64,000 nucleotides of DNA from assembly GCA_004519485.1 (NCBI GenBank), contig CP038116.1:124001-188000 (forward strand), written 5' to 3'. Below are positions 1 to 64,000 of this stretch, piece after piece. Within the stretch, counting starts at the first letter, position 1. Each line of letters starts with the position of its first letter. The position numbers and the translations under genes are program-made. Origin of the DNA: Nannochloropsis oceanica (taxonomy: Eukaryota > Sar > Eustigmatophyceae > Eustigmatales > Monodopsidaceae). The notes beneath the pieces are model-generated. The model worked only from the letters and a program-made list of their open reading frames with translations, was not told the DNA's origin and searched no databases.

Positions 1-998
1 CCTCCACCTGCCTCCCCTCCACCCACCCTTTCAAATAGCCCCCCCAAAAGCCCTACTCCCCCACCCTCCGCACCTCCCTCTCCATTCTCTTCCCTCTTCT
101 TCCTCCGCTCCTCTTCTTCCTCTACGAATTCCGGAAACAACTGCACAAATACCGAATTTGTCAGATTAAACGCCATAGTCCCTTGCGCCAATTTTCGTTT
201 TTGGGCGGCGCTGGTTTCGATGCTCCCGAGGGTCGGCGCGGAGTCAAGCATGAAGGCCTGCAGACCCATGAGAATGGTACTGACAGACCACATAGGGTTC
301 CATGTCTCGGGATGGAAGTCGGACCTAGGAAGGTAGAGAAAGAGGGAGGGAGGGAGGGAGGAAGCGCAGGAGCAGGAGGGTGGACTTAAATACGCGGTAG
401 GCACAATTATGACATCGGGAAAACGGTAAAGCCAGAAAAATGTGGGGAAAAAAGAGTTTGTCAAATCGCATACATTGAGAGGCAGAGGCGTGTGTTAGGC
501 TTGAAGCGACCGGACGGGGTGAGCATCAGAATGGAGGGAGGCTTGAGGGGGTATTCAGGCGGAAACTTGAGCTTGCCGTGGTAGTAGCCGCCTTCATACG
601 GGCTGCCCCTGGCCCCCTTTAGAACGTAGTGCCAAATAAGGATGTTGCTGTTGAGAGCAGGAGGAGGAAAGGACCACAGGGAAGGCATAAGCATTGTTAT
701 TGTATTAGAGAGACAGGCTCTTGTTCAACGGTGCCGTATAGCGATGCTGCTACTTTGTCTGCGCGCTGCTACGAGGGTTTGAGCGCCACACTTAACGTAT
801 ATATATATCCACCAAAATACGCATGCCCGCTCGCCCATACAAGTCGTCCATACATGCGTGGAGTCAGCAAAACACAGAGATTAAAACACACCAAGCGACT
901 AACCTTTCTAAGGGCCGGGCTGTTATGTTCTCTACCGGGTCCCGCTGTAGCGCCACGAGCTCCTTCCGGAGGCGTTTGGCAGACAAAGATGTGGCCAT
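1..998 (-). CDS. UBC6: Ubiquitin-conjugating enzyme E2, UBC6/UBE2J2 type (3' end off window)
   Basis: This is the E2 of ER-associated degradation, which transfers ubiquitin at the cytosolic face of the ER. Three exons can be joined in frame: 998-904 (starts [14 protein letters not shown]), 647-474, and 324 to the left edge. Introns are GT-AG (GTTAGT and GTATGC donors). The joined protein reads [28 protein letters not shown], then [16 protein letters not shown]. The Cys of TRLCLS is the expected active-site Cys. This TRLCLS-SDFHP arrangement, lacking the usual HPN, is typical of UBC6/UBE2J. The last exon passes into an acidic Glu/Gly-rich linker. The C-terminal membrane anchor known for the family would lie off the window, so it is not seen. 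The start is the first ATG before the conserved helix. Confidence 0.9.
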
Positions 999-1016
999 GG
1001 GGACTAACACTGTGTA

Positions 1017-1235
1017 ATGTGGGTAATGGTTGGCGTGAGAAGCGTGAGATCGATGATGTTGTGTGTCTTTTTGGGTGTAGCAGTAGCAGCATCATTTTTG
1101 TTGGCGAACGTGGTATGCAGGACTCGGAAGACCAAGCAAAGCAAGGTAGCAGCAGCAGAAGCAGCAGCAGCGGCGGCGAAGGCAGTTGCGGAGGCAGGAG
1201 CAGCAGCACCATTAGGCACGTTCTTGAGGCTGTGA
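1017..1235 (+). CDS. Possible small single-pass membrane protein (72 aa)
   Basis: Unrecognised ORF with an ATG start. It has an N-terminal hydrophobic stretch (residues about 13-34), then a basic patch (RTRKTKQSK), then an Ala/Glu/Lys-rich segment that could form an amphipathic helix. Its start lies only 18 bases from the start of UBC6 on the other strand, which leaves almost no promoter. The Ala tract is encoded by a CAG/GCA repeat. It may be chance coding in the divergent promoter region; there is no family match I recognise. Confidence 0.25.
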   Translation: MWVMVGVRSVRSMMLCVFLGVAVAASFLLANVVCRTRKTKQSKVAAAEAAAAAAKAVAEAGAAAPLGTFLRL

Positions 1236-1742
1236 TTGTACGCGTGTTTGCGGAGGGAGTGCCGCTTTGTGGGCAGGCAGTAGAGGCATCCGAGACTTCC
1301 GGGTCAGCTTGGGTGCTCATCTCTGCTTTAAGTTTCACGGTTCACAGAGAACCTCGGCAAAAGCAAAACGCCAACGCTCCTGCAGGAACATAATGAGGCA
1401 CCCTTATGTGTTTACAAGCTAGTTTATCTTTTTCCATACTCTGTCTTGTTTTTTGCTGACCACGCATCATTCTTTCTTTACAACTGTTCCGCGCGTTGCC
1501 TCTCGGTCTCTGACTCCTTCACTTATCTAATTCTTCTTGATAGCCCCGTTCCGAAAGTCCGAAAGTATGGTGTTGATAAATAGGCAGTAGGAACGCGGCC
1601 TCCTTCGAGTTGCTCTTCCTGCATGGCCCCTGCTCAGCTTCGGACATACACTCTCTCCACACACGTACAATGGTCGACACGGCTTTATTTACCATTCTAC
1701 TCACCCTCCTTCCCCTTCTTCATACCTCTTCCTCTCCTCTAT
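1236..1742. other. Intergenic, nothing recognised
   Basis: The stretch lies between the UBC6 upstream region and the 3' end of the EsV-1-7 gene. It is T/C-rich. No ORF shows family resemblance. Confidence 0.5.
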
Positions 1743-3446
1743 CTAAATACCAATAGGCACAACCCCGATCGCTTGCAATGACAAGGCGGCCGCCTCCTCG
1801 TCCTGCGGCTCCACCGGCGCCGAAGCCGCCAACTGGCCCTCCTCCACCTCCTCGTCCTCGTCCTCTCCCTCCTCTTCCCCCTCAATATCCTCCTCTACCT
1901 GCTCATCCTCCTCGTCATGCTGCTGTTGCTGACCCTTCCCCCGACCTTTCCCTCGTACGCGCCGTCCTACGCTTCCTCCCCTTCCTACCCCCCTTCCCCT
2001 CCCCGCCCTCGGGCGCTTCCTCCCTTCCCCCCCCGCTGCTGCTCCTGTTCCCCCCCCTCCTCCCTCAACCATAACCAAGGGCTCTTCGAGTGGAACAAGG
2101 ACTGGCATCAGGGTGAGACCTACTCCCCCCGTGTCCCTTCCTCCCGTCGTGCCATCCACCACCAACGGCAACGGCGGCGGCAATATCACCATAGCTGCTG
2201 TCCCCCCGCCGCCTCCTCCTGCTCCTCCTTCATTCAAACTATAACTGCTGCTGCAATTGAGAGAATTCCCCACTACCCCTCCCCTCCCTCCCTCTCCCCC
2301 CTTCCCCTTCCTCTGCCTCGGCAGAGGTACCGAGTGCACCATACCCTCCTCCTTGTGTTCCATACACCTCACAGGTTTCCCTCCCCCCCCACTCCCTCCC
2401 TCCCCCTCCCCCCGTGCGTATACCGGCTTTTTAAAGCATCCCTCCACTTCACACCGACGACTCTTCATATCCCTCATCCCCTCCTCCTTATGACGGGTAC
2501 ACCTCGTCGCTCCCTTCCCATCGTCAAAACCAAACGACGGTTGCGTCATGCATCCTTCGGGGAAATCGCACAACTTATGAGCCACATTCACGTGATGCTC
2601 CTCCCTGTGGCCCCGACAGCGCACCGGCTTCTTCAACCCCGGTTCACCATACGTAGGAACCTTTCCACAGCCTTTCACATCACACCGGCGGGAGACCACG
2701 TTCACTTCTCCTTCCTCTCGGTGCTTCGCGCAATGTCGGGGCGCTTCCCCAGGATGGGCATAGGATGGCTGGATCCGACACGACGCATCGGCACATTTTT
2801 TACTCACCACATCCACCATCCCCTCCTTCTTGTGCGAGGCACACGAGATCGCCTTCTGGCCTTCGTGTCCGTAGTAAGGAAGCTTCTTGCACGTCTCGAC
2901 ATGGCAGCGACGGGTCATGCTCACCATCAGGGGCCGTTGATGCTCGGCGCAGACGATGGCCTTCTTGGTGTCAGGGTACCCGTAATAGGGAGATTTTTGA
3001 CAGCCCAGTTCTTCGCACAGGCGGTGGGCTACATCGAGCATACCTTCTTCCTTGTGCGTTGCGCAGCGAGTCCTCCGCTTCTTCCCGGGGTCGAGGGGGT
3101 CAATCCACCCATAGCTGGCCCGCTTCACGCACGCCTCGAAATCACACAGGGAGCCAGTCACGTTGATCATTTCGGCCTGGCGGTGCTCCGAGCAATACAG
3201 TGCCTTCTGACCCTTGAAACCATAATGTGGTCGCTTCTGACACCCTTGTCCGGCCTCACATTTTCGGTTCACCAAGTCTACCATCCCCATCCCCTCGGGT
3301 CTGTGCTTAGAACAGAATTCGGCCCGTTGCCCCTCATTCCCGTAGATAGCGACTTTTTTGCAGCCCTCCGCGCCACAAAAGCCCATTTTTAAACCCTTGA
3401 GTGCATTTGCTGCCCCAGGCGCGCCTCGGGGGCCGGCGAGATTACC

Positions 3447-3480
<34 letters not shown>

Positions 3481-3810
3481 TTGGCGTTGCTGTTAATGAG
3501 ATTGCGTCGAGTGCTTGTAGTGATGGGGGACGAAGCCGACGAGATAGAGGAGGAAGGGGGAGGAGGGAGAGTCCCATCCGAGATGGAGGGGGGAGAAGGT
3601 GTGCCATTTGTGGAAGAGGGAGAAGATGGGGAAGTGGAGGTAGACGATGAGCGGTCGTGGTAGGCGTTGTTACTGTTGGGAGAGGAGGAAACTGTGCCGT
3701 CCCCAATATGTTGTTCTCCTTGTTGTTGCCGCACCTTCTCCTGTTTCACCTTACGCTGCTGCTGCTGCTGCTGCTGGTGCTGCTGCTGCTGTTGCTGTTG
3801 CTGCTGCTGT

Positions 3811-3842
<32 letters not shown>

Positions 3843-5601
3843 TTGTAGTTGTTGCTGTTGTTGTTGTTGTAGTTGTTGCTGCTGCTGCTGCTCTTGTTGT
3901 TGTCGCTGCTCCATGATGGGCTGTGGGACAAAGGGCGCAGTATGCAAGGGATGCTGGTGATTTTGAAGGTGGTGGTGCTGCTGCTGGTGGTGGTGATGAT
4001 GCTCTCCCTCCCCCCCATTTCCCCCCCCTCCTCCTCCACCACCACCACCCATATGGGATGGCGCATGAAGATGCTGGTCATGATGCTGCTGTTGTTGCTG
4101 CTGCTGGTGTGGGTCGTGGGGGTGCATGAGCATGTGGGGAAGGGTAACGTGGAGCTCTTGCGCTGCCATGGTAAGGTGATGAAAATTGGGATGGGGCTGA
4201 TGAGGGAGATGGGGAGGCATTGAGGGATGGGCACTGGGGGGCACCATCTGCTGCTGCTGTTGCTGCTGCTGCTGCTGGTGCTGAGGATGGTGTTCTGTGT
4301 GATAGTCGTGCGGCTGTTGTTGCTGCTGCTGCTGCTGGGCATGCTGGTTGCCAGAAGCGATGATAACGTGCGGCAGCTGGTGGAGTAGTTGCTGCTGCTG
4401 CTGTTGCTGCTGTTGCTGCTGTTGCTGCTGCTCGCGGTCCTCCACCATGATCTGAGGCGCGAGGGGAGCGTCGGAATAGTACTGCTCTTGCTGCTGTCGC
4501 TTCTGCTGCTGCTGCTGCTCCTCCTCCTCCTCCTCCTCCTCCTCCTCCTGCTGCTGCTGCTGACGATACCGCTGCTCTTGTACGTGTTGTTGCTGCTCCT
4601 GCTGCTGATGCTGCTGCTCCGGGTGGCCATGGTGCCCATGTTGCTGAGCGTGCATCTCTTGCTGCCGTTCCTCCTGTTGCTCCTCCTCCACCTCATACAT
4701 GGCGTGTCCTTCACCCCCTCTTTCCATTCGAGCCGTCCGTCCTTCTCCTCCTCCGTCTATCTCCCCACCGTCAGCCATAATCACAACACCCGATAAATCA
4801 TCCTCTTCCTCCTCCTCTTCCTCCTGGTGCTGCTGATGCTGTTCCTCCTGAAGCTGCTGATGTTGCTGTTGCTGTTGCTGGTGCTGGTGCTGCTGTTGCT
4901 GTTGAGGGCTCAAGTGATGAAGGTGTTGCTCTTGCTCGTTCTGCACTGCAGCCGCCGCAGCGTTTACCGTCGTCGTTGTAATGGTCATGGCCGCCACGGC
5001 TTCTGATTCAGCCTCGCTCCGCGAGCGTCGCTTCTGAACACCCACCGCCCCAACTAGCACGCCATTCACCCCCCCTCCCTCTGCCGGCCCCTCCATCACA
5101 GGCAAAAGCGACTGGTGGTGGTGGTCATGGTGGTGGTGGTGGTGGTGCGGGTCGTCATCCTCCTCCTCCACCACGCCTTCCGTGGAAAAGTGGTGGTGAT
5201 GACGGGTGTGCTGGTGGAGCATGTCTTCCTCCATCCCCTCTCCCTCATCTTCTTCATCCTCGTGAACGTTCACCGCGTGAAGGTGGTCGTGGTGGTGATG
5301 GTGGTGGTCATGTGTGGTCTGCTTTTGAGAAGGAAGGGAGGTGATGAGTAAAGAGGGGAGGGCGAAATGTTGCCGAAACCTGGGATTATATCTGCACGGG
5401 GACGACTTGTCCTCTACAGTGCCTTAAGTACACACAATAAGCACGCAATAAGGGCACATTATATTGCACACTTAATGCCTCCACCACACCCGTGATAGGG
5501 GCAGCTCAACAAGCACTGGCAAAGACTCATGCAAAAGTATCTTTCGCCTGGCAACCAACCAATCGACAAACCACACGCACATCCTTGCTCACCTCGTCCA
5601 T
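1743..5601 (-). CDS. EsV-1-7 repeat protein with long poly-Gln/His N-terminal region
   Basis: Two exons join in phase 0: a three-codon first exon, 5601-5593 (ATG GAC GAG, then donor GTGAGC), and 5321-1743. This gives about 1,195 aa. The N-terminal half is low complexity: His runs, acidic runs and long poly-Gln blocks. From about residue 650 to 1000 (bases about 2330-3390) there are nine Cys/His repeats of the form C-x4/5-C-x(about 15-25)-C-x2-H. Examples are CGAEGC...CSKH, CEELGC...CAEH and CDVKGC...CRGH. This is the EsV-1-7 motif, known from Ectocarpus (IMMEDIATE UPRIGHT), phaeovirus EsV-1 and other stramenopiles. The C-terminal part is Gly/Arg-rich (RGRGVGRGG) and then acidic. The function is unknown; a zinc-binding regulatory protein is plausible, by inference. 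The main exon starts at an AAGCAG tandem acceptor, so one Gln may be optional. Confidence 0.85.
3750..4630 (-). repeat. CAG/CAA repeat blocks encoding poly-Gln
   Basis: Many interrupted CTG/TTG (plus-strand) triplet arrays encode Gln runs in the EsV-1-7 gene, for example at about 3752-3870, 4247-4340, 4389-4432 and 4500-4570. The mix of CAG and CAA codons suggests retained protein-level repeats rather than one recent expansion. Confidence 0.9.
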
Positions 5602-6160
5602 GATTGCTGCTGACCGCACCCTTGTGCGGGGCAGTAAGGTGCCTGTCTTCTGCGCGCTTTTTGCTGCCTGTGGCGTGAGGGGGGGAGTGGGGAAGGAGCG
5701 TGTTGGTGTTTAAGAAGATTGGCAGAGTTCCCTCGAAGGAAAGGCAAGAATGATGATGCCTTGAATGTCGTGGATGGGGTGGGTGGCGGCGCAAGGCTGG
5801 ACACCAACATGCCGTGGACAAGCAGCCGAGAAAAAGGAAAGCGAAACGCAAAAATGTGCGTGTTGAGTACGCAAAGTGTGGCATGCAAGACACGCAAGGA
5901 GTGCAGGACGTAGGGAGCACAGAGTGGGTGGAGAAGAGCGGTGGACGCTCGGGCGACATCTGCCTGTTGTTGGCGTCGACTGAGACCGCCTCAACATCTT
6001 TTGCACCTCATCAATATCAAATTGGCAATTCTAGCATTAGTATGTCATGGCTTTGCCCATAGGTCTATCATGCCCGGTTGTCCATTAATATTTTTGTCCC
6101 ACATACACCCAAAAGCCCGCTCGTCTGGCTGCGCGAACAGGCCCATCAACCCCAACCTGA
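5602..6160. promoter_or_regulatory. Divergent intergenic region between EsV-1-7 gene and WDR27
   Basis: About 560 bases separate the two divergent starts, so both promoters should lie here. I recognise no TATA box or other element. ORFs on both strands look like chance. Confidence 0.45.
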
Positions 6161-7876
6161 ATGTTTTTTTCCTTCTTCCCATCGTCCGCCACGGCAGCCG
6201 ATCCTTTGCCGAGCTCGTCCCCACTGCGTGTTGGAAGAGCATTGACACGTATAGAAGCCCCTGCCTTGTCGGCTGCCACGGCGTACGACTCTTTTTATGG
6301 CAGCAATCTTACCCAGAAGCTACGGGACAAATTTAAGCTAGTGGACAAACCGATTGTCTTCCACTCTAGAATCTCGTCGTCAGGTTATGGCCAGCAACAA
6401 AAAATATCACATTCAAAAGCAAAGAAATATGCGAACATGACTGCACCACCTTTGCCACTTATCCTGCCGCGGTATCCGATGGAAGACGAAGATGGGCCGC
6501 CAACCGTGGCCTACTGGAGCCCTCGAGCATGCGACATTCCTGGTCCCTCTTCAGCAGCACATGTGACGGCCTCGCCTCTCCTAGACATGGCTTATAGTTA
6601 TAAGGGTGATTTATTGGCCCTCGCAGCCATGGACGGCACGGTTCAAGTTTTTCCCCTTGCCAAGTCTCGTCGCCGCCGACCCCCTACTGTTTTCTCCGCA
6701 TCAACTGCTCCTGTGCGTTCCGTTTCCCTCAGCCACAGCCAAGAGCTGGTGTTGGCCTCTTCGGACGATGGGATAGCCAGTCTTTTTTACATGGGGGAAA
6801 TTTGTAATCGCAAAAATGCGAGCATGAGCCGTCGTGTCTCTCCAGTGGTCCGCATTGACCCTTCCTTTTCATCTCCTCATATGTCGAAAAAGCAAAGCGG
6901 AGGTTGTCGCAACGACAGTATCGGTGGCAGCTCCAGTTCCTTCACTTCGATATCAACGGTATCAAATACAGCCCCGTCTCCTCCCGCCGTCACCGCTGTT
7001 TCATTCTTCTATCTGGATAGATACATACTCCTCGCCTCACAGAATAAGCTCTCCCTGCATACCTACCACATTGCAATACCCGCCAAAGACGCCTTGATCC
7101 GTCATCACAGCCGCTCCCTCTCCTCCTCGTCTTCTTCAACTAGTCCTGCTGCTAATGCAACTCACACATTCCATGTGTGGGTACACGATCACGCCCACCA
7201 ATTAACTGCTGTTGCTTGTCTCAACAGCACCCTCTCCCCTCTCATCCTCACTGCCTGCTCCGACCGCTCCTTCTCCCTCCTCGACGCCACCCATGGAAGC
7301 TTCTTGCGTACATTTTTTGACGCGCATGCCCGTTCCATCCACTCTCTAAGCGTGCCAAACTCCTCTCAATTCGTCGCGTCTCCCTCCCTTCCTCCATCCC
7401 ACCTGGACGTGTTTGCGAGTGCTGCTGCTGATAGCACGGTATCACTTTGGGACTTGAGAGCAGGAGCTGCCAAGATTGCTTTTTTCAATGATCATATCAA
7501 TCGACGAGAGAAGATTGGAGTCGCCTTTTCACCTTGTGTCAGATTTTTGGCCGTTGGGAGTGAGGATGGTGTGGCTTACGTATATGACTTGAGGAAGGGG
7601 AGGGAGACGGTATATACCACTAGCACTAGCAGCAGCAGCAACACCACTAACAGCAGCAATAGCAGCAGCACCAGCAGCGAGATGATAAATGAAGGCAAGG
7701 GAGTTGACAATGAGGAGGATGGAAGGGAGAGGCGGTGCCAAGGAAGGAAGGGAGGAAGGGCGGGACCGACGCCTCATGGCAACGTTGTTTCGTGCGTGGC
7801 TTTCAACCCGTTGCATCCCGAGCTGGTGACTGGCTCTTACGATGGAGGGGTACGTTTTCACGATCGGGGTGAGTGA
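6161..7876 (+). CDS. WDR27: WD40-repeat protein, WDR27-like
   Basis: This is a beta-propeller protein of about 571 aa with at least six WD-type repeats. The C-terminal half follows the pattern of animal WDR27 closely: FFYLDRYILLAS, then TACSDRSFSLLD, AHARSIHSL, TVSLWDLRAG, GVAFSPCVRFLAVGSEDGVA and YVYDLRKG, then VAFNPLHPELVTGSYDGG. A Ser/Asn-rich spacer (about residues 485-530) sits between the last two blades. WDR27 in animals is longer (about 800 aa), so N-terminal blades may be absent here or in an unread exon. The C terminus is uncertain: FHDRG is followed at once by GTGAGT, a good donor. A short second exon starting near 8139 (cag then aacatgac) would end FHDREHDNSGG. The cellular role is poorly known even in animals. 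Confidence 0.75.
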   Translation: MFFSFFPSSATAADPLPSSSPLRVGRALTRIEAPALSAATAYDSFYGSNLTQKLRDKFKLVDKPIVFHSRISSSGYGQQQKISHSKAKKYANMTAPPLPLILPRYPMEDEDGPPTVAYWSPRACDIPGPSSAAHVTASPLLDMAYSYKGDLLALAAMDGTVQVFPLAKSRRRRPPTVFSASTAPVRSVSLSHSQELVLASSDDGIASLFYMGEICNRKNASMSRRVSPVVRIDPSFSSPHMSKKQSGGCRNDSIGGSSSSFTSISTVSNTAPSPPAVTAVSFFYLDRYILLASQNKLSLHTYHIAIPAKDALIRHHSRSLSSSSSSTSPAANATHTFHVWVHDHAHQLTAVACLNSTLSPLILTACSDRSFSLLDATHGSFLRTFFDAHARSIHSLSVPNSSQFVASPSLPPSHLDVFASAAADSTVSLWDLRAGAAKIAFFNDHINRREKIGVAFSPCVRFLAVGSEDGVAYVYDLRKGRETVYTTSTSSSSNTTNSSNSSSTSSEMINEGKGVDNEEDGRERRCQGRKGGRAGPTPHGNVVSCVAFNPLHPELVTGSYDGGVRFHDRGE

Positions 7877-8251
7877 TTGGTTAATGAATTTGTTTGTGAA
7901 GTGGCTGGAAGGAAACAAGTCGTTCTGGCATGATATTAAGTGGTCTATGTGCTAATATTCATTTATGTTTCTTTATTTTTGTTTATTTTCATGTGTTCAT
8001 AGTATATCATTTATTTCAATTTTTATCAAGAGGGAGTGCGGTAACATCAAGAATGCAAGACGAGAAGAGAAAATGCTAGATGTGCATCTAGTCGCGATGC
8101 AATTACCTCTAACGTCTACACCTTGCTTTGCCACAGAACATGACAACAGTGGCGGGTAGAGAAGGAAACATCTTTACCGCCCGCTCACGTGTCTCCTGTT
8201 GTGTTTCTGTGTATTTTTGTACATTCTTTTTTCCTTGCTTGTTTTCTCTTC
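7877..8251. other. Convergent intergenic stretch
   Basis: AT-rich 3' region between WDR27 and the RNR1 stop. It may hold a short last WDR27 exon near 8139-8159. Otherwise nothing is seen. Confidence 0.45.
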
Positions 8252-11200
8252 TTAGCCTTGGCATGACAAGCAAACGTCATCACCACATGCGCCTACATCT
8301 CCGTTCTCCCCATCCTCATCGTCATCCTCATCATTAAGTTCCTCCTCCTCCTCCTCCTCTATCGAAACCGCCGTCATAGGGCCCCTCCCCTCCCCCCCTA
8401 CTTCCTCAGAAGCCCCCTTCCTCCGCTTCTTCAACACCGGTTGCTTGTCCACCGTGAATTGAATGGCGCTCGCTGCCGGCTTGGTCCGAAGGTAGTACAT
8501 CCCCGTCTTGAGGCCCTTCTTCCAGGCGTAAAAATGCATACTTGTCTTAAGAGAGGGAGGGAGAAAGGATCGAAGGGAGGGAGGGAGAAAGATAAGTTGG
8601 TAGATATGACTGAGTGATGAAAATTCAAATAAGACACAAAATTCTGATCGCACAAAGCGTAGCATACTTCCCTCACTCTCTCACTCTTTCCCTCTTCCCC
8701 TCTCTTCTCTACACGCACTCACCAAACGACTGTAATCTGGCTCTGCCATAAACGCATTCAAACTCTGACTCTGGTCAATATACGCCCCTCGATCCGCTGC
8801 CATATCAATCAATGACTTCTGCTTTATCTCCCACACCGTCCTATAAATTTCTTTCAACTCTTGCGGCAGCCCCGGCACACGTTGGACTGACCCCCCCTCC
8901 GCCACCACCGCATTGCGCACCGCCGCCGTCCACAGGCCGCGCGCCGTCAAATCTTGCAACAAATGAGGGTTGACGACAATAAATTCCCCAGCCTTAACTC
9001 GACGCGAGTACAGGTTAGAAGTATAGGGCTCGATACATTCATTATAACCCAGAATCTGCGCTGTGGAGGCCGTGGGCATGGGCGCGAGGAGAAGTGAGTT
9101 CCGGAGCCCGTGTTCCTTTATCTTTTTTTTCAAGGCGGCCCAGTCCCACCGGCCACTGTCAGGGGTCACCCCCCACAGGTCAAATTGCAGCTTTCCCTCA
9201 CTTGCTGGGCAGCCGGGATAAGACTCGTAGGGCCCATGTTCCCGCGCCAGCTCCATTGAGGCCGAGCAGGCCGCAAAATAAATTGTTTCAAAGATCTCTT
9301 TATTCAATGTACGCGCACCGGGGCTGTCGAAAGGCAAGCGGAGCTGGATGAAGGTATCGGCCAGGCCTTGCACTCCCATACCGATAGGACGATGCTTCTT
9401 GTTACTTCGCTCGGCTTCTGGTACCGGATAGAGATTCCGGTCGATGATCTTGTTCAGATTTCGGACGACGACCTTGGTAACATTATAAAGGGCGTGGTGG
9501 TTGAACGCCAACCTATCGCCCTCACCGCCCTCCATCCCCTTCTCCCCCGCGAACGACGACATGGCCTTCTTAGCATCAAAAATCCCCTCAGCACCCTCCC
9601 CACAATCTGCCGCAGGCATCACAAATTTGGGCAGAACGATCGAGGCCAAGTTACACACAGCCACCTCCTCGGGGCTCGTATACTGGATAATCTCCGTGCA
9701 CAAGTTCGAGCTTCGAATCGTCCCTAAATTTTGCTGATTGCTCTTAAGATTACACGCGTCTTTGAAGAGCATATAAGGCGTGCCCGTTTCGATCTGTGAG
9801 TCCAGGATGGCGAACCACAGGTCTTGCGCACGCACTGTCTTTTTTACTTTCCCAGCTTTTTCGTATTGCAGATACAGGACCTCAAACTCTTTGCCATGAC
9901 AGTCGCCCAAGCCAGGACACTGATCAGGACACATCAGTGACCAAATCCCATCTTCCTCCACTCTCTTCATAAACAAATCGGGAATCCAAAGCCCGTAAAA
10001 GAGGTCGCGCGCCCGGGCTTCTTCCTTCCCATGGTTCTTCCTTAAGTCAAGCACCTCGAAGATATCCGCATGCCAAGGCTCAATGTAAATAGCAAATGCT
10101 CCCGGTCGCTTCCCTCCCCCCTGATCGACATACCGAGCAGTCACGTCAAACACACGCAGCATGGGCACCAAGCCATTACTCGTTCCCTTCGTTCCTTTGA
10201 TGTACGCTCCGTGCGCGCGAATGTTGTGCACAGACAAGCCAATCCCACCCGCCGCCTTACTGATGACCGCGCACTGTTTCAAGGTGTCATAGATCCCCAC
10301 AATCGAATCCGCCTTCATAGTTAAGAGGAAACATGAAGACATCTGGGGGAAACGCGTCCCGGCGTGAAATAAAGTGGGCGACGCGTGAATAAACCACTTA
10401 TTACTCATCAATTCATACGTCTCGAGCGCCGCCTCTAAGTCATTTCCATGAATCCCCAGCGCCACGCGCATCAACATATACTGTGGGCGCTCCACCACCT
10501 TTTTCCCAAGCTTCAACAGGTAAGATCGCTCCATTGTCTTGAACCCAAAATAGTCAAAGAAATAATCGCGATCGTGATGGATGGCCGCGTCCAATACAGG
10601 GCCATGGGTGTGAATAAGTGAGATAACTTCATCGGAGATAAAACCAGCCGAATGCCCCGTGGCACTATCTACGTACTCGTAGAGCTGCTGCATGGTCTGT
10701 GAGAAAGACGGGTTTGTTTCCTTGTGCAGGTTCGAGACAGAGACCCTGGCCGCGAGCCGGGCATAATCTGGGTGATCGACATTCATATAGGCAGCAGTCT
10801 CGGCGGCAAGATTATCAAGTTCAGCCGTCGAAACACCGTTGTACATTCCTTGAACCACCTTCTGTGCGACGCGGCCAGGGTCTACGTAGGCGGTGTTAAG
10901 GCCTTCACAGAGGCTGCGCAGTCGACGAGTGACCTTATCGAAGGCCACGGGTTCCTTTCTCCCGTCGCGTTTCACCACGTGCAAAAATGGCGCCTCGCCA
11001 CTTTTGTCCTTCAGAGATTGAAGAACGTCGCTGCTGGTCGCGGTAGAAGTGGTGCTGGAAGGAGAAGAGAAGGAGGGGGGAACAACCTCTTCGTCGTTGC
11101 TTGCCGCAGCGCGGGAGGGCTGTGGGACGCCAGGTTTGCGAGTGCGGGGTGTCGCGACAGTTCCGACAGAGTCATGTCGTCTCGTAGTTGCGGGATGGGG

Positions 11201-11359
11201 TGCCGCTCCTGAAGCGGAGAATGGAGGTTGTGGCGGTGATGGGGACGCCCCTGCCTGTAGCAACAGACATGTCAAGCCTAGCGTCAGCAAGCGCAAGAGG
11301 GCAAAAATAGAGCGCTTTGGCTTAGCCAGAGTGCAAGATGCCGTGTCCTTGGTCGCCAT
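8252..11359 (-). CDS. RNR1: Ribonucleoside-diphosphate reductase large (alpha) subunit, class I
   Basis: It reduces NDPs to dNDPs with the small radical subunit. Two exons join in phase 0: 11359-8723 and 8545-8252 (about 976 aa). An ATP-cone begins near residue 130 ([16 protein letters not shown]). Catalytic features are present: the Cys of MSSCFLL, the NLCTEI loop (Asn, Cys, Glu), the second redox Cys in VAVCNLASI, the [12 protein letters not shown] loop, and [12 protein letters not shown]. Exon 2 supplies the helix [19 protein letters not shown], an acidic linker, and the C-terminal redox pair in DDVCLSCQG. Unusually, about 130 residues precede the ATP-cone. They include a hydrophobic stretch at about 17-36 that looks like a signal peptide or signal anchor, followed by a Ser/Pro/Thr-rich segment. 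This could be plastid or ER targeting, or the true start may lie further in. Confidence 0.95.
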
Positions 11360-11819
11360 GACGCTCGCTTGTTTGGCTTGACGATGTGCTGCTGCTCCTT
11401 CTCAGTCGCCTCCACCCTCCCTCCTCCGGCCCAAACGCTCCGTAGCCGTAGAAGAACAAGTTGCTTGCTGCTGCTGCGGGAAGCAAGGCTGTGCGTTGCA
11501 TTGGAAGGGACAAAACAGGTTATTGAAAGATCGTGACTCGAGACTGCTTTAGTATGTTGCATCTAGAGATACAATTTGGCTTGTCGCAGCTTGTGTGTCT
11601 CTGTGCATTGCGCGTCGGGTTGCTGCAGGAATGGCCAGGCAAGCGAAAAGAACACAGCTAAATGATGATGTGACAATGAACTGACTTCGGAACCTTACTA
11701 CCACTCAACAGATAAAGAACATGCACGCCACAGCTAAGACCACAGTGGAGGGTCTTCGCTCAAGCCTTGACCACTCGCAGCCTTCCTGACAACCTCCTGG
11801 CTGATGGCTTTTCGAGAGG
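11360..11819. promoter_or_regulatory. Upstream region of RNR1
   Basis: It should contain the RNR1 promoter and 5' UTR. A short ATG ORF (ATG at 11631) reads MARQAKRTQLNDDV before a stop. It could be a first exon of the gene to the right, but no convincing splice links them. Confidence 0.35.
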
Positions 11820-12239
11820 GTGAGAGACGTAAAGCTGCAACTGATTGAGGAGGAGTTCAAGGCCGAGGTGGAGAAATTAAGGAAGGAATGGACGGAGGGG
11901 AAGCACCAGTTTGAGGAAGTTGCCTCGGATAGTATGGAGCTGGTGGGGAGGGGGAAGGAGGGAGGACGGGAGGGAGGGAGGGAGGGAGGGATGGAGAGGA
12001 GGGAGGGAGGGGTAGAGAAGGAGAGGCTGCATAAAAATCAGGCAAGAAATCCGGACGATGGCTGAGCAGTTTACGCTTGTCACTCAAAAGCCATCGTCCA
12101 CCGGCTCCCATTACGATACCATTTGTACACAAGCTGGTGTGGCTTTTGATGCCCTAAAAAAATCAAAAGTCGGAGACAGAAAGGAACACTGCGCATCAGC
12201 AAGTTTATGGGTGATTGTTTCTTCTTTCTGATTTGATGG
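11820..12239 (+). CDS. Possible small coiled-coil gene (unrecognised, two exons)
   Basis: From 11820 the frame reads VRDVKLQLIEEEF, then a charged helical stretch (AEVEKLRKEWTEGKHQFEEVA). It then runs into a GGGAGG repeat that looks like intron. A second open stretch from about 12069 (after GAGCAG) reads FTLVTQKPSSTGSHYD and ends VIVSSF at a TGA near 12239. The two can be joined across a GT...AG interval of about 130 bases, giving a protein of about 100 aa. The start codon and any upstream exon are unclear. No family is recognised. Confidence 0.3.
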
Positions 12240-12393
12240 TTACATTTTTGTGAAATTGTAATGAATCATTCTTTTTCGTCGCTATTCCTTGCTCCTTTAC
12301 CTATTTTTCCTCGTTCCTCTTCCATGGCCCGTCTTCCAAACTTTACCACACCCACAGATTTTCTCCTCTCTCACGTCTTCTCTCAACTGCATC

Positions 12394-14426
12394 TCATACA
12401 TCATCATTCAGCACCAAATCCTCCGTGTGCTCCTTCAGAAACTTGTATCGCTCCAAAAACTCCTTCTTGCTCCGTTCCTTTTCCTCCGCCCTCGTAAACT
12501 CCCCTTCACCCGCCCCTCCTTGCCCTCCCCCCCCCCCCCACGGGGCTGAATCCGCTGCTCACCCTTGCGCCCAGCACCGAGGAACTCCCTGCCCCCCCAC
12601 TTCCACTACTGCGATCGTTATCACCACTACCATTCCTCGCCTGTCCTCCCACCTCATTTCCACTCTCCCCTTCTCCTCCAGCTCCTCCTCCTCCACGCCC
12701 ATCGCTCAATGCAAGACAAGGCACCCCCGCTGAGACCCGCTCATGCCCTTCCAACGTCCCTCGAATCTGACTCACCCTCAACAATCGCAGCCGCAAGCTC
12801 TTACTTTCCGAATGCGTGTAATACTGCTCCAGCAACGAATGGACATCCTCTGCCATCTCCGGTAGATGGACCTGAGCAGCGAACTCACGCAGACTCCCCA
12901 AAAGCAAACTAACTTCTTCCCGGCTGGAATGGTGAGTAGGGGAACTCTGCAAAGCCAACGTTTGTCCCAAGCCTTCTAACCGCTCCTTCAATTGCTGTAA
13001 CGATTTACCTCCATCCACATCCGCCCCCACGCCACGACACCTCACATCCGGAGCCTTCCCCTCCTCCCCTGGCTCCTTTCCCCCCTCCTTCCTCTCCACC
13101 ATCTCCTTCTTCCTCTTCGCCTCCAAATAATTCTCCAACTCTTTCTCACGCTCTATCGCCATCACCAGCAAATCAAAGGCGTCCAAGTAAGTCCTAAACG
13201 CACTCTTGCTCCCACAAGGCCCCACCACAGGCAGGTCCGATAACGTCCCTTCTTCCACCGCCTGTCGAAAAAGCTGCATCAAAATCTCCCTCGTTAGTCC
13301 CAAGGCCCTTAAAACGTAGTCGCCGCTTGTCATCTCCCAAGGAAAATAAATTCGGTTCCCCACCCTATCTTCCGTGTACGGGGGAGGCCCCGCAACCCCC
13401 CCCGCCGCTCCTCCCACTCCTCCTCCACCAACCCCTCCGCCCCTTCCTCCGCCCATGCCCCCACCACCAGGAGAGAGCACAAGAGGAGAACCAGCGGGCA
13501 AACAACTGTTTATCGCCCTATGCCCCCTCGCGTGTGCCTCCAGCGTATTCGCGTAAGTATGCTGGTGATGCCTCCCCCCTCCCTTCGCCCCTTCCCCCCC
13601 TGCATTTCCCCCTACTTCCCCTTCTTCCACCCCAACCGGCACCCTCACGCTTCGCGGAGGCAACACAGTTGGTTCCGGCCTGTCCTGCAGCAGTGCCTCG
13701 ATCACCAAGCGATGTTCGCCACGGTACCCTGCCTCGCACACCACGTCCAGCGGAGCCTTCCCCTCCTTACAGACGATCGTCGGATCCGCCCCATTTTTCA
13801 ATAAAAACCTCACAAGATCCGGCCACCCAAAAAATGAAGCAGCGTACACAGGGGTCCATCCCCCCACGTTATCGTGGCAGTTCACATTCACCCCTTTTGT
13901 CAGCAAATACTCTGCCACTTCCCTATGCCCATTGATGCAACATGCGTGCAGGGCCGTGTTCTGGAAATCATCGGCATCCCGCCCTAAGTTGGCCCCGTGC
14001 TCTGCCAGAAATTTTACCAGATCAAGGCGGTTATTGTAGCAGGCACGGAATAGCGGCGTCCACCCGTCTTCCCCCTAGGCAGGGAAGAAAGAAAGGGAAG
14101 GAGGAGAAAGGGAGGGAGGTGACAGGTACATATGTGCGTGTTAGTGTGTGTGTGCGTGTGATTGAGTATGGATTTCCAAATTAGCACAACGAGTGACAGA
14201 AGGGTCACAGCTAATGGAGAAGCCAGCAAAACGTGAATCATGGAATCCTCCACTCTCTCCTTTCTCGTTCCCTCGCTCCTAGTCTCCTCCTTCCTGTCCC
14301 CTACCACCCACCTACCTTGTCATTCACCAACTGGGGATACTGTTTTAGAAGCTTCGCCACCTTCTCAATCGATCCTTTCTTGGCTGCATCGTGGATGCGA
14401 TGGCCCACTGCCTCGACGTCATCCAT
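12394..14426 (-). CDS. Ankyrin-repeat protein with apparent frame break at a C/G homopolymer
   Basis: Exon 1 is 14426-14316 (37 codons, MDDVEAVGHRIHDAAKKG). Exon 2 begins at 14074 (GEDGWTPLFRACYNN); the intron is GTAGGT...TAG. Exons 1-2 give four or more ankyrin repeats (TALHACCINGHREVAEYLL, GWTPVYAASFFGWPDLV). A helical region follows (GDYVLRALGLTREILMQLF, then IEREKELENYLEAKRKKEM). The exon 2 frame runs to a stop at 12506. One frame over, however, a clearly coding tail continues (FTRAEEKERSKKEFLERY, then KFLKEHTEDLVLNDDV) to a TGA at 12394-12396. The switch coincides with 13 consecutive C at 12527-12539; a run of 12 would join the frames. A length error or a real polymorphism is likely. Ankyrin repeats mediate protein binding; the partner is unknown. 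Confidence 0.75.
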
Positions 14427-15486
14427 TTTGTTGCCTCTGTTCTATTTGTGCAAATTGAAGGGGTGTGTAGTGGAGAAATATGTGGACAAAAGTCACAGAC
14501 CGATTGTATCGGGCAAGTCCGACATAATTACATGTACGAGCAAATATCAGGCTTCTACATCATGTACTGGGGGAGCGCTGCGTGGGGCACGCTTGAGGGG
14601 TGGGAAATGACGCAAGATGCACACCCCATGACGATCCTGAACGAACAAAAAGATATGGAGGACAGAAGCACAGCTCCGCGTGCATAGGCATTGTCTGTGG
14701 CCATGTAGGGCTTGTGAGACGGCGACATATATGGTGTAAATGCGGCGGAAACATTGGCGCGGCCTTACCTTTTGTAGTTTTTGCCCGCACTTGTCTCCCG
14801 TGATGCTTTTCCCCCGCCTGTCTGTCAAAGAGGTGAGAATGAAAGTGACATAGTGATTAAGGTTATGGCCAGCGAGGTTTTGTGCATGTCATGGAGGCTA
14901 TTCGCCGCGACAATACTTGGAAGACGAGCGAGGTGCGTTAGCAACACTTCTCCCCCGGGACCGCAATCGTCGTTGTGTCGTGCAGCTCTCGCCAAGCTGA
15001 GGCCGCCGTTGTTTTTCGGACGCGCGGTCCAAGGACATTTCCCCCCTTGCTTTTCACGACACAGCCATTAAGCGGACCAATTTATGGCGAATATGACGCA
15101 TTGAAATTTGATGCGAGTGTGTGTCCAGTCGCAGTACTGCTTGGCAAAAGCATGCGGGTGGGGAGCGTGGTGGCCGGCCATGTCTTGAAAGTTACCTCCC
15201 CAACCCTTCTTATCTTTACCACAGGGGGGAAAAAACTCAGCGCAAGTCAGCCCTCTACTGGCCCCATAAGTGCAACCAGAACGACGAAAACAGGTAGAGT
15301 GATAAAATCTCATATTATGCTCCCTGTTTGCCTTAGCTTGTGGCGACATCGCAATCAGCAACGCCGTCGGGTAGGCCATCTATACCGCTGCCACTCTGCC
15401 AAGCAACTTCTCGCTCAATTGAACCTTCCCGATGCCTTGATTGCTACCCCCTCCACCATGCCACTCAATCCCCCCCAAACAGAGCC
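14427..15486. other. Divergent intergenic region
   Basis: About 1.06 kb lie between the ankyrin gene and the cytosine deaminase gene, so both promoters should be here. No ORF resembles a known protein and no RNA gene is recognised. Confidence 0.5.
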
Positions 15487-15987
15487 ATGGCTACTTCATC
15501 CCCACCACCGTCTCACATCGACCACGACGCGATTTACCTCCAGCAAGCCCTCATTGAGGCCCAGCAGGGGCTCGAGGAGGGGGGTATCCCTATCGGGGCC
15601 GTCTTGGTCCTCCGAGAAGCAGGTGGAACCCGGCGAGTCCTAGGGAAAGGCCACAATCGACGCGTGCAGAAAGGCTCGGCCATCTTGCATGGGGAGATAG
15701 ATTGCTTGGAAAACGCTGGACGGTTGCCTGCTTCTGTGTATAAAATGTGTACCATGTACACCACGCTGTCGCCGTGTTCGATGTGTAGTGGGGCGATCCT
15801 GTTGTTTGGGATTCCACGAGTTGTAGTAGGGGAAAACAAGACTTTTATGGGCGCAGAGGACTATTTGAGCGCACAGGGGGTCGAGGTAATCGTGAAGCAG
15901 GATGAAGGGTGTGTGCAGATTATGACGGAGTTTATTAAGGAGAATGCAGAGCTGTGGGAGGAGGATAGTGGACAGTCGAAGGAGTGA
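15487..15987 (+). CDS. FCY1: Cytosine deaminase (yeast Fcy1 type)
   Basis: Zinc enzyme of pyrimidine salvage that hydrolyses cytosine to uracil and ammonia in the cytosol. Intronless, 166 aa, close to the about 158 aa of yeast Fcy1. The CDA motifs are intact: HGEIDCLENAGR (zinc ligand His68, proton-shuttle Glu70) and SPCSMC (zinc ligands Cys97 and Cys100). GIPRVVVGENKTFMGAEDYL matches the Fcy1 C-terminal pattern. This type occurs in fungi and bacteria but not in animals. The ATG at 15487 is chosen because it precedes the first conserved helix (AIYLQQALIEAQQGL); the frame is open further upstream but has no other ATG that is supported. Confidence 0.93.
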   Translation: MATSSPPPSHIDHDAIYLQQALIEAQQGLEEGGIPIGAVLVLREAGGTRRVLGKGHNRRVQKGSAILHGEIDCLENAGRLPASVYKMCTMYTTLSPCSMCSGAILLFGIPRVVVGENKTFMGAEDYLSAQGVEVIVKQDEGCVQIMTEFIKENAELWEEDSGQSKE

Positions 15988-16400
15988 GCTTCGGGTACGG
16001 AGAAGAGTGAGAAGGGGAAAAAGCGGATGCTCTCTTTTGTTCATAGAAAGATTTTACTATCTACGAAGTTGTCTTCGGACGCGCACTATTTGTTGATTGT
16101 TTTCAAACATTTGACATGTGTGCGTGCTTATATCGACTAGACTGTGCGCTCTTGTCCAGCTGGCCCGTCATGTTGCGAGTCGAGTCGAAATGACTTTCTA
16201 TCTTCTCTTTTGGGATTCCCATGCACTCATTCGCCCCTACAGCACCAAGCCAAGAAAATCCCCTGATTCCTCCCTATCTCCTTTCCCCTCCATCCTTCAA
16301 TATCACCCCTCCAATATCACCCCTCCTAACACGGTGGCTGACCTGTTCCCATCTGACCACCACCTTGCCGCCGGACTCAACCCTTCCCCCCTCCCTCCTT
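15988..16400. other. Convergent 3' region
   Basis: Lies between the stops of cytosine deaminase and the alkylsulfatase. Pyrimidine-rich, with no features seen. Confidence 0.5.
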
Positions 16401-18882
16401 CTACGCTCCCTTCTCAAACATCAGATTCATCTTTACGAACGCTGCCAGGTCTCCCTCAATCGTCGCCTCCCCCCTCGCCACGGCCGCTGCCGGATTCAAC
16501 TTATTCAATGCAATCTTTCTAAACACAGCCTCCGTCGTTCTAAACGTCCCCGCCGGGTCAGGGGTACCTGGCAGTGGCTTTTCCCCCTCCTCGATTTCAA
16601 CAACGCCTCGTCGAATGGTGACAAAGTATTGCTTCTCCCCAATCGCGTATACCACACACATGTGGACATCCATGCTCTTCTCGGGGTTCAACCTCGTGAC
16701 CATCACTTCAAAAATTAAAGGAATCGGGATCGCTTCCACAAATGCAGGGCCGACGATAGGGTCGCTCAACGGTGCTTTTCCCTCCAGCTCCAACGCCACC
16801 TCCAGCAAATATCCCCTTCCGTTCGTGTTAATCACACTCTCCCCCAACAGCCGCAAGGCCTCGACCTCTAAGGCCTTCACCCTCCCTCCCTCCCTCCCTC
16901 CCTCTCCCCCTCCCTCTTTCACCACGCGCAACAAATACATCGCCCAGCGTGCCTCTGCCTCCTTCCCCCCCTCCCCCCCCCCCTCCCTCAAAGCCTCCTC
17001 CGCCTTCCTCAACACCACCTCTATCCCCCCCATCGTTTCCACGATCCGTCTCGCTTGTTCTTGGACGGGCAGGCGGTAGAGGGCCTCCGCCATACCATCA
17101 AACCACCCCAACTCGTTCGTAAACACCGCACGAACCGACCAATCAATCTGCCCGTACAATTCCATTAATGCCTCCTGTCCACTCAAATGCGGAGGGAGGG
17201 CAATCTCCTCCGCAAGAACATCTATGGACGTGCCAGCATTCGCCCCCCGTATGGTCGCCACATACACCCACTGGATCCCATCCCTATAATCAGTCAGTTG
17301 CTTATTAATCAACGCCTTCCCCTTCAAAGGCTTCGTGTGCGAAGGCAAGAGGAAAGCCGGCTCCAGCCTCCTCATCGCATCCAAGGACCGGATCCAATCC
17401 CGGATGGGCCGAGGGCTCGACCCCCGAATGGAGTATAAGTTCGGAAACGAGTGATAGTACAAATCAGCGCACAACAACGCCTCTTTCCCTGGCAACCACA
17501 CGAAGAGGTGGTCGTGCGTCTCCCCATGGGCCTCCACCAACTGGAAGTCCACCCCGCCCACCTCGAAGGAAGTCTTCCCCGTGAACGTGTGGGTGGGTAC
17601 GAGAAACCCCATTGTCTTCAAAGTGAGCTCGATGTCCGCTTTCTGCCCCAGACCAGAGCAAGGAAGGACAGACAGAGGGACATGACTTCCAAATTGTCGG
17701 GCGCCGCGTAAAGATTCCGCTTTCCTATTAATAAAAGTAAGGAGGGAGAGAGGAAGAAGATGAGGGAGGGAGGGAGAGGGAGGGAGTGTGTAAGATACCG
17801 GCTTTGCATGCCTCTACCGCCTTCCTTCTCTCTCTACTGCTCTTCCCCTTCCATCCCTCTTTTACTGCCGCTCCCCAATTGGTTGTCCTCCTCACCTGAA
17901 TGCCCCGTACTGCTTAAAGTAATGGTCCGTCAATGCGTCCGTGCCCCAGATTTTAGTCCCTTCCTCCTTCCAGGCCTCGGCCCCCCCGACATGATCTACA
18001 TGAGAATGAGTGTAAATAATCGAGTGGATAAATGCCTTGCCCGCGACTGCTTCTAAGTCGCGTCGTACCCGCGCGGCACGCTCGGGGTTCATGCTCACGT
18101 CCACCTGAAGGAAGGGAAGAAGGGAGGGAGGAAGGGGAGGGAGAAAGGGAGGGGTGGGAGGGTTGTGGCGCGCCGCGGCTCCCCCGGCGTCTATCACCCT
18201 ATCCATTTTCTTGTGATCTTACCACAACATGTCCTTCACTCGTTCGAATCAACATCGTGTTCGCGAGGTCGTATCCCATAGCCATAAACACTCCCTCCGC
18301 CACTTCCTCAACGCGTGGCTCTCCCACTTGCTCCTGACAATGCTTATGCAGAAGATGCGGGTTCATTTTCGTCTTGCGATAGTCAATTTTCTGCGCATGA
18401 GGGATGATATACATCCAAAAGGCTGTGCATATCAGCACGACAATGACCAGCAAGACCCCCCCGACGAGGGAGAGGAGGTTCTCGCTGGTACTCCTGACAG
18501 TAGATCTGGTCGTGGGGTTGTTGGTGGGGGTGGTGCTGCTGCTGCTCTTACTGCTAGTGCTTGCCACTCCTCTTCTACAGCTGCTGGTTGGACGCCCTCC
18601 TCGAGCTGCCTTTTTCTGCTTATCGTCGTCACTCTCATCGCCGTCATTGAGGTCCTCCTCCTCCTCCCTCTCCTCCTCCTCCTCCTCCTCCTCCTCCTGC
18701 GCTCCCTCGTCCGCCTCGCCCTTGTCCCGACGGTGCGTGCGAGGCTGACGTCGTGTGGCCCTTGTGATCGGCATGCTGGTAGTGACTATTAATCTTTGGC
18801 GGCGTTCTTGATGGGCGATCGCCTGTGGAATGAGGGGAGGTCGTGGAATAATTGGCGAGGGGGAAGGAGTGATCAGGGCCAT
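16401..18882 (-). CDS. Alkylsulfatase (SdsA1/BDS1 type metallo-beta-lactamase fold), membrane-anchored
   Basis: It hydrolyses alkyl sulfate esters to alcohols and sulfate. Three exons: 18882-18223 (220 codons), 18104-17896 and 17724-16401, about 730 aa. The N terminus is a highly acidic, Ser-rich region followed by one transmembrane helix (LLSLVGGVLLVIVVLICTAF, about residues 136-160). The metallo-beta-lactamase zinc motif THSHVDH spans exon 2. Exon 3 carries the AHGETHDHLFVWLPGK and LLPSHTKPLKGK segments, the helical dimerisation domain (YRDGIQWVYVATIRGAN), and the C-terminal SCP2-like domain (ATIEGDLAAFVKM). Bacterial SdsA1 is a secreted soluble enzyme of about 650 aa; the anchor and acidic leader are additions. 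A GGAGGGAGG repeat inserts EGGGEGGREGG in the dimerisation region. The likely substrate is inferred from family only. Confidence 0.88.
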
Positions 18883-19990
18883 GAATCAGCCCAAGTGCCA
18901 CGACTCCATCGGTGGATAACAGCAGAAGTCAATGTGTTTAAGAGACGATGCTGCTTCATGACCTCGGCTACCGGCACATCGCACTCACGTTAAGGCCGGC
19001 CATGTCACACCGCCTCCGCAGCTCCTCTTATTTCCGAGTTTCCGTTTCGTTTCCGAGTCTTCCATCCTTTCCTTCTTCGTTTTGCATGTCGTGCTGTCCC
19101 CCTTTGGAGCGCAGCGCTTGTGATATGAAAGCTGAAGATGCCGCCTTCGCTGTTGTAGATTATAGGCATCCTGTCTGTTACTGGAAATGAGTACTATGAG
19201 ATGCTCTCCGTTCTTTCGACCGAAATAGCAACTCTGAAATCACTGAGGACGGAATCCCAATCTTCCCCAGACACACTCAGTGTTTCGTTTTTCTTGTTTT
19301 CCTTGATTTTTTCTTCTTCATTTTCTCCTTTCGTTCGGGTTTTCAATAACCCACACCTGCAGCTACACAGGCACTTATGAAGGGAGAGAATGGACAGCAG
19401 CGGCCTCCGGATACATTTCTAAAAATCCGTTAATGCCCTGTCGTATTATCATTACTACTTCACGCGTCTTATTCGTGTTCTCGTCTCTTTCTCACTTTCT
19501 GTTTCTCTTCGTCATTTTTCTTCTCTCGTTCGTCCCTCCACGCGCCAACTCTGCCATGGAGGTCATCCGTTTCCTTCTGCATGTATTTTGTTCCTCTCAC
19601 ACTCTCTCTCTCACTCTCTCTTTCATTCTTACTCTCTACGAAATTTTCTTCTTCTTCTTCTTCGTCGTGATATAGTTCACTTTCTTCTGCTGCATCTTCA
19701 TTCGCCTTCACCGAAAGTTTGAAAAATGCATTTAATCTAGTAATAATTGACAGCTAGCTTTTTTAGATTTACCGTTTATCAGTATGCGTCTTACGTGCCT
19801 CAACCTTACTCCGTCATTTTCATCGGCATCTTCAGAGGACGCAAATTTACATAAAGCACCTAGAAAGGCGGTCAAGTAAAACAAAATCAATCTCCAGGAG
19901 AGTACGCATCAATCCTCCGTCCCTGCCTCCCTACCTTCCTCCACTATCCCCCCTCATCCATCCACAAGACCCGTCATAGCCAGATGAAGT
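18883..19990. other. Intergenic, upstream of alkylsulfatase and downstream of the helicase
   Basis: About 1.1 kb between two minus-strand genes. The right part is AT-rich and the helicase 3' UTR probably lies here. No convincing coding region is seen. Confidence 0.5.
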
Positions 19991-22153
19991 CTACCATCGT
20001 CCTCGCCCCCGTCCGCCAAAACCCCGCCCCCGCCCTCCAAACCCTCCCCCTCTCCCTCGGCCCCCAAAACCACCCCCTCCTCGCCCACCAAATCCGCTCC
20101 CCCTTCCTCCCATCGAAAAGCCCCCTCCCATCCCTCCCCTGGGCTGCTTAACCTCCGGCAGAGCCTGGCACACGCTTAGGAAAGGGTTTTCCTCCACCGC
20201 TTTTTTCACCATACTTTTCATATACTTAGACGGTACGTCAAACACTGCCCCCATGTCATCCGCCGTAAGTTGCATACCTCGGATGTCATCTGTCACCTCT
20301 TGGGGAAGCACGTTCCTCAACGCGGTCCACACGTATCCCGTGCTCATGATCGGCTGGTCGGCCTGGAACTGACACGTCACGAAGTCATCCGAATTGCTTA
20401 ACAACGACCTCGATCGCATCTCCTTTGTATGACCCGTCAGGCAGGCCAACGCAGCCGCCAAGGCCTCCTGCGCCCCCATCTCTTCAATCAGTTTCTTAGC
20501 CGCATCCTCAAACAACGGAAACACCTTATCGTCGACGTCGGCCACGTCCTCCATCACGGCCAAGGCAGATGCCGAGACGATGTCCGCAGGTTGGGGCGCA
20601 CCTGCCCATTCAAATTTATTTCCCACGGCGCCCTCTATCTCCTTGACTGCAAACCTGTACTTGGGCGAAAACAGTGTGACACAAATTCCCTTCCTCCCAG
20701 CCCGGCCCGTTCGCCCCGAGCGATGGACATACGTCTCGGTGTCGGTCCGCCCCGAGGCCGTGACGGGGGGCTTGTTCTGAATTACCAGATCGACAGTCAT
20801 GTCCAACCCGCGGGCTGCAACGTCCGTCGCCACCAACACTCGCACCCTCCCTTCCCTAAACGCTTTCAAGGTCGTCTCGCGCTGTGCCTGAGGAATGTCT
20901 CCGTGCAAAGCCGCGCAGTCCATCTTGATGACAGGGTTGACAACCAGCTCGTTGCATTCCTTCTTGGTCTCACAAAACACGATCGTTCGCGCCTTGTTGC
21001 TCCCTCCATAAACTGCCAGGCAGTCCGCAATCGTGCTCGGCATGCTAGACCAGTGGCAAGGAATGGCAATGTGCCTGACGTCTGTGCTTGCCTTCTGATC
21101 CTCCCCCTGCACCAAATCCACCTGAACCAGTTTATCCTTCCTCATGTACTGCTGGGCCACCTTACTCACCCACGGAGGCAAGGTCGCAGAGAACAGTAAC
21201 ACCTGCCGGCGGGAATCGGCACCCGAGCCCATAGCATCGCAAACCTTCTGAATGTCATCCTTGAACCCCATATCCAACATGGAATCAGCCTCGTCTAATA
21301 TCAAAAACCGTAACCCGGACAACTTGAGTGTCCCTCGCTCAATGTGATCCAGCACTCGCCCAGGGGTTCCTACCACCACCTGCACACCCCGTCGCAGTGC
21401 CTCCTCCTGGGGACGGTAGGGTGCCCCGCCATAAATACACACCGACCTCAATGTTTGCGGTGCACACGCCTCAAATTCCTCTGCGACCTGCTTCGCGAGC
21501 TCGCGCGTCGGAGCCAGCACCAATACCTTGGGTGGGGCCCCTCGCTCCTCCCGCTCATCTCCAATCATCTCCACTACCGGCAAGGCAAACGCCAGTGTCT
21601 TCCCGCATCCCGTTCGTGCCCGACCGATCAAATCAAAGCCGTCCAAAATCTTCTGCAAAGTCATGCTCTGAATCGGAAACAAGGACTTAATTCCCCGGGC
21701 CTCCAACCGCGCGCGTGTTCCAGCTGAGATCTTGAAGTTGGACAACGCGTTCGGATCCGCCCCCTCAGGTGCGACGACCACACCTGTGGCAGTCTTGGCT
21801 TTTTTCTTTTTTCCGTTTACATCGCCATCGTCGGCGGCCACTCCATTCCCGCATGTCTCCTCCTCCGCCTCCGGCTGGGCACGCTTTTTCTTCTTCTTCT
21901 TCTCGTCCTTGGCACCACCAGCGGCGCCCTCGTCGTTGTCTTTGTCCGCCTTCTTAGACTTACTTATCTTCTTAACTGGGTTCAGCTCCTCTGCGACCGA
22001 GACAGATTGCGCAGACGAGTCTGTGAGGGCCTCCTCTTCGGTGACCCCGCCCTTCTTCTTCTTGTCCTTTTTCTCCTTCTTGCTGGTCCCGTTTGTGGCG
22101 GCCACGACTTCCATAGCATCATGAGCCTGCGTGGTCTTGTCCTTCTTGCCCAT
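19991..22153 (-). CDS. DDX21: DEAD-box RNA helicase, DDX21/DDX50 (plant RH7) type
   Basis: ATP-dependent RNA helicase, probably nucleolar, acting in rRNA processing. Single exon, 720 aa, starting at an ATG (MGKKDKTTQAHDAME). The N terminus is Lys/Glu-rich and likely carries nuclear localisation signals. All helicase motifs are intact: Q-motif (IKSLFPIQ), I (ARTGCGKT), Ia (PTRELAKQ), GGAP, Ib (TPGRVLDH), II (DEAD), III (SAT), V (ATDVAARGLD) and VI (HRSGRTGRAG). The region after motif VI (about residues 570-660) fits the GUCT fold of this subfamily. The C terminus is an FGGRG/RGG-repeat tail, as in DDX21 and nucleolin. Confidence 0.93.
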   Translation of the reverse strand: MGKKDKTTQAHDAMEVVAATNGTSKKEKKDKKKKGGVTEEEALTDSSAQSVSVAEELNPVKKISKSKKADKDNDEGAAGGAKDEKKKKKKRAQPEAEEETCGNGVAADDGDVNGKKKKAKTATGVVVAPEGADPNALSNFKISAGTRARLEARGIKSLFPIQSMTLQKILDGFDLIGRARTGCGKTLAFALPVVEMIGDEREERGAPPKVLVLAPTRELAKQVAEEFEACAPQTLRSVCIYGGAPYRPQEEALRRGVQVVVGTPGRVLDHIERGTLKLSGLRFLILDEADSMLDMGFKDDIQKVCDAMGSGADSRRQVLLFSATLPPWVSKVAQQYMRKDKLVQVDLVQGEDQKASTDVRHIAIPCHWSSMPSTIADCLAVYGGSNKARTIVFCETKKECNELVVNPVIKMDCAALHGDIPQAQRETTLKAFREGRVRVLVATDVAARGLDMTVDLVIQNKPPVTASGRTDTETYVHRSGRTGRAGRKGICVTLFSPKYRFAVKEIEGAVGNKFEWAGAPQPADIVSASALAVMEDVADVDDKVFPLFEDAAKKLIEEMGAQEALAAALACLTGHTKEMRSRSLLSNSDDFVTCQFQADQPIMSTGYVWTALRNVLPQEVTDDIRGMQLTADDMGAVFDVPSKYMKSMVKKAVEENPFLSVCQALPEVKQPRGGMGGGFSMGGRGSGFGGRGGGGFGGRGRGGGFGGRGRGFGGRGRGRW

Positions 22154-22802
22154 GGTTGGCTTGATGGCTCGTTATCACTGAGATCTGTGCGGTGCGTGTG
22201 GTGGGGAAAAGGAATGAGAGTGGGCCATGCGATATGTCTGGATACGATCGATCGATTATTAGGGGTGATGCTGGCCATCCACAGAAGTGATGCAGGCAGG
22301 CACGTGGCAATGCCAAGAAGGCAGGCATAAATCAAAGCTGTATAGTGGTGGAAAAAAAAGATCAAAGGGTCCAGCATAAGTGAAAAACGACGGGCGGGGA
22401 CGCAAGAAACAAGTGTGCGTGCGTCGGCTTGCTTTCTTCAGCTGGCCATTCGCTGTCTCCCTCGCGACGCGACGTCTTAGGGGGACAGCTCGAGGACGAC
22501 AAACACCCTTCCCTCCCCTCTCTCCCTCCCCTCGCTCTTCCTCCTAAAAATTAGAATATGCGCATGGCTTGAGCTTTTTTTATTCACGCGCTTTTTGATG
22601 CTATACACAGACGCTCAGAACTGTTACATAGAGACAGTATCAATTCACAAACACCGTCGAGCGGGAACCCAACAGGTGAGTGGCTGTCGATGATGATCGC
22701 ACTCCCGTCCCCTCCTCCCCCGTTTCCCTTCTTGCCCATGTCAAATGCAATGCCCTCATTTTCATGCCGCCGCTGCTTGACCCATTACCCCCTCTCACAG
22801 CC
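22154..22802. promoter_or_regulatory. Divergent promoter region with a likely 5' UTR intron (22676-22800)
   Basis: Lies between the helicase start (-) and the WW-FYVE gene start (+). AACAG then GTGAGT at 22676 is a strong donor. CCTCTCACAG ending at 22800 is a strong acceptor two bases before the ATG at 22803. An intron in the 5' UTR of the plus-strand gene is therefore likely. No TATA box is recognised. Confidence 0.5.
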
Positions 22803-23980
22803 ATGGGCGATAACGAGGAGTGGGAGGAGGTGGTGGATCCGACGACGCACAAGACTTTCTACGTCAACCACTGGACACAAGAAACCCGCTGGCATAAACC
22901 CAATGCCTCCGTGCCCTTGCCGTCCGGATGGGAGGAAGCCCGGGACGCCGAAGGCCGCATCTACTACATTGACCACGCCACGCGCTCCACGTCATGGACC
23001 GACCCTAGGCGACGGAGTAATAGTGGTGGGGGGAATACCTCGTCCTCTTCGTCGCCACGACACCCCCCTCCGTCATCCTCCTCCTCCTCCTCCTCCTCCT
23101 CCTCCTCCTCTTCCTCCTCCTCCTCCTCTGTCTCTGCATCACGACATCGGAGCAGGGCAGGCTTGGCCACCATCGAGGGCACGTCTTACCCCCCAAATAT
23201 CAGCACTAGGAATGACGGTCTTTCGTCATCTCTTTCCTCCTCTTCCTCCGCCCGCCCCCCCACGGTTGAGCGGAGAAATTCGTTGAGTCGTCTCCCCTCC
23301 ATTATTAACCAAAACCTCCCTTCGCTCACTTCTATCCGTGGTGGCATCGAAGGAGGGGTGGGATCGTTGGGCCTCGGGGGCATGCATAGTGGCTTGACAG
23401 CACCGCCTGCGAATTTGGCCAGCCTTCAGGTATTTTTTCAGTATAATTTTTATTTTTCTTCTGAAAATTTGCTTTCCCCTTATGATCTATTATGGATTTT
23501 TTTTTGTGTAAGAGGAAAAGTGTGCTTTCTCGCTCTGATCGGATTGTCTTTTTTATCTCTCTATGCACGTACGTATACTCACCTTTCTCCCTCCTCCCTC
23601 CATTCCTGCTAGACCTACGACCCGGTCAAGATGCAGGAGCTGAAGGAGGACGACGTTGACCCCTTTTACGTGCCCGATGGCATGCGAACAGGCTGCAGTT
23701 TATGTGGGATCAAGTTCCAACTGGTGGTGCGCGGGCGCCATCATTGCAGGCATGTGTCATTTTTGGTTATTTTTATTTTTCGTGTATATATCTTACTCCG
23801 TGAATTTCTCCACCTGACCCTTCCCTCTTTCCTTGCCCCCCTTCTTCTCCCCATCTCCCCTTTAACAGGTGCTGTGGTGAAATCATCTGCGAAAAATGCT
23901 CTCAATCTAAAATCGTCCTCCCCCGGCATCACGAGGCGTTCAAGAGATCAAGCAGCAGCAGCAGCGGCAGCAGCAGCAGC

Positions 23981-24029
<49 letters not shown>

Positions 24030-27000
24030 ACGCAACAGGGAAGGAAGGAGGGACCGATGTGGGACATCGGGTGTGCGATGTTTGCCACACCCACATTGCG
24101 ACTCATGGGAATTACCGATGTCTCATTCGATACATTACCACCTTGAGGGCAGGGAGGGAGGGAAGCACTGCGGCGCAGCGGTACGTCGCTTTACGCCTGC
24201 TGGTGGAGGCCATGGATCCACATGCACATTGGAAGGGTGATATCAAATTGGGCGACGACGGCGCACAGAAGATGGCGGAATTGCAACTCGCTGGCGGACC
24301 GGAGGCGGTTTCGGAGGCCCTTGCGCCCTTACTCGTCGCTGCTGCGGATGCTGTAGATACTGTTCCTCCTCCTGCTCCCCCGATACCCGTCCGGCACATG
24401 GCATTAGTCGCCCTGGGGCACATTATTGCCATTGCTTTCAGCCATCCCAGCTATCGACAGCCATACGCTTCCCACCTCCCCCCCCTCCTCCCCCTCGTCC
24501 TCGCCTCCCTCGACGAGCCCGCCCTCCAAGAACACGCAGCCCGCGTCGTTTATTACGCCGCCGCAGAACCCGCCTGCCAGAAGAGCTTGAAGCAAGTCTC
24601 TGCCTGGCATCGCATTTTTGACCTCTTGACCAGCCCCAACGCGGCGGTGCAGAGGTGGGTCGCGGCGAGTGTCCGGCCGTTAATGGCAGGTAACCGGGCA
24701 TTGCTGGATTTTCTCTTGACAAGCGGGAGTTTGTTTGTGCTCGGGTGTTTATTATGCAGCGACCTGCCGGATGTGCAGGCACATGCGCTGTCGGCAATCT
24801 CGGCGGTGATTCGAACTGCGAGTATGGTGGAGGTGGAGGGGGGAGAGGAGGAGGGGGAGGAGAGAGAGGAGGAGGAGGACGACGGGGAGAGTGGAGATGA
24901 GGAGGAGAGGGGGAAGGAGAGAGGGAGGAAGAGGGGGAGAGTGAGGAAGGAAGATACGGTGGCGATCACGCAGGTTATAACTATGGTGGCTGACGCGGGC
25001 GCCATGGGCGTGGTAGTGCAGTCGATCGCATCGACGGACCTACGCGTAGCAACCCAGGCCATCTCACTGGCGGCACTCATGACGAGACGGCCCAAGGTAG
25101 CACGGACTCTTTGGGAAGAAGGGGTCATACGAGCAGTGGTGGAGTTTTTAACCGCCCACCCGGCAGCGGGTATTAGGACTGTTCAGTCCGCACTAGCGAT
25201 ATTGAGCAATTTGACTAGGTTGGGGGGGGAGGGGGGGGTGGCGCAGGTGCATGCCGAGGGGGGGCTGAAATTAGCGTTGCATTACTTGGATAACGCCGAC
25301 GTGTCGATACGAGACCAGGCGGCAGCAATGCTAAGGTTCTTCTCATTGCACAAGGAGTATTGTTCGGAGATTGTCCACGGGGGGGATGGCACGGGTTTGG
25401 TGCGGTTGGCGTCGCACCTGGATAGGGAGGACATGCACATCGACTCCCCTGTGTTTCCCGTACCATTGTATTATAACGCCCTTGTGAGCCTCGTCCAGAT
25501 CGCGCTGGCTTGTCGGGAAGGAGACCCAGCTGTGGTGAGTGTGCTCCAGCGAGGCCTTCTCTCCTCGTCGTGTCTTTCCCTCCTCCACGTACCAAACCCG
25601 CACGTAATACGGCAGGTGCTCAGGCTCATCCATGCCCTCGCAAACTCGACCTCTTCAACGGTGCGATCGTTGGTACTGGCCTCCGTAAGCGTAGACAGTG
25701 CCTCCTCCTCCTCCTCCTCCTCCTCCTCGCTGCTGTTCCCGATCATCCAACTGGTGGGGACCGAGAGCCCTGGGATAGTAGAAGCAGCGCTCCTTCTCCT
25801 TACACGTCTCTGTGGCTTCTATGCGCCTGTCCCTCCTGAAGAGCTGGCCTTCGTCCGCCCTTCCTCCTCCTCTGCTTCCTCCTCCACCTCATGGCAACAG
25901 CAAATTCTTGAAGAGACAGCTGCGGCTACCGGTGGGATTGACACGACCCTCCTCGGCAGCACTGACAACAGCAACAGCAACAACAACAGCTATATCGATG
26001 ACGCTGGAAGCGAGGAAGAGCTCTGCGTCCTCCACCTTCCTTCCTCTGACCCCTCCTCCCTTATGATCCGTCGGATCATCAGTCAATGTGGCCTTCCTTC
26101 CCCCCTCCTTTCCCTCTTCACCCGCTTTGCCCTCTCTCCCCCTTCCCCTCCTTCAAACCCCTCCCCCCCTCCACCCACCACCGCCAGCAGCAGCAGCAGC
26201 ATCAGCAATGTCCCTTCGGTGCAAGTACAGAAATCCCACATCATTCTTACAGCCGCGCTTCGTCTGTTAAAGGCTCTCGCTACCCAGAATCCTGCGGGAG
26301 CACGACGGCTGGTCGACACAGGCGGCATGGCCCTTGTCGTTCGCTCCCTTTCTACTGCCGCTCCCCCTGCTGGTACTGCCCCCACTGCTGCACCTGTTGC
26401 CGGTCTTGGTGTTGGGAGGAGAGATGGTGATAGGCTTGGATATGCGTTGGCCTTGGGCACCTTTAAGGAGATATGCGTGTATGCAGGCAAGAGCCCCGAG
26501 CTCGCTGCAGGGATCGAAGTGGTGGCAAGAGGGCTGAGGGAGGGAGGGGGGAAGGATGCACTCGAAGCGGTGAGGATTTTGGAGGCATGTTCAGGGAATA
26601 GCGCGTGCTGGGTTCCGTTGGTGAGCAAGGCTTTACCGGGGCTGATCGAGCAGCTGATGGGGTTACAATTGAGTCGGGAGGGAGGGAGGGAGGGAGGGAT
26701 GGCTGTTGCCACTACGAGCAGCGACGCCAGCAGTAGTAGTAGCAGCAGCAGCAGCAGCAGCTGCCAGACGATTCTGCAAGGCATTCTGCACATCTTACAA
26801 CGGATCTCCGTCCTCACTTCTCACGCCGAAGAGGTCCTTCATCAAGGCGGGCTCTTCCCCCTCCTCTCCCTTCTCTCTTGTGCGGATGCCCACTTGCTCA
26901 ACGGGCATGCCCCCCTGCTCCTCTCCACCCTCCTCACCCTCCACACAATTCTTCAACATGACACCTGCCGGGATACGCCCTTGCGGAAGGACCAGGCCAT

Positions 27001-30000
27001 CGTCCTCCTTCGTTTCCTCGCGCTCCCTTCCTCTCTTCCCCTCCGGATGAGTGCTCATGCGTATGCGTGCTTGGAACTGCTGTTAATAAATGCACCTGAC
27101 GTGGCAGTGGGCTTAGGAAGAGAGAGACGGACGGTTACCATGCTCGTGGCAAAGGATGGAGGGAAGAAGGGAGGGGAGGAGGAGGAGGAGGAGGGGGAGG
27201 AAGTGGAGGAGGAGGAGGTGAAGGGGGAGGATGTTGTGAGTAGCCGAAGCAGTATCCAGGAAGCACGGCGACGAGTACTCTATCGAATAGTAGCAGCAGC
27301 AGCAGAAGGAGAAGAACAAGAAAGAGGAGATGGAGGAGGAGGAGGAGGGCTAGAGGGAGGGAGCGACGCGGAGGTCATCATCACCAACATGGTCCACACG
27401 AGAAATGCCTCCCTCCTCCTTTACCTCCTCTCCGCCCGCATGTCCGACATCCCTCCTCCCGCCGCCCGTAGAGCCCAGGGCCGCGCTTGCGAGGCGATTG
27501 GTCGCCTAATTTCCCGCTCTCTCAACCCCAGGACAGAAGCAGCAGGGCTAGTGGAGCAAGGCCTGCTGAAAGAGGTCTCGACGGTCGTTACTGAGGTGCC
27601 TGCAGCCATGTTCACCTTGTCTGTCTTGTGTGACGCCGACCCCCACATAGCACTTGCTCTGCTCGAGCACCCTGCTTTCTTACACAGGGCGGTGGCGCTG
27701 ATGGAAGCAGGGCGTGGCTATTCCACCTCGTCTTCCCCCTCTTCCTCGGTGCAGCGCGATGCATCTGCGGCTATGCACATTCTCTCGCTAGCCATCCAGC
27801 ATCGGGAGGAAGAGGAGGAAGAGGAGGAGGAGAAGGAGCAGCAGCTGCAGCAGCAGCGTCCACGGATCTGTGGGGCCCAGCGATTACGTGCTGCCTTCCA
27901 CTCGGCGGGCCTTCTCAAACCTCTGCTGACAAACGTCACTCTCCTCGCCCAACACCTCCCTCCATCCCACTCGCCCGCCCTCCCTTCCTCGACTCTCGAT
28001 GTCCTCCACGTCTTGATAGCCACTTTGTATCCCTACGAGGAGGAGGGCGGGGAGAGGAAGGAGGGCGGGAAGGAGGGAAGGAGGGAGAAAGGCTTCCCTC
28101 TCATTGATGAGGATGATCGCGTCCTCTTGCATGCTTGCCCTGCCGTCGTCCTTGCCGTCAAAACCCTCAACAGAAGCAGCAGCGGCAGTAGCAGCACCGA
28201 CAGCAGCACTAACGGTAGCAACGACTATCCTCTTTCCACCAGTGCCACTGCTGCAACCGCTGTCACCGCTGCTGCTGCTTCCACACACCGTCGCGCCCGT
28301 CTCTGTCTTGAGCAATTGAGTCATAAAACCAAATTCGCCAAGATCCTGGTTGCGAAAGGCCTAATCAGCTACCTCCTCTCCTCGCTCGCTACAGCAACTG
28401 CCGATGCTGCTTCCGCATGGAAGGGAGGTGGGAAGGATGGAGGACTGACGGGTGCTCCTGTGGATCGGGAGGAAGGAGGAAAGGAGGGAGGGAGGGGGGA
28501 ATGGTCTGTAAAGGTGAATTTGAGGACTCTGTTGCGGTTGTGTGAGGCAATGCCGACAGTAGTGCCCTGGGAGGTGGTCCAGGAAGGGGGGGAGGACGGG
28601 GTACCAGCTATATATGATGGCTTGAACACCCTCCTTCACTTCCTCTCCCCTTCCTCCACTCACCCCTCCTCCTCTTATTCCTCCTCCTATTCCTCCTCCT
28701 CTTCCTCATGGGCGTCGGAATCAGTGCGGGAACTCACATTGGAGATTTTGCGATGTTGTTCTGCGGCTGGTGTGGGCGTGCGGCGACGCTTGCTGCTGCC
28801 TCAGAAAGGGCTCGTGCCTCTCCTAGTCGGATTCATTGATGAGCTGACATGCCCCACCACCACGGAACGAAGGGTGGTGGGGAGGGAGGGAGGGCAGGAG
28901 GGAGGGCAGGAGGAAGAGGCTGGGGTAGCTGCTACAACTATGCCGGTGAGAAAATCTCGTCCACTGGTGGATGACCAGAGTGCGAGGGAGGGAGGGAGGG
29001 AGGGAGCGAGGGAGGAAGAGGTAGGGCCGAAAGAGGCTCGAGATGGACTCTTGCCGAGGACGTCGTCTCCGTCACCGGTAGAAAAGGAGGAGGGGAAGGG
29101 AGGGAGAAAGGGAGGGCAAGAAGGGATGGATGGAGACTCTACCAACGTGAAGGAGGAAATCGTGGAGGGCGGGGCCGAGGAAGGGGAGGAAGGAGAGGCA
29201 TCGGTGTCGCCACAAGAACATGTTGAGCGCAGTCGAGAAGGTAGCAGTGTTATCGGCGACATGCCGGAGGAAAGACAGGAGAAGGAGAAGAAGGAGGAAG
29301 AAGCGGAGGAGAAGAAGGCTGGACGAGCGGCAGCCACAGCAGCAGCAGCAGTAGCAGGGCCTCTCACCGTCCGCTCTGTGGTGCAAGCCATCATTCTCCC
29401 CTCCTCTCTTACCCCGTCCTCGGAGGCCTGGCGCTCCCTCCTCTCTGTTCTCCGCCTGCTGACGAACCTGACGTCCCTTGATGAGGCGCGTTTAGGAGTT
29501 GCTTCTATTGTATTCGCTAAAGCCACGGCTCTCTTAAGAGCAACAGTAGCATCAGCAGCACCAGCAGCACCAGCAGCATCAGCAGCACCAGCAGCACCAG
29601 CAGCACCAGCAGCACCAGCAGCACCAGCAGCACCAGCAGGAGGATGTCGTGATAGTGAGGAAGGGGAAGAAAAAGGAAGGGAGGATGAGGGAGGGAGGGA
29701 TGAGCTCTTGTTGTGTTTAGGCAGCTTATTGCAGCAGCTAGCCGTGGCGGGGATGGACTTCGAGGAGGGGGAGGAAGGAGGGGGGGAGAAAGGGGCTTTC
29801 TCTGCGCTAGGCCCCGCCACTGAAGCTGTTGTTGCCGCCTTACACAAGGCGCTGCTGCAGCCTTCCTCCTCGTCCTCGCCTCCTCCTTCTCTTCTACTCC
29901 AAGAAGCCTCCCTTCACCTCACCTTTGCCCTCATCTCCCTCTCCTCCACCCCTGCCGGCCACGCCGTCCTCTTCTCGCCTTCCTGCCTTCCCTCCCTCCT

Positions 30001-30807
30001 TTCCCTCCTCAGTCTTATTCCTCGTTGGCTGGAGACAAGAGCGAGGGAAGGAGGACGCACCACTTCCTTTCAAAATGGCTCAAAGAAACCAGAAGGTAGG
30101 ACATTGGCAGAAGCATTTAGGGATGAATGTCATGTCGATGAAATGAAGCGTCTCTCTGATGAGGAGCACGAGGAAGGGGAAAAGGAGGATGGGAGAGAGG
30201 GAGGGAAGGAGGGGGCGATCGATGCGGTACAGGCTCGATTGGGACACGCATTGCTCTCGCTGCTGGTTTCCTTGTCCTCGTCGGGAGGAGGAGGAGGAGG
30301 AAGAGGAGGGGAGGGAGGAAAACAGGGTCAAGGGAGAAAGGAACGACTCTTGCTTCTCCTTCCTGCAGTGCCAGCAGCAGCGGCGTACGTGCGTGTGCTT
30401 GGCGGTAAGATACAGGACGAGGGGGAAAGTGGGAGAGGCCTCTCCTTCTCAAATGTCTGGATTGCGACTCTAAGGCAGGCGTTTCTGCTTCTTGAGAATT
30501 TATGTGCCCTGAGACCGGCCCGCGTTCAACTTGTCTCTCTCTTCCGAGAAGATACAAGGCTGGTTTCGGCGTGGGTGAGGGAGAGAGGGAGGAGGGTGGT
30601 GTGTGATAGCGTCATGAGGGTGGATTGGTTATTGGGGGAAGTGGAAGAGGATCCCAGGAGGAAGGAGGAAGAGGAAGAGAGAAGAAAGAGGCAGGCGGCC
30701 AAAGAGCGATTGATGGCTCAAGAGAAGGAGGAGGAGAGGAATAGGAGAGGCAGTGGTGAGAAAAAGAGGCAGGAGGGGAGCGTGGGTGGTAGGAACAGTA
30801 GTAGCAC

Positions 30808-30846
<39 letters not shown>

Positions 30847-31334
30847 TAGTACCAATGGCCAGTTGTGTCACGACAGTTCAGCGGCTGGAGGTGAAGGAAG
30901 GGAAGAAGGAAGGGAGGGAAGACGACGGGAGCGCACTGTCTCTTTTCCGGCGGTAGGTGGCCGTGTGGGAGGGAGGGTAAGGGGCAGCGCATCAGCGGGC
31001 GCGCCCCTGTCCTCCTCATCCTCCTCCTCGTCCTCCTCCTCCCGGCATCGTCGAGGGCGAAGTTTGGGTGCAGGACTCACCAGCCCTCCATCCCCTCCCT
31101 CCTACTCCTCCCTCCCTCCCTCCTACACCTCCCTTCTCGCACAAATTCCAGCACGGAACAGTACCGGACCACTAGTACCGCAATCATCTCCCCTCTCCTT
31201 CTCCTCCCCCTCCTCATCGTCCTCGTCCTCGCCCTCTTCCTCCTTCGTGGGCTCATCGCCGCTCCGCACCTCCCCTCCTCCTGCTTCTCTCCCCCCTCAA
31301 AAAGCCGGCGAAAAAAGCAGCAGCAGCAGCAGCA

Positions 31335-31365
<31 letters not shown>

Positions 31366-31546
31366 AGGCAGTAGTAGGAAGTCGTCCATTTTGACCTTTG
31401 CTCCTCTCATGGAGGACTCGGGCGAGAATGCCTTCGCCGCCCCGTGTGGAGGGTGTGGAGGGCTCCTGCCCTTGCCTGACGGCCATGAAGACTATTCGAA
31501 TATTCGGTGTGGGAAGTGTGGTAAAAAGCTTGCCATGTGCATGTAG
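22803..31546 (+). CDS. Very large WW-WW-FYVE-armadillo-repeat protein with C-terminal LSD1-type zinc finger
   Basis: Three coding exons, 22803-23429, 23613-23749 and 23869-31546, give about 2,813 aa. Two WW domains occupy about residues 5-75 ([39 protein letters not shown]). A FYVE finger follows: DPFYVPD in place of WxxD, CSLCGIKF, then [18 protein letters not shown] across the exon 2-3 junction, and VCDVCH after a long Ser-rich insertion. FYVE fingers bind phosphatidylinositol 3-phosphate on endosomes. Most of exon 3 is helical ARM/HEAT-like repeat, broken by Ser, Glu, Ala-Pro and Arg-Glu-Gly-Gly low-complexity inserts. The C terminus has [13 protein letters not shown]...CGKCGKKL, an LSD1-type zinc ribbon. 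The intron inside the FYVE finger uses a GC donor. Whole-protein function is unknown; an endosomal scaffold is an inference. Confidence 0.85.
23079..23130 (+). repeat. TCC triplet repeat (poly-Ser)
   Basis: A (TCC)n run encodes Ser residues between the WW domains and the FYVE finger. Confidence 0.9.
23949..24030 (+). repeat. AGC triplet repeat (poly-Ser) inside the FYVE finger
   Basis: About 27 mostly AGC triplets, with GGC and AAC interruptions, encode Ser/Gly/Asn between the sixth and seventh zinc-binding Cys of the FYVE finger. Confidence 0.85.
29541..29640 (+). repeat. Ala-Ala-Pro repeat (GCACCAGCA units)
   Basis: Near-perfect 9-base units encode repeated Ala-Pro-Ala within the large WW-FYVE-ARM protein, between two predicted helical blocks. 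Confidence 0.85.
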
Positions 31547-32001
31547 GAGGCAGAAAAGTAAGGAGAGAAGGATGGACGGGTTGGTGGCTCCTGGGAGGGA
31601 AGCATTTTACAAAGACAAAGACAAAAAGACAGATGGCAAAGATAGGTATGCCTTGGTCATGGATACGGTACATGAGAAAGGCAAACGAATTTTTAGATGC
31701 CCCACTCTTCTCTCCCGCGGTGGGATTAAGTTCACTAGTGACACCCGTCATTCTCACTCATCATTTCACATTTTGGTTTTCGGGAGCCTTTGCAATTCCC
31801 TCCACCCCTTTCTTACTCCTTTATTGTGTCCTTCACTTCACATACTCTCATCTTAATACGCCCATACGTAAAGAATGAATTTGACAGAGACTACTAGATT
31901 TCCTCCATGAAAGATTGTAGGATTGAGGCGAATTTATTTTTCTTCTTTGACTTCTTTCCTCACTCCTCTTCTCTCTCCCCCTTCATCCTCTCTCCTCCAG
32001 T
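31547..32001. other. Convergent 3' region
   Basis: Lies between the WW-FYVE-ARM stop and the PTPS-like stop. Nothing beyond presumed 3' UTRs is seen. Confidence 0.5.
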
Positions 32002-32595
32002 TCAAACGTTCGCCTCATAACATGCCCATGCCTTATGACTCTCCCACAATTTTACACAAATCGAGCCCTTGAACCTCTCCCCTCCCCCCGTCTTCGCTCG
32101 ATCTGTGCAGAAGAACTTGGCCAAATCTCCATGGATGGCTTTACACATAAACTCGGTCGTCGTATTCTCCCCCTCCGGGAAGACCTCATCGAGATTCTTA
32201 AAATTGTATTTACTCAAAATGCGGCCCAAAGCCGTAGATGCCTCTCCGATATCCACGACCCAATTGCATTTCGGAACTAAAGCCTTGCTCCGGAATGTGA
32301 CATCGACGGTGTAGGTCGCACCGTGCACGTTTTGGGCCGGGCCGAACTGCTCCCCTTTAAAGGAATGGGCAATCATGATGCTGTCCCGAATGCCCAGAGA
32401 AAAAGGGAAGACAGGCGAAGCATGCACGCAGGGTATAGTGACGAAGGTGGACAGGATAAGAAGGATGGCTGGGAGCTATGAGGAGGGAAAGGAAAGGAGG
32501 AGGAAGGATGCAACGTATCTTGGCTGAGTTGACAAAACAGGGGCCGAGACTAGGGCGAGGGGAATAAAGGGAAATAATGTACGTACCTTAGGCAT
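32002..32595 (-). CDS. Secreted 6-pyruvoyl-tetrahydropterin synthase-like protein, probably non-catalytic
   Basis: Two exons: a three-codon exon 32595-32587 (ATG CCT AAG, donor GTACGT) and 32475-32002, giving 161 aa. The joined N terminus, MPKLPAILLILSTFVTIPCV followed by HASP, is a good signal peptide, so the protein should enter the ER. The PTPS (T-fold) pattern follows: IMIAHSFKGEQFG, NVHGATYTVDVTF, WVVDIGEASTALGRIL, KYNFKNLDEVFPEGENTT and TEFMCKAIHGDLAKF. Active enzymes have HGHNY and an Asp-His pair before KNLD. Here the zinc-ligand motif is HGATY (second His missing), the Asp-His pair is Asn-Phe, and no Cys stands at the catalytic position. PTPS in pterin synthesis is normally cytosolic. 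A structural or ligand-binding role is more likely than catalysis. Confidence 0.75.
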
Positions 32596-33194
32596 GTTCG
32601 GCTTGGTACGGGCTAGGCAGTAGGGATGGTTTGATGTGCATGGACCGTGTGCAATTGTAATGGGTGTAATGTGATGATGTGAGCGCAGGGCTTTGAAAGA
32701 ATGAGGTGACACAGGAAATAAATTGTGCTGAGGTTGGTGGGGAGGTTGGTATCCAACGTCACTCTCTGGGGAAGGATAATTTGAAATGCAACATGAAGAG
32801 CGACACTAATGAAACATGGGCTTTCCAATCAACCAACAAAGAAAACCCAGTCAAATTTATTTCTTTGTTTTTTTTTTCGTCGTGGTTTGCGAGGAAGGAT
32901 TGCTGCTGGGGCGTGCCTCGTCCTCCCACTGACCCCTTGATTTCCATTTTCATTATCTCTCTCCGCCCCAGGCAAGGCCCCGTGTACATACATACAAGGT
33001 GGTCGGGACACCAAATCGCGACGAATGAGAAAAATGTCTCACGCTCCGGCTTCGTCATCTGTGGGTGGCGGGGTGTAAAGTTTGAGAGGAGTTTGAGTAG
33101 GAAAAGGGAGGTGTACATTTCTATAACCAGATCTTACATGCCTTCGAACCCTCCCTGTGGATCATTGTATTTCTTTATTTCGTTTCATTCATAC
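32596..33194. other. Intergenic between two minus-strand genes
   Basis: Should hold the promoter of the PTPS-like gene and the 3' UTR of V-ATPase subunit e. No ORF is convincing. Confidence 0.5.
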
Positions 33195-33696
33195 CTAATC
33201 AGCGGGCATGACGGGTGTAAGAAGGGGGTGCCATTGCTGCATCCACGTAACCAACCTGGTTTGGTTAGGGAAGAGAATTAGAGGGGTGGGCGTAAGTTGT
33301 GTCAACATGCCTCTTTGAAAAATGGGGACGCGAGAGGTACTTTAAAAAAAAGAATGAATGCATATTCACACAAATACACCTCACGTACCAGAGCATGTAG
33401 GTGGAGATTCCTGCTGTAATAGTGAAGACGACGGCAATCCTGTGGAAATGAAGAAAACGGGGAAAGAAACAGATGAACTAGATGCACAACCCCAGATGCC
33501 CAAAAACATAAAGCATCGATGTCCATTATCTCCCCTTTATATATAACCCCTCTTTAATCATAACATCCGCTTACCCGGCGTTGTCCTTGTTGATATACTT
33601 GGCGAACTTGGCCACGTTCGTGACGATAATGACGGTCGCGCAGATTGTCGTCCAGGCAATCAACGCCGCGATGGGCGGGTTAAAAGTGGATGACAT
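33195..33696 (-). CDS. VMA9: V-type ATPase V0 subunit e (Vma9/ATP6V0E)
   Basis: Small hydrophobic subunit of the membrane sector of the vacuolar proton pump. Three exons join in frame: 33696-33575, 33439-33389 (51 bases) and 33255-33195. They give 77 aa, matching the family's 70-81. The protein has two membrane helices: AALIAWTTICATVIIVTNVA and GIAVVFTITAGISTYMLWLV. It ends MQQWHPLLTPVMPAD, which fits the family's LxQLNPLxxP ending; the NKDNAGIAVV link fits the NRGVI segment. Donors are GTAAGC and GTACGT; acceptors are CAG. No single ORF over 45 codons covers the gene, so simple ORF scans miss it. Confidence 0.82.
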
Positions 33697-34316
33697 GCCA
33701 GCTGCTGTCAAGTAGAAAGTGCGATATTGTAAGAGACAAAGGGGAGGGAGGGTGAGTGCGGTGCGCGCGAGGAGCGGTCGTGCGTGCTTCCTGGGTGAAA
33801 TGGTCTATGTTTCGGTATGGGGGTCGAGTCGTCAAGTGCCCTGGCGGGACAAGGACAAGCAAGCAGCCCCTGTGCCGCGCCACAAAACTGGCTCTCTGGC
33901 TTCATAAACTTCCTGGAAGGGGGCACTGTGGGGTTGGTGGTGGTGGTGGTGGTTATGTCGGTGGTGGTCATGGCGGTCAAAAGTGGGGGGAGGAGAGGTG
34001 CGCCTCGCCTCTCGGATTCACTGCCCGCATGACCCCGGGCGGGGCGGCGTCTGCTTGCTTGTCCCTACAACAGCAAGGACAACCACATCCATCACATTTT
34101 TTCTCTCTATTCTTCCTGCTGTTCTCTTCACGTCCTTTAAAACCACAACTCCAAGTTTGTTGAAGGCACAGTTAGGCCCTGGACAGGCGGGCAATCATTC
34201 CGTTTGTCGTCATCGCGATTCATTTGGAGCGATGGGATGATGCTTCACTTGTTGCACGCCCCACCGCCGCGCCTCACTCACCCTAAGTATACCCTGCAAC
34301 CAACAGACGACATCCC
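33697..34316. promoter_or_regulatory. Divergent intergenic region
   Basis: Lies between V-ATPase subunit e (-) and a small membrane-protein gene (+), so both promoters should be here. A GGT-rich run occurs near 33930-33970. No specific element is recognised. Confidence 0.4.
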
Positions 34317-34899
34317 ATGATGGCTGATCCACCCAACACAGCTTTCGGCGGGGCCAATGCGGGTTTGGCTACCGTCCATTACCTCTCCTTTTCCTATGTG
34401 CTGGGTGCCATCCTGCTGCTAGCTTTGGTCCTTGGCCCCATCCTTTACATGTTCTCCCGGTACGTTTGGATTTCTCTGGATGAGGGAGCGGTATGCAGGG
34501 GATAAATTGTTGGCGTGAAGGAAACTGCCTTCATGTGAGTGTGCCAACTGTTGTCGTGGCCTGTCACGGTGACAGAGGGTCCTACCCATGGGTCTCGTAA
34601 GGGATGCTTAAGCCTATCGAGACTGGGTAGCGGGACGCGTGTGCTACTGTGCACGCCTATGCGTACAAATTGCGCCTATCACACCGTCAACGATATACTG
34701 TTCTTTATTTTACTGGGCTGGTCATGGTAATGCCCGCAGAGTGGGTCGCGAGACAGGACGACATGGCAGGCATCCTTCCCATCCCTCTCTTCGACTTTCA
34801 TAAATTTACACTTCGTCTCCTTTTGTCGCTAACACTCCGCTTTCTAACACGCACTCATAACTTCACAGAACACGCAAAACAACGTTTCGAAGAGACTAA
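34317..34899 (+). CDS. Small single-pass membrane protein (unrecognised)
   Basis: Exon 1, 34317-34459, encodes MMADPPNTAFGGANAGLATV and one strong transmembrane helix (FSYVLGAILLLALVLGPILY), ending at a good donor (GTACGT) in phase 2. The best in-phase second exon starts at 34869 after TTCACAG and gives a basic tail (RTRKTTFRRD) with a stop at 34897-34899, about 58 aa in all. A competing frame in the same exon (NTQNNVSKRLNDRHDDEGG, then KAAVTENVRQAW) looks more protein-like but does not match the splice phase. The tail is therefore uncertain. The function is unknown. Confidence 0.5.
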
Positions 34900-35644
34900 A
34901 CGACAGACACGACGACGAGGGAGGGAAGGCGGCAGTGACAGAGAATGTACGCCAAGCCTGGAATGAATGTACAAATAAAAAAGTATCCACATGACACGGA
35001 GTGATGAAGATGCTTGTCCTCAGGACCTTTCTCTTATTTATTTCAACAGCTCAACTACAAGAAACAGAATTATGATGTTTCCCTTTCCATTGTTGTTATT
35101 TCTACTTTTGGGGGGGGGCTCACTCGCGTACGCACCCTTCCACCGGGAGCAGCCCCGGAGAGCGAATGGACTCTATCATACATACGACAAGTAAAATAAA
35201 TATTTGCGATTAGGTAACATTCTTATCTTCGTTGACGCCTTATATTCTTTTTTCTTTTCTAAATTGTGTTTCCTAAAATCGGACTCATCTCATATCCTGT
35301 CAGAAGCAGGGCAGCGAGCCCGAGATGGAAAAACCCACGATCAACGTGGCAAGAAAGAGATAGAACAAGGAGATGATGATGTTGGATTGATGACTAGAGC
35401 TTTTACTCAACCTCCTACATCAGTAGAGGAGGAGGATGAAGAAGCTTATGGCATCCAATCTCGCCCGGCCTGGTACAGCTGCTGCTACTTCTCTTCAAAC
35501 ACTGGTGCATACGGTGGATAACAAGAAAATAAAAACGAAAAGGAGGGAAGAAAATGAACAACACCGTCACTGTGCTGCCCCTTTCGTTTCTCCCTCTCAT
35601 TTTCCTTCCCTCCCTCCCTCCCGTCCTCAGTACTGGATAGAACA
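34900..35644. other. Convergent intergenic stretch
   Basis: About 745 bases of AT-richer sequence between the small membrane-protein gene and eS12. It contains an alternative open frame for the former up to about 34994. Nothing else is recognised. Confidence 0.45.
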
Positions 35645-36103
35645 CTACTCTTGCACCTTAGCGATGAACTCCTGAAGCTTGTGGTACTCGCGGCTCTCCT
35701 CCCCGAAGTCAGTCACCACAGCCACAGAGCATTTCTGGATCTTTCCACGGGGGTTGCCCTCCTTGTCAACCTTAGCCAGGCCAACGAACTCCCCGAGCTT
35801 CTCGCGAGTGTCGATGTACAGCAAGGGCACGCTCCCCTCCTTGCACAGCGCCGTCACCAACGTCTTGTACTCGTCAGAGTCCACATCACGCGCTAACACG
35901 CACAGCTTGGCCGAGTGGCGGTCCAGGGCCTTGGCACTCTCGTGCAAGCCACGCTGGAGGCCGTCGTGCACCAGCGCCTTGCGCAGGACACCGCGGAGTG
36001 CCGACTCCTCATTGAGCTCCAACTCCTCCTCCACAGCGGGGGCCGCCTCCTCACCCTCCTCTCCCTCCTCCGCCACGTCCATGATCGGGTCGTCCTCTGC
36101 CAT
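35645..36103 (-). CDS. RPS12: 40S ribosomal protein S12 (eS12)
   Basis: Small-subunit ribosomal protein of the L7Ae fold. Single exon, 152 aa, from the [22 protein letters not shown]. After an acidic N-terminal extension (about residues 1-30, slightly longer than usual) the core is canonical: LRGVLRKALVHDGLQRGLHE, AKLCVLARDVDSDEYKTLV, ALCKEGSVPLLYID, LGEFVGLAKVDKEGNPRG and CSVAVVTDFGEES. It ends KLQEFIAKVQE. Codon use is strongly biased, as expected for a highly expressed gene. Confidence 0.97.
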   Translation of the reverse strand: MAEDDPIMDVAEEGEEGEEAAPAVEEELELNEESALRGVLRKALVHDGLQRGLHESAKALDRHSAKLCVLARDVDSDEYKTLVTALCKEGSVPLLYIDTREKLGEFVGLAKVDKEGNPRGKIQKCSVAVVTDFGEESREYHKLQEFIAKVQE

Positions 36104-36757
36104 TTTGGATGGGCGTCCTAAGACTGTTTTTCCTGTATGTTTGTGTGAGCGTGGAGGAGGAGGAAGAAAGAAGAAAGTGGTGATGAGAGGTGCGAGGGAA
36201 GGAGGAGAGGCGATGGCAGCCATCCAGAAGCGACAGCCAGGTGCTTTAAATGTGCCTTTTGACTGTGTGATGAACAAGCTTAGAGGTGGAAGGGATTGAC
36301 AAACAGAGGGACAGGAAGCACGCACTGCAAAGGAATTGAAGGGAAGAAAGAAGAGGCTCTGAATGGCAACGAGCGGACGACAAGCCACCGTAGGTGCGTG
36401 GGGGCCATGTGGACCCCCTCTCTCCTACTCGTTGCGAGAAGAAGCAAACGAGGAGGCCAGCAAGGCAAGCAAGAGCAAAGACCACGATGGCTGCCAGGTG
36501 GCAATCCGTGTTTGTCTTGGTGTCCTTGTCCACATCCCCTTCGAGTGGTGAGAGCTCTCGTGGATACACCCCGCTGAGTGTTGGACGCGTGTGAAGCCAG
36601 GTCCTCGAGCGTCATCACATACTTTGCCTCAAACAACGGCCCTGCCCCCTTCCTTGCCCCCCCCCCCGCATCTATGCCCGTTTTGTCGCTACCTTATATC
36701 AACTCCACTCATTCACCCGTACTTCGACTGCATCTCACAAATCCACACCACCCAGGC
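36104..36757. promoter_or_regulatory. Divergent promoter region, eS12 and NDUFS8
   Basis: About 650 bases between a ribosomal-protein gene (-) and a complex I gene (+). A 10-C run lies near 36658-36667 and pyrimidine tracts occur near both starts. No named element is recognised. Confidence 0.45.
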
Positions 36758-37411
36758 ATGGCTTCGCAGCTCCTGGCCCGTGCGTTGCGACGTGTGGCTG
36801 TGACCGCTTCCTCGTCCTCGTCTGCCTCCCTCCTGCGCCCCGCCGTCTCCCAAGCCACTGTCTCCTTCAGCAGCGGCGGGAGCAACAAACCCGCTCCTTT
36901 GGAAGATCCCAAGACGAGTTTCTCGGAGGTTCTGGACCGGGCGACCAACATCTTTTTCTTGACGGAGTTATTGCGAGGGTTTTGGTTGTCGTTCGAAGTG
37001 GCGATGAAGCCCAAGGTCACAATCAACTACCCTTTTGAGAAGGGGCACCTCTCCCCGCGTTTCCGAGGGGAGCATGCCTTGCGCCGGTATCCGAATGGGG
37101 AGGAACGTTGTATTGCGTGTAAGTTGTGCGAAGCGATTTGCCCCGCCCAGGCTATCACGATTGAAGCGGACCAGCGGGCGGATGGATCGAGGAAGACGAC
37201 AAGGTACGACATTGATATGACCAAGTGCATTTTTTGTGGGTTTTGCCAGGAAGCGTGCCCCGTGGATGCGATTGTGGAGGGGCCAAATTTTGAATTTGCG
37301 ACGGAGACTCACGAAGAATTGTTGTATGATAAGGAGAAGTTGCTCGCCAACGGGGATAAATGGGAGGTGGCTATCGCGAGGAATCTGGCCGCGGAGCACT
37401 TGTACCGGTGA
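36758..37411 (+). CDS. NDUFS8: NADH dehydrogenase (complex I) iron-sulfur subunit 8, TYKY
   Basis: Peripheral-arm subunit of mitochondrial complex I, carrying iron-sulfur clusters N6a and N6b. Single exon, 217 aa. The first about 35 residues ([20 protein letters not shown]) are Arg/Ser/Ala-rich without acidic residues, a typical mitochondrial presequence. Two ferredoxin motifs are intact: [16 protein letters not shown] and [16 protein letters not shown]. The upstream helix [40 protein letters not shown] and the C-terminal [19 protein letters not shown] match the family. Length is normal (about 210). Confidence 0.97.
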
Positions 37412-38095
37412 GAATCCAATTATGAGTAGGAGATCGGTATGTAATCATGATGCGATGGGGAGGGAAGAATGATGACTAAAGGGGAAGGTTACCATGATCT
37501 GATGGCGGAATGATCGGACCAATGTGGGCGGGAAGTGAGGAAATGAAGGATGAGGTATGTAGAGATGCGGAGGGTGGATCAAAGATGCGCTTGGGCATTG
37601 AATGAAGAATGTTAGGGATAACGTAAGAGAGGCAGAGAGACAAACGTGGAGAGAGAGGGAAAGATATGGTATTTTATCCAATGGAAATCATGTACTCGCG
37701 AGAAGCAAACTTGACGAGAGAAAAAGAAGGAGAAAGGGAGAGAGGGTGGGAGGAGCCATTCCCGCTTCGATGCTCCTCTACACTGTTTTTCATTGCATGC
37801 ATGCATGGTTGCGTGCTGTCCCTCTTTCTCATATTATATACGTCCTTTGTAAAAAAAAACTAATTCGTCTTTCCAAGGGACGTCTACCAAACTTCCTTCC
37901 CCATCCTCTGTCTCCTCTACCTCCTCGTTCCTATATTCCTCCCCTACCATCCCCATTGTTATTCTCCGTCCGTGGTTTCCTTCCCAACCACAGAAGTTCA
38001 CAGACTTGACGTGTATTATCCGCCACTTTCAGGATCCATCCCTGCTACACCTCATTGGAGGGGCACCCCCCCCCACCCTTCCCTTTCCCCTCTCT
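37412..38095. other. Convergent 3' region
   Basis: Lies between NDUFS8 and the kinase gene stop. The left half is purine-rich and the right half pyrimidine-rich. No coding potential is supported. Confidence 0.5.
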
Positions 38096-40312
38096 CTACC
38101 GCTTTTCCACAAATTGATACATGGGCACCTGCTGCCTACTATCCATCCCTCCTCCCCCCCTCCTCCTTCCTCTGCCTCCTCCCCTTCCTCCTTCCTGCTG
38201 CGCCACCGTCGACTCTGGGAAAGACGGAGTATCCAAAAAAGCAAAGGAAGACATCATCCCTCCCCCAATCCCTCCACCGCTTCCATACCTACCCATCATC
38301 GCCGCAGTCGCCGCCGACGAATCAGCACCAGCACCAGCACCAGCACCAGCACCAGTACCGGGAGCAGCAGCGGCACCGGTAGCAGCAGCAGGAGCAGCAG
38401 GAGCAGCAAAGACAGCCGTGGTAAACTGGCGGCACATGCCCTGCACCCCCACCCAAAACATCCGATACTCGCCCAACCTCGCTACGAATCGGTCCTTCAA
38501 CCGCGGTTTGTGCGAGTACCCCACAAAACGTTCCACGTGTTCGGATTTCTGCAACAGCGCTTCCAGAATGACTTCTGTCTGTGCCCAGAAGATGGCGAGG
38601 TGCTCCAATATTTCATCCACGTCCCGCAGCTTCGCCAGCACTAAGGAGAGCTCTCGAGATTTAGGGCTGGGGGAGAGAGGGCGGACGGATTGGAAGGAAC
38701 GTTGGGAGGGAGTGGGGGGGGGGTCGACAGCCATTGTTGTGTACATCTGACTAGGGGCACGGCCGAAGCTGGTGTCCATTGCCAGAGGGTCCACAGCACC
38801 ATCCCTTCCCCCTTCCTTTCCTCCTTCGCTTCCTCTTTCCCCGCCATCCACAATAGTTCCTCTTCCCGCCGGACCAGAGCCTAGTTTCCTTCCCGCCTTC
38901 ACTTCCTCCAACACCCCTTCGCCCTTCCCCTTCCCCTGCTGCTGCTGCTGCCGCAGCAGGTGGTTGCTGCCATTGACGGAAAAGAACAAATCGAGCAGTT
39001 GAGTCTCGGATAGTTTCACGTCGCTGTCCGTCGCCTCCTTCAGTTTTTTTACGGCCTGGTAGAGCTCCGGGTCAAGGGACAAGAGCCCGGCCTCCTTTTG
39101 ACGTTCCACCGTGGACGAGGAGGAAGACGAGGAGGAAGACGAGGTGGATGACGAGGAGGAGAGGGTGGAGGAAGAGGAGGAGGTGGAGTCGTTGCGCCGG
39201 GTGACGTGTCCTCCTTCTTTTGGGACGGAGGGGACAGAGGGGTGCGGTTGCTTGTGTGGGAGAGGCCCGGATTCTCTGTCACGGTCATCACGGCTGCGAA
39301 TGCGGGAGACGCGTTTCTGTTGTTTTGGTCCTCCTTGCTGCTGCTGCTGCTGTTGGTGCGGCTGTTGTTGTTGTTGTTGCTGCTGTTGTTTTTGTTGCTG
39401 CTGTTGTTGCTGCTGTGGCGGCGGCAGATGGTAGAGGTGGTTGGTAGCGGAATTGCTTGTGCCCGCACTTTTCGACTTTTCTTCTTCCTGCTGCAACGCT
39501 GATGAAATAGAACCCTCTCTCGCTACCTCCCTCCCTACCTCCATCCCCGCCACCGACAACGAGCTCGATGAAACACTTTCAATACGTGCCCCCCCCATAT
39601 ACATCCCTCCCTCCCTCCCTCCCTCCCTCTCCCTCCCATCCTCCTCCCCCTCCTCCACGTCCTCCTCCTCTTCCATCTCCCCTCCTTTCACCAAAATATT
39701 GTGCAATTTAAAGATGCTCTCTTGATTGCGGTGCTGAGCTTTCCCGACGGTACGCCTCAGATCCCCCACCCATTTCTTCACAGTCTCGAAAAAGTCCTGC
39801 GCCAGGGCCGGTTCATCGTCTTCTATAGCCAGCTCCAGGTCCGGAAACATTTCGAGGACAGAGGCGGCTAACGGGGTTAGGAAGGGAAGGAGGGAGGGAG
39901 GGAAGAAAGGAGGGAGGAAGAGGTCAGTAGCTTGCAAATCTTTCATCTCCCCCGCTCGCGTTTCAAAGGTTTGGCCTCCACGCCAAGGGAGACTTTTCGC
40001 CTTTCACGGCCAGTCCCACCACTCCCTCCTTTCCTCCTTCCCTCCCTACCTGTCTGCTCAATCGATTTCAGGAGCTTAATGGTGTATATGAGTTGGGAGC
40101 GACAGAGGACCGCCGACCGTTTCACGTCATGGGCGTCGGTGGGTGAATGTGCGCATGCTCGGTGGGCGAGTTCGATGGATTGGGCAATGGCGTGCTGGAT
40201 CGTCAACAGGGGGAGCAGCTTGAGGGACTCGCTGTTGTGGCTGTTGTTGCTGTTGTTGTTTACCATGAAATTGAAAGTAGACAGCTGCTGTTGTTCTGGT
40301 TGTTGCTGTTGC

Positions 40313-40348
<36 letters not shown>

Positions 40349-40445
40349 TGCTGTTGCTGCTGCTGCTGGTAGTAGTAGGACGGGTTTGAAAGGGCTGTGG
40401 TGGTGGGAAGAATTGGGGGAGAAAGAAGAGAAAGGAGACCCGAGC

Positions 40446-40491
<46 letters not shown>

Positions 40492-40495
40492 TTGC

Positions 40496-40528
<33 letters not shown>

Positions 40529-42649
40529 GGGTGGTAGTGTTGTTGCTGCTGGGGGTGGTAGTGTTGTTGCTGCTGCTGGTGATGGTGGTGGTGTTGCTGC
40601 TGCTGCTGTTGATGCACGGAGGAGTAAGAGGAGGAGAAAGAGGAGGAGGGTGGGAAGGAGGACGGGTCTTGGTGCACGACTTTCATGCCGGGCTCCATCC
40701 GGATGTTGGTCCGCACCTGAAAAGGGGAGGAAAGGAAGGAGGGAGGAAGGAAAAAAGGATGATGAATAAGATACACACTTAAGATTACACCTGCAATTTG
40801 TCTGTTAAGAATGAGAATCAGGAGGGGGGGGGAAGGGAATGAGAGAGGGAGGAAGGGAGGGGTGCAAGGGGGCCAGCCGAACGCGTACCTGGTCACCGGA
40901 GGAGGTCAGTCGGAATATCTCCTCGTCGTAGCTCCCTCCGCCCGTACACTCTTCCAGCCCCATCGTCGTCGATATAGACGCAGACAGTTCTCGAGGGGTC
41001 GGGGGAGCGGGAGGAGGGGAGGGAGGAAGGGCTAGAGGCAGTTTCCCTCTTCCTCCCCCCACGGCCAAGCGCCCCATCATCCCATCCATCCGCTGCTGCT
41101 GCTGCTGCTGCTGCCGTTGCGCGGAGGAGGAGGTTTGAATGGTCGGTCCTACAAAGGGCTCTCCGGTAATCCACGGGTGTTTGAGGGCTTGCGCGACGCT
41201 GAAGCGTGCTTGCGGGTCAACCTTGGGAAGGAGGGAGGGAGAGAGGGAGAGAGGGAGTGAGGGAGGGAGGGAGGGAGGGTCAGAACCTGATGTATGGTAA
41301 GTAGTAGCTTGCAGATCATGCATCACGTGCAGACAAAATAGAGCGAAAGGGAGGGAGGGGAGGAGGGAGGGGAGAAAAGGCACGCCGTACATACCTGCAT
41401 CAAACACCTCACCAGATCCTTCGCCGCAGCACTCACCCCCCCCCACGCCGGTGCTTCCAACTTGACCGTCATCCCCCCCTTACTCCGATCAAACTCAGGA
41501 AACCGCGCCACCAGCATAACATACAACACCGCACCCAAGCTCCAACAATCCACCTTCACCCCGTACCCTCCCCCTCTCCCATAGGCCCTCGCCTCCACCT
41601 CGGGCGCCAGGTAGCATGGCGTGCCCACAAAGGTCCGTGCCGCCGACCCTTCATCCGTCCCCACCATCTTGCTCAAGCCAAAATCAAGGAGCTTGGCCCA
41701 TGGAAAATGCCCCTCTGGGGAGAGAGTGTCCAACAAGACGACATTTTCGGGCTTTACGTCCCGGTGGATGATGTTGAGGGAGTGGAGGTACAGCAGGGCT
41801 TGCGCGACTTGCGTGAATATGGGCCGAGCGTCGTCTTCCGAGTACCGTTTTTTCTGTAGGATGGAGTCAAACAGTTCGGTCCCGCGGGCATACTCAAGGA
41901 CAAGCATTAAGTTGGTGTCATTCTCGTAGACACCTTCGAGCTTGATGATGTGGGGGTGTTCTAGGCGTTGCATTATTTCAACTTCTCGTCGTAGGCGCGT
42001 CTGATCAAAGTTATCACGGAGTTGCAAGGGCCGGAGATCGATTAATTTGACGGCAAAATCTTCGCCGGTCACCCGGTTGGTGCACCGGTGGACGACACTG
42101 AAGGCACCACGGCCGATTTCTTCGTGCAGGACGTACAGTCTGTAGGGAGGATGGGGAGGGAAGGAAGAGAGAATGGATTGCTATACCAGAGGTGCGATGA
42201 AGCAGGGTGAGGCAACTGCAGGGAATACCATGTATCTGCTGCAAAAAGGCCCGAAAATTCAAAATATACCATAGGTCAAGCCACGACACTTGTCAAGTGG
42301 CCAATGCTTCCAACTCCGCCGCGATACATAAGCACCGCAAACATGCACTTGGGCTATGGTAGCACACGCAATGAAATAATCTTCATGATATGCTCCATTC
42401 CCCTTCAAAAGATACACCTAAGCGTTTCATCCTTGTGTACCTGTTGAACGCCTCGATGTCGCGGGAGGGCTTGGTTGGGCATGAGGGCATTCGAATTGGC
42501 GGTGGCGGAGGCATCATGATAGCATCTAGCTGCGGCTCCTGTTGCAGAGGCGGCTGACCGGGGCTGCTGGAACCACTATCATTTTGACTATCGTTGTCCG
42601 TCCCCTGTTCCTCCCCACCCTGTCGGTATCCTTGGTAGTATGGTATCAT
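38096..42649 (-). CDS. CAMK/CHK2-like Ser/Thr protein kinase with long Gln-rich C-terminal region
   Basis: Five exons: 42649-42441, 42139-41395, 41221-40889, 40716-40050 and 39867-38096, about 1,241 aa, all in phase. The kinase domain (about residues 70-335) is complete: EEIGRGAFSVV (Gly loop), FAVKLID (Lys), LEYARGTELFD, HRDVKPENVVLLD (catalytic loop), LLDFGLSKMVG (DFG), GTPCYLAPEVEA (activation loop), DCWSLGAVLYVMLV and ALKHPWITGEPF. After it come poly-Gln blocks and two helical, non-repetitive segments: LLTIQHAIAQSIELAHRAC to LIYTIKLLKSIEQ, and LSLVLAKLRDVDEILEHLAI to FWVGVQGMCRQF. The tail resembles no domain I know. The ATG at 42649 is the first in frame; an upstream in-frame stop precedes it unless another exon exists. 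Confidence 0.85.
40318..40528 (-). repeat. CAG/CAA repeats encoding two poly-Gln blocks
   Basis: Plus-strand CTG/TTG arrays at about 40312-40368 and 40448-40528 encode Gln runs in the tail of the kinase. A further block lies near 39337-39420 and a short one near 41092-41114. Confidence 0.9.
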
Positions 42650-43414
42650 TGGCCTCTGGTTGTCGTCCCTCGCCCGCCTGGCTTCCAGACGAGGTACGTC
42701 GTCCCCCACTCAAGCTGCGGCAAGGTCTTCGTCCAGTCAGACCGCAGGAACACGTCTTTTCGTGAATGTCCTTATGGTCGATATCCTTGCCCTGGCCGCT
42801 GAGCTAGTCGTGTTTGCCTGTGAGAGGTGATGGGCGCGGGTGTGGGGGAATGGGTGCTTGGATGCGGAAGATGGAGCAAAGCGACGTATGCGTAAGTTTT
42901 AGTGTACTCGGACAGGGTTTTTCACAAGCCAAATGCTCCCGCATGTGCGTGACAATAAGTCCTCAGCAGCAAGGGCCAAGGATAGGCCTGGCAAGAAAGG
43001 CTGCATTGTCGCACCATGGAGTGCGCTATGCAATTAACACAAATGGTCAGCATTCGCGGCGACAAAGCACACGCAATCGAGCCGATCCGTTAATGCGTTG
43101 TACGTGCCTGCACTTTCAGCCCACTCTAAACGCAAGTAAATGATAAGAATGCACAGGGCACAACTATTTCGAGCAATATTTCTCTGAAGTCTAGGAAATC
43201 GAGATTTCGAAGTCCCAACCCTCTACCCTGCTTCGGAACGGAGAGAGCCACGAAGGCCAAAAGCAACAAAACTGTGTGCCGGTCTCTCCTCGTTCAGTGT
43301 GTCTTTCTTTTTCAAGTCGCCCAAGCGAAGTTTATATGCACATTTCGCCCTTGCTCAAAGTCATCACATTTGTCCTCCTGCAACCAACACGTTCCCTCCT
43401 CTCCGTCGTAGGTG
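42650..43414. other. Intergenic, upstream of the kinase gene
   Basis: About 765 bases. May contain an untranslated or short first exon of the kinase. The plus-strand ORF at 43299-43565 overlaps the antisense of a real exon and is rejected. Confidence 0.45.
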
Positions 43415-44377
43415 TTACTTCCTGATCATACTTGCTTCCACCTCAGCCGCCACCGCTGCTTGTGCTGCTGCCTTGCCGCTGAAGATGGCGGCCAGCTGCG
43501 GGTTGGCCGACTTGGCACTGTTCAAAGCGAGGAAAGGAAAGGAGCAAAGTTGGCGTGACGTGTGAATATTCATCCAACTTGCCCTTCATCCCTACCTCCA
43601 TCCCTCCCTCCATTGTTGCACGTACATTCCTTTCTCGTAGCGCACTTTATTCAGAATGTGATTTATCTTCTCTAGGGAGCGACGACGGACCCAACGGTTG
43701 TAGCGTTGCTTGCGTTGCACGAAGGGCTTGATGTAATACTGCGATCACGGGGAGGAGAATGAGGGAAAGGGAGGAGAGGAGGGAGGGAAGAGGAAAGGAC
43801 GGGTGGAACTGGCCGATCGACGCAGGGGAAAGATATGCGAAATGATGCCCCCCCACCCACGCGTGTCATTTTTAATGCGCCATTTTCTATAGAAAGTACT
43901 CCACAGAGGGAAAAGCGGGCAGGACTGCCTAAGACGAGACTTTGAAATTTACTTGCTATCCAACATACCTTGCGGGCGCTCCACCGTTTAGCCAAGCCCT
44001 CGAACTGTGCCCCATCGTTCAAAAACTCCATGGCCTGTAGTTATTGGTGCATGAATATGAACGCGTGCATATCAAGAAGCTGTTTTACTTTAGCTTAGCA
44101 TCACATCTAACCTTCCCCCTTGCCAACCCATCAAATCTCCAGCGCTCACCGCCTGCTCGCTCCCATTGAATTCCGCGGTGCCAGCCCACCGGTGCCGCTG
44201 CTGTTGGTGCATGTGCGCTGACTGTAACGAGTGCTGCTGCTGCGGGTGTTGTCGTTGAAAGGCCCCACCCAACGCGGCCATGAGACTCCCACGGGCACTA
44301 GCAGCGAGGGCTAGCGGGGCGACTCGGAAAGCATCCTGGCTCCAGGAGAATATGGGGCGAATGAACCGCGAAACCAT
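43415..44377 (-). CDS. Probable mitochondrial small-subunit ribosomal protein bS21m
   Basis: Four exons join in frame: 44377-44150, 44034-43969, 43738-43626 and 43517-43415, giving 169 aa. The N terminus (MVSRFIRPIFSWSQDAFRVA and onward) is Arg/Ser/Ala-rich with no acidic residues until about residue 15, a likely mitochondrial presequence, followed by a Gln/His-rich stretch. The core reads FEGLAKRWSARKYYIKPFVQ then RKQRYNRWVRRRSLEKIN. This fits the bS21 pattern LxRxxR...R..YYEKPS..RKR. The protein ends GIAKSANPQLAAIFSGKAA to ASMIRK, an Ala-rich helix beyond the bS21 core. The family call rests on the short basic core only. The splice chain itself is well supported: GT-AG at all three introns and frame kept. 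Confidence 0.6.
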
Positions 44378-44755
44378 CGTGACCTGCTCGAGAGAGAATG
44401 ATCACCTGTGGTCGTGTGGGAGTGGATAGAGGTTGGGGTTGGATGTGCAGGTGGCAGGCTCATGTTGTGGAAGACTTTCCCTTACCACTCCCGGATGATC
44501 CATGGTGATGATGATGGCGATGATGATGATGCCGCCAGTACAGTGACCGCTAGAACCAACAGAGCTCCGCGAGGCCTCTTGAACACCATTCAGAGACTTA
44601 TGATCTATCCAAGTGTACCTCTTGCATGTGTTCCCAACTCTATTATTGCGGAAGAGGCATAATAAAAAGCCGGAGGGAGAGCGAATCGCCCGGACCCGCA
44701 GACCTTACACCTACTCTTTTATTATCGCACCACTCTCACAACCTTTCCAGCTTAA
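44378..44755. promoter_or_regulatory. Divergent intergenic region
   Basis: Promoter space shared by the bS21m-like gene (-) and the coiled-coil gene (+). A GAT repeat (ATGATGATGGCGATGATGAT) lies near 44505-44530. No element is recognised. Confidence 0.4.
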
Positions 44756-45532
44756 ATGCTGAATTTTCCAAGCGGTGGTGGCAAGTGGAGCAGCCTGAGT
44801 GGTCAGGCGCCAGGGGGCGGGGCCGCGGCTGCCGATGGCATGGCAAGGATCAAAGCCAAGCTGGACGAGCTGGACCGGGTAATGCTCGAAGGTAAGAGTA
44901 GGTGGGTAGTAGGGCTATGCATGCATGTGAAGAGGAAATGTATGAACATCCTTTTCTTCAATTGTGTTACAGCTGAGAAGTCTTCTTGGTTTGATTCTTC
45001 CCACGGCGGGCGTGAGATACGGCTTACTTGTTTGCAGCCCATGAGATGAGACCACTGCTGTCCTCCTTACAACCTTTCACGTACGCGATCTCCTCATGCT
45101 CATGATGTTAGGTTTACCTGCTTACCTTGAGGGTAATGAGTGCGTTTCTTTGTATTCGTCAACGTATCCTATTACTTAAAGCTATCTTTCCCCCCTCTTC
45201 TCCCCCCTCCCCTCGGATTAAACAGAAAATATTTAATCGTTTTCCTGGCTATCTCTCTCCCTCCCTCCCTCTCTCCTTCCCCAGGCCGACGCGAAAATGG
45301 ACGGCGCCTGCAAGAACAGCAGCGAGTGACCCTTCTGGCCGAGGTGGGGTACAAGGCGACAGAGCTCAGCAAAGTCAGGGAACAGCTGGTACAAGCACAG
45401 CAGCGAAAGGTGTTGGCGGAGGAGAGGCTGAGGGCCCATGAGATAATTTGCCAGGTGCAGCAGACGATAGAGGATGCTTTTGTGTGCACGGGCAGGAAGC
45501 CTGGAGCGCAGGAGCACAAGGAAAGAGTGTGA
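44756..45532 (+). CDS. Small coiled-coil protein (unrecognised, 127 aa)
   Basis: Two exons: 44756-44891 and 45285-45532, joined in phase 1 with GTAAGA...CCAG. The N terminus is Gly/Ala/Ser-rich (MLNFPSGGGKWSSLSG). From residue about 29 a continuous heptad-like helix begins (MARIKAKLDELDRVMLEGRR, ENGRRLQEQQRVTLLAEV, LSKVREQLVQAQQRKVLAEE) up to about residue 108, followed by a short polar tail. It looks like a subunit of a larger complex, but no family is recognised. Confidence 0.7.
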
Positions 45533-45939
45533 CAGGAGTGAAAACAGTAAATGGCATGTACAGTATATAGACTGAAGGAGGAGAGCCTAGATAGAAGAAA
45601 AGAGAAAGAAAACGCTTATTCATGTATGATGCTTGATATCTAAAGATGACCGCCTTTATCTTCTCGGTCTATTTCGTACTTCTTGACTCCTCACATACAC
45701 ACATTGGAAGCGCTCAATCATACTTGCTTCTTTCATTCTCTGAGTCGTTTCTATCCGCAGGGGCTTTGATAGCACACTTATGGAATCATGTACACACGGT
45801 GTTTTCTTTTTTTGGTTGGTATGACCAACTACATGCCATTCACATCAATACTTTTTGCCTTTTTTGCCTCCCTTTTTCTGTGCCCGTGCTGCCGTGGTGC
45901 TATCAATTTCTGAGTTTCCTTGCAATGCTCTCTTTACAT
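45533..45939. other. Convergent 3' region
   Basis: AT-rich sequence between the coiled-coil gene and the sterol oxidase-like gene. Nothing is seen. Confidence 0.5.
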
Positions 45940-47587
45940 TCATTTGTTGTTGCTGCTATCTATATCGTTGATGCCGCTATTTTCTTCTACACACGAATGG
46001 TGTGGTGTGATAGCGCTGGGCAAATCACCTTTCAACTCCCCCTTGCCACTGCTTCTGCGACTAATGTTTTCATTAGAATCACTGTTACCCTCACTGCTGC
46101 TCTCAAAACCATCGCCATCGGTGCTGGTACTGCTGCCACTACTATACATACTGCTACTGCTATTGCTCTTGAACATGCCGGCATCACAACTCACCAACCT
46201 TGGCTTACCCTCCTTTCCTCCCTCCCACCACGTCGACACCGCCGCCGCCGAGGACCGAATCGAGTGGAGGGAGGGAAGAGCGGCGTGGCTGAGAGGGACG
46301 TCCACCAAGCGTCCCTTGCAAGGGATGCAAGGGTCTGGATGCCGGCGTGCGTGCTCATGATAGTGACCGTCAGTACCTATCCAGGCGTCCCAGAAGCGCG
46401 TCACGGCACCGTAGGCTCCAACATTGTGCGAGTGGTGGTAATCATGCCTGGACGGAAGACATGTGAGAAAAGGCGAAGAAATGGAAGATATGGGTCGGCT
46501 ACTATTCGAACCAAGCATAGATCGAAATGATCTCACACAAAGAAAACTCTCTCCACCTTCACCTCCTTCCCACCTCTCCTTCTCTTCCCTTCTCCCTCAC
46601 TCTACTCACATCTGCGGACCATTGAAAAAAGGTAATTGCGTGAAAGGACACCACGGAAAAGCATAACCCGAGTGTGCTGCACATGTCTCCCAGACGCGAA
46701 AGCTCGTCCAACCTAGCATGACAAGGAGGTGGGAACCAAGGAGGAGGCAGCCCGCGAGGGTGGGGAGGACGTCACACATCGCCACTTCCACCAGTCCAGC
46801 GTACTCAGAGTTGACCGAGATGTTGACCTGGGAAAAAAGGTGGGAAACCACAATAAAATAGTGAGTTCTAAACGTTTGGTGGATACGAAGAGATACGAGG
46901 GGGATCAGCAGGGCCACCACGCAGGAGACTACACGATTCCCTCAATCCCTCCCTCCTTCGTTACCCTGAACTCGTGATGCTTCTTGTGAAAGTGTTTGTA
47001 CAGCAATCGATGATGCATCAGTCTATGAGTCCAGTAGAATAGTGTGTCATTTATGGCTAAGGCCAAGACCCAGTGCTTCAGGACAGTTGGCCACGGCGGC
47101 AACGGCGCAAAGACCTCCATTCCCATGTACTTGAAGGCATCAAACAAGATGAATAGAAAAGGTAGGCGACCGAGGGCAGATCGGACGCACACCTCTTCCA
47201 GACACTTCTTGATTAGAGCGTTATCAGGCATGGTGGCTCGTTTTTGAATGCGGTAGCGGAGAAACCAGTCTTGTGCCCAGCACAAGTAGTAAAAGCCCGC
47301 GACGAACAGGTACCAAAGCTCGCTTACGAGGTACACGCCCAACTGCAAGGGTGGGGATGAAAGAGAAGAAAGCACAAATCAATTAATATGGTTGACCTTA
47401 TGTCCGTTTTCCCGTCAGAGGTCCTCCCTTTACTTATTCCCGCCACGAGATGAACTCCCATACACTCACACATTCACACACCCACACAGATACACAGGTA
47501 CACACACACACACACCAAGAATGTCAAGCGTTCACTTAGACCCAGTCCTTGGATTAGGGAGAGCCACAGCCGGCTTATGGCGTCCAT
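45940..47587 (-). CDS. Fatty acid hydroxylase superfamily: sterol C4-methyl oxidase (ERG25/SMO)-like
   Basis: Di-iron ER membrane oxidase; the closest pattern is the enzyme removing C4 methyl groups in sterol synthesis. Four exons: 47587-47516, 47342-46965, 46827-46610 and 46447-45940, 391 aa. Histidine boxes are complete: HRLMHH, HKKHHEF and HDYHHSHN. The linker WETCAAHSGYAFPW, CPFTQLPFFNG and HDYHH follows the SMO pattern (ETxxAHSGYxFPWSP...IPFxGG..HDYHH). That is why the donor at 46609 (GTGAGT) is preferred over the GTGTCC 42 bases earlier. Hydrophobic helices occur at LVSELWYLFVAGFYYLCW and LAGCLLLGSHLLVML. After WIGTDGHYHEH a Ser/Asn-rich tail of about 130 residues follows, absent from yeast Erg25. 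Substrate is inferred. Confidence 0.85.
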
Positions 47588-47821
47588 ATTACGCTGCTTC
47601 TTGATTGGGAGAAATGCGCACTTATACAAGGCAGCGAAGCAGGGCGCGAGGTTAGGAGTTGCGAGATTGCGCTGAAGATGGTCTGTGGGTGACAAAGGGT
47701 GCAGCGATCTGCCGCCTGTCGCAAGAATGGCTTGACCCTATCAGGTTGGTGGAAACAGCTCTCCTCTCCTAGGCTGTTTTTGTTGTTGTGTGGGAAAAAA
47801 CGATAGCAAAGCAGACGAAGG

Positions 47822-48052
47822 ATGAGGGACGTAAACTTGGAAGAGGTAGAGGATCAGTCAAAAAAACAACAGGCTTCACCCTTGAGTGAGCACCGTCCTA
47901 GCAATACACTTGCTGCGTCAGAGTTCGACTTGGAGACTGTGCTTGCGCGACGAGGTGCGGGAAGCAGAGTGAACGTGACCCAAGAACGCTTTGATCGTGT
48001 GACATCAATTGTACCTCCCTACAGTGGGCGATGGCCCATATGCTCCTTGTGA
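47822..48052 (+). CDS. Possible small gene or first exon (unrecognised)
   Basis: An ATG ORF reads MRDVNLEEVEDQSKKQQASP, then EFDLETVLARRGAGSRVNVT and VTSIVPPYSGRWPICSL. It then meets TTGTGAGTAT, which is both a stop and a good donor (GTGAGT). Composition is protein-like, not low complexity. If spliced, the following exon would lie in 48060-48330; I see no clear one. Located between the starts and ends of two minus-strand genes. Confidence 0.35.
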   Translation: MRDVNLEEVEDQSKKQQASPLSEHRPSNTLAASEFDLETVLARRGAGSRVNVTQERFDRVTSIVPPYSGRWPICSL

Positions 48053-48445
48053 GTATCTGGGAGCAGCAGAGCTGACTAATGAGTCGGGGAAAATTAAATG
48101 GAGACAATGAGAATTAATTGTGCTTGAGAAGCAAGGAATAAGCCACCAAACCAAACGGGAGGTAGGCACGTATATATCACCCCCAACTATATCCAGCAGC
48201 GGCCAAAACACCAGAACACCCGTAAAAATCACAGATGAAGCACAATGCGTTGGTTGATCTTCCGTCTGTCTGCCTTTTTTTTCTTTTTTAACTGGGTTTC
48301 CACCCTTTCTTCTTCCCTCCTCACCAAAAATCAGATGTGAAAATATCTGCTTCCTTCTTTTCTTCCCTTCTTTTACATTTTTCTGCTCCGTCCAAGCCCC
48401 CCCTTCATTCCCTCCTTTATTCCTTCTCCATCACAGTCGCTCCCT
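48053..48445. other. Intergenic, nothing recognised
   Basis: T/C-rich towards the right, probably including the SDHC 3' UTR. No coding feature is supported. Confidence 0.45.
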
Positions 48446-49713
48446 CTACTTCTTCTTCTCTACAACATCAGGCGATGCGCTCAAAGTTACAAAGCCTGCG
48501 GCTAGGGAGGCGGCAACGGTGGCCCCAAGGAGGATGTAGGAGGCTTCGGACACGCCGCGGTTATCCAACATGTTGGGGTTGTGGTCCCACAGCTGAAGGA
48601 AGGAACGGAGAGAGAGGGGAAGGGTGAAAAAGAGAGGGTGAGCATGAATGTCGTCGTGTCGATTAAAAATAAATATACAAGACTGATGAAAACATCAGGA
48701 GGGAAGCACCATGAAATACCGCAGCGCGTCACAAGAGCTCAAAACCCACTCATACCCCTCTGTCCCTCCCTCTCAAGCTTACATAATGTCGCAACCCCGA
48801 TCCATAGTGGTAAATCAGGGGAAACGAAAACAACACCTTGGCTGGGACGCCCACCATGGAGTTGCCCAGGCTGCTCATAAGGGCCGGGACGTCTCCTCCT
48901 CCCAACGCAACCAACGATATGCCTGTCAACCCTACGGTTAATGCTCCGCCAGTAACACGCGTAGCGATGGACGTCAAGGCACCAATGGGGAATTTGTAAA
49001 TAGTCACGTGGGGGGAGACCGGACGGCCTTTGGAAGGAGGGGGAGCGGAGGGAGAGAGGGAGGGACAGGGAGAGAAATGTCAGGGGAAGTGTTGATAAAG
49101 CGACTGCTGAATAACCAGGTAGCGAACACAAACAGAAAACAATGACGTACCAGTCCTGGCCTGCCGTTCGGTGTAGGACTCTTTCCCTGCGGTGCTAGTA
49201 GAGAGTTTGCGGGGCACGATCTACGTTGGTGGTGGAGGGAGGGTGGTGGGTTGTATCAGCGAGTTTGTTGAGGATGACAAGAATGGGCAGGAGGAGAGGA
49301 TGGGAGGAACCAAGGTTCGCATAACCAAAGGGCGAGTTAAGTGTCGAGGAGCATGACAGGGCATCATGGTGTGCTTGTGAGATGGCGGTGGTGGAGGTGC
49401 CGTCGCTTTGCTCGATGGCTGAACTTGATGATCACATGGGCAAGAGTTCTAGAGACAGCATTAGCTGTGGTCTTGCAGCATCGCATGCCCTGCACCACCG
49501 CACATGCATCTAGTTTCTCGCTTTTCCCGTGCGCCAACGTTCATGTCCCTCATGTCCAGTCCACATGCATGCGCGCTAGACCCCTCTCCCTGCCCTTTTT
49601 ACCTGACATGCCATCGCCGCCGCCTTGTTACTTCTGCCGTTCTGGACGAGGCCTGCACCCACGGCCTTGCAGCTGCCGGCAAAGGCGGTCCGGAGAGGCA
49701 TGACTTCCTGCAT
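48446..49713 (-). CDS. SDHC: Succinate dehydrogenase cytochrome b subunit (SDHC)
   Basis: Membrane anchor of mitochondrial complex II, binding haem b and ubiquinone. Four exons: 49713-49603, 49220-49151, 49027-48783 and 48592-48446, about 190 aa. The N terminus (MQEVMPLRTAFAGSCKAVG, on to VPRKLSTSTAGKES) is a mitochondrial presequence; an ATG four codons further in (49701) is also possible. The family signature RPVSPHVTIYKFPIGALTSI spans the exon 2-3 junction. The haem-ligand region IYHYGSGLRHYLWDHNP crosses the exon 3-4 junction. Three transmembrane helices are visible, the last in ASYILLGATVAASLAAGFVT. All donors are GT (GTAAAA, GTACGT, GTAAGC). Exon 1 is the least certain join. Confidence 0.9.
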
Positions 49714-50126
49714 AGGAATGGAGAGCGTGTTGTTGTCTGTGGAGTCAGTGGGTGTCCTTGCTTGTGCCCCCCTCGAGACAAGGCGGGTGTTTTGCTCAAG
49801 GGTCCACAGGGGTTCCAAACCGATTCGGTTCCTCGGAGTCGTCATCGTCATCTCATCCTTCCAACGTTCCTGGCTTCTTCATATGTCCTTATGTCACGTT
49901 CCGCATACACCGTACAGAAGGCAGGCATCCCCCTGACAAGCTGACCACCACGGCGCGACTGCCGGTTGTTTTTGTTGTTGCCCTGCGAATTCTGCCAGGC
50001 TCTCGCCCAAAGCAACGGCAGTCAGCGGCATCATCGCCAACAACCTCGAACGACGAAGAAGTCTTCTTCATTCGTAGGCTCATTCCACCAAAACCCACCA
50101 ACACACACCCAACTCAGACGTAAGGC
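49714..50126. promoter_or_regulatory. Divergent promoter region, SDHC and RPN5
   Basis: About 410 bases between two divergent starts. No coding region is supported. The proteasome-gene control element of yeast (GGTGGCAAA) was looked for by eye and not seen. Confidence 0.4.
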
Positions 50127-51467
50127 ATGGATGGGCAGCTAATCCAGAAGAAGGACTGCTCGGCTGCGGTGGCAACGGCGTTGCCGGAGGCCAAGTCGTT
50201 GGCGGACGCCGGCAAGCTGGCCGAGGCTGTGGAGCTGCTGCTAGGCATTGAGAAGCAAGCGCGTATGGGCAATGACGTGACCAGTCTAAAGGAAGTGGTG
50301 CTGCAGACGGTGCGGCTGGTGCGGGAGCATAATGATTGGGAACAGTTGAACGCGACATTGACGCAGCTGAGCAAGCGGCGGTCGCAGAACAAGGCGGCCA
50401 TCACTGCTATGGTACAAGAAGCAATGGGACCTTCCTATGTGGATGCTGCCCCCGACGCCGACACCAAGAAGAAGCTCATTACTACGTTGCGTGACATAAC
50501 GGACGGCAAGATCTTCGTGGAAGCGGAACGGGCGCGCTTGACTCGGACGTTGGCGGCCTTGCTTGAGGCAGAGGGGAAAGTGGGGGAGGCGTGTGATATA
50601 ATTCAGGATGTGCATGTGGAGACTTATGGGTCCTTGGACAAGGAGGAAAAGCTTGATTTTATCTTGGAACAGATTCGACTGACGCTGGCTAAGAAGGATT
50701 TCGTCAGGACATATATTATTGCGAAGAAGGTAACGAAGAAGCTTTTGGATGGGGAGGACCCTGCGTTGCAGGCACTGAAGCTCAAGTTCTACCGATTGAT
50801 GATAGAGTACCATTCGCTGGCGGAGAAGGAGGCGTTTGAAATCGCCCAGCATTATCATTCCATTTATAACACGCCTGTGGTGAGGGCGGAGGAGACCCAG
50901 TGGAAGGAGGCGTTGAGCAGCTGCGTCTTGTTCTTGATAATCGCACCCCATTCGAACCAGCAGTCCGACATGCTGCACCGCCTCGTCTCCGAAGAAGAAG
51001 ACCGCCTTGCCGATCTTCCCGTCTACAAAGAGATCCTTAAGACCTACACGACCAAAGAAATTATCCTTTACCCCTTGCCGCAGCTCCCCGAGATTGAAGT
51101 CCACCCTGCTTTGAATCAGTACGGTCCTGAGCTCGCCAAGCACTGGCTTGCCCAGTTGCGCACGCGTGTGATTCAACACAACATCCGGGTATTGTCTGGC
51201 TACTACAAGAAGATCCGTTTGACACGCGCGGCGGAGTTGCTTTCGTTGGCCGTGCCGGAGTTGGAGACGAATATCGCGACGCTCGTAAGTGAGGGCAGCA
51301 TGTATGCCCGTGTGGATCGGCCGGCGAATCAGGTGTGTTTTGCCCCGCCTAAGGTGGCAGAGGAAGCCTTGTCGGATTGGGCAGCGGATATTTCGGAATT
51401 GTTACACTTAGTGGAACGGACGACGCATTTGATTAGTAAGGAGATGATGATTCATAAGGTGGTTTAG
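50127..51467 (+). CDS. RPN5: 26S proteasome regulatory subunit RPN5 (PSMD12)
   Basis: Lid subunit of the 19S proteasome regulator. Single exon, 446 aa (human PSMD12 is 456). The N-terminal TPR-like helices are clear (LAEAVELLLGIEKQARMGND; DWEQLNATLTQLSKRRSQNK). The middle has TDGKIFVEAERARLTRTLAA, GEACDIIQDVHVETYGSL and TYIIAKKVTKKLL. The C-terminal PCI domain shows HWLAQLRTRVIQHNIRVLSG, YYKKIRLTRAAELLSL, LVSEGSMYARVDRPANQVCF and the final helix VERTTHLISKEMMIHKVV. The ATG at 50127 agrees with family length. Confidence 0.96.
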   Translation: MDGQLIQKKDCSAAVATALPEAKSLADAGKLAEAVELLLGIEKQARMGNDVTSLKEVVLQTVRLVREHNDWEQLNATLTQLSKRRSQNKAAITAMVQEAMGPSYVDAAPDADTKKKLITTLRDITDGKIFVEAERARLTRTLAALLEAEGKVGEACDIIQDVHVETYGSLDKEEKLDFILEQIRLTLAKKDFVRTYIIAKKVTKKLLDGEDPALQALKLKFYRLMIEYHSLAEKEAFEIAQHYHSIYNTPVVRAEETQWKEALSSCVLFLIIAPHSNQQSDMLHRLVSEEEDRLADLPVYKEILKTYTTKEIILYPLPQLPEIEVHPALNQYGPELAKHWLAQLRTRVIQHNIRVLSGYYKKIRLTRAAELLSLAVPELETNIATLVSEGSMYARVDRPANQVCFAPPKVAEEALSDWAADISELLHLVERTTHLISKEMMIHKVV

Positions 51468-52461
51468 GGGGAGGGAGGGAGGGTTTGGTTGGAAGGTGGT
51501 TGAAGGAGGGGGAAAGGAGATGTACGAGGGTAGAGAATACATGACAAGAAAATACGGAACGAAACGATACGAACGTGGTGGTCTCTTTAAGGTTTAATCG
51601 GTTGTTTTGGTTTTAAAAAGATTTATGTGTGTTTACTCAAGTTTTTTCCATGTTTGGTTGTTTGTATCATCCTCCTAAGTCGTCGATACTACTCCTGTTT
51701 TGTTGAAAATTTCTTGCAGAGGTATCTGGATTCTCTTGTCGTGACCTTATGTTTTCTCTCTTCCTTCTCCCTTGTCTTGCTCCTTTTCCTTCTTTTCCTT
51801 ATTAGATCATAGCTTAAGTTGCGCAAAAAATGATAAAAATGGACAACAGAAACATACCAATATAAAAAAATGAGATGACTTCATAAGGAGGCATTCCGAT
51901 CAAAAGTTGATCCCTTTTCCGAGTCCCAAAAAGGGAAGTTGCCCTCAGACGTCCGCGTGTTTTGTTTCGGGGGGCGCCACTTACTCGCGCTTCGCGGTAG
52001 ACATAGCGCTCTTGCTGTCTTTCGTCTTTCTACATTTCGTTTTGTCCCTCTTCTATTCTCTCACTCTGTGTTACTGTGAATACAGAAGCTTTCTACCCCG
52101 CTTCGTATATGCATGTATTCCCTCTTCCTGTTTGACAAAGTCGATGTCATGGCCGTCGCCCTTTTTTTTCTCTCCTTTAAATATCGCCTCCTCGTTTGTC
52201 TTTCTCATCTCTATTCTCTTGTTGCGTATCCTTTCAAAATCATCTACGTAACCCCTCTTTTTGTCTTCTTTTACGCTTATCTACCAACGTCCAATAATCA
52301 CGTTACAAAATATGAAATTAGAATGTGAACCCCCCCAAAAAACTGAATGCCAAGATCCGAAATGGATAAAATAAAACGCAAGATGTGCATTAATAAGATC
52401 TCATCCCTTTTCCATACCTCACACTTCGCTCCTCCCTTCTTTTGTCTCTCTTGTCCTTTTT
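51468..52461. other. Convergent AT-rich 3' region
   Basis: Nearly 1 kb of T-rich sequence between RPN5 and the KH-like gene. ORFs here are hydrophobic by T-richness alone. No feature is recognised. Confidence 0.55.
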
Positions 52462-53961
52462 CTACTTCTTATCCAACTCTTTCTTTGTAGGAGTTGCGCT
52501 CTGATGGTTAGCCTTCACGCCGCTTGTAACTTCATCCGACTTAATATTCTCATCACTGCTGGTGCTGGTGCTGCTGGTGCTGCGGCTGTCGCTACCCTTT
52601 GTCGTAGTCGTAGAGGCCAGGGATGAGGAGGAGGACGCAGAGGACGAGTGGGTCGGCTTCTTGGTGGCATGCGTGGCAGGTGGAGTACTATCCCTTGAGG
52701 GCTGCTGCGTAGAGGCTTCGGTGTCAGTCGACGAGGAATCGTCATCGGAGCAGGAGGAAATGGAAGAAGGGGACGAGACTGGCGTCATGACGTTTTTCTT
52801 TGCTATGTCTCCAGACGTCGCTGCGACAGAGGAGGAAGAGGTAGCGGAAGAGGGCTTCTGAATGCGCACGGGACCCGCTGTGGCCTTCGTGGCCGGCATG
52901 TGCTGCTGCTGATGCATATTCGTAGCCATGGCCATCTCCATCTGGTTGTGCGCACGGCTCTCTAACATTGCATAGGCCTCACGGGTCGCCTCATAATTAT
53001 TACTACAAATGAAAAAGCTCACGTACTGTGCTTCCACATCCCTCGGTGCCGCCCATACCCTGGCCATCGAAATCTCCTCGATTTTCTTAAGATTCAACGC
53101 CTGCTTTCCCACCATTAATCCGGAAAGCATTGCAGGGCACACAAACATGGCCCAAATCGGCACTTGCGGATCAAACCGATGCAACCATTGCAAAATCATT
53201 TCATCGGATAACCTCAGAATTGCTTCCGCTGTTGATTTACCCCCCGGCATCTGCGTCGTGGCCGTTATCCGGATGCAAGGGTGCGGGGTAAAGGTCGCCT
53301 CCATCCAATCCGCCCCGGAAAAAGACTGGATGTACGCCAGAATCTGAGGGCAGTTTTTGAGCATTCCCAGCTTCTCTAGGGAGGACGTGCCGCTAGGGCA
53401 AGGACGAATGAAGGTTAATCCACGTCCCGGAGGCCAGTCTTGCAGGTTTGTGTCGCGGAGCTGGTTGAAGGGAGGTATGCCGGCGTAAGGCTGGAACGGC
53501 AGGAGGCGCAGCTGGGATTGCTGGGGTTGTGAAGAAGAAGTATGGGATGACTTCTGTGACACTAGTGAGGCCTGTACTGGCTTGACGACGTTGCTAGTGG
53601 TGGCGGCAGCGGTGGCAGCAGTGGTATCCTTCTTGTCCGTCTTATTGCAGCTGTCCTCCGGAGGCGCTTTTGCTGCGACGGCTTTGGCTTTCTCTTTGTT
53701 GGTGTCCGAGCCCGCCGTGCCTTGCAGCTGCAGCTGCTGCTGCTGCTGCTGACCCTTCTTCTTTTTCTTGCTCGACGTGTTGGCTTGTTGTGTCGTAGCC
53801 GTGATCGTGGCCATCTTGCTTCCGGTGGCGGTGGTAGTCGGGATCTCCTCGTCCTCAACCCCAAATGCCTCTTCCACCGCCTTGGGAACTGCAACGACGC
53901 CCGCGCTGCTGCTGCTGCCAATACTCTTTCCATCCGCGTTCATGTTGGCTACGACGACCAT
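52462..53961 (-). CDS. Ser/Thr-rich protein with a possible KH-like RNA-binding domain
   Basis: Single exon, 499 aa, ATG start (MVVVANMNADGKSIG). Three parts are visible. The N-terminal about 150 residues are low complexity, with a basic KKKKKGQQQQQQLQLQ stretch. A non-repetitive core runs from about 155 to 335: LRLLPFQPYAGIPPFNQLRD, GRGLTFIRPCPSGTSSLEKL, PHPCIRITATTQMPGGKSTA, and MVGKQALNLKKIEEISMARV followed by EAQYVSFFICSNNYEATREA. The stretch GKQALNLKKIEEISMARVW resembles a KH GxxG helix (GKxGxNIKxIEExTGARI). The C-terminal 160 residues are Ser/Thr-rich with many possible phosphosites. RNA binding is a tentative inference; the core may be a lineage-specific fold. Confidence 0.8.
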   Translation of the reverse strand: MVVVANMNADGKSIGSSSSAGVVAVPKAVEEAFGVEDEEIPTTTATGSKMATITATTQQANTSSKKKKKGQQQQQQLQLQGTAGSDTNKEKAKAVAAKAPPEDSCNKTDKKDTTAATAAATTSNVVKPVQASLVSQKSSHTSSSQPQQSQLRLLPFQPYAGIPPFNQLRDTNLQDWPPGRGLTFIRPCPSGTSSLEKLGMLKNCPQILAYIQSFSGADWMEATFTPHPCIRITATTQMPGGKSTAEAILRLSDEMILQWLHRFDPQVPIWAMFVCPAMLSGLMVGKQALNLKKIEEISMARVWAAPRDVEAQYVSFFICSNNYEATREAYAMLESRAHNQMEMAMATNMHQQQHMPATKATAGPVRIQKPSSATSSSSVAATSGDIAKKNVMTPVSSPSSISSCSDDDSSSTDTEASTQQPSRDSTPPATHATKKPTHSSSASSSSSLASTTTTKGSDSRSTSSTSTSSDENIKSDEVTSGVKANHQSATPTKKELDKK

Positions 53962-54643
53962 TTTTCCCTGGCTTTGGTGGAGTGGAAAAAGGAAAAAGGT
54001 TCAGTGGAGTGGTCGTACAAGGTCACTTCAATGCGGCAAGCAAGGCCGAGCTACGAAGTAGCACTCGGGGAGTGCGGCGGGTTGGCATGACGGGAGATCA
54101 ACTAGGAGGCAAGATAGACAACATAAAGCAAACAATCTGGTGGCGTGGCGAGGGTGTACAAAAGTGCCTTTGAAAAGGACCAGAGGGCATCTGAAAGGGA
54201 CCAGAGGGCAACACCCACCAAAGCAAAAGCGAGGCTGCCAAGTACAACGCAAATCTTGCATTGTGTCATGTGCAACTTGGAAAAGATCTCCCCCGCAGAC
54301 GGCGAGAGCTAGCGATGTGAGGGGGACAGGGATATGGAATGAATCGCGGGAAAATCGGAAGCGATGATTGCAGGGTGGACGGTGGCGACTAAGGTTATTT
54401 CTTTGTTGAATTTCGTTGATCTTTGTGTGTGCCAAATTTATCTCATTGGTCATGGCGTGTGCTACATTAAATTGAGGTGCAGCTGGCCCCCTCGCAAGCC
54501 CTACCATTGGCCTCTCAAAATATGTGCATGCACCAGGTATTTACATGGGCGACTGTATTCGTCTTCACTGTGCGCTTTCATTTTTACGTAACTTATCTCC
54601 TCTCCCTCCTCCCTGTTCCCCTATCCTCCTCGCCCCTCACACC
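53962..54643. other. Intergenic between two minus-strand genes
   Basis: Should hold the promoter of the KH-like gene and the 3' UTR of the F-box gene. A near-repeat of AAAGGGACCAGAGGGCA occurs at about 54173-54210. No gene is seen. Confidence 0.45.
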
Positions 54644-55850
54644 TCACACCCACTGCAGCTGCTCAAACATCCGTGCGACTTCCAATCGGCCGAGCTCGCT
54701 CGCCCCCGGGTTCACCACCGAGTTCAAATGTTGATGGTCACAAAGCCAGGCACTCTTCACCCGGCATCGTACCATCCCTTCCTCTTCTTCTCCCCCCCCC
54801 TCCCCAGCCCCCCTCCCTCCCTTTCTCCCTCCATTCCCATCTCCTACTACTCTCTCCACTCCCATCGTCACGCCCCGCAGTACCCTCAAATTCCCTTCCA
54901 AAAACACCGCTTCCGGCACGATAATCACCCATAACTCTTCCTCCTGTGGTGTTGAGCTCACATCCCATCCCAACGAGCAGGCAGTCGCCCCGCTCCACGT
55001 CGAGCCCGCGCGTATGACAGAGGCAAGCTCGGCCACTCTTCCATTCTGCCGATCAATGACTGTAAAGTCGAGCTCGCAAGGGCCTTGCGGACCGAAAAAG
55101 GTCATAGCTGCAAAGAAAAAAGGATAATGGAGGGGAAGAGAGGAGTGAGGTTGCTGGTCGCGGGAAAGGGAGATCGCAGAATGGGGAGGAAGGCACATGC
55201 CTTATGAGGATTTCGTACCTTGACTCAGATTCGAAAACACGAGCTCCTTGTTCTGTACAACCAGCTCCGGTTGCAACGTCCACCCTGAAAATTCAAACAA
55301 ATTTACAGGGAAATTATCGTCGAAGCGCCCCCGGCCCGCGTACAGTACTACCGACTTGCCGGTGCTGCTGCTCTTGTGAGCCCGAAAATTAACAGCAAGG
55401 TCGAAATCAGTGAAGGGGCGGGCCGGAGGGGGATGACGGATCCGATAACGGGCCCAGGCGCGCTGTGTATAGAGTGTGTAGTAGTGCTGCGGTCGTTGCT
55501 GCTGCAGCTGAGTTTGGTTTGGCTTCTCGTCTGCTTCTACAGAACAGGATGAGGGGGGTGGAGGGATCGTTACTATCCATGCCCATCGTGCCGCGCAGAA
55601 AGGTCCCCAGATCTCATTTGTCCTCGATATGGCATTCCAGCCTGTGGAAACGAGCCGCACTCGGTGTGTTATTTCGGGGTAGGACAAGAAAGAGAGGGCG
55701 TGGATCCACAGATCATCGTTGAAGGTAGTCTTGGAAGTAGTGAAGGTGTAGGAGGGAGCTGACCGTGGTGCAGACGTGGAGGAGGAGGAGGAATAAGGTA
55801 GCATGGGAGCGATGGAATGGTGTGATGTATGCTCTGGCATCGCTGCTGCG

Positions 55851-55891
<41 letters not shown>

Positions 55892-56098
55892 AGGTGGTGG
55901 TGGTGGAGGGTATGCCGCCGCTGCTGCTGATGGTGCCCGTGCTGGTGTGCCTGATGTGGGCGGCGCTTCCTGTGTCTGATTGCTGCCTTCTAATCGAGCC
56001 GACCGTCGCATGAAGAAGGCGGGCAGAAACATGAGGTCTGGGTTTAAAAAGTATTTCTGGCTGTGTTGAAAGGAGGGGGCATGGGGGAGAGAGTCCAT
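54644..56098 (-). CDS. F-box protein
   Basis: Putative substrate receptor of an SCF ubiquitin ligase. Two exons: 56098-55219 and 55107-54644, joined through a split Ala codon, 447 aa. After a Pro/Ala-rich low-complexity N terminus (an Ala run encoded by GCA repeats at about 55853-55893) comes an F-box: FNDDLWIHALSFLSYPEITH and RVRLVSTGWNAISRTNEIWG, followed by FCAARWAW. The rest, DFDLAVNFRAHKSSSTGKS, LVVQNKELVFSNLSQ and ELDFTVIDRQNGRVAELASV, looks beta-rich but matches no known substrate-binding repeat (not WD40, LRR or Kelch). The first in-frame ATG is used; the frame is open further upstream without ATG. Confidence 0.78.
55852..55893 (-). repeat. Pure CTG/CAG triplet run (poly-Ala frame)
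   Basis: About 14 consecutive CTG triplets on the plus strand are read as GCA (Ala) in the F-box gene. The run is uninterrupted, so length polymorphism between strains is expected. Confidence 0.85.
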
Positions 56099-56523
56099 GA
56101 GACCCGGAGGACATATTTGTTTGTGAAAACAAAAGCGCCGCCGCAGCTCCAGCCACCACTGCCCTTCGAGCAGCTGCAACAGGAGAAAGAGGGGAAATGG
56201 AAGGCTCTGTACAGGTGATGGGGATTATGCTGGCGCGCGATAGTGTCAGGCGTCCATGAGGGATGATCTCTCGCCGACTTCTTCAGCCTTCCCTCCCTTC
56301 CCTTCTTCCCCGAGGCCTATACATATACTTTTTTTTACAATTTTACACCATTGCCTTCAGACTCATCAGAAACACCCGTCAACGTTATGCACCTTCACAG
56401 AAAGGAAGCCATCGCACGCTTTTTTCTTCTTTTGGCCCTCACACGCGTAACTCCCACAGACTTGCACCTTGTACGCACCAAGCAACGACGACTCGCACCC
56501 CCCCCTGGCCGGCACCAATCACC
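56099..56523. promoter_or_regulatory. Divergent promoter region, F-box gene and ECM29
   Basis: About 425 bases between two divergent starts. Both reading frames are partly open across it, so a further 5' exon for either gene cannot be excluded. Confidence 0.4.
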
Positions 56524-59500
56524 ATGGCTGTGTCAGCTCTGCCCTCGACGAGGGAGGGCCTGGACAAGCTCCTTTTTCGCCTCGTCATGGCCGAAGAAAG
56601 CCGTATTGAGTCCCTCATCTATTTTCATTTACCCCATCTCCTTGATATGCTAAGCACCACGACCGATGACACGGTCCGGAACAAGGTAGTGGAATGCTGC
56701 TCTCACCTCATCAAACGCTTGCGTGCCGACAGCAAATTGCAAGTACCCTGTGATATTCTCCTCATAAAAGCAAGGGCACCGACTGCGGGAGCTTTCACCA
56801 GGAATTTTGCGTTGGTTTTCCTGGAGATAGGCTGCCCTCGGTTGCCCCCGCAGGGAAAAAGTGAGTTGGGCCAGGCATTGTTATTGGGCTTGGCAGCAGA
56901 GGGCACGTCGGAGAAAGACCGGCATTACGGACGGCAGCAGGTAGCATTGGTGCATAGATTGTTGGAGGTGCTTGAGTTTATTCAGCCTCCTCCAACCACG
57001 CTGGTCGCGCATCAAGTCATTACTGCTGCCACAGCTACTACTACTGCTGCCACTGCTACCGCTGCTGGAAGCGGTAACAGCATGGACGTTGAAAACCTTC
57101 CTCCTTCTCCTCCCTCACCTTCCCCCAAAGACCTAGCCTTCCTCCTGGAGCTCTTCCTCGACATCCTCCTCATCCCCAACGCCTCCCGCCTTCTCCCTCC
57201 CTCCCTCCCTCCCTCCTCCTCCCCCTCCCCCCCTCCCCTCATCCCCATCCACGGTCTCTCCCACGACGCTCTTCTCCGTCTCTCATCCCACCCGTCCCTT
57301 TGGTCCTCTCTGTCCTCCTCCTCTGCCTCCTCCGCCCAATCAACCCTCAGCAAACTCAAACTGCACGTCCTCCGCCTCCTCCACTCCCCCCTCTTCACCT
57401 ACCCCGCCTCCCTCCCCCTCCTCCTTATCGCCGCCACCGACAGCGAAACCCGCGTCAAGGAAAAAGCTGAATCCCTCGTCAAATTAGAAACTGACGCCCG
57501 GGCCACCAACAAATCTTCCCTCCCTTCCTCCCTTCGTCGGTCCCTCGACAAGGAACTGGCCGACCGCTTGCTTCGCCTCTTCCTCGGTGGACCATCCCTC
57601 CCTCCCGCCCTCCCTCGCACCCTCATTTCGGACCCCATGAGGATCAAACTGTTAGAGTGGGGCATGCGCGAGGTCCCGGAGGCTCTGGTAGAGGAGACGG
57701 GCCTCTGCCTCAAAGCTGCCCTGACAGTCTTAACCCCTTCCTCCTCCTCCTCCTCCTCCTCCTCCTCCTCCTCCTCCTCCTCCTCGTCGCGGCATGAGGA
57801 GGGTATAGCGATACGAGCTTTGGGGGCACGTTTGGCGGCATTTGTGGCCGTGCGTTGTCCTCCTTCTCCGTTTGCCTTGGCGGGGCCTCTGCTCCTGGCG
57901 GCGGTGAAGAAAGTCCTGGTAGGGTGTTATCAATCCCTGTTGTTGCAGCGAGGGATTGGGGGAGGAGGGAGAGGGCCGGAGAGAGGGCGGGAGGGGTCGG
58001 CGTTGGACAGGGAGGTGGTGTTGAGGGAGGGATGTTATGAGACTCTGGCGGCATTGGCGCATAGAATGGGGGGAGGGGCCGTGCATCTGCGGCATGTGCA
58101 GCAGCAGCAGCAGCAGCAGCAGGAGGAGGAGGGGGGAGAGGACGAGGAGGGAGGGAGGGTAGGGGAACCTGGGCCGTGTGTGGCAGCAGCGCAGGTGCAA
58201 GCACAGCCGCAGCTGTTGTTCAGCGACCCGCTGTTGCTGCGGCTCTTGTTCGAGGCCCTTGCATCCGAGGGGCCGGTGCAGGCGATAAAGGTCGCTGAAG
58301 CTCTAGGTGCGTCCATTTTCTATGTTTATTTTATGTTATTTATTTCATTTTAGTCATTAATTAATCAGTAAGTCATTCACGTTTGATCTACATGCATCAC
58401 TTCTTTCCTTCCTGTAATCCATAGGTGCCCTTCGAACAGCTTACCTTCCAGCACAACAAAAGCTCGGTCGCCCGCCCCTCGAGATGTCTCAGTTCTTGCC
58501 CCTCCTATCTCAAGCCGCCTTCCACCCGCAACCCCGCGCCCGCCTCGCTGCGGTTGAATGGTCCATCACCGCCCTTCCTCCCTCCCTCTCTCTTCCCCGT
58601 TGCCTCTGTCTCTACCTACTGGACGACCCGGTCCAATCGGTTCGAAAGGCTGCAACTGCTGGTTTGAATGTGCCGTTTCTCCCCACCACCCGCGCGGGAG
58701 AAGAAGATGAAGTCCCGGCGTACCTCGAGGCCACGGATGTGATGGCAGCAGCAGCAGCGGCAGCAGCAGCAGCAGTAGGAGAAGGAGGAGGAGGGGGGGG
58801 AGGGAAGGGGGGAGGGATGCCTCCTCCGTTCCCTACCCTGCTTTCCGCCCTCCTCTCCACAGATCATAACGTGGAGAAATTTTCCCTCTTCAGGATGGAG
58901 GTCAAGGGCCAGGCCCGCTCCCTCCACTTCCTCTACCTCTCCCTCCTCACCACCCTCGCTACAACTGCATCCGGTAACCCTTCCTCCCTCAATCCCTCCC
59001 TCCCTCCCCTCCTAGCCTGGCTCCGCACTCACGGGCTCGGCGATCCCCTCCAGGCCAAGCAAGGCCCTCGCCGCCTCCTCCTCTACCGCTCCGCCTCCTC
59101 CCTTCTCTCCCTCCTCCCGCCCTTCCTCCCTCCCGCCCTCCTTTCCCGTCTCGCCGAGACCGATCTTTCCCTGCCTTTCCTCCAGGGATGGCTCACGCAT
59201 GAAGACCCGGAAGTGCAAGAAAACATCGCGAGGTAAGCACCTCCCTCCCTCCCTCCCTCCCTCCCTTCTTCTCTCTCTCTTTTTCTGAGAGGCTCTTGCT
59301 TTGGCTATATCAAAGGATTTAACGCTAATTGCCATGTGTGCTTCTGGAGCAGGAATCATATTCATCCTCCCTCCCTCCCTCCCCCCCTTCTGTCCCCCTC
59401 AAATCAGATTGTATGGGTCTCTTGCCCCGGCCATGTCGAGCGAGAAGACAACCATCGCCTTGTACGCCCTGGCAGCCATGGTGGACAAGGCGGTGGAGCG

Positions 59501-62500
59501 GAAGAACAGCCGGGGGGCGCGGGGACCGATTCTGGCGATTGGAGATATGATTGCCGCAGCTACTGCTGCTGGTGCTGCCACTGCTGCTGGTGCTGCTACT
59601 GCTGGTGCTGCTACTGCTGGTGCCGATGCGGCGGACGCAGGAGCAATTGCAGCAACAGCAGCAACAGCAGCCGCAGCAGGAGGAGGGAACGACCCGACCA
59701 CGGTGATCATTGTGGCTGCATCTGCCGTTGCACGCGCTGCTCGCCACGACCTCGACGACCTGCATCTTGCCGCCTGCCTCTCCCTCGCCCGGATGGGGAC
59801 CTTTGCACCCCTTCCCCTCCTCCCTCCTTCCCTCCCTCCCTCCGGCCCTCCCGGCGCTCAGACCACTCACGCAGTCATCGAGTCGCTTCTCCAAGACCTT
59901 GGAGCATCAGGAGGAGGGGCAGGGAAGGAACGAAGAGGCGAGGCAGCAGCTGCCTGTCTGGCCGCTCTCGCGAGGGGGGGGGGGAGGACGTTGCCACTGA
60001 AGAAAGAAGGGATTGAGGTGTGCTTGGGTGTGGGGGGGGTGAAGGATAATGAGCTTCAGTTCGCGGTGGGACAGGCGTTAGCGGCAATGGCACTGGTGTG
60101 GGGGGGGTGGGGGGAGGGAGGGGAGGAGGGCGAGAAGGAGGGAGGAGGGGAAGAGTTTGAGACGGTATGGAGGGGCGTGGTGGAGGACAAGGTGGAGAAC
60201 AACAGTCCGCATGTCCGAGCGGCGGCGACGGTGTGGATGATGGTCTTGCTCTCCGAAGTAGCAGCAGCAGCCGCATCACCACCCCCACCCCCGATAACAC
60301 CACCACCACTCACCACTACTGCTCCTGCTCCTGCTCCTGCTGCGGCTGTGGCTGCACGGTCTCTTCTCCCCCTCCCTCGGCTCCTGCAAGCCCAAGCCGT
60401 CCTCGTCAAGCTCCTGAGAGACAAATCAGATCTGGGTCAGGAAGTCGCCGGGAAGGCTCTTGGAGTGATCTACAGCCTCGCGTCTTCCCTCTCTTCCTCC
60501 TCCTCCGCTTCCTCTTCCTCCACCACCCCCTCCTCCCTTTTGCCCTCTTCCTCGAATGAAATCCTCAGCACCTTGACCAGCGCTCTTGTCCTCCTCCTCC
60601 GCGGCCCCTCGGCCACCCTCCAACCCACCAACCTCGAGCTCAATGTCCCTGCCTCTCTCCTCCCTCCCTCTATCCCCCCCTCCCTCGACATTGGCACGCA
60701 CAACCCGTTCCGAGAGTTGTGCTCCTTGGCAGCGGAGCTAGGGCAACCGCAGCTCCTCTACCATTTCCTCGCCCTCCCCTCGACTCACCCGGCTTGGTCA
60801 GGCCGACGGGCGTCCGCGTATGCGAAGCTGTCAAGAGGGATGGAGGGAGAGGGAGGGGGGGAGGAAGGGCTGCAGGGTGCACTGATGCCCTTACTTCCTC
60901 GATTGGTGCCCAGGCTCTACAGGGCGAGGTTCGAGCCGACACAGGCCGTCAGACAAGCGATGGAGCCGGTATGGAGATCGGTAATAGCTGCAGCAGCAGC
61001 AGATAGGGCAGGGGAGGGAGGGAGGGAGGGAGGGAAGATGGTGATAAGTCAATATCTGGATGTGATTTTTGAAGATCTGTTGAAGGCGGCGGGAAGTAGG
61101 AAATGGAGGGAAAGACAGGCAGCAGTTGCAGGGCTTGCGAATTTACTACCAGGGAGGACGTTCAAGGAAATAATGGGGGAGAAGGAGGGGGCGGGGGAGG
61201 GAGGAAGGAGGTTGGAGAGTGTGTGGGTCACGGCGTTTAGAGCGGTGGACGATTTGAAGGAGAGTGTGCAGCTGGCAGGGATTGACCTGGCAAAGAGCCT
61301 GACGCAGCTGACGGGGAGGTTAAGCAATCGGGAGGAGGCGCCGGGGGAGGAAGTGAAGGAGGTCGTGGGGGTGGTGTTGCCCTTGTTGTTGACGCAGGGA
61401 TTGGTGAGTAAGGCGAAAGAGGTGCAGGCTGTGGCGGTGATGATGCTCGTCCGAATGGTGAAGGGAGCGGGGGAGTGTCTGAGGCCTTGGCTTGCGGAGC
61501 TGGTGAGTGCCCTGATTGAGGCGCAAAGTGCCATCGAGCCACAGCAGCTGCAGTACATGCAGTTTCACGCCACCAGCAGTGGGATGACGGAGGAGGGGAT
61601 GGAAGTGAGTAATCAGACAGCCCTTTCTTCCCTCTCTCCCTGCTCACGCCTTCTTCCCCTACCTCCCTGCCTCCCTCCCCTTCTTAATAGCAACTCCGCT
61701 GCGGCCTTTGCCCCTCGCACCTTGTCCACACCCTTCTTCTATTCCCGGGGGGTCAGCTTGAACTCACGTCGTCACACTCACTCACCATCCCTCCCTCCTT
61801 TCTCCCCCTTTCCCCCTCCCTCCTTCCCCTTCTTCTCCGCAGCAACTCCGCTACGGACTCTCCCGCTCGGGTCCCCTCCAAGAAGCCCTCGATCACTGCC
61901 TCAAAGAACTCGACGGCCCATCGCTCACCTCCCTCCTTCCCTCCCTCCTCCTCCATCTTCGTTCGGGAGTTGGCCTCAACACACGCTGTTGCGCGGCCAA
62001 CGTCGTCGTCGTTCTTGCCACCCGCTTCCGTCTTGAAATCAAACCGCACCTTCCCTCCCTTCTTCGTGTTCTGGCTGCGGGGTCCTTGTCCGAACGCAGT
62101 AGTACTGCCCAACGATTTTTCCTCTCGGCTCTCGCAACCGTTGCCAAGATTGCCCCTGAAGGAGAGGAAGTTCGGAAAATTATTATAAAATTAACCAAGG
62201 AGTATAAACGCGTCGCGGATGTGGTAGCATGGAGGGGGAGAAGGCTGCCGGTGGTGCTTGCCCTGAAGCACTTGATAGGGGCCGCAGCGGAGGGTTTGGA
62301 GGAAGGAGCATGGGCGATTGTATTGCCTCTTGCGTATGTGGGGCGGTTTGAAGAGGAGGAGGAGGGGGGGGGAGGGAGGGACGGAGGGGTGAAGCCAGCA
62401 TGGGAGGAGATTTGGATGGAGGGATGCGTGGCATTGGGGAAGGGGGGAGGGAATACGGCACGTGTGCTAGGGATAGAGCTCTGCATGGAAGTAGAGAAGG

Positions 62501-63999
62501 GGCTCAGGTCGTCGTCATGGGGGGGGAGGAGGGCGGCGTTGCTTGCTTTGGTTGATTTGACGGGGAGCTTGGGAAAGGGGGGATTGAAGGAACATGCATT
62601 TAAAATGTTGAGTAATTTGTTTGAGATGGTGCCGGGGCGGTTGTGGGAGGGGAAGGAGAGTGTGCTTAAGGCGTTGGTGCAGGTGGTAGGTGTTTGCCCA
62701 GAGATCTTGATGGAGGGAGGGGGGGAGGAGGGGTGGCTGTGGTGGGAGGAGGGGGGAGATGGAGGGGAGGATTTTTTTTGGTTCCCGGCGGGATTATTGA
62801 GGAGTGGAGAGGGGGGAGAGATGGTGGTGGTGGTGATGGAGGAGGAAGAGAGAGAGAAAGAGGGAGAGGGGGGCGGGGAGGGAGGGGCAGTGACAGAGGG
62901 ACCGGCGGTGGAGGGGGAAGGGACGGAGCAAAGGGACGAGAATGCGTTTGCACGGTTGGATTCCGAGGAAGAGGGTGGTGGTGATGGGTACGAGAATGGC
63001 AGCAGCAGCAGCAGCAGCACTGGCAGCAGCAGCAGTTGCAGTAAAAAGAGCAGTTTGATGGAGGTGGCGGAAGACAACGCTGTCAAAGCAATAACTACTC
63101 CTGTTGTTGTAAGCAGCAACAGCAGCACCAACCCCAACACCAACACCGACACCGGTACCCGCAAGCTTTCTTATCGCGGCCTCGTCCGCGTGTTGGTAGA
63201 GCAATGCCATCGTTCCCACCGTGACTATCGACGGGCCGCCGTTCAGTGCCTGATGGACCTTGCCGTGGCGCTCCCCCAATTTAATGTCCTGGAAATGACG
63301 CAGGAAACATTGATTAAGATGGCGGGAGGGATAGAACTGATGAGTGGAGGAGGTGGTGGAGAAAGAGGAGAAGGTAGAGAGGGTGTAGAGGGAGGGGAAG
63401 TGGACCACGTGCTGAGGGCGTGGGCGGTGGAGGCGCTTGGGACTTTTTTCCCCTCCTGTGTTGTTGCAACCGCTGCAATTGCTGCTACTGCGGGAGCTGC
63501 TCCTACTGCTGAGGCCTATAATGTATCTGTCTACAACACGCAAAAAGATGCGCTTGGATGGCTACTCCGCATGCTGTTGTCTCGTGCGACCTACTCCGTG
63601 TGGAGCCTCCGTCGAGCAGTTTACAAGGCCTTGCGGTTGATAATGCAACGTATCTACGTCCGCCCCGATGCTGACAGCCGCACCGACACCTGCATAAGTA
63701 CTCCAGCGCAGCAGCAGCAGCGGCTTCCACCCAGTTTGCTCACCGGTGCAACTATTGAGAAGGTCATCTCGGCTTCTCTGAAGGGGATTGAAGATGCGAA
63801 ATACCACCAAATAAGAGAGGTGGCTACTGACGTGCTTCTTTCTTTGATCAAGCGTCCAGAGATGGAAGTACGTGTGGCACTCATCCCGCAGTCAGAACGA
63901 ATGGCGATGACCTTGGAAAAGGTCGTCATGGACAGCAATCCGGGGGTGGTACGTTTGGCAATGGAGGCCAAGGCGTTGTTGCATGGGTTGGGGGGATAA
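56524..63999 (+). CDS. ECM29: Proteasome adapter and scaffold protein ECM29
   Basis: HEAT-repeat scaffold that binds the 26S proteasome and links it to membranes and stress control. Four exons: 56524-58306, 58425-59232, 59408-61604 and 61843-63999, about 2,314 aa, with all joins in frame. The start has a good context (ACCATGG). The N terminus matches ECM29: LDKLLFRLVMAEESRIESLI, VRNKVVECCSHLIKRLRADS, LQVPCDILLIKA, FTRNFALVFLEIGCPRLPPQ. HEAT-like helices run to the end (IKLTKEYKRVADVVAWRG; GIEDAKYHQIREVATDVLLS). Animal and yeast ECM29 are about 1,850 aa; the excess is mostly low-complexity insertions (poly-Ser, poly-Gln, Ala-Gly, PSLPPSLPP and EGGREGG). The stop TAA is at 63997-63999, one base from the window edge. 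Confidence 0.93.
57736..57786 (+). repeat. TCC triplet repeat (poly-Ser) in ECM29
   Basis: About 17 consecutive TCC triplets encode a Ser run between two HEAT-like blocks of ECM29. Confidence 0.9.
61605..61842 (+). other. ECM29 intron 3 with a duplicated exon-start sequence
   Basis: GTGAGT...GCAG intron of 238 bases. Inside it, at 61687-61703, an AG acceptor is followed by CAACTCCGCTGCGGCCT, nearly the same as the true exon start CAACTCCGCTACGGACT at 61843. Each copy is preceded by a CCCTTCTT pyrimidine tract. Using the first acceptor would break the frame. Confidence 0.7.
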
Positions 64000-64000
64000 A

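What the first reader, a model, noticed from the sequence alone, without database searches (positions are those of the whole stretch)
1743..5601. Nine-repeat EsV-1-7 protein fused to very long poly-Gln/His tracts
The repeats C-x4/5-C...C-x2-H (nine copies, about residues 650-1000) are read directly. Established knowledge: the EsV-1-7 domain defines the Ectocarpus developmental regulator IMMEDIATE UPRIGHT, and occurs in phaeovirus EsV-1 and scattered stramenopiles. This copy sits in what appears to be a unicellular eustigmatophyte and is joined to about 600 residues of Gln/His/acidic low complexity, suggesting a condensate-forming or transcription-related protein (inference). The pattern also gives a lineage marker for the window.
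Basis: partly seen in the sequence, partly recalled or inferred. Interest (0 to 1): 0.75.

Follow-up and report, generated by a model that had tools for sequence, protein, structure and literature searches.

The report
Algal nine-finger protein with glutamine tracts
A gene of a tiny marine alga makes a protein with nine small cysteine/histidine modules of a known but poorly understood family; its long glutamine runs are missing in a sister species, and relatives in which the same kind of modules sit on a domain that looks like a DNA-cutting enzyme suggest that the modules read DNA.

Summary
Minus strand 5601-1743 encodes a predicted two-exon protein of 1194 aa with nine EsV-1-7 motifs (PF19114, E 7e-91) behind about 640 residues rich in Gln, His and acids. 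The genome fits Nannochloropsis oceanica, and all nine family matches found in it lie in this gene. A N. salina orthologue, already named 'EsV-1-7' in UniRef, shows N-terminus, array and C-terminus in one protein, with nine repeats matching one to one (81% against 38% for unlike repeats).

The Gln runs are not conserved: N. salina has none of five or more, and the genome abounds in CAG repeats (6,191 overlapping (CAG)8 matches; control 25). Short islands and the array are what is kept.

Best explanation: a DNA-binding regulator. The main support is new here. Half of the array's relatives (61 of 122) carry a C-terminal domain modelled most like homing/Vsr nucleases, one of them in an algal giant virus. 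In one viral contig the same domain follows classical C2H2 zinc fingers. EsV-1-7 arrays thus stand where DNA-targeting arrays stand. DNA binding by the algal protein itself is inferred, not shown.

The parts
5593..5601 (-). predicted exon 1, codes Met-Asp-Glu
   Evidence: ATGGACGAG followed by GTGAGC; the N. salina orthologue starts MDEAPHDHHH
5319..5592 (-). predicted 274-bp intron (GT...AG)
   Evidence: no transcript data
1743..5318 (-). exon 2 with stop codon; P0024 is its translation from base 5315
   Evidence: single open frame
3396..5318 (-). N-terminal low-complexity region rich in Gln, His and acidic residues
   Evidence: composition and 13 Gln runs of 5 or more; the runs are absent from the orthologue
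4389..4430 (-). longest Gln run (14), mixed CAG/CAA codons
5160..5246 (-). conserved island, residues 24-52 (..EEDMLHQHTRHHH.FS.EGVVEE)
5061..5132 (-). conserved island, residues 62-85 (HHHQSLLPVMEGPAEG)
4770..4814 (-). conserved island, residues 168-182 (DLSGVVI.AD)
4110..4193 (-). conserved island, residues 375-402 (LTM.AAQELHVTLPHML.HP)
3303..3377 (-). EsV-1-7 motif 1
3183..3260 (-). EsV-1-7 motif 2
3054..3146 (-). EsV-1-7 motif 3
2940..3017 (-). EsV-1-7 motif 4
2832..2906 (-). EsV-1-7 motif 5
2721..2795 (-). EsV-1-7 motif 6
2607..2684 (-). EsV-1-7 motif 7
2490..2570 (-). EsV-1-7 motif 8
2355..2453 (-). EsV-1-7 motif 9 (long Gly-rich insert)
1932..2024 (-). basic stretch GRKRPR...GRRVRGKGRGKG, similar in N. 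salina; possible nuclear localisation signal
   Evidence: the localisation role is inference
1746..1832 (-). conserved C-terminal island, residues 1162-1190 (PVEPQDEEAAALSLQAIGVVP)

Best explanation
The gene encodes a nuclear, sequence-reading DNA-binding protein. The nine EsV-1-7 modules each fold as a small Cys3His unit (probably zinc-binding) and together bind a long DNA site. The disordered flanks, through their short conserved islands, recruit partners, most likely as a transcriptional regulator. The Gln runs are a tolerated expansion in a CAG-repeat-rich genome, not the working part. Shown: family membership, the open frame, all family matches found in the genome lying in this gene, one-to-one conservation of the nine repeats, absence of Gln runs in the orthologue, and the same module type in front of a nuclease-like domain in relatives. 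Inferred: zinc and DNA binding, nuclear location, regulation, and activity of the nuclease-like domain.
Confidence: 0.55

Rival explanations
1. The array binds RNA, or acts as a protein-interaction scaffold (RING/treble-clef-like modules), and the protein is not a DNA-binding regulator.
Against: Those matches are at noise level. The partner domains seen are a nuclease-like fold and, in print, a transposase (PMC12477816, passage), both pointing to DNA.
Confidence: 0.2
2. The Gln/His/acidic region is the functional core: a condensate-forming or activation domain that the array only tethers.
For: Residues 1-640 are 24.5% Gln and 12.5% His, with 13 Gln runs. Gln codons are mixed (113 CAG, 44 CAA), which leaves room for selection on the protein. 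By eye, some other members join EsV-1-7 modules to long Gln/His/Pro-rich flanks (P0045, P0064, P0100).
Against: N. salina lacks every Gln run of 5 or more while islands around them are kept; none of 122 relatives has a run above 5. CAG repeats are pervasive in this genome, and other frames of the window have Gln runs too (38099-40905).
Confidence: 0.15
3. The gene is a recent acquisition from a giant virus.
For: The family occurs in viruses (P0109, Dishui Lake large algae virus 1; EsV-1 per PMC7457493, passage).
Against: It has a predicted intron and a N. salina orthologue with the same nine repeats; an unnamed ENA protein, P0082, keeps repeats 4, 5 and 6 in order. Single repeats were closest to brown algal ones in 833 of 1800 subsampled contests, to nuclease-bearing proteins in 456 and to others in 511 (rough, and the brown set has only 55 repeats). 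No nuclease-like domain was found in the genome, but without a positive control.
Confidence: 0.08

Closest known systems
N. salina NSK_008380, UniRef 'EsV-1-7' (P0001)
   Same: Same gene: similar start, islands, nine collinear repeats, basic stretch and C-terminal island
   Different: 1008 aa; lacks all Gln runs of 5 or more
Brown algal EsV-1-7 family including IMMEDIATE UPRIGHT
   Same: Same Pfam family; the named brown algal hits of the first search show 24-45% identity over 44-81% of the array
   Different: 90 members in Ectocarpus (PMC12629598, passage) against one gene with matches here; the 12 named brown algal hits of two searches have 3-6 motifs by pattern. IMM itself was not identified among the hits
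EsV-1-7 array plus nuclease-like proteins (e.g. P0038; P0109 of Dishui Lake large algae virus 1)
   Same: Array of the same modules: P0038 36% identity over 77%, P0109 27% over 86% of the window array
   Different: They carry a C-terminal homing/Vsr-like domain, absent from the window protein
C2H2 zinc-finger arrays
   Same: Works like, by inference: tandem small Cys/His modules; shares the nuclease-like partner domain in L009
   Different: Different motif and spacing; no C2H2 family hit in the window protein at E <= 1

Membership tests
EsV-1-7 family (PF19114) | Profile match above the curated cut-off | tested here: met
   298 bits whole protein, cut-off 25; each of 9 motifs 32-52 bits
EsV-1-7 family (PF19114) | Repeated C-x4-C ... 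C-x2-H motif (wording recalled) | tested here: met
   Nine copies, seven with x4 and two with x5, middle spacer 15-23
EsV-1-7 family (PF19114) | Zinc binding | not testable with these tools
IMMEDIATE UPRIGHT orthologue / developmental regulator | Orthology to IMM and a role in cell fate | not tested
   IMM was not identified by name among hits; Macaisne 2017 is not held
Polyglutamine condensate / activator protein | Gln-rich tract conserved among orthologues | tested here: not met
   0 Gln runs of 5 or more in N. salina, 13 here; one orthologue only
EsV-1-7 array plus nuclease-like protein | C-terminal nuclease-like domain | tested here: not met
   The window protein P0024 shows neither of the two core motifs, and its C-terminus is low-complexity
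C2H2 zinc finger | C2H2 profile match | tested here: not met
   No C2H2 family at E <= 1
WRKY19-type zinc finger (PF24906) | Profile match | tested here: not met
   Not matched by the window protein at E <= 1; matches elsewhere in the genome on C10 and C16

The most novel reading that the evidence does not exclude
EsV-1-7 arrays are a further natural class of modular DNA-reading zinc-finger array. In algal giant viruses and related elements they aim a homing/Vsr-type nuclease, interchangeably with C2H2 arrays and with another CEHGK..C..C array. Stramenopile regulators such as this protein, and by extension the brown algal developmental family, are nuclease-free uses of the same targeting module.
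Probability: 0.4. Interest if true: 0.78.

Novelty: new member of a known kind. Interest (0 to 1): 0.48.

Why it matters
The IMM protein of brown algae was described in 2020 as of unknown function (PMC7457493, passage), and its family only hypothesised to be zinc-finger transcription factors (PMC12629598, passage), although the family is expanded in brown algae and tied to development. Nannochloropsis offers one such gene in a small alga for which transformation and CRISPR are reported (titles in the reference list of PMC8570151). The array-nuclease relatives give a direct assay: if active, their cut sites would reveal what an EsV-1-7 array reads. The glutamine tracts are a warning: in a CAG-rich genome a long Gln tract in one species says little about function.

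Full report
What is there. The minus strand at 5601-1743 holds a predicted two-exon gene: exon 1 codes MDE (5601-5593), a 274-bp GT...AG intron follows, and exon 2 runs from 5318 to the stop at 1743, giving 1194 aa. Pfam finds no family above its cut-off but EsV_1_7_cys (PF19114), nine stretches, E 7.3e-91. Before the array lie about 640 residues with 24.5% Gln, 12.5% His and 9.7% Glu, and 13 Gln runs of five or more.

Which organism and how many copies. The genome that holds the window has 29,264,788 bases in 32 contigs, and all nine PF19114 matches (12 candidates, all scored) fall in this one gene; the same search rang in 0 of 14 control genomes. The published N. oceanica assembly has 29,303,273 bp in 32 pseudochromosomes, 30 nuclear plus two organellar (PMC6610115, passages). 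With the closest relative in N. salina, N. oceanica is likely but not proven.

What is conserved. The N. salina orthologue P0001 bears the UniRef name 'EsV-1-7', so the family's presence in this genus was already annotated. Aligned end to end, the proteins share a similar start, four N-terminal islands (residues 24-52, 62-85, 168-182, 375-402 of P0024), a stretch just before the array, nearly the whole array, a basic stretch and the C-terminal island 1162-1190. The nine repeats match one to one: mean identity 81% for matching repeats, 38% for all others; repeat 9 is the lowest at 62%. An unnamed ENA protein, P0082, which looks like a translated intron-containing gene, keeps repeats 4, 5 and 6 in the same order (my reading).

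What is not conserved. N. salina has no Gln run of five or more; the window protein has 13; none of the 122 relatives from two searches has a run above five, and five have a run of five. This genome has 6,191 overlapping matches to (CAG)8 on both strands, against 25 for the pattern read backwards. The window has 17 CAR tracts of eight or more triplets, 11 of them outside this gene. Two other eustigmatophyte genera have simple repeats at 11.7-20.8% of their genomes (PMC8570151, section 9; the figures are for Monodopsis and Vischeria, whose share is described as higher than in Nannochloropsis). With only two species I cannot say whether the runs were gained here or lost there. Codon mixing (113 CAG, 44 CAA) shows the runs are not all fresh slippage.

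What the modules probably do. The array model has high local confidence but a low overall score (mean pLDDT 87.6, pTM 0.47) and matches no solved fold with confidence. Function was therefore sought through partner domains. Among 122 relatives from two searches, 61 have a C-terminal core R.D...E.D[EQ].QH by a strict pattern. In the proteins scanned, no Pfam family above its cut-off covers this domain. A search with the domain region of P0038 found 3,809 proteins at E <= 0.001 among 3,873 candidates; of the 120 best, the only ones listed, 113 (query row included) carry PF19114. Of the seven without it, six have instead an array of CEHGK..C..C repeats, one of them (P0148) behind a single EsV-like unit, and P0196 has no array (repeats read by eye). 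P0109 is named as a protein of Dishui Lake large algae virus 1.

The swap. Viral contig L009 encodes a 373-aa protein (4329-5450) with canonical C2H2 fingers (PF00096, five stretches, E 2.2e-32) followed by the same domain. In my alignment of eight chosen domains, D46, R55, D57, E70, D72, E73, Q75, H76, E84, R87, R104, N106, P107 and L147 are invariant (numbers of the first sequence). So one nuclease-like domain is found behind EsV-1-7 arrays, behind a C2H2 array and behind a third array type. Together with the EsV-1-7 domain on a brown algal transposase (PMC12477816, passage), the simplest reading is that EsV-1-7 arrays are DNA-targeting modules. In the window protein the array lies between low-complexity flanks, as in many regulators. 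Columns that differ between repeats yet are kept between species (a2, b3, b-1 in 9 of 9; a1, b5, c1 in 8 of 9) fit a module-by-module read-out, but also fit any old, constrained repeat array, and some variable columns (a-2, c2) are poorly kept.

Verdict. A true EsV-1-7 protein, the only gene with matches in its genome by this search and shared with a sister species: a new member of a known kind, with Gln runs that the sister lacks. Its wider value is the DNA-targeting hypothesis for EsV-1-7 arrays. I found no statement of the nuclease link in the listings and passages seen, but the family's founding paper could not be read.

Noticed in passing
L009:4329-5450: A viral contig encodes a C2H2 zinc-finger array joined to a homing/Vsr-like domain shared with EsV-1-7 array proteins.
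   Followed up: partly
P0127, P0142, P0148, P0162, P0188, P0230 (database proteins): The same nuclease-like domain behind tandem CEHGKxKxxCKxCGGS-type repeats; the two scanned (P0127, P0148) match no Pfam family at E <= 0.1.
   Followed up: partly
38099-40905 (-): Two open frames, overlapping at 39946-40003, with Gln runs of up to 9 and up to 18: another CAG-rich coding candidate in the window.
   Followed up: no
G000:C16:652475-652621: WRKY19-type zinc-finger motifs inside a 1141-codon open frame, and more on C10; a separate Cys/His repeat family in this genome.
   Followed up: no
8681-11359 (-): Open frame of 892 aa that looks like a ribonucleotide reductase large subunit (recognised by eye; not searched).
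   Followed up: no
6161-7876 (+): Divergent neighbour, 571-aa open frame, WD40-like by eye (not searched), facing away from the EsV-1-7 gene across roughly 560 bp.
   Followed up: no
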